Of a DNA stretch of 64,000 nt, positions 1 to 64,000 are shown in pieces. The stretch comes from Bifidobacterium ramosum (GTDB lineage: Bacteria; Actinomycetota; Actinomycetes; Actinomycetales; Bifidobacteriaceae): assembly GCF_009299505.1 (NCBI RefSeq), contig NZ_WBSM01000001.1, positions 496,001 through 560,000 of the forward strand, in the 5' to 3' direction. The notes below the pieces were generated by a model, which had not been told where the DNA came from, made no database searches, and saw nothing but the letters and a program-made list of their open reading frames with translations. The position numbers and the translations under genes were made by a program. Position 1 is the stretch's first letter. Each line of letters opens with the position of its first letter.

Positions 1-1416
1 GACGATCGACGTGACGAGAGCGCCGTTGTCAAGGAACCATTTCAAGGCGTTGGCCGTGAGCTTGACCGCGTTCGCGAACACGGTCAGGTCGATCTTGGCG
101 AGACCGGCCAACGCGTCGACGAGCGGCTGCACCCAGCCGGACGCGGATTGACCAAGGCCGGACAGCTTCTCCCTGACGGTGTTCCATAGGTCGATGACCG
201 CGTCACGCGCCTTGAGGATCGCGTCGACGAGCGGCGAATCCTCCTCCACGTCGAACGCGTTGCGCAGCGCTCCGGTGAAGTCGCCGTTCATGATCAGGTC
301 ACGAAGACCGGTGAACGCGTCGCCCACCCATGAGACGGCCGCCTTGACGCGGGTCTTCATGTCGTTCAACGTCCCGCCGACCGATTCGACGGCCTGACGC
401 ATCGGTTCGGGCAGTTGCTGCGCCACGCTGCCCACCGCGTCCATGATGCCGGGCACGAGCCCCCTGGCGATCTGGATGACGCGTGGCACGACGTTCTTGA
501 CGACCGTGACGGCCGACGTGACCAGTTCGGACGTGAGCCCCGTCATGTCGGCGTTGTCCTTGCCGAGCTCCGCGAGCCAGTTGCCCCACGCGGCCTTCAT
601 CGACCCGACGGAACCCTCGATGGTGGTCGCGGCCTCCTTGGCGGTGGTGCCGCTGATGTCGAGTTTTTTCTGCACTCGGCTGATGGCCTCGACCACGTCC
701 GCGAACGAGTCGATCGACAGGTCGTTGCCCTGCTTCATGACCGCGGGCAGCTTGTTCGCGTCGGAGATGAGCCTCTTCATCTCCTCCTGTGTGCCGCCAT
801 ACCCCAGTTTGAGGTTGTCGAGCATCGTGTAGTTCTGCTTCGCGAACCCCTGATACGCCCATTGCAGGCTTTCGAGGTCGGTGCCCATCTTGTTGGCGTT
901 GTCCGCCATGTCCACGAGCGCCTGGTTGCCCATTCTGGCGGCCTCGGCGGTGTTCCCGCCGAGCGAGCTGACCAATGAGGCGGCGAAGCTCGTGACCTGG
1001 TTCATGTAGTCGTTCGCGGAGACGCCCGCGGTCCGGTACGCCTGGGCGGCGTACTCCTGCACGGTCTTGGACGCGTCCTTGAACAGCGTGTCGACGCCGC
1101 CGACGGCCTGCTCCCATGTGGCGTACGCATCCAACGCGCTCTTGCCGATCATCCCGATCGCGGGTATCGCGGCCGCGCTTGCCGCCAGACCGGCCTTGCC
1201 GATGCCGGCAAGCACCTTGCCCGCGCCGGACGCGATCTTCGACACTGCGCCGCCGAGCGTGGACGACAGACGGCCGGCGAAACCGTTACCGGCCGCCTCG
1301 CCGGCTCTCTGGCCGGTCGTTTTCGCCGGCCCTTCGAACGCGGCCTCGATCGCGCGGCCGACGCCCTTCATGCTGGGCACGATCGCCACGTACGCCTGCG
1401 CGAGCTGGTATGCCAT
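1..1416 (-). CDS. phage tail tape measure protein, N-terminal part
   Basis: This frame is open from the ATG at 1416 to the window edge, giving 472 visible residues; the C-terminus is missing. It begins MAYQLAQAYV, followed by a glycine/alanine-rich segment containing two hydrophobic stretches near residues 50-75. A TP901-type core with MGTDLESLQWAY and a KLGYGGTQEEM stretch comes next. In this family the protein sets tail length and is ejected with the DNA. It lies just downstream of the frameshifted tail chaperone pair, the position expected for a tape measure gene. A GGAGCACC ribosome-binding site precedes the start. Confidence 0.9.
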   Translation of the reverse strand, partial: MAYQLAQAYVAIVPSMKGVGRAIEAAFEGPAKTTGQRAGEAAGNGFAGRLSSTLGGAVSKIASGAGKVLAGIGKAGLAASAAAIPAIGMIGKSALDAYATWEQAVGGVDTLFKDASKTVQEYAAQAYRTAGVSANDYMNQVTSFAASLVSSLGGNTAEAARMGNQALVDMADNANKMGTDLESLQWAYQGFAKQNYTMLDNLKLGYGGTQEEMKRLISDANKLPAVMKQGNDLSIDSFADVVEAISRVQKKLDISGTTAKEAATTIEGSVGSMKAAWGNWLAELGKDNADMTGLTSELVTSAVTVVKNVVPRVIQIARGLVPGIMDAVGSVAQQLPEPMRQAVESVGGTLNDMKTRVKAAVSWVGDAFTGLRDLIMNGDFTGALRNAFDVEEDSPLVDAILKARDAVIDLWNTVREKLSGLGQSASGWVQPLVDALAGLAKIDLTVFANAVKLTANALKWFLDNGALVTSIV

Positions 1417-1437
1417 CAGCGGTGCTCCTCTGTTCTG

Positions 1438-2261
1438 TTATCCGTCCGCGCCGTCCGGAGTGCCGGACCGGTATGGTTCCGCTCCGATGTCGACGAACCG
1501 TTGGCTGCGGTATTCCTCGAATTCCTCGAGGGTCATCGCCACCGGCTTGATGGCGCGCCCCCGAGACTCCGGCACGGTCCGGCCGGGCTGCCGTTCCGTT
1601 TTCTTCGTTCCCGGACGCGGCAGCGGCTCGGGCCGTGGCCCGCGTTTCTTCGGGTCGGCGTTGCCCCACATCCACATGTTCATCTGGTCGGCCTGCAGGG
1701 CGAGCAGATGTTCGACGGGCGTCCATGCGTCCGGCACGTCGAGCCGGCGCCACACGAGGGAGCCGGGAGGCAGGTTCGCCGCGAGGTCCGCGCACGTGCC
1801 GACGCGGATCCCGCCATCCCATAGGTCGTCGAGGTCGAGCCCGTATGTTCGCCGCATGTCGGCCCGCAGCAGGTCCGGGCATTCATGCAGCAGGCATACG
1901 AGCGTCAGGAGTTTGGGGCGCTCTTCTCCAGCAGCTCGCCCATGAACTCCGTCACGGCCTTCATGGGGATGCGTCCGGTGGCGGGATCGCGCAATGCGGC
2001 CTTGACCTTCGGATAGGCGTCGCCGCACATCCTGCGCAGGAACGGGATGAGCTGGAACGCGCCTTCGGGGTTCTCCGCGGCGTTCTGCAGGTCGTACAGG
2101 TCCTCGAGCATGTCGAGGTCGTCGAAGATCGACGGGTCGACTCGCAGCGCGACGCCCTGCACGGTGATGGTCCTCGCCGGCCCTGCGGGCTTGTGGTCCC
2201 GAGGCGCGCCGGCGGGCTCGTTGTTCGGGATGAGGCTGTTGCTATGGCGTTTGCGTGACAT
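1438..2261 (-). CDS. tail assembly chaperone, long frameshift product (gpGT-like)
   Basis: This is the extended product made when ribosomes slip -1 at 1911-1917. It consists of about the first 117 residues of the short chaperone followed by the overlapping downstream frame, 274 residues in total; 824 nt plus one re-read base gives exactly 275 codons. The extension contains RRTYGLDLDDLW and a basic proline-rich region ending in TPDGADG. In lambda-like siphophages the G and GT proteins coat the tape measure protein and recruit the major tail protein. The extension has no convincing start of its own, which supports expression by frameshift. Confidence 0.82.
1905..2261 (-). CDS. tail assembly chaperone, short product (gpG-like)
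   Basis: A 118-residue protein lying between the major tail protein and tape measure genes, the standard place for the G-type chaperone. It has a basic N-terminus (MSRKRHSNS), then a helical region with DDLDMLEDLYDLQNAAENPEG and an EFMGELLEKSAPNS end. The start at 2261 has a GGAGAAGCGA site just upstream. Its last codons hold the slippery heptamer, so normal termination gives this form and slippage gives the long form. Sequence alone would not identify the family; size, position and the frameshift signal do. Confidence 0.83.
   Translation of the reverse strand: MSRKRHSNSLIPNNEPAGAPRDHKPAGPARTITVQGVALRVDPSIFDDLDMLEDLYDLQNAAENPEGAFQLIPFLRRMCGDAYPKVKAALRDPATGRIPMKAVTEFMGELLEKSAPNS
1911..1917 (-). 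promoter_or_regulatory. programmed -1 ribosomal frameshift site CCCAAAC
   Basis: Read on the minus strand, the zero-frame codons are CCA AAC preceded by C, which fits the canonical X XXY YYZ slippery heptamer. It sits two codons before the stop of the short chaperone (TGA at 1905-1907). A -1 slip joins it exactly to the open frame ending at 1438. Confidence 0.85.
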
Positions 2262-2322
2262 TCGCTTCTCCGATCACAAAAGGGCCCGCTTCTCATGGAT
2301 GATCTCAAAAAAGGGGAAGGGG

Positions 2323-2365
2323 TTCCGCATGCGGCGAAGAAGCGGGGAAGAAGCCGCATGCGGAA
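2323..2365 (-). terminator. hairpin between major tail protein and chaperone genes
   Basis: Perfect 13-bp arms (2323-2335 and 2353-2365, core CCGCATGCGG) enclose 17 nt. On the minus strand the hairpin is followed within about 10 nt by a CTTTTTT tract. It probably reduces read-through from the highly expressed major tail gene into the chaperone and tape measure genes. Each arm is itself a palindrome. Confidence 0.6.
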
Positions 2366-2385
2366 GAATTCGGGGCGTCGCCGCG

Positions 2386-2958
2386 TCACTTGCCGGCGGA
2401 CGCCGGCTTGCTGATGTACTCGATGCTGGTGACGCCGTTGCCCATGTCGTTGAACGCGCAGGTAACGTCGTAGACGCTCGCGTCGCCGGCGTGCTCCTGA
2501 CGTTCGCCGAACTCGGCGCGGGACGAGGCGCCGGCCACGAGACGGTCCAGCACTCCGCCGGTCTTGATCATCTCGAACACGAGGGGGAAGTCCTCGTCGG
2601 ACGGCATCGCGTGCTTGATGGTCATGTTCTTGTCCATGCCGGTCACGTTCTCTCCGCCGTAGCGCAGCTTCGCGGCCTCGAGGCGGAGCACTTCGAGGAG
2701 CTTGAACTGCGCGGACTCCGCGTACGAGCTGATGACCTTCATGACGGTGTTGCCGTTCGCGTCCTTGACCTCGGTCGTGTCGGTGTCGGACGCGATCGTC
2801 AGACCGTCCTCGTCGAGGTAGCCGAGCAGCTTGTAGGCCGCCGGCAGCGGGGTCGTCGCGTCGGTCGGCAGCGGGGAGCCGTGCGGCGCCCAGTAGATGT
2901 ATCCGCCGATCTTGAACTTTCCGAGCGACACGTTGGTCGCGTCATTCGCTTCGGCCAT
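2386..2958 (-). CDS. major tail protein
   Basis: A 190-residue protein forming the tail tube. It starts MAEANDATNVSLGKFKIGGY and contains IYWAPHGSPLPTDATTPLPAAYKLLGY, the N-terminal pattern of actinophage major tail proteins. Its C-terminal part resembles other tube proteins (YDVTCAFNDMGNGVTSIEY). An AAAGGAAAC site precedes the ATG at 2958. It lies between the tail completion gene and the chaperones, as in other siphophages, and is followed by a hairpin that would favour high expression of this gene alone. Confidence 0.85.
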   Translation of the reverse strand: MAEANDATNVSLGKFKIGGYIYWAPHGSPLPTDATTPLPAAYKLLGYLDEDGLTIASDTDTTEVKDANGNTVMKVISSYAESAQFKLLEVLRLEAAKLRYGGENVTGMDKNMTIKHAMPSDEDFPLVFEMIKTGGVLDRLVAGASSRAEFGERQEHAGDASVYDVTCAFNDMGNGVTSIEYISKPASAGK

Positions 2959-2979
2959 GATGTTTCCTTTCGCGATGGT

Positions 2980-3348
2980 TCAGCCCACCTGGATGGTGGG
3001 CTGGATGAGTATCTGGTAACGGGCCCGCCCGTCCGGGGCGGGGAAGTCGGACATTCCGGTCACGTCCACGCAGGCGACCATGTCGAGCAGGGGGAGGCGT
3101 TGGAGACGAGGCAGCACGAGGCTTGAGGCGGCGTCGGCGACCTGGTACGAGGATCGTCCCCACACCTGCACGGCGACCAGCGGGCGAGACCGGAACCATT
3201 CCTCGACGCCGCCGACGCGTTCCACGGTGACGAACGTCGACGGGTCGGCGGAATCGGAGTCGAACGGCACATCCATCGACGCCGGCCAGTCCGCGAGAGC
3301 CGGATCCGCGTTCAACCAGGCGACGACGGTTTTCTCGACCGGGGCCAT
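2980..3348 (-). CDS. tail terminator / tail completion-like protein
   Basis: 122 residues starting MAPVEKTVVAWL. The open frame extends further upstream, but the ATG at 3348 overlaps the stop of the preceding gene by ATGA and gives a normal N-terminus. Visible features are PASMDVPFDSD, VTVERVGGVEEWFRSRPLVAVQVWG and a C-terminal YQILIQPTIQVG. Position before the major tail protein and size fit the family that caps the growing tail. Assignment rests mainly on synteny. Confidence 0.65.
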   Translation of the reverse strand: MAPVEKTVVAWLNADPALADWPASMDVPFDSDSADPSTFVTVERVGGVEEWFRSRPLVAVQVWGRSSYQVADAASSLVLPRLQRLPLLDMVACVDVTGMSDFPAPDGRARYQILIQPTIQVG

Positions 3349-3629
3349 CAGCCGCCTCCCAACGCCTTGACGAGCGTGTTGTGCTTCGCGTTGTGCTTCC
3401 AGCATCCGGGGTCGCCGCTGCTGGTGGCGATGGCGACCGCGCCCGGTTCGGTGGGGATCGGACCCAACGCGCGGAACTGCGCGTGCTCTGGATGCGAGCA
3501 TTCGCTCAGGGCGCGCTGGTTCGCACGGTCGGCGAGCTTCTCGGCCTCGGATTTGATCGCGCCCAACACGGCCGGCGACTGGCGGAACGCGGTGAAGCCG
3601 GCGAGGTTCAGTTTCACGTGAGCGCTCAT
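3348..3629 (-). CDS. phage neck / HK97 gp10-like connector protein
   Basis: 93 residues. The N-terminus (MSAHVKLNLAGFTAFRQSPAVLGAIKSEAEKLADRAN) is helical and resembles small head-tail connector or tail-component proteins, and the end is basic and glycine-rich. An AAAGGATAAG site precedes the ATG at 3629, and the stop overlaps the next start. It sits in the connector cluster between the capsid and the major tail protein. The exact role is inferred from position. Confidence 0.6.
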   Translation of the reverse strand: MSAHVKLNLAGFTAFRQSPAVLGAIKSEAEKLADRANQRALSECSHPEHAQFRALGPIPTEPGAVAIATSSGDPGCWKHNAKHNTLVKALGGG

Positions 3630-3632
3630 GAC

Positions 3633-3980
3633 TTATCCTTTCGAATCGGTCAGTTCGACGGTGAGGTTCCACCGGGTGGGTGTGATCCCGCCGTCGACCG
3701 GCAGCGGATCACCCACCACCCGATAGCCGTGGTCGCGCACGGTGACGATCGCGCCCCTGAGACTGCGGTACGTCCACGTGCGCGGGAACGCCAGGGTGAG
3801 CGCGACGGTGATGCCCTCGGGGCGGGTGGAGTCCGTGGCGTTCGAGTCCGCGCCCGGTTTGACGAGCACGTCGTCGACCGTCTCGGATTCGGTTCGCCAT
3901 ATGGGATTGTTGCCGCCGTCACGTTCACCGCTGTCCGCACGCCACGTGACGGTCACCCGTTCGCCATGCAACCGGCTCAT
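3633..3980 (-). CDS. head closure / head-tail joining protein
   Basis: 115 residues, MSRLHGERVTVTWRADSGERDG at the N-terminus. I chose ATG 3980 over an in-frame upstream codon because it overlaps the previous stop as ATGA. The protein looks beta-rich, with SETVDDVLVKPGADS, GITVALTLAFPRTW and RGAIVTVRDHGYRVVGDP segments, a pattern seen in short head closure proteins. It is one of four small consecutive connector genes. Function is inferred from gene order and this pattern. Confidence 0.62.
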   Translation of the reverse strand: MSRLHGERVTVTWRADSGERDGGNNPIWRTESETVDDVLVKPGADSNATDSTRPEGITVALTLAFPRTWTYRSLRGAIVTVRDHGYRVVGDPLPVDGGITPTRWNLTVELTDSKG

Positions 3981-4378
3981 GCTGATGCCTCCCCGTTCGA
4001 CAAATCGATCGACCACATGCGCTGCACGCCGCAGCCCAACGACCGCAGTTCCGATTTCGTCAGGTACAGGTCGCCGTCGGGGTTGCTGTACGAGTACGAT
4101 TCGGTGAACCCGTTCGCGGTCTGCGTGCCCTGCGTCACCCCGGCCAGATCCCGGTTGAGCATGGCCCGTTTGACCATCGCGCAGCAGACGCGCCGCAACG
4201 TGGCCTCGGAGGATTCACGCCAGCGTGGGCAGTCGGTCATGATCTTGTCCGACGCGTCCGCGAGCAGCGTCTCCGCGGTCTCCCGTTCGTCCGGAGTCAA
4301 TGCACGCCAGCGTTTGACGAGATCATCGGCCACCGCGAACGGTGGATGCGGTGTCGCGTCGTTGTTGCCGTCGGCCAT
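3977..4378 (-). CDS. head-tail adaptor, Gp19/Gp15/Gp42-like
   Basis: 133 residues. The segment VADDLVKRWRALTPDERE, then AETLLADASDKIMTDCPRW, a central RRVCCAMVKRAML and a late SNPDGDLYLTKSELRSLG follow the pattern of the Gp19/Gp15/Gp42 adaptor family of actinobacterial phages. These proteins bind below the portal and join the head to the tail. It follows the capsid and fibre genes and is translationally coupled to the next connector gene. Confidence 0.78.
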   Translation of the reverse strand: MADGNNDATPHPPFAVADDLVKRWRALTPDERETAETLLADASDKIMTDCPRWRESSEATLRRVCCAMVKRAMLNRDLAGVTQGTQTANGFTESYSYSNPDGDLYLTKSELRSLGCGVQRMWSIDLSNGEASA

Positions 4379-4392
4379 GCGCGCACCTCCTG

Positions 4393-4866
4393 CTAGGCGG
4401 CGATCACGCCGGACGTGCGCAACTGGGCGAGCAGCGCGTTGACCGTGGTCACGATCGCCGGAGCGGTCGCGTCGGCGGCGAGGTTCGCGACGGCCGCGCC
4501 CTTCTTCACGCCGCCCAACGCGGTGCCGGCCGCGGGCAGCGTGTACGGCGTGCCCGCGCCGATCGCGGTGCGGGCCGCGGCCGCGTCGGTCGCCTTCATC
4601 ACGGCCCGGCCGGTCACGGTTACACCCGTCAGCGTGTCCGCGGTCGGAGCTGTAGGAACGGCGGGGATGACGCCTTTGGCGAGCTTGTCGGCGGTGATGC
4701 CGCCCGCGAGCATCGCGTTCGTGACCGAACCCGCCGCGGGAGCGCCGCCGATGTCGACCGGATTGCCGTCAGCGTCGAATGCGGCGACCTGTTCGATGAG
4801 CTGCCCGGGTTCGGGCTTGTCCTGGTGCACGAACTGCACCTGAGCGTTCAATCCCATGACGATCAC
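4393..4866 (-). CDS. head fibre-like protein
   Basis: 157 residues if the GTG at 4866, which overlaps the capsid stop as GTGA, is used; an ATG at 4857 is an alternative. After a short VQFVHQDKPEPGQL start, the protein becomes alanine/threonine-rich with TADTLTGVTVTGRAVMKA, ARTAIGAGTPYTLPAAG and GGVKKGAAVANL. This resembles head fibre/decoration proteins (phi29 gp8.5-like) found next to capsid genes. It may decorate the capsid surface and aid adsorption. Confidence 0.72.
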   Translation of the reverse strand: MIVMGLNAQVQFVHQDKPEPGQLIEQVAAFDADGNPVDIGGAPAAGSVTNAMLAGGITADKLAKGVIPAVPTAPTADTLTGVTVTGRAVMKATDAAAARTAIGAGTPYTLPAAGTALGGVKKGAAVANLAADATAPAIVTTVNALLAQLRTSGVIAA

Positions 4867-5813
4867 GCTCCCGTGGTGCCGGCCGGCTGGATCACGTACG
4901 CCGGGAAGCGCTTGGTCTTGTCCGGCTGCACGTCGTTGATTGGGTTCGCGATCTGGAAGCCGACGCGGAACACGACGCGCATGGCCACGCAGTCCTGCTG
5001 CGCAAGGTTGAGCACGACCTTGCCGTCGTCGTCGGTGATGACCGCCTGGTCAAGCATCTTGTACGTGATGTCCTGACGGATACCGACCACGAAGTTCGAC
5101 CAGTCGGCGCCGAGCAGCAAGGCCTTGGTGGTGTCCCACGCGCCGTTCGTGACCTCGTTGAGACCAAATCCGTACAGGGTGGAAGGGGTGCCGGACGCGA
5201 GCGACGGCACGTAGATCGGCGAACCGTTCGCGTTACGCAGACCGATCAGCTGCCAGTTGAGGCCTGGCTGCGAGGCGAAACCGTTCATCGCGAAACCCTG
5301 CTCCGCGAGCTTCTGGCCCATCGACGCGACGTCCTTGGCGAGATCCTTGCCCTGCGTGAGCGTATTGCCCGCGGCGATGGCCTGCGGGATGATGCCGTCG
5401 GGGAACGAAGCGGGCTTGTCCACGCCGAACAGGGTCGCCTGATCCAGCTTGTAGCCGAGAGCCGCCGCCAGACGAGGCTGCACCTCGCTCCACAGCGGGA
5501 TGCCGGAATCGGCGATGACGGCCTCCGGAATCGGTACGATCGCGGCCATCTCCTCGGCCGTGATGCTCAGGCCGCTCCACTTCATCTTCGTGGTCTGCTT
5601 GAGACCGGTGTCGCCGCCGACCCAGTAGGCGAGCGGCTTGGAATCCAGCACCGGCTGAACGCGCGTACGCGTCGACATGCGGATCTGACGCATACGGGTC
5701 AGGGACACGGACGACTTCGGCGCATCCTGGATGATCTGGTTGGCGTACTCGGTGGGGATGAGACCACCGCCGAGATCACCGCTGGTGATGATGGAATTCA
5801 CGTTGGAAGCCAT
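4863..5813 (-). CDS. major capsid protein, HK97 fold
   Basis: 316 residues from ATG 5813. A GTG one codon upstream is possible but too close to the AAAGGA site. The N-terminal ITSGDLGGGLIPTEYANQIIQDAP, the E-loop-like VLDSKPLAYWVGGDTGLKQTT and the SGLSITAEEMAAIVPIPEAVIADS segment are typical of HK97-type capsid proteins of the phi-C31/Gp5 kind. The late VVFRVGFQIANPINDVQPDK also fits. It follows the scaffold gene; no separate protease is visible. Confidence 0.93.
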   Translation of the reverse strand: MASNVNSIITSGDLGGGLIPTEYANQIIQDAPKSSVSLTRMRQIRMSTRTRVQPVLDSKPLAYWVGGDTGLKQTTKMKWSGLSITAEEMAAIVPIPEAVIADSGIPLWSEVQPRLAAALGYKLDQATLFGVDKPASFPDGIIPQAIAAGNTLTQGKDLAKDVASMGQKLAEQGFAMNGFASQPGLNWQLIGLRNANGSPIYVPSLASGTPSTLYGFGLNEVTNGAWDTTKALLLGADWSNFVVGIRQDITYKMLDQAVITDDDGKVVLNLAQQDCVAMRVVFRVGFQIANPINDVQPDKTKRFPAYVIQPAGTTGA

Positions 5814-5844
5814 CACTAGTCCTTTCTAATCAATGAAAATCGTT

Positions 5845-6327
5845 CTATTTGTTTTGGAGGATCGAGTCACGGAGCCAATCGCCGGACGAACCGCCACCGT
5901 CGGGCAATGGTTTCGAAGGAGCGGCATGCACGACAGGCCGGGTTCTCTCCGCGATGTACTCGTTGATGGCCTTCGCATGCGCCTGCATCGCTTCGAGCGA
6001 ATCACCGACGATGAGATTCGCCGGCAAGCCGGATTCCTCCGCCACCTGCGAGCGCCATGCGGATGTCTGTTTTTCGGCCTTCAGCGTGTCGAGTTCCTTT
6101 TGGAGTTTCGCGGTGCGAGCTTCGGCCTTTTGGGCTTCGCTCATCTGCGATTCTTTGAGCTGTTGCAGTTCGTCGGCGGCTGCCTTGTTGTCCTTGGCGC
6201 GTTTCTCCCATTCGCGTGAGTGGGAGACGGCTTCGCGGTATTTGGCCTCCCAGTCCGTGGGCTTGGTCTCGCCGTGCGGTTCGGCCGTGTCCTGCGGCTG
6301 TTCGGTGGTGTTGGCTTCCTCTGCCAT
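5845..6327 (-). CDS. capsid scaffold protein
   Basis: 160 residues starting MAEEANTTEQPQDTAE at ATG 6327, preceded by a strong AGGAGG site. The open frame continues upstream through a tRNA gene, so the longer start is wrong. Composition is acidic at the N-terminus, then a long coiled coil (about residues 30-95, KYREAVSHSREWEKRAKDNK onwards), then a SGLPANLIVGDSLEAM helix and a GSSGDWLRDSI end. This is the usual form of a phage scaffold, directly before the capsid gene. Confidence 0.85.
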   Translation of the reverse strand: MAEEANTTEQPQDTAEPHGETKPTDWEAKYREAVSHSREWEKRAKDNKAAADELQQLKESQMSEAQKAEARTAKLQKELDTLKAEKQTSAWRSQVAEESGLPANLIVGDSLEAMQAHAKAINEYIAERTRPVVHAAPSKPLPDGGGSSGDWLRDSILQNK

Positions 6328-6399
6328 GGGTTCCTCCTGTTGGGTGTATGGGCCCGTTGCGGGCGTGAAAGAGGCCGCCCGTGCGAGCGGCGGGATGAG

Positions 6400-6480
6400 T
6401 GGTGGGTGCAGGATTCGAACCTGCGTGGCGTGTGCGGCCGCTTTACAGGCGGCTCCATTCGGCCTCTCTGGCAACCCACC
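6400..6480 (-). tRNA. tRNA-Tyr (GUA), prophage-encoded
   Basis: The acceptor stem GGTGGGT/ACCCACC, a GCCGC/GCGGC anticodon stem with loop CTGTAAA (anticodon GTA), a longer variable arm as expected for class II tRNA-Tyr, and a GGTTCGAATCC T-loop are all present. CCA is not encoded. It lies inside the late operon, between the MuF gene and the scaffold gene, in the same direction. Confidence 0.9.
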
Positions 6481-6505
6481 GGGGATTGGGGTATGATCGA
6501 AGATG

Positions 6506-6551
6506 TAAGCGCCCCCGGCATCGCCCTTTTTGGTGAAGCCCGAGGCGCTTA
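6506..6551. repeat. inverted repeat at the MuF stop codon
   Basis: 8-bp arms (TAAGCGCC at 6506-6513, GGCGCTTA at 6544-6551) enclose a GC-rich interior. The right arm includes the MuF stop codon. On the minus strand it lies just before the tRNA-Tyr gene. It could help process the tRNA or act as a weak terminator; no T-tract follows. Confidence 0.4.
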
Positions 6552-7781
6552 CTTGATTCGCAGCAGCTTGCCGCTCTTGGTGATGACGTATACGGCTCCG
6601 CGGCGGAAGCGATGGCTCCGGTTGATGAATTCGACGAGTTGCTCATCGGTTAGGTAGAGGCTCTCCGTATTGTCGAATATCAGTCTTGTCGCATCAGCTT
6701 TCTTGCTGGTGTTGCCGAGGTAGGAGTCTATGGTTCTGGCGGTTTTGGCGGTGTCCAGGGTTTTGATCTCCGTGCCGCCTCTCCAATCCGCGAGCCCGGC
6801 TCTTTCCATGACATGCGTCCGGGGGTTCTCGATTTCCTTGTAATCCACTTGGAAGTACGGTTTGATGCCGTGCATGCGGGCCCGTTCGGCGGTGCGTATC
6901 TCCTGCGCGCGGTTCTCCTCGGTCTCCTTTCTCAGGGCTTCGTTGGCGAACTCTATTGCCGGTTGTGTGCCGTCGTACAGCCATTGGCGGTCGCGCCAGT
7001 CCATTTCGTGAAGGATCTCCCTTGTGATCCATTGGTCGAACGTCAATGGCGTGGCCTTGTCGTTCTCCTTGGCGAGTGGATCCAGATAGGTCTGCTGGTA
7101 TCTGTCCTGTGTGAGGAGATCCTCGACCGTGCTGCGGCATGCCGTATAGCGTTTGTAGAGCGCTTCGGGGTCGTATCCCTCGATTTTCGGGTTCTTTTTG
7201 TCCCAGTTGGGGATGATCTCGCAGTCGCAGTCGGCGTGGTAGTCGTTCATGTCGCCGCCGGCGGATTCCGCCGACGCGTACACGAAGCCACGGGAGGCGA
7301 GCATGATGCAGAACGCGCAGGTCGGCCCCTGCGGCACGCGCGCATAGCGTGGCTTGCGTGGATCCTTCCTCGCGTTGGCGTGGATCGTGTCCCGTCCGGA
7401 CTGTTTGACCCACCGGTCGAGCGCGGAGTTGGCCCAGGGAAGGAACTCCTCGGGGTCGTCACCGAAGAGCACCCCCGCCTTCCACCGGATGCTCTTGCGC
7501 ATGGCGGTGTCGTCGAACGGAGCCGCCGCCTGGGCGTCGTATTCCTCGTCGAACCATTTGCGGCGCGTCCGTTCGTACCATTCGGCGGCGGCCGTGCTGG
7601 ACTGGTCGCCGTACTTCGCGGCGACCGCCGGCAACAAGTCCAGCAGCGCGTCACGTTGCAGGCTGGGCGGCAGATCCTGTATCTGCTGCCAGATCCTGCC
7701 CAGTTCCAGCCGGGCGAGCCTGACCGCCTCCGACTGCGCGGTCTGCAGCGCCGTCAGATCCGTCCGGGTTATTTGCGGCAT
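6549..7781 (-). CDS. MuF-like minor capsid protein with a nuclease-like C-terminal domain
   Basis: 410 residues. The N-terminal part is the actinophage MuF/minor head type: a helical start, C155-x2-C158 in GPTCAFC, then ASRGFVYASAESAGG and YHADCDCE (H182, C185, C187), probably metal-binding. After a charged helical linker (270-305) the C-terminal about 100 residues differ: E338 and K340 in GGTEIKTL, then SKKADATRLIFDN and VYVITKSGKLLRI at the end. This resembles CdiA C-terminal tRNA nuclease domains with a PD-(D/E)xK-like core. MuF proteins of temperate phages are known to carry polymorphic toxins. It overlaps the portal gene by 131 nt. The toxin call is a motif judgement. Confidence 0.8.
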   Translation of the reverse strand: MPQITRTDLTALQTAQSEAVRLARLELGRIWQQIQDLPPSLQRDALLDLLPAVAAKYGDQSSTAAAEWYERTRRKWFDEEYDAQAAAPFDDTAMRKSIRWKAGVLFGDDPEEFLPWANSALDRWVKQSGRDTIHANARKDPRKPRYARVPQGPTCAFCIMLASRGFVYASAESAGGDMNDYHADCDCEIIPNWDKKNPKIEGYDPEALYKRYTACRSTVEDLLTQDRYQQTYLDPLAKENDKATPLTFDQWITREILHEMDWRDRQWLYDGTQPAIEFANEALRKETEENRAQEIRTAERARMHGIKPYFQVDYKEIENPRTHVMERAGLADWRGGTEIKTLDTAKTARTIDSYLGNTSKKADATRLIFDNTESLYLTDEQLVEFINRSHRFRRGAVYVITKSGKLLRIK

Positions 7782-9213
7782 TGCCTGCGCTCCTTAACAG
7801 ATCGTTCAACACGCTCGACGCGGCCGCCTTGCGCTTGTCCGACAACAGGCGGGTGATGTCCGCGTCGGGGAAATTGAGTTTTTCAAGGATGACGCGACTG
7901 TTCGCGAGCCATGGAATCGCCTGCACCATCTTGAGCACCGCGTCGGCCATCGCCGCCTGCGAAGGCCGTTCAGGATCCCGCCAGTTGACCTTGAGATGTT
8001 TCAATGCCTCGTCATCCGGACTCGTACCGTTCAATACGGCCATGTCACGGGCGGCGCAGCATAATTGGCCGCCGAACGCGTCACAGGTGTTGCGAGCCTC
8101 GATGACCAATTCCGTCTCCGCGGCAGCGATCGCATCAGCACTGGACGGGCCTGAATCGGTCATGACGCCCAGCTGGGCCATCGGCACGCCGGTGGCGCCG
8201 CTGAACCTGCCGGCCAAGGTGCGCAGCATGTCGGAATGCGGCTGCATCGTCATCTGCGAGAACTGGCCGATCGAAGGCATCTGGCCGTCCTCGTCTCGGC
8301 CTATGACCAGCATCTTCGACAATGCGGCCTGCCATCCCGTCAAGGTCTTGCCGCTCACGCCGGCTGGCGGCTCGGCGCCGAGCAGGTAACGCTGCGGACT
8401 CGAATAGAATTCCGCGCTGACCTCCATGCGCAGCATCGTACGCACCGCCGTATCGGTCAGACTCATGACCTCGCGGTTGATACGGCTGCGGCCGAATGGC
8501 CTGTGCAGATCCTGATGGTAGGGCAGCACATACACGGGAACATGCCCCATGTTCGTCTCGCGCGGCTCGTCGGCAATATAACGGCCATTGGACAGCCTAT
8601 GGATACGCACCGTGAACCCGGGCTCGTACAGCATGATCTCCGAGGGAACCAGCGTATGGGTATCGGCGTAAATTCGCTGATCAATATCCAATATGGTCAT
8701 TGCGGCCGTGAGCCCATGGCGCTCCCAACTCCACAGGCCGGTCGCGTACAGAGCGGAATGGAATGACACGACTACTTTGGAGTCGATGCCATCCTCCGGC
8801 GTTGCGGATCGTACCGCGAGGAACGAGCATGAGTGGGTAAGGCCGGAGCGGGTCGCCTGAGGCAGCATGCCTATGAAATCGTTCGCCTGCAGTACCTCGT
8901 CCAAACCAAGCGGGTCCAAGTCGTCGCCGGTGGTCACGAACCCATCGAAGCGTACACGGTTGGCGAGCACGTCCACGGCCTTCGCGGGCCAGCCGACCAC
9001 CTCGTCCAGTTTCGCGCTTTCCAGACTGTCGGGCACCGCTATGCCCAGATTCTTCAGCCGGTTGCGCCCGTCGTAATAGGTGGAGCGCAGCATGTTGCGA
9101 TCCACCCTCATGGACCATTGCCGGCACATTGCCGTCCAATCCGCCTGAAAACCAGAGGGAAGATCATCGACGTCGGACATCATCTGCCACAACAGCGGGA
9201 TAGGTTCGCTCAT
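7651..9213 (-). CDS. portal protein
   Basis: 520 residues, SPP1 gp6-like. It forms the dodecameric DNA entry ring of the head. Typical portal stretches are WQMMSDVDDLPSGFQADWTAM, YYDGRNRLKNLGIAVPDSL, the central EVMSLTDTAVRTMLRMEVSAEFY, and FSGATGVPMAQLGVMTDSGPSSADAIAAAE, which matches the conserved portal stem/clip region. The C-terminus is low-complexity glycine/alanine. The start overlaps the terminase stop (ATGA), and the 3' end overlaps the MuF gene, an unusually long but clear overlap. Confidence 0.93.
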   Translation of the reverse strand: MSEPIPLLWQMMSDVDDLPSGFQADWTAMCRQWSMRVDRNMLRSTYYDGRNRLKNLGIAVPDSLESAKLDEVVGWPAKAVDVLANRVRFDGFVTTGDDLDPLGLDEVLQANDFIGMLPQATRSGLTHSCSFLAVRSATPEDGIDSKVVVSFHSALYATGLWSWERHGLTAAMTILDIDQRIYADTHTLVPSEIMLYEPGFTVRIHRLSNGRYIADEPRETNMGHVPVYVLPYHQDLHRPFGRSRINREVMSLTDTAVRTMLRMEVSAEFYSSPQRYLLGAEPPAGVSGKTLTGWQAALSKMLVIGRDEDGQMPSIGQFSQMTMQPHSDMLRTLAGRFSGATGVPMAQLGVMTDSGPSSADAIAAAETELVIEARNTCDAFGGQLCCAARDMAVLNGTSPDDEALKHLKVNWRDPERPSQAAMADAVLKMVQAIPWLANSRVILEKLNFPDADITRLLSDKRKAAASSVLNDLLRSAGNAANNPDGSDGAADRAVGGGQARPAGTGQDLAADTGSAAQPAT

Positions 9214-10673
9214 AACGCCACCGCCTTCGCTTTACGTCCCGGACGCCTTTTCGATGTGAACGCGCCGTGCAATGCCAACGTGACTGCCTGCAACGGGCTG
9301 ATGTCGATGTCCGAGCCTTTCTTGTTCCATGCGCGCATGCCGTTGGGACCCATGTCGCGCAGCGTGACGTTGCGGGCGGCCGAGTCGAGCTGGGGCTGCT
9401 GGTCGGCGGGCAGGTGCCACAGTGTTCCCGCGTGGATCATGTCGAGCATCCTTCCCGTGGCCGCTCCCAGGTCGCGCGTCTGCGTGACCGTGACCCTGAC
9501 GTGTCGTTTCTGCAGGTCGGGCACGAGGCTCATGGCGGGCGACTGCGTGTCGACCACGACCGCGCAGGTCTTCGGCCAGCGTTCCGCGAGCCATTCGACC
9601 GCCCATGCGATCCCGTTGCGTTTCACGTCCACGTACTCCTGCAGGTTCACCAGCGCGGTATCGTCCCCGTGGCGGACGGCGACGCCGATCGCCAACGCCG
9701 ACCGGTCGGGCGGCATGTCGAGCCCGTAGGCGACGCGCCCGTCGAGGTCGGGTTCCCTGACGACGCCGGCGTCCCATTGTTTCGGGTCGATCGCGTTCGC
9801 GGTGGCGTCCTCGTCCCAGATACCGAGGCATTCGCGGCGGAAGTTGTCGGCGGTGAACTGTCCGTACAGATTGAGGATGGATTCGTCGCTCGTGTGGTTC
9901 GGGTATGAGGGATTGGCCTTGCGCCATTGGCTGCGGTCGAGGGGGTCGCAGTCGCGGTCGGCGCTGAACTCCACGTACATCGTGTTCCTGACCTTGTGCG
10001 CGAGTGCTTCACTGCGGTGTCTGGCGAAGACCTCGCCTTCCATGTCGGGGGCGGGCGGCGTGCCCATGTAGATCGTCTGCGGGTTGTCGGCACGGTTCTG
10101 CGTCGGCAGCACGGCCGCGAGCGCGGAGTCGGACAGTTGCTGGGCCTCGTCCAGGACGATCAGGCCGACCTTCTTGAAGCCGCGGATCGCACCGTTCTCG
10201 CGGGCCTTGAACGCGAGCGTGCTGCCGTTGCGGAATTCGAAGCGCTCCTGCCCGGCGGCGGAGTGCACGCCCTTGACGGGGTCGATGTAGGGCAGCATCA
10301 GATCGTTGTACACGATCTCGTCGCGCATCGTCAGGAACGTGTCATGCGTGACGGAGAAGTGGTGCGTGGTCCAGATTGCCGTGAATCGCGGCTGCTGGAT
10401 GCATCGCTGGAACGGAATGAACCCGATGTCGTACGTTTTTCCCGCCTGCCGGGGGATGGAGATGTCGCCGTTGCGCGCGGCCCATTTGCCGTCGGCGCGT
10501 TTGGCGAGCAGCAGGCGGTTGATGTCGCGCTGCCAGTCGTCCAGGTCGAAGCCCAGGGAGCGGACGAACGCGTACAGAGCTGGTTCGGCGGTGCTCACGA
10601 TGCCGTCAGGGATGATCGTCTGCGCCGATCCGGTCACCCAGAGGCTCGTCGGCGACGTTGAGTGCTGTTGCAA
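9210..10673 (-). CDS. terminase large subunit
   Basis: 487 residues. The packaging ATPase shows a Walker A variant at 73-80 (IPRQAGKT), Walker B at 171-177 (LIVLDEA) and a coupling motif YMGTPPAPD. A C-terminal nuclease domain has acidic residues D319 (YGLDMPPDRSALAIG) and D375 (VVVDTQSPAM). The start is a TTG at 10673, chosen because an ideal AAGGAG site lies 7 nt upstream; it overlaps the small subunit gene by 68 nt. It pumps DNA into the prohead with the small subunit and portal. Confidence 0.95.
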   Translation of the reverse strand: MQQHSTSPTSLWVTGSAQTIIPDGIVSTAEPALYAFVRSLGFDLDDWQRDINRLLLAKRADGKWAARNGDISIPRQAGKTYDIGFIPFQRCIQQPRFTAIWTTHHFSVTHDTFLTMRDEIVYNDLMLPYIDPVKGVHSAAGQERFEFRNGSTLAFKARENGAIRGFKKVGLIVLDEAQQLSDSALAAVLPTQNRADNPQTIYMGTPPAPDMEGEVFARHRSEALAHKVRNTMYVEFSADRDCDPLDRSQWRKANPSYPNHTSDESILNLYGQFTADNFRRECLGIWDEDATANAIDPKQWDAGVVREPDLDGRVAYGLDMPPDRSALAIGVAVRHGDDTALVNLQEYVDVKRNGIAWAVEWLAERWPKTCAVVVDTQSPAMSLVPDLQKRHVRVTVTQTRDLGAATGRMLDMIHAGTLWHLPADQQPQLDSAARNVTLRDMGPNGMRAWNKKGSDIDISPLQAVTLALHGAFTSKRRPGRKAKAVAL

Positions 10674-10893
10674 CCGGGTTCTCCTTCTCCGCTTCGGCCA
10701 TGTCGATGGCCTCGATCTGCTCGGTGATGTCCACGATCCGTTTCGTCAACGCCGCCAGATCGCGTGGCGAAACCTTGCCGGAATCCAACTGGTCTGCGAT
10801 CAGGTTGCGCAGGCTCACCAATAGTCGGCGGCGATCCCCGGAATTGGCGGCGTTCCTTACCGTCGCCTGTCTTTTCGAAGCACGTCCAGCCAT
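10606..10893 (-). CDS. terminase small subunit-like protein
   Basis: 95 residues with a basic N-terminus (MAGRASKRQATVRNAANSGDRRR) and two predicted helices (LLVSLRNLIADQLDSGKVSPRDLAALTKRIVDITEQIEAID). Helical small proteins of this kind directly before the large terminase in actinophages act as the DNA-recognising subunit. A GGAGGTG site precedes ATG 10893. The end overlaps the large subunit start, suggesting coupled translation. Family assignment relies on position as well as sequence. Confidence 0.75.
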   Translation of the reverse strand: MAGRASKRQATVRNAANSGDRRRLLVSLRNLIADQLDSGKVSPRDLAALTKRIVDITEQIEAIDMAEAEKENPVATALNVADEPLGDRIGADDHP

Positions 10894-10952
10894 CCGAAGA
10901 CACCTCCTGACGGTCGGATTCCTCCTTCCGGAACCTGTGGAAAAACACGTGT

Positions 10953-10974
10953 AAAAAAATAGGCGCTATGCGCC
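10953..10974 (-). terminator. rho-independent terminator after the HNH gene
   Basis: The minus strand reads GGCGC-ATA-GCGCC (10974-10962) followed by TATTTTTTT. It separates the HNH gene from the terminase genes, so the late genes probably need their own promoter downstream of it or antitermination. Confidence 0.65.
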
Positions 10975-11015
10975 GGGGGAGCCGAAGCCGGGTGGGGAGG
11001 GGATACCGGGGTGGG

Positions 11016-11363
11016 TCACAGGTCGAGTCGTTGGAATGGGATCGCGGTCGGTTTGGTCTGGGTGTTCGTGCCGTTGCCGTTGAGGATGTTGGAGACTTCT
11101 CGCCTTGCCCATTGCAATGTGTGCGTTCCTTTGACTTGGTTGCACCATCGGTGCGCGGCTCCGCTGTTGGCGTAGGTGAGCGTGCCGCCTCTCGCCAATG
11201 GGATCGTCTCGTCGACGACGTAGCTCCATGGGTGCGGTGGTTTGAGCGTGTAGTCGATGGGCCGTCCGCAGATGTAGCAGCATGTGTTCGCGGCCTTGAC
11301 GCGGGCTCGCATGAGGCGTCGCCTGTGACCGTTGGCATACCGTGGGTTGTGCTTGTGCGCCAT
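11016..11363 (-). CDS. HNH endonuclease
   Basis: 115 residues from ATG 11363; a GTG at 11372 is also possible. A basic N-terminus (MAHKHNPRYANGHRRRLMRARV) is followed by CYIC, then VDETIPLARGG and AAHRWCNQVKG, which give the zinc-coordinating and HNH catalytic pattern. Small HNH proteins beside terminase in cos-type siphophages help the terminase cut concatemers during packaging. It is followed by a terminator and lies upstream of the small terminase gene. Confidence 0.87.
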   Translation of the reverse strand: MAHKHNPRYANGHRRRLMRARVKAANTCCYICGRPIDYTLKPPHPWSYVVDETIPLARGGTLTYANSGAAHRWCNQVKGTHTLQWARREVSNILNGNGTNTQTKPTAIPFQRLDL

Positions 11364-11418
11364 GGTGTTCACCGCCTTGGGATCGTTGGAATGTGTCGGC
11401 GTGTCGCGTGTTCCCGGC

Positions 11419-11447
11419 TTGCATATCTCTCATTATTAAGATATGAT
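11419..11447 (+). promoter_or_regulatory. sigma-70-type promoter with an overlapping dyad
   Basis: TTGCAT (11419-11424), 17 bp, TATGAT (11442-11447). CATATCT (11422-11428) and AGATATG (11439-11445) form a 7-bp dyad across the spacer, a likely operator. It drives the plus-strand cassette that starts at 11478. Confidence 0.75.
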
Positions 11448-11477
11448 AGTTATGTCGATCAAGGAAAGGAGGTGAGC

Positions 11478-11603
11478 ATGGAACTCAAGGATTGGCTTCA
11501 ACTGATCACCAGCTGGATCGCCATCGGCGTGACCATCTGGGTGGAGCTGCGCAAGGACGGCAACCCCAAGAAGGGAACCAAGCGCAAGCGCCGCAAGAAG
11601 TAA
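11478..11603 (+). CDS. 41-residue membrane peptide with a polybasic tail
   Basis: Starts MELKDWLQLITSWIAIGV at ATG 11478 behind a near-perfect AAGGAAAGGAGGTGA ribosome site. One membrane segment (about residues 6-22) is followed by ELRKDGNPKKGTKRKRRKK, a strongly positive cytoplasmic-type tail. It is the first gene of a plus-strand cassette inside a minus-strand phage region, with its own promoter and a following hairpin. The layout recalls small holin-like, type I toxin-like or superinfection-exclusion peptides, but no family is recognised. Confidence 0.72.
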   Translation: MELKDWLQLITSWIAIGVTIWVELRKDGNPKKGTKRKRRKK

Positions 11604-11606
11604 ACA

Positions 11607-11637
11607 GGGTTCCGGCTACTCCACTTAGCCGGAACCC
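11607..11637 (+). terminator. strong hairpin after the 41-residue gene
   Basis: Perfect 12-bp arms (GGGTTCCGGCTA at 11607-11618, complement at 11626-11637) with a 7-nt loop. No T-tract follows, so it may attenuate transcription or protect the upstream mRNA end rather than stop transcription fully. Confidence 0.55.
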
Positions 11638-11659
11638 CTCCCGCCAATCCTAGAACACC

Positions 11660-11824
11660 ATGAACACCATGAACAAATCAAGAACACTCGCCACAATGAG
11701 CATGCTCTTCGCCGTCATATCCGCCATGTTCGCCGCATCCGACCAGCGCATCGGAGCCATAGGCTTCGCCATCGCCGCCGGACTCGCCGGACTACTCGCC
11801 GGATGGAAACACGATGACGACTGA
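11660..11824 (+). CDS. 54-residue two-helix membrane protein
   Basis: Starts MNTMNKSRTLATMSMLFAV and ends AGWKHDDD. Two hydrophobic helices (about 10-27 and 33-49) surround a short ASDQRIG turn, so it is probably a hairpin membrane protein with both ends on the same side. An internal ATG at 11669 is an alternative start. Its stop lies inside the next gene (11-nt overlap), which indicates co-translation. Function unknown; holin-like topology is possible but there is no endolysin nearby. Confidence 0.6.
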   Translation: MNTMNKSRTLATMSMLFAVISAMFAASDQRIGAIGFAIAAGLAGLLAGWKHDDD

Positions 11825-12026
11825 ATACCTCGGCGTCAAACAGGTCGCCGAACACCTCGGCATCACCCAAGGCGCACTCCTGACACTCAAACTACCCGAA
11901 CCCGACGCAATGATCGGCCGCACCCGCGGCTGGTCAGCCAAAACCATCGACCAATGGAACGCGCAACGTCCCGGCCGAGGCGTCGGCGGAGGCCGACCAC
12001 GCAAACACCCCAAAACAACCGACTGA
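11814..12026 (+). CDS. small helix-turn-helix DNA-binding protein
   Basis: 70 residues. TEYLGVKQVAEHLGITQGALLTLKLPEPDAMIG and GWSAKTIDQWNAQRPGRG follow the pattern of AlpA/MerR-like winged helix proteins that recognise DNA as excisionases or small regulators. The tail GGGRPRKHPKTTD is basic. It overlaps the previous gene and is the last gene of the plus-strand cassette. It could regulate its own promoter dyad at 11422-11445. An excisionase role is possible but it is far from the integrase. Confidence 0.7.
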   Translation: MTTEYLGVKQVAEHLGITQGALLTLKLPEPDAMIGRTRGWSAKTIDQWNAQRPGRGVGGGRPRKHPKTTD

Positions 12027-12028
12027 CC

Positions 12029-12067
12029 AAGAACGGCGCTCGCGGATATACCGTGAACGCCGTTCTT
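12029..12067 (+). terminator. rho-independent terminator of the plus-strand cassette
   Basis: AAGAACGGCG (12029-12038) pairs with CGCCGTTCTT (12058-12067) and is followed by TTG and further T-rich sequence. Confidence 0.8.
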
Positions 12068-12092
12068 TTGTCGGTGGTTTGTCCGGTATGCG

Positions 12093-12126
12093 AAAGCCCC
12101 GGAGGCTTGTCGCTGTCCGGGGCTTT
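12093..12126. terminator. second hairpin between convergent units
   Basis: AAAGCCCCGGA (12093-12103) pairs with TCCGGGGCTTT (12116-12126). It lies between the end of the plus-strand cassette and the end of the minus-strand toxin-antitoxin operon, so it probably works in both directions. Confidence 0.65.
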
Positions 12127-12202
12127 GCACACTGATGCTGATACGCAGTATACCACGGGGTGGCGGCAGCCTACTGCCGCTTGGGTTGCGTTTTTCGGAA
12201 GA

Positions 12203-12616
12203 TCAGCTGTAGCGTTCGTCGTCGAGCAGGGCTTCGAGTCGTTCGCGTAGGATCGTCGAGTAGTCGATCCCATGCTTGTTGGCCCATGTGATGAGCCATT
12301 TCGGCAGTTCGATTTCCACCGTGTCGATGTGGTTGCCGTATTGTTTGGCGTATTCGTCGGGGTCTACGAGGACGAGGGTCACGATGGCGTCCGCGGTGTC
12401 GGGGTGGATGTCCGCCATGTTCGATGCCCGTGGGGCTTTTCGTCCTTCCTCGAGTTCGCCGAGTATCCAGCCGTTGGCGGCGTCCTGCGCCATGTAGAGC
12501 GCGTCTGCGAGGTCGTATCCTTCGGTGATGACGCCTTTCAGGTCCGGCAGCTCCGCCGTGTAGCCGCCCGTGCCGTCCCTGAACGGCGTGAGGATGGCCG
12601 GGTAGGCGAGTTTCAT
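12203..12616 (-). CDS. HicB-like antitoxin without an adjacent HicA
   Basis: 137 residues. The N-terminal part (YPAILTPFRDGTGGYTAELPDL, then EGYDLADALYMAQDAANGWI) is the partial RNase H-like fold of HicB, and the C-terminal part (DTVEIELPKWLITWANKHGI, then ILRERLEALL) is a ribbon-helix-helix DNA-binding domain. No HicA-type double-stranded RNA-binding toxin is encoded on either side. Its ATG overlaps the stop of the RelE-linked antitoxin as ATGA, so it is the third gene of that operon. It may be a second antitoxin or repressor, or an anti-toxin decoy. Confidence 0.82.
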   Translation of the reverse strand: MKLAYPAILTPFRDGTGGYTAELPDLKGVITEGYDLADALYMAQDAANGWILGELEEGRKAPRASNMADIHPDTADAIVTLVLVDPDEYAKQYGNHIDTVEIELPKWLITWANKHGIDYSTILRERLEALLDDERYS

Positions 12617-12900
12617 GCCTGCGCCGCCTGGATGCTGATGCGGCCGCCGAGCGCGTGGATGACCTTGAGGATGGTCGCGAAGCTGGGGTTGCCGTCCTTG
12701 CTCAGGCTCTTGTAGAGGCTTTCGCGGCCGACGCCGGCCTCCTTGGCGATCTGTCCCATGCCGCGGGCCTTGGCGACGTCGCCGATGGCGGCCTGCATGA
12801 GCGCGGGGTCGCCGGTTTCGGCGGCCGCGTCGAGGTAGTCGATGATGTCCTGTTCGGTTTTGAGGTATTCGCTGGCGTCCCAGGCTTTGACGTTTACCAT
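12613..12900 (-). CDS. HTH antitoxin, HI1420-like addiction module antidote
   Basis: 95 residues. After KAWDASEYLKTEQDIIDYLDAAAE and DPALMQAAIGDVAKARGM comes a helix-turn-helix (IAKEAGVGRESLYKSLS) and NPSFATILKVIHALGGRI, the conserved layout of the HI1420/DNA-binding antidote family. It should bind the upstream RelE-type toxin and repress the shared promoter at 13212-13240. The ATG at 12900 overlaps the toxin stop, so the two are translationally coupled. Confidence 0.88.
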   Translation of the reverse strand: MVNVKAWDASEYLKTEQDIIDYLDAAAETGDPALMQAAIGDVAKARGMGQIAKEAGVGRESLYKSLSKDGNPSFATILKVIHALGGRISIQAAQA

Positions 12901-13205
12901 TGGTGTTCCTCCTTGAGCTGCTTGAGCAGGCTGTGGGCGTGGTCGATGTCGGCCTGCTGTCCTCGTTTGGTGCCGCCGGCGAGCAGCAGCATGAGGATGT
13001 CGCCTTTCTGCGCGAAGTAGACGCGGTATCCGGGGCCGAAGTGGAAGCGGAGTTCCGCGACGCCTTCTCCTACGGTATTGATGTCGCCGACGGGCTTGCC
13101 GGCGATGTCGCACTGTCGGATGCGGGAGATGATCTTGGCGCGGTCCTTGCCGTTTTTCAGCTTGTCGAGCCATGCGTCGAATTCGTCGGTGGTTTCGATC
13201 CTCAT
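12894..13205 (-). CDS. RelE/ParE-type toxin, HI1419 family
   Basis: 103 residues from ATG 13205. TDEFDAWLDKLKNGKDRAKIISRIRQC, GDINTVGEGVAELRFHFGPGYRVYFAQKGD and LMLLLAGGTKRGQQADIDHA are the signature segments of HI1419-type killer proteins, which have the RelE fold and are usually mRNA interferases. The open frame continues upstream of 13205 but the promoter elements overlap it. The predicted transcription start coincides with the ATG. The toxin precedes its antitoxin, as usual for this family. Confidence 0.9.
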   Translation of the reverse strand: MRIETTDEFDAWLDKLKNGKDRAKIISRIRQCDIAGKPVGDINTVGEGVAELRFHFGPGYRVYFAQKGDILMLLLAGGTKRGQQADIDHAHSLLKQLKEEHQW

Positions 13206-13240
13206 GCCACTATTGTATCTTGTGGAATACGATATGTCAA
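13206..13240 (-). promoter_or_regulatory. promoter of the RelE-type toxin-antitoxin operon
   Basis: Minus-strand TTGACA (13240-13235), 17 bp, TACAAT (13217-13212), then 6 nt to the ATG at 13205. The start point would fall on or next to the A of the ATG, giving a leaderless mRNA. A GTAT/ATAC dyad in the spacer is a possible antitoxin operator. Confidence 0.8.
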
Positions 13241-13998
13241 TCGTTGCGTGAGCCCATCGCCATCGCGAGCACCTCACGCACCGAGAACTCCCAGTAGCCG
13301 TCCGTCACCGGTTTGGACGAGGGGAGCTTGCCGCGGCGGATCCAGTCGGTGACCTGCTTGCGGCCGATCTCGTACCCGTACTCGTGTTTGAGCCATTCGG
13401 CCAGACCGGCGGGCGTGCGCGTCAGATGGCAGCGGTCGACCCGTTCGCCCATGTCCGTCCTGAGCGCGGGGACGTTGACCAGCGTGCCGCATCGTTCGCA
13501 GATTCGCCACGTCTCGCCGGGCGCGGCCGTGATCTCCGCGTCGCATCCGCCGGCGGGGCAGATGCCGACGATGCGCCGGCGTCGTGGTCTGCGGTCGACG
13601 AGCGGCTGGATCCGCAGATCATAGCGCGCCGTGAGCCGCAGGTAACGGCCGGCGTGCGGGGCCTTGCACAGGTCGGCCATATGGGTCATCATGCGCGGCA
13701 GCAGTTTCTGCCATGCGTCCGACCAGACGGCCCCGGCATCGGCCCATGCGGATTGGAGCATGTCCTCGGTCTCGGCGAGCAGGTCGTATCCGTGCAGGAT
13801 GACCGGCGTCGGCGCCGAATCGCCCGAACCGCCGCCTGTCTCGCTCTCCGCGAGCCGGTATTCGCGACGGCTGACCGCCTGCAGCAGCAGCATGTCGCGG
13901 CGCAGCGAATGCAGCGCGGCCGCGTATTCGCGCCGGCACGACGGACACAGCGTCCATCGCCCGTCGACGGTGTTGGTGCAGTTCTGGCATGTGCGCAT
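13237..13998 (-). CDS. phage zinc-ribbon protein with C-terminal helix-turn-helix
   Basis: 253 residues. The N-terminus has C4, C7 and C18-x2-C21 (TCQNC, LCPSC), a zinc ribbon. A second Cys set (CPAGGC, CERC) occurs near residues 145-170. The C-terminal GLAEWLKHEYGYEIGRKQVTDWIRRGKLP and YWEFSVREVLAMA form a winged helix/MerR-like DNA-binding element. It is probably a nucleic acid-binding regulator of the phage's middle or late genes. No named family is recognised. Confidence 0.72.
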   Translation of the reverse strand: MRTCQNCTNTVDGRWTLCPSCRREYAAALHSLRRDMLLLQAVSRREYRLAESETGGGSGDSAPTPVILHGYDLLAETEDMLQSAWADAGAVWSDAWQKLLPRMMTHMADLCKAPHAGRYLRLTARYDLRIQPLVDRRPRRRRIVGICPAGGCDAEITAAPGETWRICERCGTLVNVPALRTDMGERVDRCHLTRTPAGLAEWLKHEYGYEIGRKQVTDWIRRGKLPSSKPVTDGYWEFSVREVLAMAMGSRND

Positions 13999-14049
13999 GG
14001 CGAAACCCCCTGTAAGCGGCTAGACTGGAACACGCGCTAACTACTCCAG

Positions 14050-14071
14050 CCCCCGGCCGCAGGACCGGGGG
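14050..14071. terminator. GC-rich hairpin between early operon and zinc-ribbon gene
   Basis: CCCCCGG (14050-14056) pairs with CCGGGGG (14065-14071). T-rich sequence follows only on the plus strand, so direction is uncertain; it may end the leftward early operon at 14077 without a T-tract. Confidence 0.45.
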
Positions 14072-14076
14072 TTTCC

Positions 14077-14274
14077 TTATTCGCCGAAGTCGAACGACGG
14101 CGGTTCGATGAACTCGGGCCTGTACCGGTCGGATTTGCTTGCGGGCGGCTCCGGGTAGGTGAGCACGGCCCTCACCTCGTCGACGGTGAGGTTGAGGAGT
14201 TTCGCGGTGGTGGGGATGCCGTAGCCGCGTTCCGCCCAGTGATGGATCATCTCGCGTTTGGCCTTGCTGGTCAT
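14077..14274 (-). CDS. small HTH protein
   Basis: 65 residues from ATG 14274, which overlaps the previous stop as ATGA. KREMIHHWAERGYGIPTTAKLLNLTVDEVRAVL is a helix-turn-helix of the sigma-70 region 4/Cro type; the remaining EPPASKSDRYRPEFIEPPSFDFGE is proline-rich and acidic. It is the last gene of the leftward early operon and could regulate middle transcription. Family not recognised. Confidence 0.65.
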   Translation of the reverse strand: MTSKAKREMIHHWAERGYGIPTTAKLLNLTVDEVRAVLTYPEPPASKSDRYRPEFIEPPSFDFGE

Positions 14275-14474
14275 GGTTCCTCCGTTCCGGCGTCTTGGTT
14301 TTCCAACTGGTTGATGGCTTCGACGATGTCCTCGATGAGCAGGCGGCTTTCCTGCCATGCGAGCTCGTAGCCGAGGATGAACGTCTCGGGTTTGCTCAGC
14401 GCGTTCAGGTCGAGGTCAAGCGAGGTGAGCGCGTGCATGCTGCGCTGGCGTGGGGTGGGGAAGATCGTGGTCAT
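14271..14474 (-). CDS. small phage protein of unknown function
   Basis: 67 residues, MTTIFPTPRQRSMHALTSLD at the N-terminus, then a single long helix (SKPETFILGYELAWQESRLLIEDIVEAINQLEN) and an acidic end. Start and stop both overlap neighbours as ATGA, which is the main evidence that it is real. No motif that would suggest a function. Confidence 0.6.
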   Translation of the reverse strand: MTTIFPTPRQRSMHALTSLDLDLNALSKPETFILGYELAWQESRLLIEDIVEAINQLENQDAGTEEP

Positions 14475-14602
14475 TGCCGTTTCGCCTCCTCGACGAATCG
14501 TCGGTACAGTTCCGGGTCGAGCCTGCGCAGCGCCCGGCGGAAGCCGGGATCGCGGCAGAACAGCACGAACGGGCGCGTCCATGCCTCCCTGCGGGTCGTC
14601 AT
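14471..14602 (-). CDS. 43-residue basic phage protein
   Basis: Starts MTTRREAWTRPFVLFCRDPG and ends ELYRRFVEEAKRQ; arginine-rich and helical. Its ATG overlaps the stop of the replisome organiser and its stop overlaps the next ATG. Tight coupling on both sides supports a real gene. Function unknown; a replication accessory role is only suggested by position. Confidence 0.6.
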   Translation of the reverse strand: MTTRREAWTRPFVLFCRDPGFRRALRRLDPELYRRFVEEAKRQ

Positions 14603-15567
14603 CGCGTCGCCTCCGCCTCGTCGATGATCCGTCGGGCGGCCTCGGCTGGCGGCGTGCCGTCGCGGACGAGCGCGATGAGCCGCCGGCGTGCGGTGAACGG
14701 GTCCACGCCGTCCGGGAGCCGTTCGAGCAGGTTGCGGCCGATCCACGCCTCGGACGGCAGCTCCGGCCTCGCCTCGGCGGGCTCGTGGTCGCGCCATTGG
14801 CCGTTCGTGAGCCAGTTCGCCGGCTGCGGGATGAACCGGTCGAGCTTGCCCTCGTCGCGGCATGCCTTCGCGAACGCGGCGGCCGAGGCCGTGAGGCGTG
14901 CGGGCGTGGCCCCGTCGACGAGCGCCAGCCGGTACGCGTCGAGCGTGCGCCGGCGGTTCCCGTGCTTCGGGTACGCCGCCTCGAACGCCCGGAACCCCTC
15001 GTCGTCGAAGCCGTTGTCGTCCGCCTTCGACCCCTCCGCGGAGGGGGTAGGGGGAGGATTTTGTTCTTGGTTATTGGTTATTGGTTCTTGGTTAAAAGAC
15101 ACGGGCGTGACAGTGTGGTTGTCACGGCGTGACACATGCGTGACGGTCGCGTGACCGTCATCGGACACGGGCGTGACGGTGTGGTCGTCGTCGGCTGGAA
15201 CGGCGGTGTCACGGTCGCGTTCGCGCTTGCGGCGCTGGCGTTCCGTGGCCTTCTCCCGTGACTGCTCGATCTGCTCGCTGCTGTTCTGGTACTTGAGGTA
15301 CGAGCGCAGCACGTACACGTCGCCGTCCCCGTCGGGCAGGGGCTGGAGCATGCCGGAGGCGATCAGGTCGTTCAGATCCTCCTCGGACGCGCCGAGCACG
15401 TAGAGCAGCGTGTCCTCGTCGATGCGGCCGTCGGTGGCGTGGTCGGAGCACCACGAGATCGCGAGCACGTGCAGCAGCGCCGAGGCCGGGTTGCGCCGGC
15501 GCAGCTTGAGCACGTCCTTGTCCTGCCAGTATCCGTTCGACAGTCGCGCGTATCCCTTGCTAGCCAT
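14599..15567 (-). CDS. phage replisome organiser / replication initiator
   Basis: 322 residues. The N-terminal YARLSNGYWQDKDVLKLRRRNPASALLHVLAISWCSD region is the winged-helix domain of phage initiators that replace DnaA or O protein. A charged linker (about residues 100-165) contains the repeat HTVTPVS twice. The C-terminal part (FRAFEAAYPKHGNRRRTLDAYR, and a FIPQPANWLTNGQW stretch) is typical of phage replisome organisers that recruit the host helicase. The linker DNA carries an origin-like repeat cluster. GGAGGACGAC precedes the ATG. Confidence 0.83.
   Translation of the reverse strand: MASKGYARLSNGYWQDKDVLKLRRRNPASALLHVLAISWCSDHATDGRIDEDTLLYVLGASEEDLNDLIASGMLQPLPDGDGDVYVLRSYLKYQNSSEQIEQSREKATERQRRKRERDRDTAVPADDDHTVTPVSDDGHATVTHVSRRDNHTVTPVSFNQEPITNNQEQNPPPTPSAEGSKADDNGFDDEGFRAFEAAYPKHGNRRRTLDAYRLALVDGATPARLTASAAAFAKACRDEGKLDRFIPQPANWLTNGQWRDHEPAEARPELPSEAWIGRNLLERLPDGVDPFTARRRLIALVRDGTPPAEAARRIIDEAEATR
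15055..15215. other. probable phage replication origin inside the initiator gene
   Basis: Two 26-bp near-identical direct repeats (15098-15123 and 15164-15189) lie 66 bp apart and differ at two positions. Five direct copies of GCGTGAC occur between 15105 and 15177, with inverted GTCACG copies nearby. They adjoin an AT-rich run of TTGGTTATTGG-type repeats (15061-15096). Iterons beside an AT-rich unwinding region inside the initiator gene is the lambda O arrangement. Confidence 0.65.
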
Positions 15568-15637
15568 GTCGTCCTCCGATCCATCCGATGAATATGGTGG
15601 CCGCCAGTATGGCGGCCGAGATGATCCAGTCCCTCAC
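15560..15637 (-). CDS. 25-residue membrane peptide
   Basis: Starts with GTG at 15637, overlapping the stop of the resolvase gene as GTGA, and ends 7 codon-free bases before the initiator start, whose ribosome-binding site lies inside it. Sequence MRDWIISAAILAATIFIGW then GGRHG: one membrane helix and a short basic end. The tight coupling supports translation; it may also serve as a translational bridge to the initiator gene. Confidence 0.55.
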   Translation of the reverse strand: MRDWIISAAILAATIFIGWIGGRHG

Positions 15638-16149
15638 GATTCGCCCCCGTCGGCGTCGGGGCCGAGCGGCTGGCCGTAGTTGCACAGCAGCGCGAACTGG
15701 TGGACGGTGATCATGGTGACGTCCTTGTTGCGTCCGACCGCCTGCGAGCCTTCGGTCACCCGGTCGATCGTGCGGATGTCCACGTGGCCGAGCATCTGCT
15801 CGAGCACGTCGGTGTACGTGTACGCGAGCTGCATGCCCTGGCGTCGGATCGTGGACAGGCCCACGCCCGCCGCCTTCTGCAACACCCACGGATAGGGTGA
15901 GTCCTGGTTGCCGGCCTCGCGGTCGGCCTCGCGCATGTGCGGGCCGATGTTCGGCGCGCTCGTCCACTTGCATTCGATCGTGACCGGCTCGCCGAAGAAG
16001 AACACGTTGCCGATGTCGCCGAGATCCTTCGCCCCGTGCAGGCGCAGCCGTTGGATGCGCCGGTCGTCGAGCGCCCAACGCAGGTAGCCGGCCATCGCCG
16101 TCTCGAAGCGCGTGCCGTTCGTCCTCGCGGTCCGTCTGCTGCGTGTCAT
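15634..16149 (-). CDS. Holliday junction resolvase-like PD-(D/E)xK nuclease
   Basis: 171 residues from ATG 16149, one base after the previous stop. The N-terminal ARTNGTRFETAMAGYLRW helix carries a conserved E, then GAKDLGDIGNVFFF and VTIECKWTS supply the D and E-x-K residues of an Hjc/RecU-type nuclease. Such phage enzymes cut branched recombination or replication intermediates before packaging. It lies between SSB/RecT and the initiator in the early operon. A longer start at 16182 would overlap the upstream gene and is less likely. Confidence 0.8.
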   Translation of the reverse strand: MTRSRRTARTNGTRFETAMAGYLRWALDDRRIQRLRLHGAKDLGDIGNVFFFGEPVTIECKWTSAPNIGPHMREADREAGNQDSPYPWVLQKAAGVGLSTIRRQGMQLAYTYTDVLEQMLGHVDIRTIDRVTEGSQAVGRNKDVTMITVHQFALLCNYGQPLGPDADGGES

Positions 16150-16150
16150 G

Positions 16151-16297
16151 TCATTCGTCCCTGTAGTAGTCGTATGGGTCATCGTGTCCGCGTTCGTCCA
16201 TGCACCGTCCGGACGCGTTCATGGGGGCGCCGCACAGCGCGCAGCACGCGCACTCGTGCGGCGTCTCCCACACCAAGGGGTCGACCGGCCTGCTCAC
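16151..16297 (-). CDS. 48-residue zinc-binding phage protein
   Basis: GTG start at 16297 overlaps the previous stop as GTGA. The cysteine cluster CACCALCGAP and a later C within GRCMDERGH suggest a single small zinc site; the end is acidic and tyrosine-rich (DDPYDYYRDE). Small zinc fingers of this size are frequent in early phage operons and often act as DNA- or protein-binding adaptors. Function unknown. Confidence 0.6.
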   Translation of the reverse strand: MSRPVDPLVWETPHECACCALCGAPMNASGRCMDERGHDDPYDYYRDE

Positions 16298-16452
16298 CGT
16301 CCGTCGTCCCCGTGGTTTTCGGGCGGGTCGAAGCTGCGCCGCAGGTCGGCGAGCATGACCATCTCCCGGCTCTTCAACGGCTTGGCGAGCATGTCGGGCG
16401 TCGCCTCGTCGGGGATGAGCGCCTCCTGCGACGCCTTCGCGTTGGATGCCAT
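16294..16452 (-). CDS. 52-residue phage protein of unknown function
   Basis: Starts MASNAKASQEALIPDEATPD at ATG 16452 behind GGGAAGGGA. It has a helical LAKPLKSREMVMLADLRRSF segment and an acidic, basic mixed end. The long frame upstream overlaps SSB and is not used. Coupled to the next gene. No motif seen. Confidence 0.58.
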   Translation of the reverse strand: MASNAKASQEALIPDEATPDMLAKPLKSREMVMLADLRRSFDPPENHGDDGR

Positions 16453-16472
16453 GATTCGTTCCCTTCCCGTTG

Positions 16473-16949
16473 CTAGATCTGCGGTTCGTATCCGCCGCCC
16501 CACGGATCCGTGGGCTGCTGCGTGTACCCCTGCTGCGGCGACTGCTGCGGCTGCTGGCCGCCGGCGAACCCGCCGGGCTGGATCGGTTTGCCGTCGCGGC
16601 CGCGTATGTTCGTGATGCACACGCCGGACGCGTTGACCGTGCAGCCCGCGGCGGGCTGTCCCTGCTTGTTCGTGTACGCGTTGAAGCCGCTGACCTCACC
16701 GACCACGAGCACATCCACGAACACGTCCGGGTCCTGCCTCAGCTGGCTGATCCGGTCGAACACGTCCATGACACGCGGCGCGTAGCCGGCGGGCCACACC
16801 GAATACGACTGCTCCGGCCGATCGTTCCACTGGCCGTTGCGGTCCCGGTAGCCGGGCGTGCACGAGACCCGCAGGAACCGTCTGCCGCCCTGCGTGTCCT
16901 GCACGCCCCACGCCGTGCCCTGGATGATGACCTGCGTCCGCCCGCTCAC
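16473..16949 (-). CDS. ssb: single-stranded DNA-binding protein
   Basis: 158 residues, GTG start overlapping the RecT stop. The OB-fold shows VIIQGTAWGVQDTQGGRRFLRVSCTPG, RPEQSYSVWPAGYAPRVMD and DVFVDVLVVGEVSGFNAYTNKQGQ. The C-terminal tail is glycine/glutamine-rich (GGQQPQQSPQQGYTQQ) and ends WGGGYEPQI. It lacks the usual acidic DDDIPF tip, so interaction with host SSB partners may be reduced. It binds ssDNA for phage recombination and replication next to RecT. Confidence 0.85.
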   Translation of the reverse strand: MSGRTQVIIQGTAWGVQDTQGGRRFLRVSCTPGYRDRNGQWNDRPEQSYSVWPAGYAPRVMDVFDRISQLRQDPDVFVDVLVVGEVSGFNAYTNKQGQPAAGCTVNASGVCITNIRGRDGKPIQPGGFAGGQQPQQSPQQGYTQQPTDPWGGGYEPQI

Positions 16950-17854
16950 TGCTCGCCCTCCATGTCCGGTTCGTCGGGCAGGTCGTCATAGTCGAGAGGC
17001 GGAACGTCGGAGGACTGGGCGTCCGCGTCGTCGGCCGGAGTCTCGCCGGTGGACGGCACGTCGACCATGTCCGCATCGTCCGCGTCCATGTCGTCGACAG
17101 CGGGGATGACCGGTTTGAGCAGATCCGAATAGTCCGGCGTCTGCTCGTCCTGCGTGACCGCGGTCTTCGTCTCCACGCTCAACGGCAGGAAGGGCGCGGC
17201 GCGGCGGATCACGGTCTTCTTCGCCATCGCCTCGAAATCGCTCTTCCACGGACTCGTGCTCCGGTTGGCCGAGGGGCTGCGGCGCATCGCGGCGTTGATC
17301 TCGTCCAAATTCATGACCTGCATGAGGTGGCCGCCATCCTTGTAATGCGCGACCATGTACACGTGGGTCAGTTTGCCGGGCTTGTCGCACGGGATGTGGC
17401 GCAGATCCTCGTGCAGACCGTACTCGTAGGTGAACTCGTCTCCTTCGTGCACGGCGCGCGCCGAGATGTCCCTGATCTGTCCGGAGCGGCGGGCGAGTTC
17501 GATGATGCCCTTGTAGCCGAGGATGAACGTGGCCTCCTTCTGCCCGGTGCGCATGTTCTTGTTGCCGAACGGCAGGATGTACGCGTAGCCGAGCCCGTTC
17601 ACGTTCGACGGCTCCAAGCCGAGCGACGTGCAGCGCATGAAGCAGGACAGCACGCTTTCCACCGAGCATTGCGCCAACGCGGGCTCCCGGTTGATCGTGC
17701 TCACGTACATCTGGTAGAGGCGCTGCTCCGACATCTCCCGCGGCATGACCGCGGCGATGCGCGACCAGCTTTTCTCCAATAGCCGTTTCATCTGCTGCGT
17801 CGGGTTCAGTTGGGTGAGCTGACGGCCTTGCGTGGCCTGTGCGATCTGTCCCAT
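16946..17854 (-). CDS. RecT family single-strand annealing protein
   Basis: 302 residues. TQQMKRLLEKSWSRIAAVMP, then CTSLGLEPSNVNGLGYAYILPFGNK and EATFILGYKGIIELARRSGQI are the hallmarks of RecT. Later SPWKSDFEAMAKKTVIRRAAPFLP is also conserved. The C-terminal about 60 residues are very acidic. With the YqaJ exonuclease just upstream it forms a RecE/RecT-like recombination pair: the exonuclease makes 3' overhangs and RecT anneals them. SSB is coupled to its stop. Confidence 0.93.
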   Translation of the reverse strand: MGQIAQATQGRQLTQLNPTQQMKRLLEKSWSRIAAVMPREMSEQRLYQMYVSTINREPALAQCSVESVLSCFMRCTSLGLEPSNVNGLGYAYILPFGNKNMRTGQKEATFILGYKGIIELARRSGQIRDISARAVHEGDEFTYEYGLHEDLRHIPCDKPGKLTHVYMVAHYKDGGHLMQVMNLDEINAAMRRSPSANRSTSPWKSDFEAMAKKTVIRRAAPFLPLSVETKTAVTQDEQTPDYSDLLKPVIPAVDDMDADDADMVDVPSTGETPADDADAQSSDVPPLDYDDLPDEPDMEGEQ

Positions 17855-17857
17855 GAT

Positions 17858-18850
17858 CTAGTTCCTTTCCTTGGTTTTCGGTTTGATGCCGCTGACGCGC
17901 AATACCCGGCTCGTGCTGGCCTTGACCAGATGCTCGGGGCGTGTCTGGGTCGTGTACGTGGCCTTCCAGTCCAGGCTCAGGACGCCTTTGTGTTCGCCGA
18001 TCAACGGCTTCAACTGGTCGGCGATGAGGTCCTTGGCCTTCTTCTCCGCCGTCTCGGCCTCCGCATGCGCTTTGTACAGGGCGCACAGTCGGTCGAACTC
18101 CGAATCGTCGACCTGCACGAGGCTCCCGTCGTCCTGCGGGTACGCCTTCGCCACGTCCACGCCGGTCAACGCGGGCATCTCGTCGCGTTGGACGAATCCC
18201 CAGAACTCTTCCGCGGCCTTGACGACCGTCGCGCAGTCCTCGTCGTCGCGTTCGAACCTGACCTCGACCGGCTCGGATTCGCCGATGTCCGCATAGAAGT
18301 ACCCCCATTGGAAGCCGGTCACGGCCATGTAGTGCGTGACCTGCGCCATGTAATAGTCCGGGGCGATCAGGTTCCCGTCCTCGTCGTGCCAGTCCGTGCG
18401 GCCGCGGCTCGCGTTCGCGGTCTTGATCTCCAACACGCCCCACGAGCCGGTCGCCGCGTCGTACAGGAACCCGTCAAGACTCGCATGCATGCACGGATGC
18501 GCCTTGGACACCAGACTGATGTCCGTGCCCTTGGTGACCAGCAGCTCGGGATGCAGCATGCGGAAGCGCGTGCGCAGCGCATCCTCCAACGCGTTGCCCT
18601 TGACGACCGCCCACCTGTCGCTGATGTCGTCCGGCTCCACTCGGCCCGTCTTCTCCAGCCACAGGTCGTACGGCGTCGCGTACTGGTTCAGCCCGAGGAT
18701 CGTGCTCATGTCCGAACCGCCCACGCCCAGCTTGCGGAATGCGTGCCACGCGTCCTCGCGCGACGCCTTCGTGGTGCCGGAACCGTTGAACCGGTGGACG
18801 TCGAAACAACCGGTCGACTTGGCCGCGTCGTTCAGGTTCGGCCGTCTCAT
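17858..18850 (-). CDS. YqaJ-like viral recombinase exonuclease
   Basis: 330 residues from ATG 18850, overlapping the preceding stop as ATGA. FRKLGVGGSDMSTILGLNQYATPYDLWLEK is the YqaJ N-terminal motif, followed by HASLDGFLYDAATGSWGVLEIKTAN, which gives the D and E-x-K catalytic residues of a PD-(D/E)xK exonuclease, and YYMAQVTHYMAVTGFQWGY with the conserved Q. It degrades one strand of phage or broken DNA ends and feeds RecT encoded 4 nt downstream. Confidence 0.92.
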   Translation of the reverse strand: MRRPNLNDAAKSTGCFDVHRFNGSGTTKASREDAWHAFRKLGVGGSDMSTILGLNQYATPYDLWLEKTGRVEPDDISDRWAVVKGNALEDALRTRFRMLHPELLVTKGTDISLVSKAHPCMHASLDGFLYDAATGSWGVLEIKTANASRGRTDWHDEDGNLIAPDYYMAQVTHYMAVTGFQWGYFYADIGESEPVEVRFERDDEDCATVVKAAEEFWGFVQRDEMPALTGVDVAKAYPQDDGSLVQVDDSEFDRLCALYKAHAEAETAEKKAKDLIADQLKPLIGEHKGVLSLDWKATYTTQTRPEHLVKASTSRVLRVSGIKPKTKERN

Positions 18851-19278
18851 TGCAGATCCTCCAGTGTGTCGTCGAGCAGCGCGAGGTTGTTGACCGCGTC
18901 GACCGCCTGGATGAGGCTGAAGCCGGCGCGGTTTGTGTGGGCTGCGAGATCGATCTGCCCGTTGGCGACCGCATGCCGTTCGATATGCGCGATCGTCCGG
19001 TGCGCGATGGCGAGCAGCGACCGGTATTCCCGGATGAGACACGCGTCCGGCCGGGGGATGTCGTCGTACGGATCCTCGTCGCCGCACGGCGAGGACGGCT
19101 TGTCGCCGATGGTGTCGGCCGGTTCGGCGGCGGGTCTGCGGACGATCTCGCAGTCCTCCGCCTCCAACGCCTCGCCGAGCAGCGCCGTCATGACGAGATG
19201 GTTCGGTTTGTTCGGCGAATCGCCCAACGACTGCTGTATGTAGCCGGCGACCCCTTCGAGGATGCTTGTGTCGGTCAT
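18847..19278 (-). CDS. early phage protein of unknown function
   Basis: 143 residues from ATG 19278. MTDTSILEGVAGYIQQSLGD and LVMTALLGEALEAEDCEIV are helical, the middle is acidic and proline-rich (SSPCGDEDPYDDIPRPD), and the C-terminal half (REYRSLLAIAHRTIAHIERHA, then LIQAVDAVNNLALLDDTLEDL) forms probable coiled coils. Both ends overlap neighbours as ATGA. Position before the exonuclease hints at a recombination accessory or host-nuclease inhibitor, but no family is recognised. Confidence 0.65.
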   Translation of the reverse strand: MTDTSILEGVAGYIQQSLGDSPNKPNHLVMTALLGEALEAEDCEIVRRPAAEPADTIGDKPSSPCGDEDPYDDIPRPDACLIREYRSLLAIAHRTIAHIERHAVANGQIDLAAHTNRAGFSLIQAVDAVNNLALLDDTLEDLQ

Positions 19279-19472
19279 GATTCGTTCCTTTCCCTGAGCT
19301 TGAGTCGTCTTGTCAATCGGATGTTGTCCGCGCCGACCAGCTCCAGCGTGGCGGCGACCTGGTCGAGGAACTCGTCGACCTCGTCCGCCCGGTACCAGTC
19401 GCCCGACCACAACAGGCCACGCGTCGTGAACTTCTTCTCCCGCACGTCCCGCGGGCTGACGGTCGTCGCCAT
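19275..19472 (-). CDS. DivIVA-domain mini-protein
   Basis: 65 residues from ATG 19472. SPRDVREKKFTTRGLLWSGDWYRADEVDEFLDQVAATLEL matches the N-terminal membrane-binding domain of DivIVA/Wag31 (consensus TPxDVRxKxF, then YxxxEVDxFL), but the long coiled coil of host DivIVA is missing. Start and stop overlap neighbours as ATGA. DivIVA marks growing poles in actinobacteria, so this protein could target phage products to the pole or disturb host DivIVA assembly. The domain match is clear; the role is inference. Confidence 0.78.
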   Translation of the reverse strand: MATTVSPRDVREKKFTTRGLLWSGDWYRADEVDEFLDQVAATLELVGADNIRLTRRLKLRERNES

Positions 19473-19741
19473 CACGCCGCCTTGGTCTGATACTGGAGGC
19501 CGCCGCTCATGCACCAGGCGATCACGCACGACCTCGGGTAGCGCACGCGCCGCGTGTCCCGCATGTTCCCGCCCTGCTTTCCGGGCAGTTTGACGAACGC
19601 GGGCCCGGTGCCCCGATACCGGCGCACCGCCAGCGCGCCGGTCGAGATCCCCAGCATCGCCGCGACCTCCTCGCACGTCAGCAGCACGTCGTCCCGCTCC
19701 GGCGTGATCGTCTCGACCCGCGCCGTGATCCGACTGTCCAT
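19472..19741 (-). CDS. HTH_17/excisionase-like DNA-binding protein
   Basis: 89 residues. DDVLLTCEEVAAMLGISTGALAVRRYRGTGPAFVKLPG is a MerR/excisionase-type winged helix, followed by RRVRYPRSCVIAWCMSGGLQYQTKAA. Proteins of this form act as excisionases or early regulators. It is the first gene of the leftward early operon, so it is likely to be made soon after induction. GGAAGGATACCACG precedes the ATG. Confidence 0.76.
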   Translation of the reverse strand: MDSRITARVETITPERDDVLLTCEEVAAMLGISTGALAVRRYRGTGPAFVKLPGKQGGNMRDTRRVRYPRSCVIAWCMSGGLQYQTKAA

Positions 19742-20036
19742 CGTGGTATCCTTCCTGTTGAAGCCTTTGTTTCAGCCCCGTGCCAGCGGGGCTTTTCTGT
19801 TTGCTGAGCAATGACGCTCGTGGACCGGAAGGGACTCGCACCCTTCTCCCGACGTTTGCCACGGTGACGAGTCCGTGATCTGCGTACCGGGGGCACTTGC
19901 ACAGCCCTGAGACGCCGACGGGCTTGAGAATCGTCGGCGCCGTTGTTCACTTTTCGACCGGGTTTTCGTACGACTTTTCCTTGTCGCCGCCCGCCGCGAG
20001 GAAAGAGAGGGAATGCAATGACGGCGGGCAAGCCTC
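19742..20036. promoter_or_regulatory. untranslated region ahead of the leftward early operon
   Basis: 295 nt without a convincing gene. It holds a hairpin AGCCCCG/CGGGGCT (19774-19793), which is followed by TTTTCTGTTT on the plus strand, a GACGCCGACG-type hairpin (19911-19942) and a degenerate tRNA-like segment (19821-19890). The early promoter should be here, but I could not identify clear -35/-10 boxes. Confidence 0.5.
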
Positions 20037-20318
20037 TTATTCCCTGTCGGCCTCCCACAGGGCGAGCAGGCGCAGGGGCACGAACCCGAACCCGACCAGC
20101 GAGGCGATCAGGTTGCCGACCGGATGCGCGCACCCCTCATGCGACAACAGCCACAGCAGGGCCAGCGCGAACACGGCCAGTGCGACCGTGTACGGGTGAG
20201 ATCGCCGCCCGCCGGAATGGGTTGAACGTGCGGATGATCCGGCCCGGGGCTTTCCCGGGTTCGGTTCCGACGGGCGACGAAAACCGGACATGTGACGGCC
20301 ATAGACAACGGTGATCAT
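20037..20318 (-). CDS. small membrane protein
   Basis: 93 residues from ATG 20318, behind AAAGGAG. The N-terminal MITVVYGRHMSGFRRPSEPN is basic and hydrophilic. Two hydrophobic helices follow (HPYTVALAVFALALLWLLS and VGNLIASLVGFGFVPLRLLAL), then WEADRE. It ends the minus-strand lysogeny block. Possibly a superinfection-exclusion protein; no family recognised. Confidence 0.62.
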   Translation of the reverse strand: MITVVYGRHMSGFRRPSEPNPGKPRAGSSARSTHSGGRRSHPYTVALAVFALALLWLLSHEGCAHPVGNLIASLVGFGFVPLRLLALWEADRE

Positions 20319-20403
20319 GGTCGTGCTCCTTTCTCGTATAAGCCCCTCCGCCGGTATGATCGAGGTTGCGGCACATAGACCATTCCCGACGGAGGGAGGA
20401 ATC

Positions 20404-20778
20404 ATGGATGCTGAGGATTTGAAGAACCTTAGCGAGGCGGTGGCTTCATTGACGATGGCCGTCAAGACGGGCAAGTCGATGATTGATGAAGCGGACGCCG
20501 GCAAGAGCGATCCGTGCGCCAAGGGTCATAAGAGCAAGACCGAGCGCATACGAGAGCTTGAGGCGTCGCAGCGTGAACTCGTTGCTGTGCTCGAGCATAC
20601 GGTTGATCTCGTCGGTCGCATGCTCGAGGGGATGGTGGACACGGACCGGACCATTGAGCATATGGGGCGTGTGCTTGACTCCAACCGAGGGGAGATTGAA
20701 CGGCTGAGCAGGCGAATCGCGGTCCTCGAGTCCCGTCGAGGTTTCATGCGGAACCGCGCCGCCGGACGATTCTCGTAA
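20404..20778 (+). CDS. coiled-coil protein
   Basis: 124 residues from ATG 20404 behind GGAGGGAGGAA. Heptad-like helices occupy most of it: DAEDLKNLSEAVASLTMAVKTGKSMIDEA, KTERIRELEASQRELVAVLEHTVDLVGRM and IEHMGRVLDSNRGEIERLSRRIAVLESRR. It lies on the plus strand inside a minus-strand block and its 3' part faces an antisense open frame (20446-20913). A TATGAT at 20355-20360 may be its -10. Function unknown. Confidence 0.68.
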   Translation: MDAEDLKNLSEAVASLTMAVKTGKSMIDEADAGKSDPCAKGHKSKTERIRELEASQRELVAVLEHTVDLVGRMLEGMVDTDRTIEHMGRVLDSNRGEIERLSRRIAVLESRRGFMRNRAAGRFS

Positions 20779-20913
20779 CCGGTGCACGTCGGCGCTGAGT
20801 TCGCCGACCATGTTCTGCAGTTCGCGGATACGACGGTTGCATACGAGGTTCGCGACCGCGAGCAGGATGATCGCGAGGTCCTGAAACAGTTCCGCGACCA
20901 GTTGGATGCTCAT
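20446..20913 (-). CDS. membrane-anchored protein, antisense to the coiled-coil gene
   Basis: Up to 155 residues. The N-terminal MSIQLVAELFQDLAIILLAVANLV helix followed by NRRIRELQNMVGELSADVHRL looks like a real membrane-anchored coiled coil, and its ATG overlaps the previous stop as ATGA. The remaining two thirds lie antisense to the plus-strand coiled-coil gene and look less protein-like. Either both genes are expressed from opposite strands, or the C-terminal part of this frame is a by-product of GC-rich antisense sequence. Confidence 0.5.
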   Translation of the reverse strand: MSIQLVAELFQDLAIILLAVANLVCNRRIRELQNMVGELSADVHRLRESSGGAVPHETSTGLEDRDSPAQPFNLPSVGVKHTPHMLNGPVRVHHPLEHATDEINRMLEHSNEFTLRRLKLSYALGLALMTLGARIALAGVRFINHRLARLDGHRQ

Positions 20914-21158
20914 CGGATCTCCTTTGTGTCTTTGAGGATGTTGTTGATGATGGTTTTGATGTTGCGCAGATCCGTCTTGGTCAGACGGGACAAGCCGAAC
21001 GACTTGGGGCCGTCCTCGTATTCGTCCGTCAAGATCAGGCTCGCCTGAAACGGGAACCCGCCCGATTCCGCGGCGTGCTGGCGTGACACCGCCACCGAGG
21101 CTTGGTCGTCCAGCCGATACACGAACCCGCCTTTGATCGGCTCGATGCTCCCGCTCAT
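20910..21158 (-). CDS. phage protein of unknown function
   Basis: 82 residues, MSGSIEPIKGGFVYRLDDQA at the N-terminus, then FPFQASLILTDEYEDGPKSFG and RLTKTDLRNIKTIINNILKDTKEIR. The start at 21158 has a GGAGGCACACG site. The pattern of beta strands followed by a basic helix is compact and single-domain. It is coupled to the next minus-strand gene. No recognised family. Confidence 0.62.
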   Translation of the reverse strand: MSGSIEPIKGGFVYRLDDQASVAVSRQHAAESGGFPFQASLILTDEYEDGPKSFGLSRLTKTDLRNIKTIINNILKDTKEIR

Positions 21159-21224
21159 CGTGTGCCTCCGTCGGCGAGCGCTGTAGTGTTATGCATGATT
21201 GCTTCTTTCGACGGGGAGGGTGGG

Positions 21225-21896
21225 ATGAACGCGGCGGAGTATCTGTTGGAGTTCTTCAATGAGGAGACTCGGGCCGATGGCGTCGAGTTCGACCTGCGAC
21301 GGGTCATGTGCGCGATTTCCGAGGTCGGCAGGCAACTCGACGGGATGGAGTCGATGGGGGTGAGCCGCTTCGGCAGGTACCGGGCGGCCATGCCGGAACT
21401 CTGGGAGCAGGCGTGGTACTCGTTCCGTTCCGCGAACGGCGCCTTTTCCTTTACTCCGGCGGATGAGAGAAGGGTCTCCCCGGGCGTGACGTTCATGCTG
21501 TTGGACATTCGCGATAACGGCCTGTCCATCGACGTGACGCTGGACGACGGACGAAGGCGTTCGGTCGACGACATGCTCGCCAAGGTGATCGAAACGGTCA
21601 ACGAGGACGACACGCTCTCCATGAGCCTCAAGGCGTACGTCGTCAAGCTCGTGCACGAGGTACGCCTGGCGATGGACCTGAGCAGAGCCGGCTGCGACTT
21701 CGAACTGTCCGATGCGCTCGCCCGGCTGATGGACGGCATCGGCAAGGCCGAGTCGGTCAGCGGGAAGCGAAGCGTGTGGGAAAAACTGCGGGAGGATGCC
21801 ATCGTTCCGTTCACCTCCGCGTTCTTTTCCGCTCTCGGAGCGGCCGTCGGAGCATATGCCATAGGCGCCGCCAGCGGCCAGTACCGGCTCCCGTGA
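21225..21896 (+). CDS. phage protein with C-terminal membrane helix
   Basis: 223 residues from ATG 21225. I chose this over an ATG at 21195 because GGGGAGGG lies upstream and the leader resembles that of the plus-strand gene at 20404. A largely helical, acidic soluble part (NAAEYLLEFFNEETRADGVEF, then DIRDNGLSIDVTLDDGRRRSVDD) is followed by a C-terminal membrane helix (FFSALGAAVGAYAIGAASG). It sits between minus-strand genes on both sides. A lysogenic-conversion or exclusion role is possible; family unknown. Confidence 0.66.
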   Translation: MNAAEYLLEFFNEETRADGVEFDLRRVMCAISEVGRQLDGMESMGVSRFGRYRAAMPELWEQAWYSFRSANGAFSFTPADERRVSPGVTFMLLDIRDNGLSIDVTLDDGRRRSVDDMLAKVIETVNEDDTLSMSLKAYVVKLVHEVRLAMDLSRAGCDFELSDALARLMDGIGKAESVSGKRSVWEKLREDAIVPFTSAFFSALGAAVGAYAIGAASGQYRLP

Positions 21897-22158
21897 CGTC
21901 GGCCTTGCCGTTCTCCGCGATCGCCAGCGGATACAGGGCGTCGCACACGCGGTTGTAGACGTGCCATTCCGTATCGTCTTTTCGACCGTCTTTGTGGTAC
22001 TTGACCAGCAGAAGGTGGTACCAGCGCAGCACACCGATCGCGACCGACAGCTCGTGGCCGTTCGCATCGGCCAGCGCGTCCGGAAGACCGAGCGGCGGAA
22101 CGTCTCCGTAGTACAGAGCGGTCATCAGCGTCTTCTCGTCGTCGCTGCCCGCGCTCAT
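21811..22158 (-). CDS. phage protein of unknown function
   Basis: 115 residues from ATG 22158, overlapping the repressor stop as ATGA and preceded by GGAGG. Segments are TLMTALYYGDVPPLGLPDALADA, VLRWYHLLLVKYHKDGRKDD and a strongly basic end (RWRRLWHMLRRPLRERKRTRR). Being second in the repressor operon, it should be made in the lysogen. The 3' end is antisense to the 3' end of the plus-strand neighbour. No family recognised. Confidence 0.62.
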   Translation of the reverse strand: MSAGSDDEKTLMTALYYGDVPPLGLPDALADANGHELSVAIGVLRWYHLLLVKYHKDGRKDDTEWHVYNRVCDALYPLAIAENGKADVTGAGTGRWRRLWHMLRRPLRERKRTRR

Positions 22159-22430
22159 TTCACGCCTCCGTCGGCGAGCGCCGGAGACACGGACTTGACC
22201 GAATGAGTGGGCTTTAGAACGAATTCATCGTCGATAAGCTCGACCGGCTTATAACCCGTAAGTTTTGCGAATTTCTCGACATCCGTAAGAGAGAACGTGA
22301 CGTTGCCGTTTAGCCTCCGCGATGCCATGTCTACTGATTGGCCGGTCTTCTCTGCATAAGTAGCGACTGAGATTCCTTGAGCCGCCATGATCGCCCGTGC
22401 TCTTTCGGCCATCCGCTCGTTCAGCACCAT
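22155..22430 (-). CDS. CI-like phage repressor (HTH)
   Basis: 91 residues from ATG 22430, behind AAAGGACCACGAG. Longer starts at 22466 and 22487 are in frame, but the second overlaps the operator. ARAIMAAQGISVATYAEKTGQSVDMASRRLNGNVTFSLTDVEKFAKLTGY is an HTH_3 (lambda repressor-like) domain. It is divergent from the Cro-like gene, with a repeat array between them, so it is probably the lysogeny repressor. The downstream minus-strand genes overlap its stop and should be co-expressed. Confidence 0.8.
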   Translation of the reverse strand: MVLNERMAERARAIMAAQGISVATYAEKTGQSVDMASRRLNGNVTFSLTDVEKFAKLTGYKPVELIDDEFVLKPTHSVKSVSPALADGGVK

Positions 22431-22464
22431 CTCGTGGTCCTTTCCGTGGTTGTCTTGATGATTC

Positions 22465-22598
22465 ATAGTATGCGCGTATTTACGCACACAGTCAAGTAAT
22501 TACGCGACTTCGGCGTGTCGTAAATACGCGCAATGTGCGTATTTAGAAGATGTCTACCGCGTATCCGCGCGCGTCGTGCTGTAAATACGCGCTACTAT
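22465..22598. promoter_or_regulatory. divergent promoters with a repressor operator array
   Basis: Consensus GTAAATACGCGC occurs perfectly at 22472-22483 (minus), 22520-22531 (plus) and 22581-22592 (plus). Close variants lie at 22496-22507 and 22535-22546, and a weak one at 22558-22569. TACTAT -10 boxes lie just beyond the outermost perfect sites in each direction (22470-22465 minus, 22593-22598 plus). The symmetry fits a lambda-like genetic switch. Confidence 0.78.
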
Positions 22599-22605
22599 GA
22601 TGGAT

Positions 22606-22995
22606 ATGGGTAGAAACGGAATAGGAGTCAGCGGATTTGCGCTGACAGTGAGCAAGGCTATTAGATCACAGCTTGGCGTTCGCCGCATGTCTGGCCGCGA
22701 CTTAGCTAAAGCTATAGGTCGCGGCGAAACCTATGTCCGAGATCGTATCAACGACGATAAGGAATGGGCTCTGGGCGATATCGAACGGATGTGCAAATTG
22801 TGGCATATCACACCCGGGCAGCTCATAGACTGTAATTCTGTTCCGTCCGTCCCGGATGAGGAAGACCTCGACGCGATCGCCGCGCGCGAACAGGAAAAAC
22901 TCGAACAGACCCGCCGCTTCCTACGCGAAGGCTATGGCATCGCCGCCAACACGGACGAGCACAAGTACGAGCACGAAGACGACCAAACCGCATAG
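22606..22995 (+). CDS. Cro-like HTH regulator
   Basis: 129 residues from ATG 22606; ATGs at 22597 and 22600 are in frame but overlap the predicted -10 box. SKAIRSQLGVRRMSGRDLAKAIGRGETYVRDRINDDKEWALGDIERMCKLWHI is an HTH_3 domain and the C-terminal half is acidic (DEEDLDAIAAREQEKLEQ). No ribosome-binding site lies upstream; the mRNA may be leaderless. It faces the CI-like gene across the operators and heads the rightward early genes. Confidence 0.76.
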   Translation: MGRNGIGVSGFALTVSKAIRSQLGVRRMSGRDLAKAIGRGETYVRDRINDDKEWALGDIERMCKLWHITPGQLIDCNSVPSVPDEEDLDAIAAREQEKLEQTRRFLREGYGIAANTDEHKYEHEDDQTA

Positions 22996-23028
22996 GAAAA
23001 ATTTCTATTATACACCATTTTTGACCGG

Positions 23029-23058
23029 CTAAAAAGAGTCGAATTCGACCACTTTTAG
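23029..23058. promoter_or_regulatory. 30-bp dyad ahead of the KilA-N gene
   Basis: Centred on GAATTC (23041-23046), with arms matching at 12 of 15 positions (CTAAAA outer, GTCGAA inner). It lies in AT-rich DNA between the Cro-like and KilA-N genes and resembles an operator for a dimeric repressor. Confidence 0.5.
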
Positions 23059-23100
23059 CTCCCCAATAGCGAAAAACGTTGATTTTCAAAGGAGAACACG

Positions 23101-23998
23101 GTGGATAACTCATCGAGAATTCACGCGCAAGACGTCGACGTGACCATACGAGCGGTCGGAGGAGAGGGACTACATCAGCCTCACCGACATGGCCAGGCAC
23201 GCCGGAGACCGCCCTGCGGAAGTCATCCGCCGATGGCTGCGCCTGTCGGACACCATCCAGTTCCTGACCGCATGGGAACGCCTGGCCAACCCCAGGTTCA
23301 ACGAGACGGCCGCGGCCCAGCTCCAGGCGAGATCGGGTCGCAACATGTTCAGCCTGTCCGTGGCCGACTGGACGACGCAGACCAACGCCATCGGCATCCG
23401 CTCGGAACGCGGCCGATCCGGCGGCACTTACGCGCACAAGGACATCGCATTCGCGTTCGCGTCGTGGATCAGCCCCGAATTCCACCTGTTCGTCATCAAG
23501 GACTACCAGCGGCTCAAGGAGGCCGAACGGCAGCGGAGCGGTATCGAATGGCATGCCCGGCGCGAACTCGCCAAGACCAACTACCGCCTGCATACCGACG
23601 CCGTCAAGGAGACGCTCCAAGGGCGCGAGCTGCCCAGATGGAGGGAGCGCCTCGCGTACGCCAGCGAGGCCGACATCATCAACCTCGCGGTATTCGGGCA
23701 GAAGGCCGGCGAATGGAAGGCCGAACACGAGGGGTGGAAGGGCAACATGCGGGACTACGCCACGGTGCGTGACCTGGTCATCCTGCAGAACATCGAGGCA
23801 TTGAGCGCCGTGTTCATCAATCAGGGGTATGACAAGGAGCAGCGGTACCGGATGCTCAAGGACGAGGCCGACAGGCAGCGCATGCTGCTCAAGGACGACG
23901 TGCCCTCCATCGAAAGACTGCGGGACATCATCGAGTCCACGGAAGACACGGAGCGGCAGATCGAGACGTCGGCGGAGGATCTCCCCGATGAGGATTGA
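23101..23998 (+). CDS. KilA-N domain antirepressor, apparently frameshifted
   Basis: GTG 23101 with AAAGGAG upstream encodes MDNSSRIHAQDVDVTIRAVGGE, the expected KilA-N start. The family then continues DYISLTDMARHAGDRP, but that lies one base later: GGG at 23166-23168 has one G too many. The downstream frame (from 23168; first ATG 23189, 269 residues) carries the rest of KilA-N (EVIRRWLRLSDTIQFL, GRSGGTYAHKDIAFAFASWISPEF) and a C-terminal helical domain with EADIINLAVFGQKAGEWKA. Such proteins relieve repression in temperate phages. The lesion may be a mutation, an assembly error or a slippage-based switch. Confidence 0.82.
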
Positions 23999-24024
23999 CG
24001 ACATCAACGGCGGCGGGTGATATC

Positions 24025-24624
24025 ATGAGCATCGACAGTACCCCGCACGCGAGCGCCCTTGGCGCGGCGAACCAGGCGGGGTCGTTCCAATCCTTCCCGG
24101 ATGATATGTTGGGAGACAACAGAAGCCTCCCACGCCTACTCGCAGTGCGCAACCCGGGAGGTTCTTCAATATCGCTGCCGGTCGACCCGTTCCAGTCGTA
24201 TGGGCGGATGCGCATGACGTTGTACGAGTCGGCGCCCGGCCTGACCGTCATGAGCGATCTCCTGCCCGGCAAGATGGATGGAGTGTACTGTCGGTCGACG
24301 GATACGATCCTGATCGACCGGCGCATCACGCTCACGAAGAAGCGGTGCGCGCTCGTGCATGAATTGGTGCACCGCTGGTACGGGGATGATGGCGACGGGC
24401 AGTATTCGGCGTGGCAGGAGTCGCGCTGCCGGCTTGAGACGGCGCGGCTCATGGTCAGGTTGGACGAGTACGCGGACGCGGAGCGCATGTACGAGGGCGA
24501 CGTGTTCCTCATCGCCGCCGAACTCGACCGCACCGTTCAGGTCATCCAGGATTTCCAGCGGCTTTTGCGTGAGGGTGCGACGCGAACGTTACTAACGTTT
24601 GACGATACTAACGTATTAAGGTAG
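24025..24624 (+). CDS. ImmA/IrrE-family metalloprotease
   Basis: 199 residues from ATG 24025. CALVHELVHRWYGD holds the HExxH zinc motif of ImmA/IrrE peptidases, with a conserved W after it and a downstream ESRCRLETARLMV helix likely to supply the third ligand. ImmA-type proteins cleave phage or mobile-element repressors after a stress signal, so it may act on the nearby CI-like repressor. It follows the antirepressor by 26 nt. No fused HTH domain is present. Confidence 0.82.
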   Translation: MSIDSTPHASALGAANQAGSFQSFPDDMLGDNRSLPRLLAVRNPGGSSISLPVDPFQSYGRMRMTLYESAPGLTVMSDLLPGKMDGVYCRSTDTILIDRRITLTKKRCALVHELVHRWYGDDGDGQYSAWQESRCRLETARLMVRLDEYADAERMYEGDVFLIAAELDRTVQVIQDFQRLLREGATRTLLTFDDTNVLR

Positions 24625-24627
24625 TAT
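24591..24627 (+). promoter_or_regulatory. higBA promoter and operator repeats
   Basis: TTGACG (24599-24604), 17 bp, TAGTAT (24622-24627); the ATG at 24634 lies 6 nt beyond, so the mRNA is probably leaderless. Two copies of ACTAACGT (24591-24598 and 24607-24614) flank the -35 box and may be bound by HigA. Confidence 0.8.
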
Positions 24628-24633
24628 GTTGGC

Positions 24634-24921
24634 ATGAGAACACGAGACCAGGAACTCACCGACTTCCTCTACGGAGGCCGATACCCCAGAACCTACCCGG
24701 CCGGATGCGAACGCATCCTCATGCGCAAGCTCCAGATGCTCAAGGCCGCACGCGAACTGCACGACCTGAAGATCCCGCCCGGCAACCGGCTCGAACCATT
24801 GAAAGGCGACCTGAAAGGCCATTGGAGCATCCGCGTCAACCAGCAATGGCGACTCATATTCCAATGGGACGAAACCAGCAAGGAGGCAACCGATGTCTAC
24901 TTCGACGACTACCACAAATGA
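24634..24921 (+). CDS. higB: HigB toxin (RelE superfamily)
   Basis: 95 residues. GCERILMRKLQMLKAARELHDLKIPPGNRLEPLKGDLKGHWSIRVNQQWRLIFQWD is the full HigB signature, including the SIRVNQQWRL strand and basic catalytic residues. HigB cuts mRNA on the ribosome. ATG 24634 falls at the predicted transcription start. The stop lies 29 nt inside higA. On a prophage this module would stabilise the lysogen or block other phages. Confidence 0.93.
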   Translation: MRTRDQELTDFLYGGRYPRTYPAGCERILMRKLQMLKAARELHDLKIPPGNRLEPLKGDLKGHWSIRVNQQWRLIFQWDETSKEATDVYFDDYHK

Positions 24922-25198
24922 AACCTACTACAGCACGCCCGGCGAGATCCTCGACGAGGAATTCCTCAAGCCGCTCGGCATCAGCCGCTACCGGCTGTCC
25001 AAGGCGATCGGCGTGAGCGAGACCGCGATCGGCGAGATCGTCAACGGGAAACGGCGCATCACCACGCCCATGGCATGGAAGCTCGGCAAGGCGTTCGGCA
25101 CCACGCCCGACTTCTGGGCCAACCTCCAGACCGACTACGACCTGCTGACCTTCGACCCGAGCGCGCTCGGCGACATCCGCCCCCTCGTCGACGCCTGA
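24893..25198 (+). CDS. higA: HigA antitoxin
   Basis: 101 residues. TPGEILDEEFLKPLGISRYRLSKAIGVSETAIGEIVNGKRRITTPMAWKLGKAFGTTPDFWANLQ is the classical HigA/VapI HTH_3 antitoxin. It overlaps higB by 29 nt, so its translation depends on higB translation. It neutralises HigB and probably represses the promoter with ACTAACGT repeats. A terminator-like hairpin follows at 25210-25237. Confidence 0.94.
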   Translation: MSTSTTTTNETYYSTPGEILDEEFLKPLGISRYRLSKAIGVSETAIGEIVNGKRRITTPMAWKLGKAFGTTPDFWANLQTDYDLLTFDPSALGDIRPLVDA

Positions 25199-25209
25199 AA
25201 ACAAGAAAA

Positions 25210-25237
25210 CCCCTCCCGCATTGGCGTGCGGGAGGGG
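25210..25237 (-). terminator. terminator of the cargo gene
   Basis: CCCCTCCCGCA (25210-25220) pairs with the arm at 25227-25237. On the minus strand the stem is followed by TTTTCTTGTTTTC, so it ends the leftward cargo gene; it can also stop higBA transcription less efficiently. Confidence 0.78.
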
Positions 25238-25380
25238 AGCTGTCGGCGGATGTTGGCGCATCCGTGATCCGGTAGTGAAAGCAACAACCCGAAGATGACG
25301 AATTCAAGGAAGGAGGCTGCTTCGCATCCACTATACCGCGAGCGCCGCGGCGGCGTGGGCGAAGCGTACCCGTTATGAGG

Positions 25381-26316
25381 TTATATGTCGAGGTCGAGCG
25401 TGGGTTGTGGGTCGACTGGGATGTGTTTGTGGACTTTCAGGATGCGGCGGTCTCCGTTTTTGAGTTGGCCGTTCTGTATGTACTGGTCGGTTTCGAGGTC
25501 GACGTGCAGGAGGTCGTCGTTGTAGAACGGTTCCTGGTGGTTGCGCCATCGGTTCAGGAACTGTTTGTCGAGGATTTCGCACCAGAACGTTTCGTCGCCC
25601 TTGCGGAACTTCCATTTGGCGGAGCGGGATTGGATCGTGTCGATCTGCAGCGTGACGGTTTCGTGTGCCGGGTCTATCGGCTGGTCGGACAGTTTGAGAT
25701 CGCTCATGGCCGTGGATGTCTGTCCGTCGACGATTTCCTGGCTGTTGGAGTCGCGGTGGATGAACCGTACCGGGTCGTAGCCTTCCAGCGTGGCCGGTTG
25801 GGATGCCGCGCCGAGACTGTTGATGATCCTGCCGTCGCGGGATGCCTTGTACGCGTCGTGGGAGACGTCTATGCCGAGGGTGCCCCAGTTGACCTTCACC
25901 CTGGTGCCGGTCTGTTCTACGGTTTCGTTGGGTCCGGGTCTGAGATCGCCCGTCTGCTGGAATCGGGTGAGCAGGATCTTGAGCACCTCCATGACGCCGG
26001 AGGCGAGCTGGGCCACGTCGGACGGGGTCATCGACTGTCCGAGGTTCGCCATCGTACCGAGCAGCTGCAGCACCACGTCGAACGATCCCGCGCGGGTGGC
26101 GGTGATGCTCACGTCGAGGTCGAGGAACGGGTAGTTGAGTTCCTTGTAGCGGTCGATCGCGTCGGAGAATCCGAGCAGCGCGGGCGCGAGATCACGCACT
26201 CTCATGGTATGCGCCTCGACGGCCGGTCCGGAGAAATACACCTCCATCGACGTCGAATCCGATACATCCCGAGACGTCGGGGCGGCGGCTTTCCTCTTCA
26301 TGGCGAACATGTTCAT
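25381..26316 (-). CDS. prophage cargo protein of unknown function
   Basis: 311 residues from ATG 26316. Features are TSMEVYFSGPAVEAHTMRVRDLAPALLGFSDAIDRYKEL, then LDVSITATRAGSFDVVLQLLG with helices over residues 85-120, and a C-terminal beta-rich part (KFRKGDETFWCEILDKQFL, then PFYNDDLLHVDLETDQYIQNGQLKNGDRRILKVHKHI). Proteins with the RVRDLAPALL motif recur at phage-end cargo sites, but I know no assigned function. The start codon is only 29 bp from the integrase start, in the opposite direction. This is the classic place for a lysogenic-conversion or anti-phage gene. Confidence 0.72.
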   Translation of the reverse strand: MNMFAMKRKAAAPTSRDVSDSTSMEVYFSGPAVEAHTMRVRDLAPALLGFSDAIDRYKELNYPFLDLDVSITATRAGSFDVVLQLLGTMANLGQSMTPSDVAQLASGVMEVLKILLTRFQQTGDLRPGPNETVEQTGTRVKVNWGTLGIDVSHDAYKASRDGRIINSLGAASQPATLEGYDPVRFIHRDSNSQEIVDGQTSTAMSDLKLSDQPIDPAHETVTLQIDTIQSRSAKWKFRKGDETFWCEILDKQFLNRWRNHQEPFYNDDLLHVDLETDQYIQNGQLKNGDRRILKVHKHIPVDPQPTLDLDI

Positions 26317-26345
26317 ATTCTACGCTCCGGAACCGAGGTGGACTG

Positions 26346-27608
26346 ATGGCGAACGTCACCAGATACCAGACCGTGAACGGCATCCGCTACCGGGTGCGCT
26401 ACCGGAAGCCCGACGGCACGCAGACCGACAAGCGCGGGTTCAAACGCAAGATCGACGCCGAGACGTGGGCGGCCGAACACGTGACCATCGCCAAGGCCGC
26501 GGGCAGCTACGTCGACCCCGAGGCCGGCAAACGGTTCATAGGCGACCTGCACGAGCAGTGGACGGCGGAGAAGCGGCCGTTCTGGAAACCGGTGTCGACG
26601 GCGAACATGGACAACGCGTGGACGATCCACTGCGAGGCCAAATGGGCGGACAGGCGCGTCGGCGACATCACCCGCGCCGAAGTCCAGGCATGGATCGGCC
26701 GCATCGTCGAAACGGCCGGCGCACCCTCCGTGAGCCGACCCTATCAGATCCTCAACGGCATCTGCCAGATCGCCGTACGCGACAAGCTCATCGCCCGGAA
26801 CCCATGCGAGGGCATCGAACTGCCCCGGCTCCCGTCCCGGAAGGAACGCCGCGTTTACCTGACCATACCCCGGCTGCTCGCGTTCGCCGACGAGGCCGCC
26901 GACTGCCGCGTATTGGGGGAGGAGCGGCGCGCGCTGATCCTGCTGCTCGGCTTCTGCGGATTGCGTTGGGGCGAGGCCGCCGCATTGGAGCCGCGCGACC
27001 TCGACTTCGACCGTGGCGTGCTGCATGTGCGTCGTAACCTCGTGTACGTCAACAAGGATCTCGGCTGGGTCGAGGGCACGCCGAAAAGCCACGAACGACG
27101 GGACGTGCCCATGCCCCGCATCGTCATGGACGCGCTCAAACCCATCTGCGAGCGCCGCGATGCGGGGGAGCGCGTGTTCCGTGACGCGCATGGCGGGCCG
27201 ATCCGCAAGCAGAGCCTCGCCCGCACGAGCGGCTGGTGGACGCGCACGCTCGTCCGGTTGGGATGGGGCGAGGACGATTGGCCGGTGCCGCACGACCTGC
27301 GGCACACGGCCGCCTCATTGGCGGTGCACGCCGGCGCGAACGTCAAGGCGCTGCAGCGGATGCTCGGCCACAAGAACGCGAGCATGACGCTGGACGTGTA
27401 CGCCGACCTGTTCGACAGCGATCTCATGGACGTGGCCCGCATGCTCGACGCGGCCGTGCAGGTCGAGACCGGCGGCGGCACCACCTCCGAGGAATGTGGG
27501 CAAAATGTGGGCAAACCCGCGTCCGAGACGGTGAAAACCGTTGAAACCCCAGTGTTTCCAACGGTTCCCGAAACCCGTGCCTCTTCTCGAAGCTCAAGGA
27601 CGCACTGA
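26346..27608 (+). CDS. int: tyrosine recombinase integrase
   Basis: 420 residues from ATG 26346 behind AGGTGG. An arm-binding region (TVNGIRYRVRYRKPDGTQTDKRGF) and a core-binding SAM-like domain (EQWTAEKRPFWKPVS to QIAVRDKLIARNPCEGI) precede the catalytic domain with R207 (GLRWGE), K247, H316-x-x-R319 (HDLRH), H342 (LGHK) and Y352 (DVYADLF). A tail of about 65 residues follows the tyrosine. All catalytic residues are present, so it should be active. It marks the right end of the prophage. Confidence 0.96.
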   Translation: MANVTRYQTVNGIRYRVRYRKPDGTQTDKRGFKRKIDAETWAAEHVTIAKAAGSYVDPEAGKRFIGDLHEQWTAEKRPFWKPVSTANMDNAWTIHCEAKWADRRVGDITRAEVQAWIGRIVETAGAPSVSRPYQILNGICQIAVRDKLIARNPCEGIELPRLPSRKERRVYLTIPRLLAFADEAADCRVLGEERRALILLLGFCGLRWGEAAALEPRDLDFDRGVLHVRRNLVYVNKDLGWVEGTPKSHERRDVPMPRIVMDALKPICERRDAGERVFRDAHGGPIRKQSLARTSGWWTRTLVRLGWGEDDWPVPHDLRHTAASLAVHAGANVKALQRMLGHKNASMTLDVYADLFDSDLMDVARMLDAAVQVETGGGTTSEECGQNVGKPASETVKTVETPVFPTVPETRASSRSSRTH

Positions 27609-27648
27609 GCTGAGCGAAGACTGCGGCGCGTCGCGGATCGCGATGAAT

Positions 27649-27710
27649 GATATATGGAATCGGGGTTTGCCGCCGTACCGGTACGGCGGCAAACCCCGAT
27701 TCCATATATC
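27649..27710. repeat. 62-bp perfect palindrome between prophage and chromosome
   Basis: Two 31-bp arms meet without a spacer between 27679 and 27680 (centre TACCGGTA; outer ends GATATATGG and its complement). No T-tract follows on either strand. It lies between the integrase and the convergent kinase gene. It may be a terminator, part of the attachment region, or a small element. Confidence 0.85.
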
Positions 27711-27754
27711 GTTAGCGCCACCTATTTCGTCCGTCAACGGCGCCGACGAGTCGT

Positions 27755-28543
27755 CTACAGCAGCGAGCGGCACATGGAGCGGTATTCGCTCACGTAGCCG
27801 CCGCCGAAGAACACGCAATGCCCGGCGATCGGATACAGCTGCCACAGCGTCATGCGCTCCTGCCAACCGGCCTTCAACGGATGCACCGACTGATAGCCGT
27901 CCATGATGTCGCTCAGGTAGCTCATGCCGAACAGGTGCAGCATCGCCAGATCCTCCTCGCGATGCCCGCCGTGCGCGGCCGGATCGATGAGCACGGCCTC
28001 GCACGCGCCCGAATCGGCCGTCCACATCACGTTGCCGCTCCACAGGTCACCGTGCACGCGGGCCGGCTTGTCCACGGCCGCACGGCCCAGCAGATCAGGC
28101 AGCGCGTCGATCACGCGCTGGGTAAGCTCCAGATCGGCCTTCGTCAGCTCGCCGCGCGCGATGCCCAGCTCGACCATCGGCAGCAGACGCCCTTCGGCGT
28201 AGTACGTCGCCGGATCGTCCCATACGCCGGTCGCCATCGGCACCGGATCCTGCAACGGGCCGAAATAGCAGGTGCCCGTGTAGCCGGCCGGTGCCGATCC
28301 GAAATGATCGGCGCCGAAATCGTGCATGCGGGCCAGCGCCGCGCCGAAGTCATGCGCCGCCTTCGGCGTCGGCGAGCAGGCGTTCACCCGTTCGATGTCC
28401 AGATAGTCCTTGCCCCACTCGTAGACGTCCACGACGCGCGGCCCACCTGCAGCGTGCGCCTCGCCCAGCCATTGCAGACCGCGACCCTCGCATTCAAAAA
28501 ATCCCTCCGGCGCCCACATGCGCGATTTGCGGTACTTGCCCAT
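27755..28543 (-). CDS. fructosamine/ketosamine-3-kinase family protein
   Basis: 262 residues. GKYRKSRMWAPEGFFECEGRGLQWL, then LDIERVNACSPTPKAAHDFGAALARMH and the catalytic VHGDLWSGNVMWTADSG with the following LIDPAAHGGHREEDLAMLHLFG define the FN3K/APH-like fold (HGD catalytic base, DPA metal-binding). These kinases phosphorylate sugars bound to amines and start deglycation. It is the first chromosomal gene beyond the prophage and is convergent with the integrase. Confidence 0.9.
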   Translation of the reverse strand: MGKYRKSRMWAPEGFFECEGRGLQWLGEAHAAGGPRVVDVYEWGKDYLDIERVNACSPTPKAAHDFGAALARMHDFGADHFGSAPAGYTGTCYFGPLQDPVPMATGVWDDPATYYAEGRLLPMVELGIARGELTKADLELTQRVIDALPDLLGRAAVDKPARVHGDLWSGNVMWTADSGACEAVLIDPAAHGGHREEDLAMLHLFGMSYLSDIMDGYQSVHPLKAGWQERMTLWQLYPIAGHCVFFGGGYVSEYRSMCRSLL

Positions 28544-28689
28544 ACGTTGCTCCTTGCCGTTGCATGATTCCGTATACCGGTCACGATTGTGGGCATTCCG
28601 CGAGACAACGACGCCTCTTGGCGCATTCTTAGGGGGCGGTGAGTACTCTTGGACACGTCATAGCAAACGACCATGAACTAAGAGGGATC

Positions 28690-29571
28690 ATGAATTTCTT
28701 CCAGGCCATCATTCTGGGATTGGTGCAGGCGCTCACCGAATACCTGCCGGTGTCGTCCAGCGCGCACATCCGCATCGTCGGCGACCTGATGCTGGGCGCC
28801 GATCCGGGCGCCGCGTTCACCGCCATCATCCAGATCGGCACCGAGCTGGCGGTCATCCTGTACTTCCGTCGCGACATCATCAACATCCTCACCCACTGGT
28901 TCTCCTGCCTGTTCGGTAGGAACGGCAAGGACTGGAAGTCGCGCATGGGACGCGGCGACAAGTGGGCGACCCTCGGCTGGAACGTCATCGTCGGCTCCAT
29001 CCCGATCGTCATCCTCGGCTTCACGCTGCAGAACGTCATCGAGACCACGCTGCGCAACCTGTGGATCACCGTCACCGTGCTGTTCGTCTTCGGCGTACTG
29101 CTGTGGGTCGTCGACGACCGCGCCCGTCAGATCAAGACCATGGACGACATGAACAACCGCGACGCGTTCCTATTCGGTCTCGGCCAGTCGATGGCCCTCA
29201 TCCCGGGCGTGTCCCGTTCCGGCGGCACCATCACCGTCGGCCGCGCGCTCGGCTACACCCGTGAGGCCGCCGTGCGGCTGAGCTTCCTCATGGCCATCCC
29301 CGCCGTCGTCGGTTCCGGCTTGCTCGAAGCGGTCAAGGCCGTCAAGAACTACAAGACCGACGCGATGTTCCCGGGTTGGGGCCCGACGATCGTCGCCACG
29401 ATCATCAGCTTCTTCGTCGGCTATATCGTGATCATCGGCTTTCTGAAGTTCGTGTCGACGTTCTCGTACAAGGCGTTCGCGATCTACCGTATCGTGCTTG
29501 CCGTGATCGTCGCGATCCTGCTGCTCACCGGTGCACTGGTGCCGTTCGAGGCACTGTCGTCCGCCGCGTAG
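28690..29571 (+). CDS. uppP: undecaprenyl-diphosphatase (bacitracin resistance)
   Basis: 293 residues from ATG 28690, behind AGAGGG. FFQAIILGLVQALTEYLPVSSSAH is the UppP/BacA signature with conserved E, SSSAH; the second motif is SMALIPGVSRSGGTI (about residues 168-182). Eight or so membrane segments. It recycles undecaprenyl pyrophosphate to the phosphate carrier for peptidoglycan and other wall polymers. It is convergent with the PAC2 gene, with a strong hairpin between them. Confidence 0.96.
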   Translation: MNFFQAIILGLVQALTEYLPVSSSAHIRIVGDLMLGADPGAAFTAIIQIGTELAVILYFRRDIINILTHWFSCLFGRNGKDWKSRMGRGDKWATLGWNVIVGSIPIVILGFTLQNVIETTLRNLWITVTVLFVFGVLLWVVDDRARQIKTMDDMNNRDAFLFGLGQSMALIPGVSRSGGTITVGRALGYTREAAVRLSFLMAIPAVVGSGLLEAVKAVKNYKTDAMFPGWGPTIVATIISFFVGYIVIIGFLKFVSTFSYKAFAIYRIVLAVIVAILLLTGALVPFEALSSAA

Positions 29572-29631
29572 CCTGTCTGTCGATCGGCTGCCGTTGGACT
29601 GGCCGCCGAGTCGCATACGTACCGAGTGAAA

Positions 29632-29672
29632 CGATGGCCGGTGTGCGGGATCGTCCCGCGCACCGGCCATCG
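29632..29672. terminator. bidirectional hairpin between uppP and PAC2 gene
   Basis: 19-nt arms (29632-29650 and 29654-29672) with one mismatch and a 3-nt TCG loop, core GATGGCCGG. No strong T-tract on either side. Confidence 0.6.
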
Positions 29673-29723
29673 TGTATCCGTATGCCTGCACTTCACCGTG
29701 TCCGTACGTCAAGGGTCTGTACG

Positions 29724-30554
29724 TCAGCCGAGATCCTTGAGGAACGCCTCGGCCTCCTTCACCAACTGTTCGCACGCCGGTCCGCCGAGGGACGCCTCCC
29801 TGCGCGCCCGTTCGTCGCGGTCGTGCTGCTGCTCGAGCCGCCGTACGTACTGTGCCAGCGCGTCGTTGCACTGCGTCAGCACGCCGGCCTTCGCCTTCCA
29901 TTCGTCGGCCTTGCGTGGCAGATCTCCCAAGTCGAGCGGTATGGACAGCGTGCGGGACAGCTCGTCCAGCAGCTGCATCGTGGCCTGCGCGCAATCGCCG
30001 TCGCCGAGATACTGCGGAATCGACACCCACATCGACGTCGTGTCGAATCCGTCCTCGCCGGCGGTCGCGTCGAGAATGGTGGGGATGCCCACCGGACCGC
30101 TGTATCGACGGTCAGGATCCGCCGTCTCGTCGCCGTCCTCCATGTCCACCGGCAGATCGCGTGTGTGCGGACAGTCTGCGAACATCGAGCCGAGTGTGAC
30201 GATGCGCGTCACGTCGAGTTCATCGGCGATGCGCAGCGTCTCCTGACAGTATTCGCGCCAATGATAGTTCGGTTCCGGCGCGATCTGCGCGTACAGGCGG
30301 CGGCCGGGGACGACCGTGAGCTCATAGAACGTAGTCTGCGGCCAGATGATGCGGCGACGTCCGGTCGCATGGCAGACGATGGGTCGCGTGGACTGGTAGT
30401 CGTAGTAGCCGTCGCCGTCGATGTGACGCACCTCGCGCGACTCGTATCGGTTGACCAGATGACGTACGGCATCCGTGGCCGCCTGGCAGGCATCGTTCCA
30501 TCCCTCGAATGCGCAGATCAGCGTCGATCCCGTTTCCGCTGCTTGTCTCTTCAT
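29724..30554 (-). CDS. PAC2 family protein
   Basis: 276 residues from ATG 30554. TGSTLICAFEGWNDACQAATDAVRHL is the PAC2 N-terminal motif, followed by DGDGYYDYQSTRPIV, a conserved SMFADCPHTRDLPVD stretch and GPVGIPTILDATAGEDGFDTTSMWVSIPQYLGD. The C-terminus is a charged coiled coil. PAC2 proteins are structurally like proteasome assembly chaperones; in actinobacteria the role is not settled. Monocistronic, ending convergent to uppP. Confidence 0.9.
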   Translation of the reverse strand: MKRQAAETGSTLICAFEGWNDACQAATDAVRHLVNRYESREVRHIDGDGYYDYQSTRPIVCHATGRRRIIWPQTTFYELTVVPGRRLYAQIAPEPNYHWREYCQETLRIADELDVTRIVTLGSMFADCPHTRDLPVDMEDGDETADPDRRYSGPVGIPTILDATAGEDGFDTTSMWVSIPQYLGDGDCAQATMQLLDELSRTLSIPLDLGDLPRKADEWKAKAGVLTQCNDALAQYVRRLEQQHDRDERARREASLGGPACEQLVKEAEAFLKDLG

Positions 30555-30717
30555 GATTCCTAATGTAACCGGTGCGTGAAACCCTTGGAAACCCTTATGC
30601 CAGCGGCGAATCACGGGGTCGGTCCAGTTGTGCGACACGCCGTATTTGGCAAACCGCATGTACGCCAGTATAGTAGTCACTCGTGCTCAGGCAGTGATGA
30701 ACTGCCTACGGCTGATC

Positions 30718-30790
30718 GCGGACATAGCTTAGTTGGTAAAGCGCAACCTTGCCAAGGTTGAGACCGCGGGTTCGAGTCCCGTTGTCCGCT
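30718..30790 (+). tRNA. tRNA-Gly (GCC), first copy
   Basis: Acceptor stem GCGGACA/TGTCCGC, anticodon loop TTGCCAA and a GGTTCGAGTCC T-loop. Identical over 73 nt to the copy at 31222-31294. First of six clustered tRNA genes. Confidence 0.96.
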
Positions 30791-30819
30791 CTAAGGTCCG
30801 AAGAGTTGACGACCTTTGC

Positions 30820-30890
30820 GGTGGGTTAGCCAAGCGGTTAGGCAGCGGCCTGCAAAGCCGTATAGACGAGTTCGACTCTCGTACCCACCT
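30820..30890 (+). tRNA. tRNA-Cys (GCA)
   Basis: Acceptor GGTGGGT/ACCCACC, anticodon loop CTGCAAA, 71 nt, GAGTTCGACTC T-arm. No encoded CCA. Confidence 0.95.
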
Positions 30891-30926
30891 CTCAGTCGGC
30901 CGGAGTAATCCGGCTGGTTGCGGACC

Positions 30927-30998
30927 GGGCGGTTGGCGCAGAGGTAGCGCACTTCCCTGACACGGAAGGGGTCACAAGTTCGAATCTTGTATCGCCCA
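30927..30998 (+). tRNA. tRNA-Val (GAC)
   Basis: Acceptor GGGCGGT/ATCGCCC with one G-U pair, anticodon loop CTGACAC within CTTCC/GGAAG, normal T-arm. Confidence 0.95.
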
Positions 30999-31024
30999 CG
31001 AATGCTTGGCATACAACTGAATAT

Positions 31025-31097
31025 GGGTGATTGGCGCAGCGGCTAGCGCACTTCCTTCACACGGAAGGGGTCGTAGGTTCGATTCCTACATCACCCA
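31025..31097 (+). tRNA. tRNA-Val (CAC)
   Basis: Acceptor GGGTGAT/ATCACCC, anticodon loop TTCACAC within CTTCC/GGAAG. A second valine isoacceptor, close in sequence to its neighbour and probably an old duplication. Confidence 0.95.
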
Positions 31098-31117
31098 CGG
31101 ACACGGCAACGTGTTTC

Positions 31118-31190
31118 GGGGCTATGGCGCAGCTGGTAGCGCATCTCCATGGCATGGAGAGGGTCAGGGGTTCGAATCCCCTTAGCTCCA
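31118..31190 (+). tRNA. tRNA-Ala (GGC)
   Basis: Acceptor GGGGCTA/TAGCTCC with one G-U pair, anticodon stem CTCC-type with loop ATGGCAT (anticodon GGC), T-arm GGGGTTCGAATCCCC. Confidence 0.95.
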
Positions 31191-31221
31191 CTGGATTCCG
31201 CTTCTCACGGCGGAGTCCTTT

Positions 31222-31294
31222 GCGGACATAGCTTAGTTGGTAAAGCGCAACCTTGCCAAGGTTGAGACCGCGGGTTCGAGTCCCGTTGTCCGCT
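31222..31294 (+). tRNA. tRNA-Gly (GCC), second copy
   Basis: Sequence identical to 30718-30790, 504 bp downstream. It is the last tRNA of the cluster and is followed by a terminator at 31301. Confidence 0.96.
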
Positions 31295-31300
31295 CCAATC

Positions 31301-31322
31301 AAAGGCTCCTTCGGGAGCCTTT
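31301..31322 (+). terminator. terminator of the tRNA cluster
   Basis: AAAGGCTCC-TTCG-GGAGCCTTT followed by GTCATTT. The stable TTCG tetraloop and 9-bp stem make this a good rho-independent terminator. Confidence 0.85.
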
Positions 31323-31367
31323 GTCATTTCGTCTACGGCGTGCTTGCGATCGTCGGTCCGTACTCGT

Positions 31368-31421
31368 GCGTGGCGGGAAACGCTCGCTGAGCCGCAGCTC
31401 AGCGAGCGTTTCCCGCCACGC
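31368..31421. repeat. 25-bp perfect inverted repeat upstream of thrS
   Basis: Arms at 31368-31392 and 31397-31421 (start GCGTGGCGGGAAACG) with a CGCA loop and no T-tract. It lies between the tRNA terminator and thrS, so it would be in or before the thrS leader. Confidence 0.85.
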
Positions 31422-31532
31422 CATGGGAGCGTTCACATCCAATGTCGGCACTCGACTCTATCGTGTCCCATGTTGATTACCAGTCCAGGCCTGCCCATTG
31501 GTAACGCGGGCCCCGATAGCAAAGGACATATC

Positions 31533-33578
31533 ATGGCGCAAAGCTCCATCTCCATAACGGTCAACGGCGAAGCGAAGGAGGTGGAAGCCACCACCACCGG
31601 CACCGAACTGTTCGCGGACGACAAGAACATCATCGCCGTGCGCCTCAACGGCGAACTGCGTGATCTGTACACGCCGCTGCACGACGGCGACACGGTCGAA
31701 TCCGTCGCGCTCGACAGCGAGGACGGCCTCGGCATCATGCGTCACTCCGCCACCCACGTCATGGCGCAGGCCGTGCAGGAACTGTTCCCGAACGCCAAGC
31801 TCGGTGTCGGCCCGATCATCAAGGACGGTTTCTACTACGACTTCCAGGTCGACCAGCCGTTCACGCCGGACGACCTGAAGAACATCGAGAAGCACATGCA
31901 GCGGATCATCAAGTCCGCTCAGTCCTTCCGCCGCCGCGTCGTCACCGAGGAGGAGGCGCTCAAGGAGGAAGCCGACCAGCCGTTCAAGATCGAGCTGATC
32001 GAAGACAAGGAAGCGCATCTCGACCCGTCCACCGCGACCGAGATCTCCGGCAAGGAGCTCAGCTTCTACGACAACGTCGACCGCGACGGCAACGTCGTGT
32101 GGAAGGACCTGTGCCGCGGCCCGCACCTGCCGAACACGCACTTCATCAAGGCGTTCAAGATCGAGCGTTCCGCCGCCGCCTACTGGCGCGGCAGTGAGAA
32201 GAACCCGACCATGCAGCGCATCTACGGCACCGCATGGGCCACCAAGGAGGACCTCAAGGCCTATCAGACCCGTCTCGAGGAGGCCGCCAAGCGCGACCAC
32301 CGCAAGCTCGGCGCCGAAATGGACCTGTTCTCCTTCCCGGAGGAGATCGGACCGGGCCTGGCGGTGTTCCACCCGAAGGGCGCCGCAGTCATCAACGCGA
32401 TGGAGGACTACTCCCGCGAGATGCACCGCAAGTACCACTACAGCTTCGTGCAGACCCCGCACATCACCAAGGGCGGCCTGTACGAGACGTCCGGCCACCT
32501 GCACTGGTACAAGGACTCCATGTACCCGGCCATGCGTCTGGACGAGGAGCGCGACGCGGACGGCAACATCACCAAGCAGGGCTTCGACTACTACCTCAAG
32601 CCGATGAACTGCCCGATGCACAACCTCATCTTCAAGTCGCGCCAGCGCTCCTACCGCGAACTGCCGCTGCGCCTGTTCGAGTTCGGTACCGTGTACCGCT
32701 ATGAGAAGTCCGGCGAGGTCCACGGCCTGACCCGCGTGCGCGGCCTCACCCAGGACGATTCCCACATCTACTGCACGCGCGAGCAGATGAAGGGCGAACT
32801 GACCAACCTGCTCACCTTCGTGCTCAAGGTGCTGCGCGACTTCGGTCTGGACGACTTCTACCTCGAGCTGTCCACCAAGGACCCGGACAAGTACGTCGGC
32901 TCCGACGAGATCTGGGAGGAGGCGACCAACACGCTCGCCGAGGTCGCCAAGGATTCCGGTCTGACCCTCGTGGCCGATCCGGGTGGCGCCGCGTTCTACG
33001 GCCCGAAGATCTCCGTGCAGGCGCGCGACGCGATCGGCCGCACCTGGCAGGTGTCGACCATCCAGCTCGACTTCAACCTGCCCGAGCGTTTCCAGCTCGA
33101 GTACATCGCCGCCGACGGCACGCACCAGCGCCCGGTCATGATCCACCGCGCGCTGTTCGGCTCCATCGAGCGCTTCTTCGCCGTGCTGCTCGAGCACTAT
33201 GCGGGCGCGTTCCCGGTGTGGCTCGCCCCGGTGCAGGTGCTTGGCATCCCGGTCGCCGACGAGTTCGCCCCGCATCTGGCCGGCTTCGTCAAGAGCCTTG
33301 AGGATGAGATGGTCCGCTGCGAGATCGACTATTCCGACGATCGCTTCGGCAAGAAGATCCGCAACGCCTCCAAGTCCAAGACGCCGTTCATCCTCATCGT
33401 CGGCGAGGAGGACATGAAGAACAACGCGGTCAGCTTCCGCTTCCGCGACGGCAGCCAGCTCAACGGCGTGCCGGTCGATCAGGCGCGCGAGCAGATCCTC
33501 GACGTGATCGCCAAGCGTGTTCAGGTCAACTCCGCGGACGACTTCAAGGCCGCCGTGGCCGCGCCGGCCGAGGACTGA
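31533..33578 (+). CDS. thrS: threonyl-tRNA synthetase
   Basis: 681 residues from ATG 31533 behind AAAGGACATATC; the frame is open further upstream but without a ribosome site. A TGS domain (about 1-65), the second additional/editing domain with [23 protein letters not shown], the class II core with [51 protein letters not shown] (motif 2), and motif 3 [22 protein letters not shown], then an anticodon-binding domain. It charges tRNA-Thr. No T-box is evident upstream. Confidence 0.98.
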
Positions 33579-33594
33579 TCCCGGACATCGCCGG

Positions 33595-33636
33595 GGTGTG
33601 CCGTGGGACGGATACCCGTCCGTTCCACGGCACACC
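33595..33636 (+). terminator. hairpin after thrS
   Basis: GGTGTGCCGTGG (33595-33606) pairs with the arm ending at 33636, and the stem continues with GACGGA-type pairing toward a small loop. It is followed by TGTGTTCGG without a full T-tract. Confidence 0.65.
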
Positions 33637-33735
33637 TGTGTTCGGCGCTTTGCCGGTATCGCTGGCAGTTGTCTGCAAAGCGCTCTAAACTTATCCCGTT
33701 TGCCAGTTTTATCCGTAAGATCTGCTAGGAGCATT

Positions 33736-34491
33736 ATGTCAGGTCATTCCAAGTGGGCGACCACCAAGCACAAGAAGGCCGCCATCGACGCCAAGCGCGG
33801 CAAGCTGTTCGCCAAGCTCATCAAGAACATCGAGATCGCGGCCCGTATGGGCGGCGGCGATCCGGACGGCAACCCGTCCCTGTACGACGCCATCTACAAG
33901 GCCAAGAAGGCCTCGATGCCGGCCGACAACATCAAGCGCGCCGTCAAGCGCGGCTCCGGTGAGGAAGCCGGCGGCGCCAACTACGAGGACATCGTCTACG
34001 AGGGCTACGCCCCCGCCGGTGTCGGCCTCATCATCGAATGCCTGACCGACAACCGCAACCGCGCGGCCGCCGAAGTGCGTTCGACCCTGACCAAGGGCAA
34101 CGGTTCGCTGGCCACCTCCGGCTCCGTGTCCTTCAACTTCGAGCGCAAGGGCCAGATCGAGGTCCCGTCCGAGGGCGTGGACTTCGACGACCTGTTCGAG
34201 AAGGCCGGCGACGCGGGCGCCGAAGACGTGATCGACGACGGCGACGTGTTCACCGTGATCACCGATCCGTCCGACCTGCACACCGTGCGCAAGAGCCTGC
34301 AGGACGCCGGTTTCGACTACGACTCCGCCGATATGGTGATGCGTCCGAAGAACGAGGTCGAGCTAGGTCTCGAGGATGCCCGCAAGGTCTCCAAGCTCAT
34401 CGACAACCTCGATGATCTGGACGACGTGCAGAACATCTACTCCAACTGGACCGCCTCCGACGAGGTCATGGCCCAGCTGGATGAGGAGTAA
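33736..34491 (+). CDS. YebC/PmpR-family transcriptional regulator
   Basis: 251 residues from ATG 33736 behind TAGGAGC. The universal [33 protein letters not shown] start is present, followed by [48 protein letters not shown] and the C-terminal [31 protein letters not shown]. Family members regulate transcription or, as shown recently for some, help ribosomes pass polyproline. It lies upstream of ruvC, the common order in actinobacteria. Confidence 0.96.
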
Positions 34492-34500
34492 TCCGCAACA

Positions 34501-35088
34501 GTGATCATTCTTGGCGTTGACCCCGGGCTTACGCGCTGCGGGGTCGGCGTGATCGAAGCCGGCGCACACCGCCGGCTTTCTTTTGTTCACGTCGACGTGG
34601 TGCGTTCGTCGCCCGACCTGTCCCAGGACCTGCGTCTGCTGGCCATCTATAACGGGCTGGCGGCCAAACTCGATCGGTTCGCGCCCGATACCGTGTCCAT
34701 CGAACGTGTGTTCGCGCAGGAGAACCGTAATACGGTGCTCGGCACCGCGCAGGCGGCTGGTATGGCCATGCTCGCCGCGGCGCAGCGGGGCATTCCGGTG
34801 GCGTTGCATACGCCGACCGAATCGAAGCTTGCCATCACCGGCAACGGGCATGCGCTCAAGCCGCAGATGGAGCGTATGGTCGCCCATATTCTTGGCCTCA
34901 ACGAGCCGCCGACCCCGGCCGATGCCGCCGACGCGCTGGCCATCGCGATCTGTCATGCCCTGCGCCCGGCTGGTGCGCTGCAGGGCGGCGAGCGCGAGCA
35001 GCATCTGACGCCGGCGCAGCGGCAGTGGGCGATGGCGGCGCAGCGTTCCGCCAAGCGCAGCCATCGCAACGCCGATCGCGGCATGTGA
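34501..35088 (+). CDS. ruvC: Holliday junction resolvase RuvC
   Basis: 195 residues with a GTG start 9 nt after the upstream gene. [19 protein letters not shown] carries the first catalytic Asp (D7), [36 protein letters not shown] the Glu and DNA-binding helix, and [16 protein letters not shown] the last two Asp residues. It nicks Holliday junctions moved by RuvAB, encoded downstream. Confidence 0.97.
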
Positions 35089-35262
35089 CCGGCGTTGCGT
35101 TGCCTGCGATGCGGATATGGAACGGTGTTCGTGTGTCGTGGGTCCAGCGCTTCGGATATGCTATCGAACAGATGTTCGAAGTGCTGTCGGGTCGTCGAAT
35201 GCGCCGTGGGATACACCTCGGGACGCGCTGCGGAAGGCACTGTGGAGTAGCAGGGAGTCGTC

Positions 35263-35886
35263 ATGATCGGTATGCTCAATGGCCGTGTCGTCGAGGTCAG
35301 CGCGGACGGCGCGCTGATCGAGGTCGGGGGAGTGGGATTCGAAGTCCGCATGCCATCGGCCGATCTTGCGTCGCTGCATGCCGGGCAGGACGCCCGCATC
35401 CATACGTCGATGAACGTGTCGCAGGACGCGATCACGCTGTTCGGCTTCTCGACGGCGGCGTCGAAACGCATGTTCCTGCAACTGCAGAAGGTCAGCGGCA
35501 TCGGGCCGAAGGTTGCGCTGTCGCTGCTGTCCACCCTGCCGCCGGACCGTCTTGCCAGGGCCGTGGCCGACGGCGACGCCACGGCCCTGGCCAAGGCGCC
35601 GGGACTGGGCAAGAAGGGCGCCCAGAAGATCATCCTCGAACTCAAGGGGTCCATCGATCTCGCCGCCATCGAAACCGGCTCGGGTCAGGGCGTGAGTCGG
35701 CCGCGGACGGACGAGAACCTGCTGCAGGTGGTCGAGGGGCTGATGTCGCTCGGCTGGCGGCAGGCGGACGCGCAATCCGCGGTGGACGCCGCATGCCGGG
35801 AGTACGGCATCGGCCTGCCGTTGGCCGCCGACGACATCCCCCGCGCCCTGAAACTCGCCCTGACCTCCCTCGACCGTGGAAGGTGA
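35263..35886 (+). CDS. ruvA: Holliday junction helicase subunit RuvA
   Basis: 207 residues, ATG 35263. Domain I OB-fold ([28 protein letters not shown]), HhH motifs ([16 protein letters not shown] and [20 protein letters not shown]), then a flexible linker and domain III ([28 protein letters not shown]) that contacts RuvB. The 174-nt gap from ruvC contains no gene. Confidence 0.97.
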
Positions 35887-35893
35887 ACCGATC

Positions 35894-36949
35894 ATGGAAT
35901 ACGATGCACAAGCCAATACCGGCGCCAACGAGGAATCGTTGCGCATGGTGTCCGCCGCGCCGGTCGGCAACGAGCCGGTCAGCGACGAAGAGCTGCGCCC
36001 GCACGCCCTTGAGGGATTCATCGGCCAGCCGCTGCTTAAGGCCCAGTTGCAGCTCTTCCTCGACGCGGCGCGCAAACGCGATGTGCCGCCGGACCATATC
36101 CTGCTTGCCGGTCCTCCGGGACTGGGCAAGACCACCTTGGCGATGATCGTGGCGAACGAGCTCGGCGTGCCCATCCGTGTGACCTCGGGGCCGGCCATCC
36201 AGCATGCCGGCGATCTCGCCTCGATCCTCAGTTCGCTGGATTCCGGCGAAGTGCTGTTCATCGACGAGATCCACCGTCTACCGCGTGCCGCCGAAGAGCT
36301 CCTGTATATCGCCATGGAGGATTTCCGCGTCGACGTGATGGTCGGCAAAGGCCCGGGCGCCACGTCGATTCCGTTGACGCTGCCCCGATTCACCGTCATC
36401 GGCGCGACCACGCGCGAGGGCATGTTGCCGTCGCCGTTGCGCGCGCGGTTCGGTTTCACCGCCCATCTGGACTTCTACCCCCATGAGGAGCTCGAGAAGC
36501 TTATCGAGCGTTCGGCGAGCGTGCTGGGTGTGACGTTGGAGGATCAGGCCGCGCATGAGATGGCGGTGCGGTCGCGTGGCACGCCCCGTATCGCCAACCG
36601 GCTGCTGCGTCGCGTGCGCGACTGGGCCATCGTCCACGATCTGGACATTGTGACTCCGGACGACGTCAAGGCGGCGCTCGAACTGTACCAGATCGATGCC
36701 GAGGGACTGGATCGCCTCGACATCGCCGTGCTCAACGCGATCGTGGGGCAGTTCAACGGCGGACCCGTCGGACTGAACACCCTCTCCGCCATGGTAGGCG
36801 AGGAATCCGAAACGGTCGAGACGGTGTGCGAGCCGTATCTGGTGCGCGAAGGCTTCCTCGTACGCACTCCGAAGGGTCGCGTCGCCACGGAAAAAGCGTG
36901 GGCCCACTTGGGGCTTGTGCCCGGGAATGATGTCAGCAAGATATCCTAG
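35894..36949 (+). CDS. ruvB: Holliday junction helicase subunit RuvB
   Basis: 351 residues from ATG 35894; a GTG at 35876 is in frame but AAGGTGA lies just before 35894. [24 protein letters not shown], Walker A (GPPGLGKT), Walker B with sensor DEIHR, the arginine-finger region and [25 protein letters not shown] are all present. The C-terminal winged helix contains [27 protein letters not shown]. It is the motor that drives branch migration with RuvA. Confidence 0.97.
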
Positions 36950-37030
36950 ACTTTTGGATTTGGGCGTTATATGGCCTGTGCCGTATGCGCGTGAATGCAA
37001 CGCCATCCGTTAACCGTGAGGAGTACCACT

Positions 37031-37450
37031 GTGCCCGCAGATTCCATGAATCTTATTATGATCGTCTTCCTTGTCTTCATGATCGGCCTGATGTGGTGGC
37101 AGTCCAAGAAGGCCAAGAAGCAGCAGCAGGAGAAGCAGGACTTCCGCGCCAACCTCCAGCCCGGCACCGAAGTCATCACCATCGGCGGCGTGATCGGCAA
37201 GGTCGTGTCCGTCGACACCCAGTACGAGGAGATCGTCATCGATTCCGAGGGCTCGAAGCTACGCTTCGGCTTCAGCGCCATCAGCCGCGAATATGTGCGT
37301 CCGGCATACGTCAGCGACGACGAGGTCGACGAGAACGGCAACCCGCTGCCCAAGGACGATGTCGACAACGCACAGGTGCCGGTGGAAACTGCCGTCGTCG
37401 CTGCGGCGGCCGGTACCGCAACGGCCGAGGCCGGCGAGAACGCGGACTGA
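37031..37450 (+). CDS. yajC: preprotein translocase subunit YajC
   Basis: 139 residues from GTG 37031, behind GTGAGGAG. One N-terminal membrane helix (SMNLIMIVFLVFMIGLMWWQSKKAKKQQQ), then the YajC core (QPGTEVITIGGVIGKVVSVDTQYEEIVIDSEGSKLRFGFSAISRE) and an acidic alanine-rich tail. It is an accessory of SecDF and Sec translocation. It follows ruvB as in many actinobacteria, although no secD/secF genes are next to it here. Confidence 0.93.
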   Translation: MPADSMNLIMIVFLVFMIGLMWWQSKKAKKQQQEKQDFRANLQPGTEVITIGGVIGKVVSVDTQYEEIVIDSEGSKLRFGFSAISREYVRPAYVSDDEVDENGNPLPKDDVDNAQVPVETAVVAAAAGTATAEAGENAD

Positions 37451-37556
37451 CCGCGAGGCGCCGACGGTGACAGCGCGCATGCGTGTTCGCTCTCGCGCCG
37501 ATATTCGTCGTACAACGTGACCAATACAGCAACAGCAAGATAAGGCAGGCAGGGTT

Positions 37557-38138
37557 ATGACGCAAACCGACATCACCATCGACCGTTTGGCTGCGATCGG
37601 TCAGGATAATGCGGATTATCTGATCTCCCGTATCCGGTCGATCCCGGGATTCCCGAAGGAAGGGATCAACTTCCGTGATTTCATGCCGGTGCTCGCCGAC
37701 GCCAAGGCATTCGGGCTGATGCTCGACGCGTTGGAGCAGGCCCTGCCCGTTCCGGCGGACGAGTTCGACGCCATCGCCGGTCTTGAGGCGCGCGGATTCC
37801 TCTTCGGCCCTGCGCTGGCCGCCCGCCTCGGCAAAGGCTTCATCGCCGTGCGCAAGGCCGGCAAGCTCCCGCCCGAGACCATCGGGGAGTCCTACGCGCT
37901 CGAATACGGCACCGCGACCATCGAAATCGAATCCGGCATGGTCGCGCCGGGCGAACGCGTGCTCATCGTCGACGACCTGATCGCCACTGGCGGCACCGCC
38001 AAGGCGGCCGCCGACCTCATCCGCCGCGCCGGCGGCGAAGTCGCCGGATTCAGCTTCGTCATGGAGCTCATCGGGCTCGACGGCCTCGCCGTGCTGGGCG
38101 ACGTGCCGAGCAGCACGCTGGTCACCATGCCGGCCTGA
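37557..38138 (+). CDS. apt: adenine phosphoribosyltransferase
   Basis: 193 residues, ATG 37557. LISRIRSIPGFPKEGINFRDFMPVL, EFDAIAGLEARGFLFGPALAARLG and the PRPP-binding RVLIVDDLIATGGTAKAAADLIRRAGG are conserved Apt motifs. It salvages adenine to AMP. Confidence 0.96.
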   Translation: MTQTDITIDRLAAIGQDNADYLISRIRSIPGFPKEGINFRDFMPVLADAKAFGLMLDALEQALPVPADEFDAIAGLEARGFLFGPALAARLGKGFIAVRKAGKLPPETIGESYALEYGTATIEIESGMVAPGERVLIVDDLIATGGTAKAAADLIRRAGGEVAGFSFVMELIGLDGLAVLGDVPSSTLVTMPA

Positions 38139-38225
38139 TGCACCGCATCCGCGGGACATCGTTTCCAGACATCGCGCATCGGGCCGAACCGAGATTCGAC
38201 CGCCGCCACCTACAGGGGAACCATC

Positions 38226-39419
38226 ATGGATCTTTATGAATACCAGGCCCGGGAACTGCTCGAGGAGCACGACATCCCCACGCCGAAGGCCATTTTCGCC
38301 CAGAACTCGCATGAGGTCGCCGAAGCGGCCGATCAGCTCGGCTATCCGTGCGTCATCAAGGCCCAGGTCAAGATCGGCCATCGCGGTCAGGCCGGCGGCG
38401 TCAAGCTCGCCCACAACCGCGACGAGGCCATCCTGCTCGCCGAAAGCATCCTGCCGATGACCATCCACGGCCACAAGGTGAACGGCGTGCTCGTCGCCGA
38501 GGCGAAGAACATCATCCACGAATACTACGTATCCATCTCCGTGGATCGTTCCTCCCGCGACTTCGACGTGTTGGCGACTGCCAACGGCGGCACCGAGGTC
38601 GAGGAGATCGCCAAGGAGCACCCGGAATCAGTCAAGCGCCTCCACATCGACGCGCTGGGCGACTTCGACCTCGAAGCCGCCACGAAGATGGCCGACAGCA
38701 TCGGCTTCTACCACGCGGACGGCGCACAGGCCGCGCAGATTCTGCTCAAGATGTGGCAGTGCTTCAAGGACAGCGACGCCACCCTCGTCGAGATCAACCC
38801 GCTCGCCAAGATCGGCGACCCGGACGACGAATCATCCAAATCGCTGTGCGCGCTGGACGCCAAGATCTCGCTTGACGGCAACGCCGCGTTCCGTCACGAC
38901 GGATGGCAGCGGTTCGCGGACAGCATCGAGGCCGATCCCTATGAGCTCAAGGCACAGGAGCATGGCCTCCACTACGTGCACCTGCACGGCGAGGTCGGCG
39001 TGATCGGCAACGGCGCCGGACTGGTCATGAGCTCGCTCGACGCCGTCTCCGGCGCCGGCAAGGAACAGAGGACCGGCATCAAGCCCGCCAACTTCCTCGA
39101 CATCGGCGGTGGTGCCTCCGCGGCCGTGATGTCGGACAGCCTGGGCATCGTGCTCTCCGACCCGCAGGTGCGGTCCGTGTTCGTCAACGTGTACGGCGGC
39201 ATCACCTCCTGTGAGCAGGTGGCCCGCGGCATCCTCGAGGCGCTGGACAAACTCGGTTCCGGCAAGCCCATCGTTGTGCGCTTCGACGGCAATGCGGCGG
39301 CCGAGGGTCTGAGCATCCTCGCCCAGGCCGACAACCCGAACCTGCACGTCGCCAAGACCATGGAAGAAGCCGCACAGCAGGCCGCCCGCCTTGCCGCTGA
39401 CGCAAAGGAGAACCACTGA
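38226..39419 (+). CDS. sucC: succinyl-CoA ligase, beta subunit
   Basis: 397 residues. ATP-grasp domain begins [18 protein letters not shown], with [19 protein letters not shown]; the CoA-ligase domain holds [43 protein letters not shown]. It overlaps sucD by one base (TGATG). The enzyme interconverts succinyl-CoA and succinate with substrate-level phosphorylation; in an organism with an incomplete TCA cycle it may serve biosynthesis. Confidence 0.97.
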
Positions 39420-40348
39420 TGGCATTGTTCATCGAAGACGGCGCGCCGGTCATCGTCCAGGGCATGACCGGCCATCAGGGCATGACCCACACCGCGCGCA
39501 TGCTCAAGGCCGGCACCAACATCGTCGGCGGCACCAACCCGCGCAAGGCCGGCACGGTCATCGATTTTCCGGGAGCCAATCCCGATGGCTCGGACGCGCG
39601 CATCCCGGTGTTCGCGACCTGCGCCGAAGCCCGCGAACGGACCGGCGCGAAGGCCAGCGTCGTCTTCGTGCCGCCGCGCTTTGCCAAGGATGCGGTCGTC
39701 GAGGCCATCGAGGCGGGCATCGAACTCATCGTGGTCATCACCGAAGGCATCCCGGTGGCCGACAGCGCCTATTTCGTCGAACTCGCCCTGCGCAAGGGCG
39801 TGCGCGTCGTCGGCCCGAACTGCCCGGGCCTGATGACGCTCGGCGCGACCCCGCAGTCGCATGGCGTGAATCTCGGCATCATTCCCGACGGCATCGTCGG
39901 TCGGGGCCCGCTCGGATTGGTCTCCAAATCCGGCACGCTCACCTACCAGCTCATGGGCGAACTGTCCGACATCGGCTTCACCGCATGCCTCGGCGCGGGC
40001 GGCGACCCGATCGTCGGCACCACGCTGCAGGAGGCGCTGGCCGCATTCGAGGCCGACGAACATACCAAGGCCGTCATGATGATCGGCGAGATCGGCGGCA
40101 GTGCCGAACAGGACGCCGCACGATGGGCAGCGGAACACATGACCAAGCCTGTCGTGGCCTACATCGCCGGATTCACCGCTCCCGAAGGCAAGCAGATGGG
40201 CCATGCCGGCGCCATCGTCTCCGGCGGCAAAGGCACCGCGCAGGACAAGAAGGAAACCCTGGAGGCCGTCGGCATCCGTGTGGGCAAGACGCCGAAGCAG
40301 GCCGCCGACATTATGCGCGACGTGCTGGCCGAACACGGGATCCTATGA
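39419..40348 (+). CDS. sucD: succinyl-CoA ligase, alpha subunit
   Basis: 309 residues. CoA-binding domain ([34 protein letters not shown]) and the active histidine in GGAGHAGAIV-like [66 protein letters not shown] is also conserved. It forms the SucCD dimer with the upstream gene; the downstream membrane protein gene overlaps its stop as ATGA. Confidence 0.97.
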
Positions 40349-41748
40349 CCTCACGTATCACACCATGGCTGAAAGGCGTGGGCGTCGCCCTCGCCTCGAT
40401 GGCCGTCTTCGCCATAGCCATAGGCTGTTTTCTGGCGCTGATGCTGCTGGTCATCTCCATGGAGGAGGGCGGCGACAACCTGTCGGCATACACGATGTCG
40501 CTCACCGCGGCCGTGGTGCTGCTCAGTCAGGGCGTGGGATTCACCGTGGGGCCGGTCAATCTCACGTTGATGCCATTGCTGCTGACTCTGCTGCTCATTG
40601 CCGTGGTTCGTGCCTTCGCGCAGCGCTTGTCCTGCGGCGCCAAGGGCTATTGCTCGGGACTGGTCATCTGGCTGGTCCTCGACGCGCTGCTGCGTGACGG
40701 CACCAACGCCGGACTCGACGACGACCTGTGGCAGGTGCTCGCCAAGGGTGCTGTCGTCTTTTCGATCGGCTATCTGTTCGCCGCCGTACCCGTGTCACTG
40801 ACCGCCGCGCGACTGGTCGACCGCATTCGCGCCTCGATCTCCGAACGGCTTCGGCATACGCTCGTCGTCGGACTCGCCATCGGCGGTCTGCTTACCGCGG
40901 CATACCTGCTTGCCGGTCTGATCACCGTCATCGTTTGGATCGTGCGTGATTATCCAGCCATGATCACGCTGTTCGACAAGCTCGGCATGGAAACCGGATC
41001 GCGCATACTCACCACGATCGCCTGTATGGCATGGCTTCCCAATCTGTGCATCTGGACGGTCTCGTGGCTGTTCGGCGCCGGCTTTTCGATCGGCGACCTC
41101 GCCACGTTCACCCTGTGGTCCGGCCAATCCTCATCGTTGCCGGCCATCCCGGTCTTCGGCCTGTTGCCCGAAGCGCTCACCGACACCGTCGCCCGCATGG
41201 CCTGCATGAGTATCCCTCTGATCTGCGGCCTGCTCGTCGGCCTGATTGCCATGTGGGCTCGACGGGGATTCGCCGTGCGCGCCGGCGCACCTGACACAAC
41301 GATGGCGAACGCGAAGACCGTCATTCTGGACTTCGCCTATCCGGCCGGCGGATTCTGCCTGTCCTGCATCGCCGTATCCGTGATCTGGTCCCTGATCTTC
41401 ATGCTGTCGAACGGGGGACTGGGCAAGGAACGCCTTGCACGGCTCGGCGTCGACGTCATGAAGGCCACCCAGAGCATCGGCAGACCGACCGCGTTCGGAC
41501 TGCTGTCGTCATGGCTGCTCGCCTTGGTTGGCGTGGCGGCCGTTTTCGGGATACGCTGGGCTTCACGACGCATCCGTACGCGCGGCGGCGGGCCGAACAC
41601 GGCGACGCCGGACGACGCGGACACCGATCCTGCGGCGCATGACGCCGCGACATCCGTGCGGGAATCGCACATCACTACACCCAAGGAGGAACAGGATGAC
41701 GAACACGAACCGTCCGATACGACGGGCACTGGTATCCGTATTCCATAA
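40345..41748 (+). CDS. DUF6350 family integral membrane protein
   Basis: 467 residues from ATG 40345. About ten hydrophobic segments with a clear [24 protein letters not shown] motif and [22 protein letters not shown] in the middle. The C-terminal 60 residues are hydrophilic and threonine/aspartate-rich. Proteins of this type lie between sucD and purH in many actinobacteria; role unknown. The end overlaps purH by 53 nt, in another frame. Confidence 0.85.
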
Positions 41749-43327
41749 GGAGGGGATCGAAGTCCTCGCCGACGCCTTCATCAAGGCCGGCGTCGAAGTG
41801 GTCTCCACCGGATCCACCGCCAAGAAGCTCGCCGAACTCGGCGTGAACGTGACCGAAGTGTCGCAGGTCACCGGCTTCCCCGAAAGCCTCGACGGTCGCG
41901 TCAAGACGCTCGACCCGCATATCCACGCCGGTATCCTCGCCGACATGACCAATCCCGATCACGTCGCCCAGCTCGAACAGCTCGGCATCAAGCCGTTCGA
42001 CCTCGTCGTCGTCAACCTGTACCCGTTCGCCGACACCGTGCGTTCGGGCGCCGACGAAGCCGCGACGATCGAGAAGATCGACATCGGCGGCCCGTCGATG
42101 GTCCGCGGTGCGGCGAAGAACAGCGCCACCGTGGCGATCGTCACCGATCCGGCCGACTACAGGCTCGTCGCCGAGCGCGTCGCCAACGGCGAAGGCTTCG
42201 ACCTCGCCGAGCGCCGCTGGCTGGCGGCCAAGGCGTTCGCCCACACCGCCGCGTACGACGCGACGATCAACGAGTGGACCGCCAAGCACTGGCCCAAGCC
42301 GGACAGCGTCGAGACCCCCGACACCGACGAAAACGGCAATGTCGTCAACGACGCCAAGTTCCCGGCCGCGTTCACCCGCACGTGGGATCGTGCGCATGTG
42401 CTGCGCTACGGCGAGAACCCGCACCAGCAGGCCGCCCTGTACATCGATCCGCTGCACCGCGACGGCTTCGCGCACGCCGAGCAGCTCGGCGGCAAGCCGA
42501 TGAGCTACAACAACTACGTGGACGCCGACGCCGCATGGCGCGCGGTGTGGGACTTCGCACCGCGCATCGCCGTCGCCGTCGTCAAGCACAACAACCCATG
42601 CGGTCTGGCCATCGGCGAAACCGCCGCGGAAGCCCACAAGAAGGCCCACGCGTGCGATCCGATGAGCGCCTACGGCGGCGTCATCGCCTGCAACAGCACC
42701 GTCACCCTCGAGATGGCGGAAAGCGTGCGCCCGATCTTCACCGAGGTCATCGTCGCCCCCGCCTACGAGCCGGAGGCCCTCGAACTGCTGCAGACCAAGA
42801 AGAAGAACCTGCGCATCCTCAAGGTGGCCGAACCGCCGAAGAGCCACACCCAGTTCCGCCAGATCGACGGCGGCCTGCTCGTGCAGGACACCGATCTGAT
42901 CGACGCGACCGGCGATGATCCGAACGCGTGGAAGCTCGTCGCGGGCGAGCCGGCCGATGCCGCCACGCTCAACGATCTGCTGTTCGCATGGCGCGCGATC
43001 CGCTGCGTCAAGTCGAACGCGATCCTGCTCGCGCACGACGAGGCGACCGTCGGCATCGGCATGGGCCAGGTCAACCGCGTCGACTCGTGCCATCTGGCCG
43101 TCGAACGTGCGAACACGCTGGCCGACGGTGCCGACCGCGCCACAGGTTCCGTGGCCGCCTCCGACGCGTTCTTCCCGTTCGCCGACGGCGCCGAGATCCT
43201 CATCAACGCCGGTGTCAAGGCCATCGTTCAGCCCGGTGGCTCCATCCGCGACGAAGAGGTCATCGAGGCCGCCAAGAAGGCCGGCGTGACCATGTACCTG
43301 ACCGGCACCCGTCACTTCTTCCACTGA
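41696..43327 (+). CDS. purH: bifunctional AICAR transformylase / IMP cyclohydrolase
   Basis: 543 residues from ATG 41696 behind AAGGAGGAACAGG. IMP cyclohydrolase domain ([67 protein letters not shown]), then AICAR transformylase with [13 protein letters not shown] and [39 protein letters not shown]. It does the last two steps of IMP synthesis. Confidence 0.98.
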
Positions 43328-43401
43328 CAGGCGACGGCGACCACCCACAACGGACCAACAATGATCCACAACGGACCACAACGACGACCGAGGAGGTAGA
43401 C

Positions 43402-43686
43402 ATGCACGATCATCCGTTCGTTTCCGAAGCGCACGAAGGCAAGCCGTGGTGCGAATGGCTCGTCGCCGTCGTCGTGGTCGTCGCGGTGGTCGTCGCCGTC
43501 CTCGGATACACGATGGCCGCAACCGTGATCATCGCGGTTGCGGCCATCATCACCGGGCTACTGCGCCTGATACTGCGCGAACGCAGCCCCTGGAAGGTAC
43601 GCTCAGTGGCGTTCGACTCCTTCATCGGCATCGCGCTGGGCATCGGACTGCTGGTCGTCTACTTCAGCATCTTCGGCCTCCACTGA
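43402..43686 (+). CDS. DUF3017 family membrane protein
   Basis: 94 residues from ATG 43402 behind GAGGAGG. Three hydrophobic helices: EWLVAVVVVVAVVVAVLGY, VIIAVAAIITGLLRLIL and FIGIALGIGLLVVYFSIF. Small DUF3017 proteins commonly follow purH in actinobacteria. Its 3' end is antisense to the end of the aquaporin gene (84 bp). Confidence 0.82.
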   Translation: MHDHPFVSEAHEGKPWCEWLVAVVVVVAVVVAVLGYTMAATVIIAVAAIITGLLRLILRERSPWKVRSVAFDSFIGIALGIGLLVVYFSIFGLH

Positions 43687-44610
43687 GCCGGTTGCATCGG
43701 AGGTCTCCGGCTCGACCGGAACCTGCTCGACGACATCATCGACGCCCTGTTCGGCATCCGCCGGCAGGGCGTTATTCGCGGCGCGCTTCTTCGCCACGGC
43801 ATCCTTCGCCATCTGCGCCACGATCAGCACCAGCGACACCACCGCGGCCGCCAGCACCGGGCACACCCAGAACACCCACAGCTGGCCGAGCGGCTCGGTG
43901 TTGAGCCCCTGGCCCTGCGCGAACACCGCGATGCCCGTGGCGCGGGCCGGGTTCAACGCCGCGCCGGTCACCGGATATGTGATCGCCGCGCCGACGCCGT
44001 AAGCGGCGCCCATCAGCAGTGCGTAATCGGCGGCCGGGCGCCCCTGTTCGTCCGTGGCATGCATCGCCGTGCCGACGATGATGATGCCGGCGACCACCTC
44101 CACGACGATCGCCATGACGATGCCGAAGCTGATGCCCACGGAATTGATCGTCGCGTAGGCGACGGAACCGTTGTCGTAGCCGTTCACGGCTGGCGTGAGC
44201 CACACCTTCACGGCGATGGAATCGGACGTCGGCATCAGCGCGCGCACCACGCCGGCCGCCGCCAGGGCGCCGATCACCTGCGCGACGATGTACGCCACGC
44301 CGTCAATCACACGGGTCTTCGACGCCAGCATCGACGCGACCGTCACCGCCGGGTTGAACTGGCCGCCGGAGATGCCGCCCAACATCGCCGTCACCACCGC
44401 ATACACCAGTGCCGTGCCCACCGCGACGAACGCCATGTTCGCCCCGTAGATCGAAGAGCCGAACGCGCACATTGCATAGATCGACACGCAGATCAGGAAG
44501 CTGCCGGCCAGTTCGGCCAGCACGCGGGCTACGAGCGACGGCGCAGCCATGGTCCCCTCATCCTGCACGTCACCGGACACGCGGCGCGCGTCCTGTACCA
44601 CATCATTCAT
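43603..44610 (-). CDS. aquaporin / glycerol facilitator family channel
   Basis: 335 residues from ATG 44610. Six membrane helices plus both NPA half-helices: FNPAVT at 85-90 and LNPARA at 219-224. The C-terminal about 70 residues form a long acidic tail (VEQVPVEPETSDATGSVEAEDAEVDDQQ) that runs antisense into the DUF3017 gene. Selectivity (water or glycerol) cannot be told from the sequence here. Monocistronic and divergent from the pseudouridine synthase gene. Confidence 0.92.
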   Translation of the reverse strand: MNDVVQDARRVSGDVQDEGTMAAPSLVARVLAELAGSFLICVSIYAMCAFGSSIYGANMAFVAVGTALVYAVVTAMLGGISGGQFNPAVTVASMLASKTRVIDGVAYIVAQVIGALAAAGVVRALMPTSDSIAVKVWLTPAVNGYDNGSVAYATINSVGISFGIVMAIVVEVVAGIIIVGTAMHATDEQGRPAADYALLMGAAYGVGAAITYPVTGAALNPARATGIAVFAQGQGLNTEPLGQLWVFWVCPVLAAAVVSLVLIVAQMAKDAVAKKRAANNALPADAEQGVDDVVEQVPVEPETSDATGSVEAEDAEVDDQQSDAQRDADEGVERH

Positions 44611-44815
44611 TATTTACCTCGTTCTGTCGTCGTCGCGGCCACAGCCGCCGAACGACTGCCATAGTACCAGCAGACCAGAGGTGCCGGTATAATAATCCCG
44701 TTTGCGAAGCCTCGGACGATCGATACGAACGACGGAACGAGGGCCGCAATCGGAACCATTGCACGATTCGCGTACCCGCATCGCGCGCGTACGCCAAGGC
44801 CACGTTGGGAGAACG

Positions 44816-45592
44816 ATGCCAAACGCATATTCCCGCGCCCAGAAAGCGCATTTCCATGACGATCAGAACGCCATCCGCCTGCAGAAGCTGCTTGCCCAGG
44901 CCGGATTCGGCTCCCGCCGCAAGTGCGAGGACATGATCACCGAAGGACGCGTCGAAGTCGACGGCGAGCTCGTCACCGAACTCGGCACGCGCGTCGACCC
45001 GCAGCGCCAGCAGATCCGCGTCGACGGATCGCGCGTGCGCATCAACCCGAACCACGTCACGCTGGCGCTCAACAAGCCCAAGCGCGTCCTGAGCGCGATG
45101 GAGGACCCGAAGGGCCGTTACACGCTGCGTGACATCGTCGGCGACAAATACGAGCGTATCTTCCACATGGGCCGTCTGGACTACGATTCGGAAGGCCTCA
45201 TCCTCATGACGAACGACGGCGAACTCAGCCAGCACGTCATGCACCCCAAGTACGAGGTCGAGAAGACCTACATCGCCACGCTCGAAGGCAAGATCAGCGG
45301 CACCGTGTGCCGTCGTCTCGTCACCACCGGCGTGCAGCTCGACGACGGCTGGATCAAGCTCGACCACTGCGCGATCATCGACTCGAACCGCGACACCACG
45401 ATCGTCAAGGTCGTGCTGCATTCGGGCAAGAACCGCATCGTGCGTCGCATCTTCGGTTCGATCGGCTTCCCGGTCAGGAGGCTCGTGCGCACGCAGATCG
45501 GTCCGATCAAGCTCGGCGAGATCAAGCCCGGCTCCTACCGCGTGCTGTCGCAGACCGAGGTCCGTTCCCTGTCGAAGGCGGTGGGCCTGTGA
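44816..45592 (+). CDS. RluB-type rRNA pseudouridine synthase
   Basis: 258 residues from ATG 44816. S4 RNA-binding domain ([30 protein letters not shown]), then the catalytic [28 protein letters not shown] with the essential Asp and [30 protein letters not shown]. It likely modifies a uridine in 23S rRNA helix 89/90. The stop overlaps the GTG of cmk-der, the usual order in actinobacteria. Confidence 0.93.
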
Positions 45593-47751
45593 TCCGCGTA
45601 GCCATCGACGGCCCCGCCGGCGTGGGCAAGTCCTCCACGTCCAAGGCGCTGGCCAAGTATTACGGATTCGCCTACCTCGACACGGGCGCGATGTACCGCG
45701 CCTGCGCATGGTGGTGTCTCAAACAGGGCATCGACCTCGACGCCGAGACGGTCGACGAGCAGCTGATTACCGAGACGGTCGGCGAATTCTTCACCGGCGG
45801 CCACTTCGATATCACCGTCGACCCGGATGATTCGCGCGTCACCTGCGACGGCGAGGACATCAGCGAGGCCATCCGCTCGTCCGAGGTCTCCGCACACGTC
45901 TCTAAGGTGTCGGGCGTGATCCCGGTGCGCCACGTGCTCATCGCGGCCCAGCGTGCCACCATCGCGCGCGAGGCCGCCGCCGACTCGTTCTCCGAGGGCC
46001 GCGGCATCGTCGCGGAGGGCCGCGACATCACCACCGTCGTGGCCCCCGACGCGGAGGTGCGCGTGCTGCTCACCGCCCGCGAGGAAGTGCGTCAGGCGCG
46101 CCGCACCGGTCAGGCCGTCGCCGCGGCCTCGCACGACGGTGCCGGCAGCGGCATTGCGGTCGGCACCGAGGACGTGGCGGCCCGTGACAAGGCCGACGCC
46201 AAGGTCACGAGCTTCATGACCGCGGCGGACGGCGTGACCACGATCGACAATTCCGACATGGACTTCGAACAGACGCTCGACGCGCTGGTCGAACTCGTGG
46301 ACGCCGCCATCGAGGAGCAGGAATATCAGCAGTACGCTGCCAACCTCGAAGGCTACGACCTCGACGAGGCCGATGAGGCGCTGGTCGCCGGTATCGGCGC
46401 GGACGCGGCCACCCGCGAGGCCGGCCCCAAGCAGGTCGGCGTGCTCGCCGTCATCGGCCGGCCGAACGTCGGCAAATCCACGCTTGTCAACCGCATCCTC
46501 GGCCGTCGCGCCGCCGTCGTCGAGGACACGCCCGGCGTGACCCGCGACCGCGTCAGCTACGACGCGGAATGGTCCGGCATCGACTTCAAGCTCGTCGACA
46601 CCGGCGGCTGGGAGGCCGACGTCGAAGGCATCGACTCGGCGATCGCCTCGCAAGCGCAGGTCGCCGTGCAGCTGTCCGACGCGGTCGTCTTCGTCGTCGA
46701 CGGACAGGTCGGCCTGACCGACACCGACGAGCGCATCGTTAAGCTGCTGCGCGCCGCCGGCAAGCCGGTCACGCTCGCCGTCAACAAGATCGACGACGCG
46801 CCGAGCGAATACCTGGCCGCCGAATTCTGGAAGCTCGGTCTCGGTGAACCGCATGCGATCTCCGCCATGCACGGTCGCGGCGTCGGCGATCTGCTGGATG
46901 CGGCGCTCGACGCGTTGCAGCAGGCCGACAAGACGTCCGGATTCCTCACCCCGGGCCATCTGCGCCGTGTCGCGCTCGTCGGCCGGCCGAACGTCGGCAA
47001 GTCGTCGCTGCTCAACCAGCTGGCGCACGAGGATCGCGCGGTCGTCAACGATCTGGCCGGCACCACGCGCGACCCGGTCGATGAAATCGTGCGGGTCGAC
47101 GGCGAGGACTGGCTGTTCATCGACACGGCCGGCATCAAACGCCGCCTGCACAAGCTGTCCGGCGCGGAATACTATTCGTCGCTGCGCACGCAGGCCGCGA
47201 TCGAACGTTCCGAGCTGGCGCTCGTGCTGTTCGACGCGTCCCAGCCGATCTCCGACCAGGATCTCAAGGTGATGAGCTCCGCCGTGGACGCGGGCCGCGC
47301 GATCGTGCTCGTGTTCAACAAGTGGGATCTCATGGACGAATTCGACCGCCAGCGCATGGAGCGCCTGTGGAAGACCGAATTCGAGCGTGTGACGTGGGCC
47401 TCGCGCGTGAATCTGTCCGCCAAGACCGGATGGCACACGAATCGTCTGGCCCGCGCGATGCGCGAGGCGCTCGAATCGTGGGACAAGCGCATCCCCACCG
47501 GCAAGCTCAACGCGTTCCTCGGCCAGATTCAGGCCGCGCATCCGCATCCGCTGCGTGGCGGCAAGCAGCCGCGCATCCTGTTCGCCACGCAGGCGTCGAC
47601 ACGCCCGCCGCGGTTCGTGATCTTCGCCACAGGCTTCCTCGAGCACGGCTACCGCCGCTTCATCGAGCGGTCGCTGCGCGAGGAATTCGGCTTCGAGGGC
47701 TCGCCGATCCAGATCTCGGTGAACATCCGCGAGAAGAAGAAGCGCAAGTAG
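45589..47751 (+). CDS. fused cytidylate kinase - GTPase Der
   Basis: 720 residues from GTG 45589, overlapping the previous stop. Residues 1-240 are cytidylate kinase with P-loop GPAGVGKSS (8-16), [16 protein letters not shown], and [20 protein letters not shown]. From about 285 it is Der/EngA: two GTPase domains with [10 protein letters not shown] near 290 and [10 protein letters not shown] near 465, [23 protein letters not shown], and a KH-like C-terminal domain. It thus joins CMP/dCMP phosphorylation with 50S ribosome assembly. Fusion of the two adjacent genes is seen in bifidobacteria. Confidence 0.96.
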
Positions 47752-48025
47752 GAGCGTCTCCCGTTGCATCCGTCGACCAGCCAGCGGGCATGCAGCCGAT
47801 ACGATCGCGTAATCGGCTGTATGTCCGCTGGCTGTTGTTGCATCTCCGCTTGTTTCGCAGCGAGTGTAGTCGTGCGCATTTGCGATATGCGGTGTATGAC
47901 TCTGTCTGTTCGTCTACTTTTTTCCAACGGACATACAGCCGATTGGGTGGGACTTATCGGCTGTATGTCCGTTAAGGAGAATGGGTATACAGGTTCAGTT
48001 CCGATACTGATGAATCCTACGAAAA
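47752..48025. repeat. convergent intergenic region with two related hairpins
   Basis: No gene is visible. Hairpin A: arms 47779-47800 and 47812-47833 with two mismatches. Hairpin B: perfect 18-bp arms 47926-47943 and 47956-47973. Both share the core ACATACAGCCGAT/ATCGGCTGTATGT (first base altered in A), and the same family is found at 56237-56409. The DNA between is AT-richer than the surrounding genes. Confidence 0.85.
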
Positions 48026-48054
48026 AAGGCGGAATTCCAACGAAATTCCGCCTT
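48026..48054 (-). terminator. terminator of tRNA-Pro
   Basis: AAGGCGGAATT (48026-48036) pairs with AATTCCGCCTT (48044-48054). On the minus strand the stem is followed by TTTT, right after the tRNA-Pro gene. Confidence 0.85.
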
Positions 48055-48059
48055 ATCCG

Positions 48060-48133
<74 letters not shown>

Positions 48134-48344
48134 AACGGCGCAAAAGCACCGAGTAGATAAATTACCACAGGGTTGCGAAAACGCAAAACCGACGTGTCGC
48201 GACGTGACAGTTCCGGCACGTCGTTACCGAGAATTCACCCTTTCAACCCGCCGGACGGGGGTAGAATCGGATAAATATCGGCTAGACTGACATACGTTTG
48301 ACAACGACACGAAAAAGATATGGAAGATAGGAAAGGACCGCACC

Positions 48345-49772
48345 GTGACTGATGTGTTCGATCTCTCCGCACGCAAGATGCACGACAACGGCATGAGCGA
48401 CGTCGCCATCGCCCAGTTCAAGCGTCTGTACGACGTGTGGCGCAACGAGGAGGCCAGCAGCTGGATTCGCGAGGCCGATGTCGAACCGCTGACCGGCGTG
48501 CCGAGCTTCCACGACGTCTATGAGACGATCGACCACGACGAGGCGGTGCACGCCTTCGCGAAGACGGCGTTCCTCAAGCTCAACGGCGGCCTGGGCACCT
48601 CGATGGGCCTCGCCTGTGCCAAGTCGCTGCTGCCGGTGCGCCGCCACAAGGCGAAGCAGGTGCGCTTCATCGACATCATCCTCGGCCAGGTGCTCACCAC
48701 CCGCGCCCGGCTCGGCGTGCCGCTGCCGTTGACGCTCATGAACTCGTTCCGCACCTCCGCCGACACGATGAAGGTGCTGCACCGCAACCGCAAGTTCCAT
48801 CAGACCGACATCCCGATGGAGATCATCCAGCATCAGGAACCGAAGATCGTCGCCGCCACCGGCGAACCGGTCTCGTTCCCGGCCAACCCCGAACTCGAAT
48901 GGTGCCCGCCGGGCCACGGCGACCTGTTCTCCACGATCTGGGAGTCCGGCCTGCTCGACACGCTTGAGGAGCACGGGTTCAAGTACCTGTTCATCTCCAA
49001 CTCCGACAATCTCGGCGCACGTCCGTCGCGCACGCTCGCCCAGCACTTCGAGAACACGGGCGCCCCGTTCATGATCGAGGTCGCCACGCGTACGTACGCC
49101 GACCGCAAGGGCGGCCACATCGTGCGCGACAAGGCCACCGGCCGTCTCATGCTGCGCGAGATGAGTCAGGTACACCCCGACGACAAGGCGTGCGCGCAGG
49201 ACATCGCCAAGCACCCGTACTTCAATACGAACAGCATCTGGGTGCGCATCGACGCGCTCAAGGCCAAGCTCGCCGAATACGACGGCGTGTTGCCACTGCC
49301 GGTCATCCGCAACCAGAAGACCGTGGATCCGACCGATCCCGAGTCGACGCCGGTGATCCAGCTGGAGACGGCGATGGGCGCGGCCGTGTCGCTGTTCGAG
49401 GGCGCGATCTGCGTGCAGGTCGACCGCATGCGCTTCCTGCCGGTCAAGACCACCGACGACCTGTTCATCATGCGTTCCGATCGTTTCCATCTCACCGACT
49501 CGTACGAGATGGAGGACGGCAACTACATCTTCCCGAACGTGACGCTCGATCCGCGCTATTACAAGACGATCGCCGACTTCGACGAGCGGTTCCCGTACGG
49601 CGTGCCGTCGCTGGCCGCCGCGAACTCGGTGACGATCGACGGAGACTGGACGTTCGGCCGCGATGTGATCATGTTCTCGGATGCGAAGCTGGTCGATCAG
49701 GGCGAACCGAGCTACGTGCCGAACGGCGAATACGTTGGACCGCAAGGCATCGAGCCGGACGATTGGGTCTGA
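48345..49772 (+). CDS. UTP-glucose-1-phosphate uridylyltransferase, UDPGP family
   Basis: 475 residues from GTG 48345. AFLKLNGGLGTSMGLACAKSLLPVR is the nucleotide-binding loop; EWCPPGHGDLFSTIWESG and LFISNSDNLGARPS hold sugar-nucleotide and metal-binding residues; the end of the protein is a left-handed beta-helix type region. This is the eukaryote-like UDPGP family, distinct from bacterial GalU. In bifidobacteria such an enzyme supplies UDP-glucose to the galactose/lacto-N-biose pathway. An alternative substrate preference cannot be excluded from sequence. Confidence 0.94.
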   Translation: MTDVFDLSARKMHDNGMSDVAIAQFKRLYDVWRNEEASSWIREADVEPLTGVPSFHDVYETIDHDEAVHAFAKTAFLKLNGGLGTSMGLACAKSLLPVRRHKAKQVRFIDIILGQVLTTRARLGVPLPLTLMNSFRTSADTMKVLHRNRKFHQTDIPMEIIQHQEPKIVAATGEPVSFPANPELEWCPPGHGDLFSTIWESGLLDTLEEHGFKYLFISNSDNLGARPSRTLAQHFENTGAPFMIEVATRTYADRKGGHIVRDKATGRLMLREMSQVHPDDKACAQDIAKHPYFNTNSIWVRIDALKAKLAEYDGVLPLPVIRNQKTVDPTDPESTPVIQLETAMGAAVSLFEGAICVQVDRMRFLPVKTTDDLFIMRSDRFHLTDSYEMEDGNYIFPNVTLDPRYYKTIADFDERFPYGVPSLAAANSVTIDGDWTFGRDVIMFSDAKLVDQGEPSYVPNGEYVGPQGIEPDDWV

Positions 49773-49922
49773 TCCGACGGGCGGATTGTTCCGCCTCACG
49801 GAAAAAGAGCGGGCTTTTTTCGAGAAAATGACGTCGATGCCGCAAATTGCCTCTAATATAGAGTGAGGTGCCGGTCATTCGGCGCACACTTATAACGAAA
49901 CGTTAACGATACGTGAGGACTA

Positions 49923-51869
49923 ATGGCAGAGGGAAGCAACGGAAGGCGTCGTTTTTCCGACAAGTGGGGCAAACACGAGCTTGATGTATTGGCCGTGTTG
50001 TCATCCGCCTTCCCCCAATGGCTTACCTCTCGTCAGATCGCGCAGCGCGTCAAGGCGTATGCCGATTCGTATGGGGAGTTGGCCGATCAGGCGGCGAAGG
50101 CGGCGTTCGCCAAGCAGTTCCAGCGCGACCGCGCCAAGCTGGCGGCCATGGGCATCGCCATCGAATCGCGTCAGCCGGAGTATTCGTCCAAGTCGGAGGG
50201 TCAGGACTTCGCGTCCTATCGGCTTCAGCTCGGCGACGAGCCGCGCGTCCGCCTGCATTTCGAACAGGAGGATCTGCCGGTGCTGGCCGCCGCCAACTAC
50301 CTGGCGCGGTCCATCTCCGTATCGTCCACGTCGGCGAAGCAGGAGCAGGCGGCCCAGCAGCATGCCTCGCGCACCACGCCCCGCGTGCCGCAGACGCCGA
50401 TCCCGGGTCTTGGCCTTGATTCGATCGCACCCGGCCTCGGCACGCAGACCATCCCCGAGACGCTGGTCAAGGTCATCGATTCGCGTCGTTTCGCCGCGAC
50501 CGTGGACGTCGACGGCGAGCACATCAACGTCGCCTACACCGATTCGGACGATCTCGCCATGTTCGTGCTCGAGCATCCGGGCGCCTATGTGGTCAGTCCG
50601 AAGGAGGCCGCCGACGCATACAACCGCCGTCTGCACGCGGCCACGCAGTTCCAGCTCGCCGACGAATCGTCCGGCGACAACAGCGCCACGGTCGTCACGT
50701 CCGCCATCAGCAGCCATCACGACCGCGACCATGACGAGGACGACGATCCCGAACTGTCCAAGGCGCACCAGAAGAAGAGCGCGTCCTTCCAGACCGGCAG
50801 CGAGGTCGACCGTCGACTGCGCCTCATGCTGTTCCTGTCCGCGCACCTCGGCGAGGAGTATTCGCTGGCCGAGCTGGCCGAACGTTTCATTGGCAAGGCG
50901 AAAAGCGACGACGAGCTCAAGAAGTTCGTCAACGTCATCCACAAGGACATCAACACGCTCACCACGGTGTCCGACGACGGCGAGATGGCCGGCAGCCAGT
51001 TCTTCGACATCGACTGGTCGCTGCTCGACGCCGAAGGCATCGTCTCCGCCACGAACTCACTCGGCCTCGAACGGCTCGCCGGCATCTCGCCGCAGTATCT
51101 GAGCCTGCTCACCGCCTCGGTGAGCTATCTGGCGCATTCGCCGCTGCTACCCGAGGAACAGCGTGATCAGGCGCGGTCGCTGTACGAGCGGCTGCACGCG
51201 CATGTCGTGCCGGGGGAGACCCCGTGGCTGAGCCTGACCGGCTACGAGCTCGAGCCGCGCAGCTTCTCCGTGGTCAAGCGCGCCATCTCCACCGACTCCC
51301 TGCTCGACATGGAGTACACGGACGGCGCTGGCCGCACCCGCCGCAAGCTCGTCGCCCCCGCGAAGATCTTCGTGGACGAGGGCGTGTACTATGCAGCCGT
51401 GTGGACCGACGTCGCCCCCGCCGCGCCGAAGGACAAGCAGCATCTCGTGCAGAAGGACACGCGCATCAACAAGGCCAACGGCAAGCCGCGCATCTGGCAG
51501 GTACTGCGTCTGGCGCGCATCGAACACGCCGAGATCGTCAAGCCGGTCGCCACTCTGGACATCCCCGACGTGCCGGTCAACGAACTGCGCAAATGGAGCT
51601 TCGACAACGGCACCGACGCGGTGTTCATCACCGACGAGCCGGATCTGTCGTTCCCGAAAACCCTGTCCGGCGCCACCGTCGAACCGTACGGTGACGGGCA
51701 GAAGGTGCATCTGACCGTCTCGTCCGACTCGTGGTTCGTGGCGTTCTGCATCGCGCACGCCCGTCACATCACCGCGGTCGCGCCCGAGACGCTGCGTACG
51801 ATGATCGTCGCACGCGCACAGCGCGAACTGAGCGTCGGCCAGCACGAGAACGACGAGGACGAAGCCTGA
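49923..51869 (+). CDS. WYL-domain regulator, fused PafB-PafC type
   Basis: 648 residues. An N-terminal winged helix (KHELDVLAVLSSAFPQWLTSRQIAQRVKAYADS) with PafB-like continuation to about 270, then a second HTH (EVDRRLRLMLFLSAHLGEEYSLAELAERFIGKA) and a WYL sensor region (TDSLLDMEYTDGAGRTRRKLVAPAKIFVDEGVYYAAVW) with a C-terminal WCX-like domain. It looks like PafB and PafC in one chain. PafBC activates LexA-independent DNA-damage genes. No pafA-cluster is nearby. Confidence 0.88.
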   Translation: MAEGSNGRRRFSDKWGKHELDVLAVLSSAFPQWLTSRQIAQRVKAYADSYGELADQAAKAAFAKQFQRDRAKLAAMGIAIESRQPEYSSKSEGQDFASYRLQLGDEPRVRLHFEQEDLPVLAAANYLARSISVSSTSAKQEQAAQQHASRTTPRVPQTPIPGLGLDSIAPGLGTQTIPETLVKVIDSRRFAATVDVDGEHINVAYTDSDDLAMFVLEHPGAYVVSPKEAADAYNRRLHAATQFQLADESSGDNSATVVTSAISSHHDRDHDEDDDPELSKAHQKKSASFQTGSEVDRRLRLMLFLSAHLGEEYSLAELAERFIGKAKSDDELKKFVNVIHKDINTLTTVSDDGEMAGSQFFDIDWSLLDAEGIVSATNSLGLERLAGISPQYLSLLTASVSYLAHSPLLPEEQRDQARSLYERLHAHVVPGETPWLSLTGYELEPRSFSVVKRAISTDSLLDMEYTDGAGRTRRKLVAPAKIFVDEGVYYAAVWTDVAPAAPKDKQHLVQKDTRINKANGKPRIWQVLRLARIEHAEIVKPVATLDIPDVPVNELRKWSFDNGTDAVFITDEPDLSFPKTLSGATVEPYGDGQKVHLTVSSDSWFVAFCIAHARHITAVAPETLRTMIVARAQRELSVGQHENDEDEA

Positions 51870-51943
51870 CGTCGGTCCCGTACGGCACCGTGTGTGCGGA
51901 TGCCGTACGGCAATCGCACACACGAACGAACAGGAGGACCGTC

Positions 51944-52255
51944 ATGCCATGGTGGATCTGGTTGGTGCTGGCGCTGTTCATGCTGGCCATGATCGGCGCG
52001 GGAATCGCCTACGCGATCGTGCACGGTCTGCGTGGTCTGAAGACCGCCGGACAGGTTGGCGCGCGCATCGGCGAGATCATGGATTCGATGCAGCAGCCGA
52101 CCGAACCGCATGACGAACCGGCCCCGTCGTTCACCGAACCGCTGCGCGACGTCGCCGACCGGTACGCGCAGGCCCACGTCGCCATCATCGAACGCGAACA
52201 CGCCACGCGCGCACGGCACATCCGCCAGTGGGCGCGATGGAACAACCAAGACTAG
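51944..52255 (+). CDS. small membrane protein
   Basis: 103 residues from ATG 51944, behind AGGAGG. One membrane helix (WIWLVLALFMLAMIGAGIAYAIVHGL), then a soluble helical part (LKTAGQVGARIGEIMDSMQ, then EPLRDVADRYAQAHVAIIEREHATRARHIRQWARW). It lies 5 nt before the helicase gene and is probably co-transcribed with it. No family recognised. Confidence 0.75.
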   Translation: MPWWIWLVLALFMLAMIGAGIAYAIVHGLRGLKTAGQVGARIGEIMDSMQQPTEPHDEPAPSFTEPLRDVADRYAQAHVAIIEREHATRARHIRQWARWNNQD

Positions 52256-52259
52256 GATC

Positions 52260-54866
52260 ATGCCCCGCCATCATCAATCATCAGGCCGCAAAGCCGACGC
52301 ACGCAACGCATCCGTCGAACCGTCGCCCGCACAGCGCTACGCGTCGTTCCAGAAGGCGAAGGCCCACGCCAAATCAGCGGCGGCACGATTCGCCGCCACC
52401 CTGCCGTTCGACATCGACGACTTCCAACGCGAGGCTAACGACGCCCTCGAGGCCGGCCGCAACGTGCTCGTCGCCGCGCCCACTGGCGCCGGCAAGACCG
52501 TCGTCGCCGACTTCGCCATGTACCTCGCGCAGGAACGCAACGTCAAGGCCTTCTACACTACGCCGATCAAGGCGTTGAGCAACCAGAAATACCATGATCT
52601 CGTCGCCGTCTACGGCCCGGACAAGGTCGGTCTGCTCACGGGCGACACCTCCATCAACTCCGAGGCCGACATCGTCGTCATGACCACCGAAGTGCTGCGC
52701 AACATGCTGTACGAGCACTCGACCACGCTCACTGCACTCGGCTACGTCATTCTCGACGAGGTGCACTATCTCGCCGACCGGTTCCGTGGCCCCGTGTGGG
52801 AGGAAGTCATCATCCACCTGCCGGAATCCGTGCGCATCATCGGACTGTCCGCCACCGTGTCGAACGTCGAGGATTTCTCGCAGTGGATCACCTCCGTGCG
52901 TGGCGAAACCACGCTGGTCGTCTCCGAACGGCGTCCCGTACCGCTCGAACAGCATGTGCTCGTGCAGGCCGACGAGCACACCGAACCCGAACTCATCGAC
53001 CTGTACCGGCACGACGAACACGGCGAGCAGACCACGAAACTCAACGCGGCACTCATCGACCGTCTCGATCAGCTCGACCGTCGCGCCGCACGCCGACGCG
53101 GCGAGGAGCGGCCGTCCAAACGCGGCGGCAAGCACGGGCACGGCAGGGGAGCGGCGGGAACCGGACGCGAACGCACGCCGGAGCGGTATACGCCCAAACG
53201 CTGGGCCGTCGTCGACGAACTCAACTACCTCGACATGCTGCCCGGCATCTACTTCATCTTCTCGCGCAACGGCTGCGACCAGGCCGTCGAACAGTGCCTC
53301 AACGCCGGGCTCGAACTGACCACCGAGGACGAGATGCGGCGCATTCGGCGCATCATCGACGAGATGGTCGACGGACAGATGAGCCAGGACGATCTCAAGG
53401 CGCTCGGCTTCGCCAAGTTCCGCTTCGCGCTCGAGGAAGGCTTCGCGTCGCACCATGCGGGCATGATCGCCCTGTTCCGCCAGATCGTCGAACGGCTGTT
53501 CGAAGAGGGTCTGGTGAAGATGGTATTCGCCACCGAAACGCTGGCGCTCGGCATCAACATGCCGGCCCGTTGCGTGGTGGTCGAAAAGCTCGAGAAATTC
53601 GACGGCACCGGCCATGTGCAGCTCACGCCGGGGGAGTTCACCCAGCTCACCGGCCGCGCCGGCCGTCGCGGCATCGACACCATCGGCCACGCGATCGTCG
53701 TCGACCATCGCGGATTCCTGCCGGCCACCGCGGCCGCCCTGTCCAGCAAGCGCGTCTACCCGTTGCATTCGAGCTTCCGGCCCACGTTCAACATGGCCGT
53801 CAACCTGCTCAACTCCAGCGACTACGAGACCTCGCGCATCACGCTCGACCATTCGTTCGCCCAGTGGGAGGCCAACGAGTCGGCATGGCAGCTCGAATCA
53901 CAGATCGACACGCTGGAGAAGGCCATCGCCGGCTACGAGGAGGCGTTCGCCTGCGACCACGGTGACTTCCGCGGGCTCATGCGCATCCGTATGCAGCTGT
54001 CCGATCTGGAAAAGGCCGGACGACGCAAGCTCAAGCAGACCGTCTTCCGCTCCGACAAGGACCGCAGCCGTGCGTTCAAGGAACTGGACGCGCGTATCGC
54101 CGATCTCAAGAAGGCCGATCGCGACCATCCCTGCCGTGACTGCCCCGACCTGCAGCAGCACCTCAAATGGGGACACCGGTGGATGCGCGAGATGCGCGAG
54201 CTCGAACGGGTGCGCGAACGCTACGACTCCCGCACCGGTTCGGTGTCGCGCCAGTTCGACCGCATCTGCGACATTCTCGAACGACTCGGCTATCTCGAAC
54301 GGCACGATGATGCGGATGGCCGGCGCGACTACCGGCTGACCGAACACGGCCAGCTGCTGCGGAGGCTGTACAGCGAACAGGATCTGGTGCTCGCACAGGC
54401 GATCTGCGCAGGCACGCTCGACATGCTGCCGGCACAGTGCCTTGCGTCCGTGCTGTCGTCGCTGGTGTACGAGGCGCGTCGCGGCGGCGGGGGAGAACCC
54501 CGCTACTATCCGGGCGGATCGCAGGGGCCGGTGGCCTGGGCCGCGCAGGAGTTGCGTGGCATCCACGGCGCCATCCGCATCCAGTGTGAGGACGACGGGC
54601 TTGAGGCGCCGCCGCAGTTGGATTTCGGCATCGCCGACATCATGTATGAATGGGCCGATGGCCGTGATCTGGCCGACGTGCTGCGCGGCACCGAACTGAC
54701 CGGCGGCGATTTCGTGCGCAACGCGAAGCGGTTGGCCGACGTACTGCAACAGATCGCCACGGCCGCGCCGATGCTCGGTGCCAAGGGCGAGGCACTGGCC
54801 CGCACCGCGCATGAGGCGGCTGATCTGGTCAACCGCGGCGTCGTCTCGTACTCCGGCGTCGACTGA
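52260..54866 (+). CDS. HelY/Mtr4-like DEAD/DEAH-box RNA helicase
   Basis: 868 residues from ATG 52260. Walker A APTGAGKT (near 73), TTPIKALSNQKYHDL, Walker B DEVH (near 165), IIGLSATVSN, a long linker with GGKHGHGRGAAGTGRER, then FVFSRNGCD-type IYFIFSRNGCDQAVEQCL, TLALGINMPARCVVVEKLEKFDG and QLTGRAGRRGIDTIGHA. The C-terminal part carries the Ski2/Mtr4 winged helix and helical bundle domains. It probably unwinds structured RNA with the RNA-decay machinery. Confidence 0.93.
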   Translation: MPRHHQSSGRKADARNASVEPSPAQRYASFQKAKAHAKSAAARFAATLPFDIDDFQREANDALEAGRNVLVAAPTGAGKTVVADFAMYLAQERNVKAFYTTPIKALSNQKYHDLVAVYGPDKVGLLTGDTSINSEADIVVMTTEVLRNMLYEHSTTLTALGYVILDEVHYLADRFRGPVWEEVIIHLPESVRIIGLSATVSNVEDFSQWITSVRGETTLVVSERRPVPLEQHVLVQADEHTEPELIDLYRHDEHGEQTTKLNAALIDRLDQLDRRAARRRGEERPSKRGGKHGHGRGAAGTGRERTPERYTPKRWAVVDELNYLDMLPGIYFIFSRNGCDQAVEQCLNAGLELTTEDEMRRIRRIIDEMVDGQMSQDDLKALGFAKFRFALEEGFASHHAGMIALFRQIVERLFEEGLVKMVFATETLALGINMPARCVVVEKLEKFDGTGHVQLTPGEFTQLTGRAGRRGIDTIGHAIVVDHRGFLPATAAALSSKRVYPLHSSFRPTFNMAVNLLNSSDYETSRITLDHSFAQWEANESAWQLESQIDTLEKAIAGYEEAFACDHGDFRGLMRIRMQLSDLEKAGRRKLKQTVFRSDKDRSRAFKELDARIADLKKADRDHPCRDCPDLQQHLKWGHRWMREMRELERVRERYDSRTGSVSRQFDRICDILERLGYLERHDDADGRRDYRLTEHGQLLRRLYSEQDLVLAQAICAGTLDMLPAQCLASVLSSLVYEARRGGGGEPRYYPGGSQGPVAWAAQELRGIHGAIRIQCEDDGLEAPPQLDFGIADIMYEWADGRDLADVLRGTELTGGDFVRNAKRLADVLQQIATAAPMLGAKGEALARTAHEAADLVNRGVVSYSGVD

Positions 54867-54942
54867 CGGGCGGATCGGGAATAGTGCGCTCGTCCGAGTT
54901 GTTCGTTACTGTAGTAAGGTTAGGTAATCCCAAGGAGGAAGT

Positions 54943-55290
54943 ATGGCGGAACGTAGCCTCAGAGGCATGAGCATCGGCGCGAAATCGCTGGAATCCGACG
55001 AGAACGTGGATTTCGCCGCGCGAACCGACGTGGCGTACGTGTGCCCGAAGGGCCATCGCACGATCCTGCCGTTCGCCGACGGCGCCGAAATCCCGGACGA
55101 GTGGGAATGCCGTTGCGGCGCCACCGCGCACCGTGAAGGCGACGAGGACCGTGAAGGCGACGAGATCGCCAAGCCGACGCGCACCCACTGGGACATGCTG
55201 CTCGAACGCCGCAGCGAGGACGAGCTCAAGGCGCTGCTGGAAAAGCGTCTGCAGATGCATCGCGAGGGCTGGATTCCCGACTACGAGTGA
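54943..55290 (+). CDS. rbpA: RNA polymerase-binding protein RbpA
   Basis: 115 residues, ATG 54943 behind [63 protein letters not shown] is the RbpA core domain with the C-x-x-C zinc-like site; the C-terminal sigma-interacting helix is EDELKALLEKRLQM. It stabilises the RNA polymerase-sigma complex, a feature of actinobacteria. A terminator follows at 55358. Confidence 0.97.
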   Translation: MAERSLRGMSIGAKSLESDENVDFAARTDVAYVCPKGHRTILPFADGAEIPDEWECRCGATAHREGDEDREGDEIAKPTRTHWDMLLERRSEDELKALLEKRLQMHREGWIPDYE

Positions 55291-55357
55291 TGCCGTTCGG
55301 CCGCTGCTGCGATGCGATGTCGTCCGTACGTGATCAATCTGAACAACACGTGAACTG

Positions 55358-55385
55358 ATGCCCGGTCATGATGGCCGGGCATAAT
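55358..55385 (+). terminator. terminator of rbpA
   Basis: ATGCCCGG (55358-55365) pairs with CCGGGCAT (55375-55382) and is followed by AATTATT. Confidence 0.72.
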
Positions 55386-55475
55386 TATTGTCTGCATGGG
55401 CCGGCGTCGCCATCCGACGTCCGTCACCATGGCCATGCCGCGCGGAACGCGCGAATCGACAGGGGAGAAGCGAAT

Positions 55476-56192
55476 ATGACCCAAGACCATCCGATGAACG
55501 TTGTCCTGCTCGATCTTGACGGCACGCTCACCCAATCGCATTTCGGCATCATCGCCTGCGTCGTCAAGGCGTTCGAGGCGCTCGGACTGCCGGTGCCCGA
55601 CGACGACGAACTGCATCGGTTCATCGGTCCAGCCATTATCGAATCGTTCAAACGCAACCACATCCCGGACGACAAGCTGGACGAAGCCGTGCGTGTCTAC
55701 CGCGAATACTATGCGGACAAGGCCGTGTTCGACGATCCGAACCATCCCGGCCAGCTGGTGCCGGGCCGCCTGTACAACCGCGTGTACGACGGCATCCCCG
55801 AACAGCTCGCCGCACTGCGCAAAGCCGGCTATTACCTCGCCGTCGCCACCTGCAAGCCCGAATATCAGGCCGTGCCGATCTGCGACCATTTCGGCCTGAC
55901 CGGCATGGTCGACGGCGTGTACGGCGCCAGCCGCGACAACTCGCGACTCGATAAGGACCAGGTGATCCGGTACGCGTTCGAGCATATCGGTTTCGACGCG
56001 GCGGCCGGCGATCGCGCGCTCATGGTCGGCGACCGCTGGACCGACGCCGACGGCGCCACGGCATGCGGACTGGATTGTCTGGGCTGCGGCTGGGGTTATT
56101 CCGAGCCCGGCGAGCTCGCGCAGCACGGATGCTACCGGATCATCGACACCGTGGCTGAACTGTCCGACGCCGTCAAGGAATACTTCGCGTAA
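55476..56192 (+). CDS. HAD-superfamily phosphatase
   Basis: 238 residues from ATG 55476 behind GGGGAGAAG. VVLLDLDGTLTQSHFG is HAD motif I; YLAVATCKPEYQ is motif II, and ALMVGDRWTDADGATACGLDCLGCGWGY is motifs III-IV. The alpha-helical cap is the type of phosphoglycolate phosphatase/5'-nucleotidase relatives. Substrate cannot be inferred. It is followed by two hairpins of the repeated family. Confidence 0.9.
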   Translation: MTQDHPMNVVLLDLDGTLTQSHFGIIACVVKAFEALGLPVPDDDELHRFIGPAIIESFKRNHIPDDKLDEAVRVYREYYADKAVFDDPNHPGQLVPGRLYNRVYDGIPEQLAALRKAGYYLAVATCKPEYQAVPICDHFGLTGMVDGVYGASRDNSRLDKDQVIRYAFEHIGFDAAAGDRALMVGDRWTDADGATACGLDCLGCGWGYSEPGELAQHGCYRIIDTVAELSDAVKEYFA

Positions 56193-56505
56193 GGCCGCCG
56201 CGTCCCGTACGTTTTCTCCAATACGTGTTTTCTTCAACGGACATACGACCGATTCAGGATATGGGATCGGCCGTATGTCCGTCGTTTTGTGTTGCGTTAT
56301 CCGGGTGTGATCCGTTGCGTAACCTTGCAATCTTGTTTTTTTTGTTTCGCTCTAACTCTTTAACGGACATACAGCCGATTGTGCACCGTTTATCGGCTGT
56401 ATGTCCGTTCAGAGAAATGCCGTAGAAATTGACTGCGAATAAGTATTGATCACGAATAAGTGCGGATATCTATATGCATATGATTAGCCGATAATGTACG
56501 TTATG
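56193..56505. repeat. convergent intergenic region with two hairpins of the same repeat family
   Basis: No gene is visible in these 313 nt. Hairpin C: arms 56237-56253 and 56266-56282 with one mismatch, followed by CGTTTTGTG. Hairpin D: perfect 18-bp arms 56362-56379 and 56392-56409. The core ACGGACATACAGCCGAT is the same as in the pair at 47779-47973. Confidence 0.85.
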
Positions 56506-56901
56506 TCAGAAAGCTCGGTGCCGATCACTGCCCCGCGCCAGCACACGATCCATCTGTGTACGCTCCGCCCGTTTCGCCTGCACGAACAGCAATATCCATT
56601 CTGCCACGATCAACGTCAGGATGATCGCCGCGCCCGGCAATGTCATCGTACGGTACAGTTCCGCAGCGCGATCACCGAACTCGTCCTCGAAGAACAGAAA
56701 CACGCAGAACGGCACCGACCCCAACACCACGGACGCCACCTGCGCATAGATCACGTTCCAGGTCACCGGTTCCACCGCAGGCCGATGCACGCCGAACGAC
56801 AACAGCCGGCCACGTATCACGGCGATAACACACACCGTGATCGACCAGACCACGGCAAACAGCCATAGCACCGCCGGCAACAGATCCGTCATCGTCATCA
56901 T
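56506..56901 (-). CDS. membrane protein of unknown function
   Basis: 131 residues. Four hydrophobic segments: LLPAVLWLFAVVWSITVCVIAVI, WNVIYAQVASVVLGSVPFCVFLFF, and GAAIILTLIVAEWILLFVQA, with a shorter one between. The end is basic (KRAERTQMDRVLARGSDRH). The ATG at 56901 overlaps the stop of the MerR gene as ATGA, so it is the last gene of that operon. Confidence 0.75.
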   Translation of the reverse strand: MMTMTDLLPAVLWLFAVVWSITVCVIAVIRGRLLSFGVHRPAVEPVTWNVIYAQVASVVLGSVPFCVFLFFEDEFGDRAAELYRTMTLPGAAIILTLIVAEWILLFVQAKRAERTQMDRVLARGSDRHRAF

Positions 56902-57518
56902 GATGCGGCAACCTCCCGTTCGGCGTGTCGTTCGGCAAGTTTCCTGCGCATGCGCATCGCCGTGAGTTCGTCGATCGGCCGGACCGGACGCACCGTACCG
57001 GCATCGCCGACCGACGACGACGGCATGGCGGTCAGATCAACGTACTCCTCGTGCTCGAGCGTCTCCCTGATCTGATGCCACAGTGAGCCGACCGACACGG
57101 CGAACACGGCCTTGCCGCTGCGCAGCAGGTCGAGCATCTGCTCGCTGGTCGTGCATTCATGCACATGCTGGCCGTCGCACATGATGGTCACATGTTCCAA
57201 CTGGCCAGTCGTGCGTTGCGTGAGGAAACTGATGGCCGCGGTCACGTTCTGCAGGTTGACGCCGGCATCGAGCAGCCGCTTCGAGACGGCGAGGATCACC
57301 ACGTCCTTGAACGAGTACAGCCGGCGCGAACCGGAACCGTGCGACGGCGTGATGGATGGTTCGACGATCTGCTTGCGGGCCCAATAGTCGAGCTGCCGGT
57401 AGGTGATGCCGGCGACCTTCGACGCGACGGTCCCCCGGTATCCGCGTTGCGGGCGATCGGTGTCCTCGACCGTGAACAGTTCGCCCTGCACGGCATCCCG
57501 TATGGGTTGCAACTGCAT
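56898..57518 (-). CDS. MerR-family regulator, FtsR-like
   Basis: 206 residues from ATG 57518 behind GGGGGAGGG; a GTG/ATG further up is less well placed. GYRGTVASKVAGITYRQLDYWARKQIVEPSITPSHGSGSRRLYSFKDVVILAVSKRLLDAGVNLQNVTAAISFL is a MerR DNA-binding domain. The rest (LEHVTIMCDGQHVHECTTSEQMLDLLRSGKAVFAVSVG) resembles FtsR-type regulators, which in corynebacteria activate ftsZ and lie next to the FHA gene, as here. Confidence 0.9.
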   Translation of the reverse strand: MQLQPIRDAVQGELFTVEDTDRPQRGYRGTVASKVAGITYRQLDYWARKQIVEPSITPSHGSGSRRLYSFKDVVILAVSKRLLDAGVNLQNVTAAISFLTQRTTGQLEHVTIMCDGQHVHECTTSEQMLDLLRSGKAVFAVSVGSLWHQIRETLEHEEYVDLTAMPSSSVGDAGTVRPVRPIDELTAMRMRRKLAERHAEREVAAS

Positions 57519-57625
57519 GACGCCCTCCCCCATCACAATCAAGGTCAAGTCCCATCGTCGACGCAACGCGGCCGCCGCCCGTCATAACGGCCCGGCGGCG
57601 AAGCCTCTCCGCGAATCCTGACGCG

Positions 57626-58063
57626 TTACGCGATGACCGCCGACTTGGTGAAGAACACCAGCCGGAACTTGCCGATCATGATCTCGTCGCCGTTGCGCAA
57701 CGTCGCACGGTCAACGCGTTGGCGGTTCACGTAGGTGCCGTTCAGGCTGCCGGCGTCCACCACCTCGAACGTGCCGTTGACGCGGCGGAACACCGCGTGG
57801 GCGCGCGACACGGTCGAATCGTCGAGCAGGATGTCGGCGTGCGGGTCGCGGCCCACGCTGATCTCGTCCTCGTCGAGCAGGTAGCGCGAGCCGGACACCG
57901 CGCCGCGCGTGGAAATCAGCAACGCCGTGCCGTCGGACAGACGGGCGATGGTGTCGAGGTCCTCCTGCGTGAGTGGACGATCGGCGGTGGTGGTAATCGG
58001 AATGGTAATGGCGGGCAGGCCGATGATGGTCGTTTCGCCGGCGCTTGGAATCGGATCAGTCAT
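57626..58063 (-). CDS. FHA-domain protein, GarA/OdhI-like
   Basis: 145 residues. Residues about 60-140 are an FHA domain (GTALLISTRGAVSGSRYLLDEDEISVGRDPHADILLDDSTVSRAHAVFRRVNG, then GSLNGTYVNRQRV). The N-terminus has an ETTI segment, comparable to the ETT phosphorylation site of GarA/OdhI that is switched by serine/threonine kinases to control 2-oxoglutarate metabolism. Its partner enzymes in bifidobacteria are unknown. Confidence 0.92.
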   Translation of the reverse strand: MTDPIPSAGETTIIGLPAITIPITTTADRPLTQEDLDTIARLSDGTALLISTRGAVSGSRYLLDEDEISVGRDPHADILLDDSTVSRAHAVFRRVNGTFEVVDAGSLNGTYVNRQRVDRATLRNGDEIMIGKFRLVFFTKSAVIA

Positions 58064-58098
58064 AACTCCCCATTCTACTGGTGTATCGCGGTTATGGG

Positions 58099-58917
58099 TT
58101 ACTTTGCGTAATTATATTGCTGCGCGTCGCGTACTTCGTCGATGCGCACCTCGTCCTTGGTGGTCACCGTCACGGTCGCGCCGAACTTCACCTTGAGCCT
58201 TGAGCCGACGCCGCCGGCGATGTTGACGGCGTTCGCCAGAGCCTGCGGATCGCCGATCGCCTTGACGATGTACGGCGTGTCCAGCGTCGTGCCGTCGCAC
58301 ACCAGACCGTCGTCGGTGTCGCTGATGTAGGTGGACGTGATCACGCGCACCGAGTTGATCGCGATGACCTCGGCGCCCGCGTTGCGCAGCTCCTCGAGCA
58401 GCGTGAACATGGTCGACGCGTCGATGTCGGCCTTGTTGCCCTGCCCGATGCGGATGACCACGCCTTCGCCTTTGGCGGCGAGACGGCCGGACAGGATGCC
58501 GTTGGCCTCCTCGTTCTGCTTGGCGATCTTCTGCGCGGCGGCCTGCTTGTCGGCCGTGGCCTTGAGCGAGTTGAGCTGGCTGGTGAGCTCGCTTTTGCGC
58601 TGCTCAAGGTTCTGCACCTGCGTGTTGGTCTCGACGATGAGGCGGACGAGTTCATCCTCGCTCATCGTCTCGTACGTCGACTTGGTGTTGTTGATCTGGA
58701 TCATGTACGTGAACGCGAGCAGCGCGCACATGACGGCGATGAGCACGCTGGTGACCAGCCGCATGCGCGTTGCGTTCGCGTTGAGCGAACCGCGTTTCGC
58801 GCGGCGTTTGCGCACGACGGGGAACGATCCGGTCTCGGTGTGGTCGTTCGCCCGATCCTGCGCATGCTGGACGTGCAGTTTGGTGAGGACGTCGGGGGTC
58901 TGATGGCGTTTGGGCAT
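58099..58917 (-). CDS. DUF881 family membrane protein
   Basis: 272 residues. A basic cytoplasmic N-terminus, one membrane helix (RLVTSVLIAVMCALLAFTYMI), a coiled coil (NTQVQNLEQRKSELTSQLNSL) and the DUF881 domain with GEGVVIRIGQGNKADIDASTMFTLLEELRNAGAEVIAINSVRV and SPYIVKAIGDP-type TPYIVKAIGDPQALANAVN. One of two DUF881 genes around the small basic membrane protein; the arrangement is conserved in actinobacteria. Function unknown, perhaps linked to cell envelope or division. Confidence 0.93.
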   Translation of the reverse strand: MPKRHQTPDVLTKLHVQHAQDRANDHTETGSFPVVRKRRAKRGSLNANATRMRLVTSVLIAVMCALLAFTYMIQINNTKSTYETMSEDELVRLIVETNTQVQNLEQRKSELTSQLNSLKATADKQAAAQKIAKQNEEANGILSGRLAAKGEGVVIRIGQGNKADIDASTMFTLLEELRNAGAEVIAINSVRVITSTYISDTDDGLVCDGTTLDTPYIVKAIGDPQALANAVNIAGGVGSRLKVKFGATVTVTTKDEVRIDEVRDAQQYNYAK

Positions 58918-58923
58918 GGACGA

Positions 58924-59256
58924 TCAGCCCTTGAAGATGAAGCGGCGTATGGCCGACACGTTCGAGAAGATGCGGATGCCGAGCACGACGATCACGGCGG
59001 TCTGCAGCTGGGAGCCGACGCCCAGCTGGTTGCCGAGGAAGACGAGCAGCGTGGCGGTGACGACGTTCGAGATGAAGGAGATCACGAACACCTTGTCGGA
59101 GAAGCTACGCTCGAAGTAGGCGCGGGCCGCGCCGAGCAGCGCGTCGAGCGCGGCGACGACCATGATCGGCAGATACGGCTGCAGGACCACGGGAATGTCC
59201 GGTTTGACGAACAAGCCCACGACCACGCCGATGATAAGACCCAGTACCGCTGCCAT
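58924..59256 (-). CDS. small basic protein, DUF1290 (Sbp-like)
   Basis: 110 residues with three membrane helices: AAVLGLIIGVVVGLFV, YLPIMVVAALDALLGAARAYF, and VFVISFISNVVTATLLVFLGNQLG, then a further QTAVIVVLGIRIFSNVSAIRRFIF segment. This is the Sbp family typical of Gram-positive division clusters. Its start overlaps the upstream gene stop. Confidence 0.92.
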   Translation of the reverse strand: MAAVLGLIIGVVVGLFVKPDIPVVLQPYLPIMVVAALDALLGAARAYFERSFSDKVFVISFISNVVTATLLVFLGNQLGVGSQLQTAVIVVLGIRIFSNVSAIRRFIFKG

Positions 59257-60239
59257 TATTCATCCTCCCCTGTCGTCGCGTACGACAGATTGCCGGAAGC
59301 CGCCGCTTCCAGTGTAATCGACTTGGATTTGGAAACCTGCGGGTAGATGCCGGATTCGGCGAACGACGCGTACAACGCGGGCTGCCGCTTGGATCCTACG
59401 GCGTCGGCGAGCTCGTTGCGGTTGCCGATCGCCTCGATCCGGTACGGGCTCTGCACCGGGTTCACGCCGACCATGATGGTCTGTCCGGCCGTTCTGATGG
59501 ACGTCTGCACGCCGAGACGATAGCCGTTGATCGAGATGGCCTCCGCGCCGGACTGCCACAGCAGCGAGACGAACATCTGCAGGTCGGCGTCGCTGACGAG
59601 TCGGATCTGGTCGCTGGTGTTGTCGCGGTGGTAGGTGCCGTTGGCCGAGTCGTCCGCGGCGATCGGGTTGGCAAGCGTCAGGGTGATGCCCTCCCCCGTC
59701 ACCCGCGTGACGCCGTTGACCATTTCGTCCTGCATGAGCGTGTCGTTCTGCGCCGTGCTGCCGATCTTCTTCGACTGTGCGGTGACCTGGCCCTGCAGCG
59801 CGCTGACCTCGGTGTTGAGCTTGTCGACCTGCGTGTTGAGCTCCTCGAGTTCGCTGGCCCAGTTCTGGCGTACGGCCTTGCGCGGGTCGGTGTGCAGGCG
59901 CTGGATGAACAGGCAGCCGAAAAAGCCGACCGCCACGCAGATGACGAACACGACCACGCGCGTGAACCACAGTTCGATCGCGGAAGTCGGCCGTTGCGTC
60001 AGCCGCGAATCGGAGAACAACGGATCCATCGGGCGGTTGGTCAGATCGTCGATGAGCTGCAGCGAGTCGTCGTGCGCCTTGCGACGTCGACGGCGGGAGC
60101 TTTGCGCGGCGCTGGCCGGCACGACGTGATGCGACGTGAGTCCGCCGAAGGACTGGGAGAATGCCGCGCGCCGCCGTACCGACGCGTTTTCGTCGGGTAC
60201 GGGGAATGTCGCTGGACGCTGGTCGAACTCTTCCGGCAT
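59256..60239 (-). CDS. DUF881 family membrane protein
   Basis: 327 residues. A long cytoplasmic N-terminus (about 100 residues, including SRRRRRKAHDDSLQLIDDLTN), a membrane helix (LWFTRVVVFVICVAVGFFGCLFI), a coiled coil (LEELNTQVDKLNTEVSALQGQVTAQSKKIG) and the DUF881 domain (TRVTGEGITLTLANPIAADD, then QSGAEAISINGYRLGVQTSIRTAGQTIMVGVNPVQSPYRIEAIGNRNEL). Paralogue of the 58099-58917 protein. Confidence 0.93.
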   Translation of the reverse strand: MPEEFDQRPATFPVPDENASVRRRAAFSQSFGGLTSHHVVPASAAQSSRRRRRKAHDDSLQLIDDLTNRPMDPLFSDSRLTQRPTSAIELWFTRVVVFVICVAVGFFGCLFIQRLHTDPRKAVRQNWASELEELNTQVDKLNTEVSALQGQVTAQSKKIGSTAQNDTLMQDEMVNGVTRVTGEGITLTLANPIAADDSANGTYHRDNTSDQIRLVSDADLQMFVSLLWQSGAEAISINGYRLGVQTSIRTAGQTIMVGVNPVQSPYRIEAIGNRNELADAVGSKRQPALYASFAESGIYPQVSKSKSITLEAAASGNLSYATTGEDE

Positions 60240-60251
60240 GGGCGTCGTCGC

Positions 60252-60878
60252 CTACCGCTCGTTGCGACGGACGTCACGGTCGTCGCAGATCAAACGCAAC
60301 CCCTGCCGCAGGTAGATGTAGCCGGCCAGCCAGTACAGGCCGATGCCCCAGATGCCGGCGGCGAGGGCCGCCAGATGCAGCAGGTCGACCATGGGATTGG
60401 TCCAGATGTCGCAGAAGATCAGCGCAGTGATCGAGATCATGAGCATGGCGGTACCGGCCTTGCCGACGAAGTTGACCGGCAGCGGACCATAGTCGTGCTG
60501 GGCGAGCCACAGCACTTCGATGCCCATGAGCAGGTCGCGCAGGCCGACAATGATGATCATCCACCACGGGATGATGCCGGCGATGCCGAGCGCGAGCACG
60601 CTGCACAGGATGAGCAGCCGGTCGGCGATCGGGTCGAGGATCTGGCCGACCTTGCTCACCTGGTCAAGCAGACGGGCAAGAATGCCGTCCACGCCGTCGG
60701 ACACTGCCGACAATGCGAGCACCGCAAGCGCCTCGATCATGTGGTGATGCGAGACCAGCGCCGCGATGATCGGAATCGAGATGATGCGTAACAGGCTGAT
60801 GAGGTTGGGCACCGTCACGTAGATGTCGCGCGGTTCCGGACTGTACTTCCTGCTGAACTTCCGTTTGAGATCGATCAT
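60252..60878 (-). CDS. CDP-alcohol phosphatidyltransferase (PgsA-like)
   Basis: 208 residues. The CDP-AP motif is visible as SDGVDGILARLLDQVSKVGQILDPIAD (D-x2-D-G-x2-A-R-x8-G-x3-D-x3-D). TVPNLISLLRIISIPIIAAL precedes it, and further membrane helices follow. It makes a phospholipid head-group transfer, probably glycerophosphate (PgsA-type) for phosphatidylglycerol. It begins the cluster with DUF881 and Sbp genes. Confidence 0.92.
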   Translation of the reverse strand: MIDLKRKFSRKYSPEPRDIYVTVPNLISLLRIISIPIIAALVSHHHMIEALAVLALSAVSDGVDGILARLLDQVSKVGQILDPIADRLLILCSVLALGIAGIIPWWMIIIVGLRDLLMGIEVLWLAQHDYGPLPVNFVGKAGTAMLMISITALIFCDIWTNPMVDLLHLAALAAGIWGIGLYWLAGYIYLRQGLRLICDDRDVRRNER

Positions 60879-60890
60879 GCGTCCGGTGGG

Positions 60891-61742
60891 CTACATCCTC
60901 GACGCCTGCAGCGCGGTCACGATGATGCCGCGCGCACCGACCTCGTACAGCTGGTCCATGAGCTGGTTGACCTTCGCCTTGGGCACCATGACGCGCACGG
61001 CGACCCACTGCTTGTCGTGCAGCGGCGAGATCGTCGGGCTTTCGAAGCCGGGGGTCACGTCGACCGCGGCGGCGACCTTGGCGACCGGGATGTCGTAGTC
61101 CATGAGCACGTAGCGCTGCGCGGTGAGCACACCCTGCAGACGGCGCGAGAACCTGACGAGGCGCTCGTCGTGTTCGTCGAGACGCGGCGAGCGGATGAGC
61201 ACGGCCTGCGAATGCAGGATCGGGTCGGCGAAGATACGCAGGCCCGCATTGCGCAGCGTCGTGCCGGTGGACACGACGTCGGCGATCAGGTCGGCGACGC
61301 CGAGCTGCACGGACGATTCGACCGCACCGTCCAGATGGATGGTCTCCGCGTCGATGCCATGCTCGACGAGATAGTCGTGCACGAGTTTGTCGAAGGAGGT
61401 GGCCACGCGCTTGCCCTGGATGTCTTCGAGCGTGCTGATCGGCGAATCGTTCGGCGCGGCGAAGCGGAACGTGGACGCGCCGAAGCCGAGCTCCATATGC
61501 TCCTTGGCCTCCGTACCGGAGTTGAGCAGTAGGTCATGGCCGGTGATGCCCACGTCGATGGTGCCGCGGCCGACATACACGGCGATGTCGAGCGGACGCA
61601 GATAGAACAGTTCGATCCCGTTGTCCGGATCCTCGACGACGAGCTGGCGCGGGTTCGACCGCAGACGGTACCCCGCCTCGGCCAGCATGTTCCATGCGGG
61701 TTCGGACAGCATGCCCTTGTTGGGCACGGCGATGCGTAGCAT
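60891..61742 (-). CDS. hisG: ATP phosphoribosyltransferase, long form
   Basis: 283 residues from ATG 61742 behind [32 protein letters not shown], the [15 protein letters not shown] and [24 protein letters not shown] (PRPP-binding) motifs, and a C-terminal ACT-like domain ([39 protein letters not shown]) that binds histidine. It commits PRPP and ATP to histidine synthesis; the long form is self-regulated. Confidence 0.96.
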
Positions 61743-61806
61743 GTTTCCTCCTTGCGACCGGTCCGTGCCGCGGGGAATCCGCACACGGACCGGAATCATT
61801 GACGCG

Positions 61807-62070
61807 TTACAGGTTCTTGTAGATGTCCTCGAGCGTGATGCCGCGGTCGATCATCATGACCTGCAGGTGATAGATGAGCTGGCTCATCTCCTCGGCGGTG
61901 CGCTCGGCGCCTTCGTATTCGGCGGCGATCCAGGTCTCCCCCGCCTCTTCGACGATCTTCTTGCCGATGAAGTGGGTGCCCTTGGCCAGCTCGTCCACGG
62001 TCAGGGAGCCGGCCTGCTTGGCGGCGGCCTTCTCGCTCAGTTCGGCGAACAGCGATTCGAAAGTCTTCAT
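61807..62070 (-). CDS. hisE: phosphoribosyl-ATP pyrophosphatase
   Basis: 87 residues. [70 protein letters not shown] is the MazG-like HisE core with EExxE/ExxD metal ligands. It removes pyrophosphate from phosphoribosyl-ATP, the second step of histidine synthesis. hisE precedes hisG, 64 nt apart, in the same operon. Confidence 0.96.
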
Positions 62071-62118
62071 GTCTGTGGTGTCCTTGCGTGGGTTGCGGAT
62101 TGCGATACGTTCCGGCTG

Positions 62119-62784
62119 TCAGGCGCGGAACGCGGCCTCGGCCTTGGCGCGAATGTCGTCGATGGCCTGCGCCGGGTCTTCGGCGCCGTACACGGCGGAG
62201 CCGGCGACGAGCACGTCGGCGCCCGCCTCTGCCACGATGTGGGCGGTCTTCGGGCTCACGCCGCCATCCACCTGGATCTTGGTCGCAAGGCCGCGGCGGG
62301 TGATCTCGTCGCGCAGGCGGCGGACCTTGGCCATCTGGTTGTCGAGGAACTTCTGGCCGCCGAAGCCGGGCTCGACGGTCATGACGAGGATCATGTCGAA
62401 CTCGTCGAGGATGTCGAAAATCGGTTCGACCGGTTCGGCCGGGCGCACGGCAAAGCAGGCCTTGCAGCCCATGTCGCGCAGCTGGCGTGCCAGACGCACC
62501 GGCGCGTGGGTGGCGCCCATGTGGAAGGAGACGGAGGCGGCGCCGAGCTTGGCGTATTCGGGGGCCCAGCGGTCCGGATCCTCGATCATGAGGTGCACGT
62601 CGACCGGCAGGTCGGTGACCTGGCAGATGCGGCCGACGATCGGCTCGCCGAGGGTGAGGTTCGGCACGAAATGGTGATCCATCACATCGACGTGAACGAG
62701 ATCGGCGTTGGCAATGGCCTTGAGGTCGCGCTCAAGGTTGCAGAAATCGGCGGACAGGATGCTGGGTGCGATTTGAATAGTCAT
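62119..62784 (-). CDS. rpe: ribulose-phosphate 3-epimerase
   Basis: 221 residues from ATG 62784; an ATG at 62793 is also possible. IQIAPSILSADFCNLERDL, LVHVDVMDHHFVPNLTLGE, DLPVDVHLMIEDPDRWA, MILVMTVEPGFGGQKFLDN and KIQVDGGVSPKTAHIVAEAGADVLVAGSAVYG match the family, with the H, D and E metal-binding residues. It interconverts ribulose-5-P and xylulose-5-P, feeding the bifid shunt and pentose pathway. Confidence 0.97.
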   Translation of the reverse strand: MTIQIAPSILSADFCNLERDLKAIANADLVHVDVMDHHFVPNLTLGEPIVGRICQVTDLPVDVHLMIEDPDRWAPEYAKLGAASVSFHMGATHAPVRLARQLRDMGCKACFAVRPAEPVEPIFDILDEFDMILVMTVEPGFGGQKFLDNQMAKVRRLRDEITRRGLATKIQVDGGVSPKTAHIVAEAGADVLVAGSAVYGAEDPAQAIDDIRAKAEAAFRA

Positions 62785-62898
62785 GGTTGTCATTCTATGG
62801 AGTCTGAGCGACGAGCGGCACGCTGGGGCGCCGTCCGCCGCGGTTGTTCACTGATTGTTTGCCTGATGCCGTTGGACCGGGGTCGGGCGGGGTGCGGT

Positions 62899-63825
62899 TC
62901 AGCCGCGCTTGGCGCCGGCCCGTTCGTCGGCGATCGACTGGCGTTCGAGTTCGTCTGCGGTGACGGCGGTGAGCTGCGCGGACAGTCTGTCGCTGTCGCC
63001 GCCGAACTGCCAGAGCACGACGAACAGGACGCAGCCGAGGATGAAGCACAGGATCGCGGTCCACACGTTGATGCGCAGGCCGAGGATGATCGTCGAGTAG
63101 TTGATGCGGATCATTTCGATCCACGTGCGTCCGAGACCATACCACATGAGGTACATGGCGAACTGCTGGCCGGCCTTGAGCACGCCCCACAGCTTGTGGC
63201 CAAGCCATACGATGATCGCGGCGCCGATGAGGTTCCAGATCATCTCGTACAGGAAGGTGGGATGGAACAGCGTGCCGGTCGGGCATGCCTGGCCGTTATA
63301 GCAGATCTCGGTCTTGCCGATCGCGTCCGCGTCGTTGAGCTTGAGGCCCCACGGCAGGGTCGTCGGCTTGCCGTACAACTCCTGGTTGAACCAGTTGCCG
63401 AGGCGGCCGATGACCTGCGCGACCATAAGGCCCGGGGCGAGCGCGTCGGCGAGCAGCGCGAACGGGTACCGCTTGTGGCGGCACCACAGGAACGCGGCCA
63501 GCGCGCCGATGGAGATGCCGCCGAAGATCGCCATGCCGCCCTCCCACACCTTGAGGATGTTGACGAGGTTGCCGGTGGGCGGGAAGTACTGGTCCGGCGT
63601 GGTGATGCAGTGGTAGAGGCGCGCGCCGACGAGTCCGCTCGGCACGGCGACGAGCGTGGTATCGAGTACCTGGTCGAAGGTGCCGCCGACGCGCTTCCAG
63701 CGTGTCGTCAGGATCGCGACGGCCGCGCAGATGCCGATCAGAATGCAGATCGCGTACATGCGGATGGTCACCGGGCCGATCTGGAAGTATGAGAACGTCG
63801 GTGACGGGATATAAGCCAGGTTCAT
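62899..63825 (-). CDS. lgt: prolipoprotein diacylglyceryl transferase
   Basis: 308 residues. Seven membrane helices. PSPTFSYFQIGPVTIRMYA and VWEGGMAIFGGISIGALAAF precede the signature GRLGNWFNQELYGKPTTLPWG. Later LFHPTFLYEMIWNLIGA is also conserved. The C-terminal about 35 residues are hydrophilic. It attaches diacylglycerol to the Cys of prolipoproteins. Confidence 0.97.
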   Translation of the reverse strand: MNLAYIPSPTFSYFQIGPVTIRMYAICILIGICAAVAILTTRWKRVGGTFDQVLDTTLVAVPSGLVGARLYHCITTPDQYFPPTGNLVNILKVWEGGMAIFGGISIGALAAFLWCRHKRYPFALLADALAPGLMVAQVIGRLGNWFNQELYGKPTTLPWGLKLNDADAIGKTEICYNGQACPTGTLFHPTFLYEMIWNLIGAAIIVWLGHKLWGVLKAGQQFAMYLMWYGLGRTWIEMIRINYSTIILGLRINVWTAILCFILGCVLFVVLWQFGGDSDRLSAQLTAVTADELERQSIADERAGAKRG

Positions 63826-63870
63826 CGTGTGATGCTCGCCTCTCTACTTGTGGGTTGCCGCTGTCATCCT

Positions 63871-63925
63871 ACCGCAGTCCGGCGGGAACCGACGCAGATT
63901 CGGTCGGTTCCCGCCGGACTGCGGT
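63871..63925. repeat. 23-bp perfect inverted repeat upstream of lgt
   Basis: Arms 63871-63893 and 63903-63925 (start ACCGCAGTCCGGCGGG), loop of 9 nt, no T-tract. It lies between the trpA-like gene end and lgt on the minus strand. Confidence 0.85.
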
Positions 63926-63936
63926 GCCGCGACATG

Positions 63937-64000
63937 CTAGCGCGCGTTGTGGATGCCGTCGGCGAGCGACTCGGCCTTGGCTGCGAGGTCCTTGAGACCA
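63937..64000 (-). CDS. C-terminal end of a gene, probably tryptophan synthase alpha
   Basis: Only the last 20 residues are visible: GLKDLAAKAESLADGIHNAR and a TAG stop at 63937-63939. The helical, alanine-rich end resembles the C-terminus of TrpA (which also ends in a helix of this type), and trpA next to lgt is a known arrangement in bifidobacteria. Too short for a firm call. Confidence 0.5.
   Translation of the reverse strand, partial: GLKDLAAKAESLADGIHNAR

Follow-up and report, generated by a model that had tools for sequence, protein, structure and literature searches.

Immunity to delivered polymorphic toxins is currently treated as a protein matter, and annotation seeks a small ORF behind the toxin gene. 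In a prophage of Bifidobacterium ramosum, the place behind the gene of a head protein with a putative toxin tail is taken instead by a candidate RNA gene on the opposite strand. The question raised by this locus is what serves as its immunity factor. The favored answer, given a probability of about 0.6, is that the tail is a phage-delivered tRNase and that the RNA is its immunity factor; the fold, the exchange of tails, the promoter-like site, the hairpin, the pairing of RNA families with tail classes and the orphan copies were computed.

The head protein and its nuclease tail

The window is the whole analyzed stretch of 64,000 nucleotides (contig NZ_WBSM01000001.1), and its features are listed in Table 1. 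The genes of the head module are arranged in the order terminase-like, portal, toxin, tRNA-Tyr, scaffold and capsid. The plus-strand reading of the toxin gene meets an internal stop, and the coding strand is minus. The presence of the head module and an integrase on one contig identifies a temperate phage (prophage). The MuF polymorphic toxins, in the part of the study of Jamet et al. (2017, PMC5576092) used here, are head proteins encoded beside the portal gene of temperate phages and bear an exchangeable toxin tail. The same was found here: the head protein gene lies directly downstream of the portal gene, and residues 273–410, with a CdiA-CT fold, form a C-terminal toxin-domain extension of at least 100 aa. 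Several records of phage relatives carry the annotation MuF-like or head maturation protease, and we infer that VG15 corresponds to MuF4. The nearest named protein was from B. tissieri (60%).

Table 1. Positions of the toxin gene, the candidate RNA gene and the surrounding prophage genes in the window.
Feature	Position	Strand	Basis
VG15/MuF-like head protein with C-terminal nuclease tail, 410 aa	6549..7781	-	ORF, PF25310, relatives
VG15 domain, residues 4-215	7137..7772	-	Pfam PF25310 E 2.8e-69
PD-(D/E)xK-like nuclease tail, residues 273-410; conserved E294, D332, E338, K340	6552..6965	-	
Candidate RNA gene, ~50-60 nt, extended -10 to U-rich end	6492-6563	+	-10, hairpin, R1 model
Candidate -10, TATGAT	6492..6497	+	score 7.9, p 0.055 alone; class A median 9.4
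Hairpin of candidate immunity RNA	6505..6552	+	MFE -29.9, z -5.4; family covariation
RNA model R1 match, including the U-rich end, which lies in the last toxin codons	6504..6563	+	71.2 bits; copy belongs to training set
tRNA-Tyr (gta), in head operon between RNA gene and scaffold gene	6399..6480	-	ARAGORN; Rfam RF00005 54 bits
Head scaffolding protein (start set at ATG behind ribosome-binding-like site; listed ORF begins 6474)	5845..6330	-	phrog_9857 E 2.4e-44 from residue 47 of longer ORF
Major capsid protein	4863..5816	-	PF05065 E 7.5e-32
Portal protein	7651..9213	-	phrog_104, PF05133
Terminase large subunit	9210..10673	-	Pfam matches slightly below cut-off
Phage integrase, probably of the same prophage	26346..27608	+	PF00589 E 2.7e-21

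The fold of the tail matched that of CdiA-CT 1026b (4g6v) at a computed identity of 16%. The active-site acidic residues and the lysine occur in the PD-(D/E)xK CdiA-CT order E294, D332, E338 and K340; in a 36-row family alignment E294 was invariant and the other three were each at least 90% conserved, which was above chance. The earlier note had described a MuF-type capsid protein with a CdiA-like nuclease tail and had named E338-I-K340, SKKADATRLIFDN (359–371) and VYVITKSGKLLRI (397–409). All of these residues were recovered, and the VG15 match and the tail fold support the description. The CdiA_C profile (PF18451) found nothing in the window's own genome, and class A relatives in three other genomes (G014, G030, G060) matched it at 3e-4 to 6e-4, below the cut-off. 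Moreover, the tail matched no family in Pfam at E≤1, no family in NCBIfam and no PDB sequence at E≤5, and its best PHROGs match was at chance level (0.15); the label CdiA-like is thus not demonstrable from the tail's own sequence.

The PD-(D/E)xK tRNases CdiA-CT Bp1026b and E479 (PDB 4G6V, 5J4A), as far as the portion of PMC9086364 used here describes them, share the fold and the E...D...[ED/S]xK order with the tail. They differ in contact-dependent delivery and in a protein immunity factor, CdiI, whereas the present tail belongs to a phage head, has no CdiI-like ORF and is 16% identical. The same portion of that source places a DNase, TA271, in the CdiA-CT fold, and its E177, D198, S209 and K211 were equated to the tail residues by order and not by superposition. 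In the favored reading, the tail is a PD-(D/E)xK nuclease, most likely a tRNase, with tRNA as the presumed target.

The tails proved to be exchanged among related loci, a comparison that the earlier note had proposed, and were not uniform. L091 and L115 were 99% identical in the VG15 region and 93% over 300 nt beginning at the tRNA, but identity fell to 42% for the tail and 45% for the slot (toxin stop to tRNA). Likewise, a class A and a class B locus (L092 and L076) were 95% identical in the VG15 region and 94% from the tRNA on, but 25% in the tail and 60% in the slot; by this measure, unrelated slots reach 45–60%. Judged from these sequence comparisons, the tail and the slot are swapped as one unit. 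Furthermore, VG15 relatives bear CdiA_C, Tox-PL, EndoU or ADP-ribosyltransferase-type domains, or no tail. This variety and the exchange argue against a virion nuclease or processing domain that the phage itself needs and that is not a toxin, a reading which is highly improbable, although PHROGs calls related families 'head maturation protease' and PD-(D/E)xK enzymes process DNA too, as stated in the part of PMC9086364 used here.

A candidate RNA gene in the immunity slot

In the part of PMC5576092 used here, small downstream ORFs were proposed as immunity genes for 89.4% of 191 MuF toxins, and a MuF4 EndoU toxin of Bifidobacterium bifidum was named; a small ORF in the slot is usual there but not defining, whereas the slot studied here holds a candidate RNA gene. 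A coupled ORF of 63–136 aa, starting at −20 to +30 of the toxin stop, was present in all 26 VG15 controls with other long tails and in 6/15 short or fragmentary controls. The PD-(D/E)xK set comprised 29 non-redundant loci from 61 (17 of class A, 7 of class B and 5 of class C) and was compared with 41 controls; the sampling covered mainly Bifidobacterium, plus few other Actinomycetota and viral contigs. Only 9/29 of these loci had a frame of at least 55 aa in the slot (P 2e-8 against 26/26), and several such frames run through or into the scaffold gene. The window slot holds one 126-aa frame from +28, which runs into the scaffold gene. In the PD-(D/E)xK slots, a hairpin directly follows the stop and is followed by a −10 element read on the opposite strand. 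VG15 was found in the toxin frame at 24/29 loci and in another frame only in L107 and L119; it was undetected in L112, L132 and L133, so that other head proteins with such a tail may have the slot as well. An RNA gene appears to occupy the slot if the tail is a nuclease of tRNA-binding fold and, within this sample, mostly only then.

Promoter-like elements were scored in the 120 nt past the stop with one fixed generic matrix, after the pattern had been spotted by eye. The reverse-strand −10 score had medians of 9.4, 7.9 and 8.5 in classes A, B and C, respectively, against 4.7 in the 41 controls (P 3.6e-9), whose mostly coding slots may depress their scores. Scores of at least 6 were obtained in 25/29 PD-(D/E)xK loci (all except L105, L035, L112 and L133) and in 15/41 controls. 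With shuffles made within each slot, p≤0.05 was reached by 14/29 loci and 0/41 controls. The forward-strand −10 scores did not differ between loci and controls (P 0.36).

The predicted +1 of the window RNA falls at 6503–6505, at the hairpin base, and the 3′ arm overlaps the toxin stop codon (6549–6551). Of the 26 loci folded from the predicted start, 23 had their first paired base no more than 3 nt away from it. Hairpin z was ≤−3.4 in 16/16 class A and ≤−3.6 in 5/5 class C loci; class B hairpins were weak, with z≤−3 in 1/5 (z −4.0), and the L065 sequence is incomplete. With a fixed 60-nt window, z≤−3 was obtained in 15/26 loci and 1/41 controls. The U-rich stretch past the hairpin corresponds to the toxin's final codons and stop read in reverse complement, and it resembles a plain terminator in L119, L041 and L033.

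Covariation was examined in 15 class A RNAs, several of them close pairs, ranging from Bifidobacterium to Slackia and a MAG labelled Clostridia. Both sides had changed in 12/18 pairs, giving 30 cells; 0/500 shuffles reached this, and slid versions of the structure gave 3–9 cells. The measure 'further pair types' was not above shuffles (106/500). On the reverse strand, G.U cells outnumbered A.C cells (22 vs 9), as expected if the reverse strand is the RNA.

These results also bear on the reading that the hairpin does no more than end the late operon, as a terminator or mRNA 3′ end, with the reverse −10 as a by-product and the toxin lacking cis immunity. The sense strand is indeed terminator-like as well in some copies (L109, L124). 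Against this stand the strand-specific −10 excess, the −10/hairpin spacing, the G.U excess, the family-specific cores and the orphan copies with promoters described below; moreover, a terminator ahead of the scaffold and capsid genes would be costly. This reading is considered very unlikely.

RNA families and their toxin-free copies

RNA models were prepared for class A (R1), class C (R2, with one orphan copy in training) and class B (R3); R1 was run over 71 sources and 30 more, and R2 and R3 over 81 each. Among toxin loci, R1 exceeded 20 bits in class A only (12/17 non-redundant; L109, L115, L119, L121 and L124 were missed), R2 matched class C (5/5) and L082 only, and R3 matched class B only (3/7; L035, L041, L076 and L112 were missed). 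No cross-hits between classes occurred, and no control was matched except L082, with L055 at 14.9 bits with R1. None of the three models fitted 9/29 PD-(D/E)xK loci. Most of the matched toxin loci had trained the models, and the informative results are the lack of cross-hits and control matches and the new places found.

Matches to R1, R2 and R3 were obtained in 26, 9 and 11 of 112 Bifidobacterium genomes, respectively (E≤0.01; the E-values are rough and the weakest matches are probably chance). Copies were called orphans if no tail or VG15 frame lay within roughly 1.5 kb of them. A-type orphans were found in G111 (62 bits), G023 (57), G042 (45, and 40 at a second site) and G074 (33), and at one place in G019, G020, G038, G041 and G061 (31–37). 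C-type orphans occurred in G042 (82 bits, in training), G060 (67), G041 (60), G012 (49 and 44), G013 (37) and G023 (32), the last about 1.2 kb from the A-type copy of the same genome. B-type orphans occurred in G003 (62 bits), G097 (43) and, weakly, G034 (24). A VG15 match was absent from seven RNA-bearing genomes (G020, G023, G038, G041, G042, G061, G111) in a search that covered VG15 among head proteins. In addition, the −10 element was enriched upstream of 19 copies, namely the orphans, with one of the five orthologous copies, plus L183, L193 and L194 (p≤0.05 in 7, ≤0.1 in 13; combined P 6e-9).

The B core CGAACCCGTTATTGGCTCT was identical in L194 and L065 despite different outer stems; the conserved B core CGAACCCGUUAUUGGCUCU (L065, L194) and the conserved C core CUUGAAAUAACA with GCGGGAUUGGCUCCC (L078, G042) sit under varying outer stems. 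Such an arrangement would fit recognition by a protein. The B-type core of L065, L125, L126, L191, L193 and L194 contains CGAACCC, a sequence that occurs in the 3′ half of many tRNA T-arms, and this core is possibly a T-arm mimic.

The main rival is type I-like control, in which the reverse-strand RNA would base-pair with the toxin mRNA at its 3′ end, lowering toxin synthesis in lysogens, with no binding to the toxin protein. Some type I toxin–antitoxin systems have a 3′-overlapping antisense RNA, and an antisense RNA gene over the toxin 3′ end in a prophage is also what is seen here, where the RNA overlaps the stop and last codons. Hairpins with conserved loops are usual in antisense pairs as well. 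However, the toxin here is not a small hydrophobic protein but a 410-aa head-protein nuclease, and the RNA exists as orphans. These toxin-free copies keep core, hairpin and promoter, and antisense would be useless against a delivered protein, although an orphan antisense RNA could still act on the mRNA of an incoming phage. The B core shared under differing stems and the ORF in the slot of sister phages also speak against this rival, which is regarded as unlikely.

Under the favored reading of an immunity RNA, the toxin would be a MuF-type polymorphic toxin with a PD-(D/E)xK tail that is carried by the virion and brought into the next cell with DNA entry. The immunity factor would be a hairpin RNA of ~50–60 nt from a small opposite-strand gene just behind the toxin gene, presumably transcribed there. 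Most likely, the RNA would inhibit the RNA-binding nuclease tail by attaching to it, and in the simplest reading it would sit in the substrate site. Lysogens, and bystanders with orphan copies, would thereby be protected. If this binding model is right, an RNA antitoxin against a ribonuclease-type toxin would be common to this locus and to type III toxin–antitoxin systems (ToxIN). By contrast, ToxI is a tandem-repeat RNA co-transcribed with its toxin, and the present RNA is a single downstream hairpin on the opposite strand, paired with a delivered toxin. The open-access literature searched, covered in part, yielded no polymorphic, MuF or CDI toxin with RNA immunity. It is somewhat better than an even guess that several hairpin-RNA families, each neutralizing its own phage-delivered PD-(D/E)xK nuclease, move together with the toxin tail and accumulate as orphans and arrays.

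Orphan immunity gene arrays of T6SS and T7SS have been described (e.g., PMC5361080 and PMC9484751, in the parts used here). Toxin-free copies, several types side by side and displaced older modules are common to those arrays and to the RNAs found here; the arrays consist of protein genes, whereas the Bifidobacterium copies are RNA genes. The balance tips slightly towards regarding the orphans and arrays in Bifidobacterium chromosomes, one of them at a CRISPR array end, as the RNA counterpart of orphan immunity-protein islands. If the nuclease branch does use small RNAs, some seemingly immunity-less toxins do have an immunity factor, and orphan protection in gut bacteria escapes protein searches. 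The pairing of toxin and RNA would then reach from intracellular modules to phage-carried weapons between cells. Moreover, the toxin–RNA pairs are small and open to direct testing.

Neighboring tRNA genes and individual loci

A tRNA gene lay within 650 nt in 15/29 PD-(D/E)xK loci and 2/41 controls. By class, it was present in 11/17 of A (9 Tyr), 1/7 of B (Cys) and 3/5 of C (Tyr), at positions +61 to +154. This excess favors the reading that the tRNA-Tyr is the antidote: the toxin would cut host tRNA-Tyr, the co-transcribed phage tRNA would replace it, and the hairpin would serve the processing or stability of the sense mRNA. However, six class A loci (L108, L109, L118, L119, L121 and L124) have no tRNA, yet they keep the hairpin and the reverse −10, which faces the opposite direction. 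Furthermore, nearly the same tRNA and downstream DNA accompany different tails, and orphans of all three types are without an intact tRNA, except L183 and L182. The tRNA as antidote is thus quite unlikely; beside an immunity RNA, it may add rescue of depleted tRNA.

Several single loci are described here. In G011 (L082/L183), a C-type RNA stands after an EndoU-tailed VG15 gene and its ORF and before a tRNA, and looks like a displaced older immunity module. In G042 (L156:1500–1745), three RNA hairpins lie in tandem in one intergenic region, two of A-type (45 and 22 bits) and one of C-type, between a predicted Clp-like ATPase gene and another gene, with no toxin nearby. In G111 (L151:507–1690), an A-type RNA gene with a −10 and a tRNA-Tyr remnant lies behind the last of 17 CRISPR repeats; the repeat spacing is 61–62, and the RNA sits as if it were a final spacer of excess length, with a degenerate repeat after it. 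In five Bifidobacterium genomes, an A-type RNA whose inner part is enlarged (L158–L161, L164) occupies apparently one orthologous place, which would point to its retention by the host over long times. Records under two genera, Granulicoccus phenolivorans (L105) and Alloscardovia omnicolens (L106), share the same toxin end and slot, so one record may be contaminated. As for the tRNA genes themselves, related loci carry tRNA-Tyr, while L038 has tRNA-Cys, L107 tRNA-Leu, L105 a tRNA-like gene with a four-base anticodon call, and L076 a degenerate copy.
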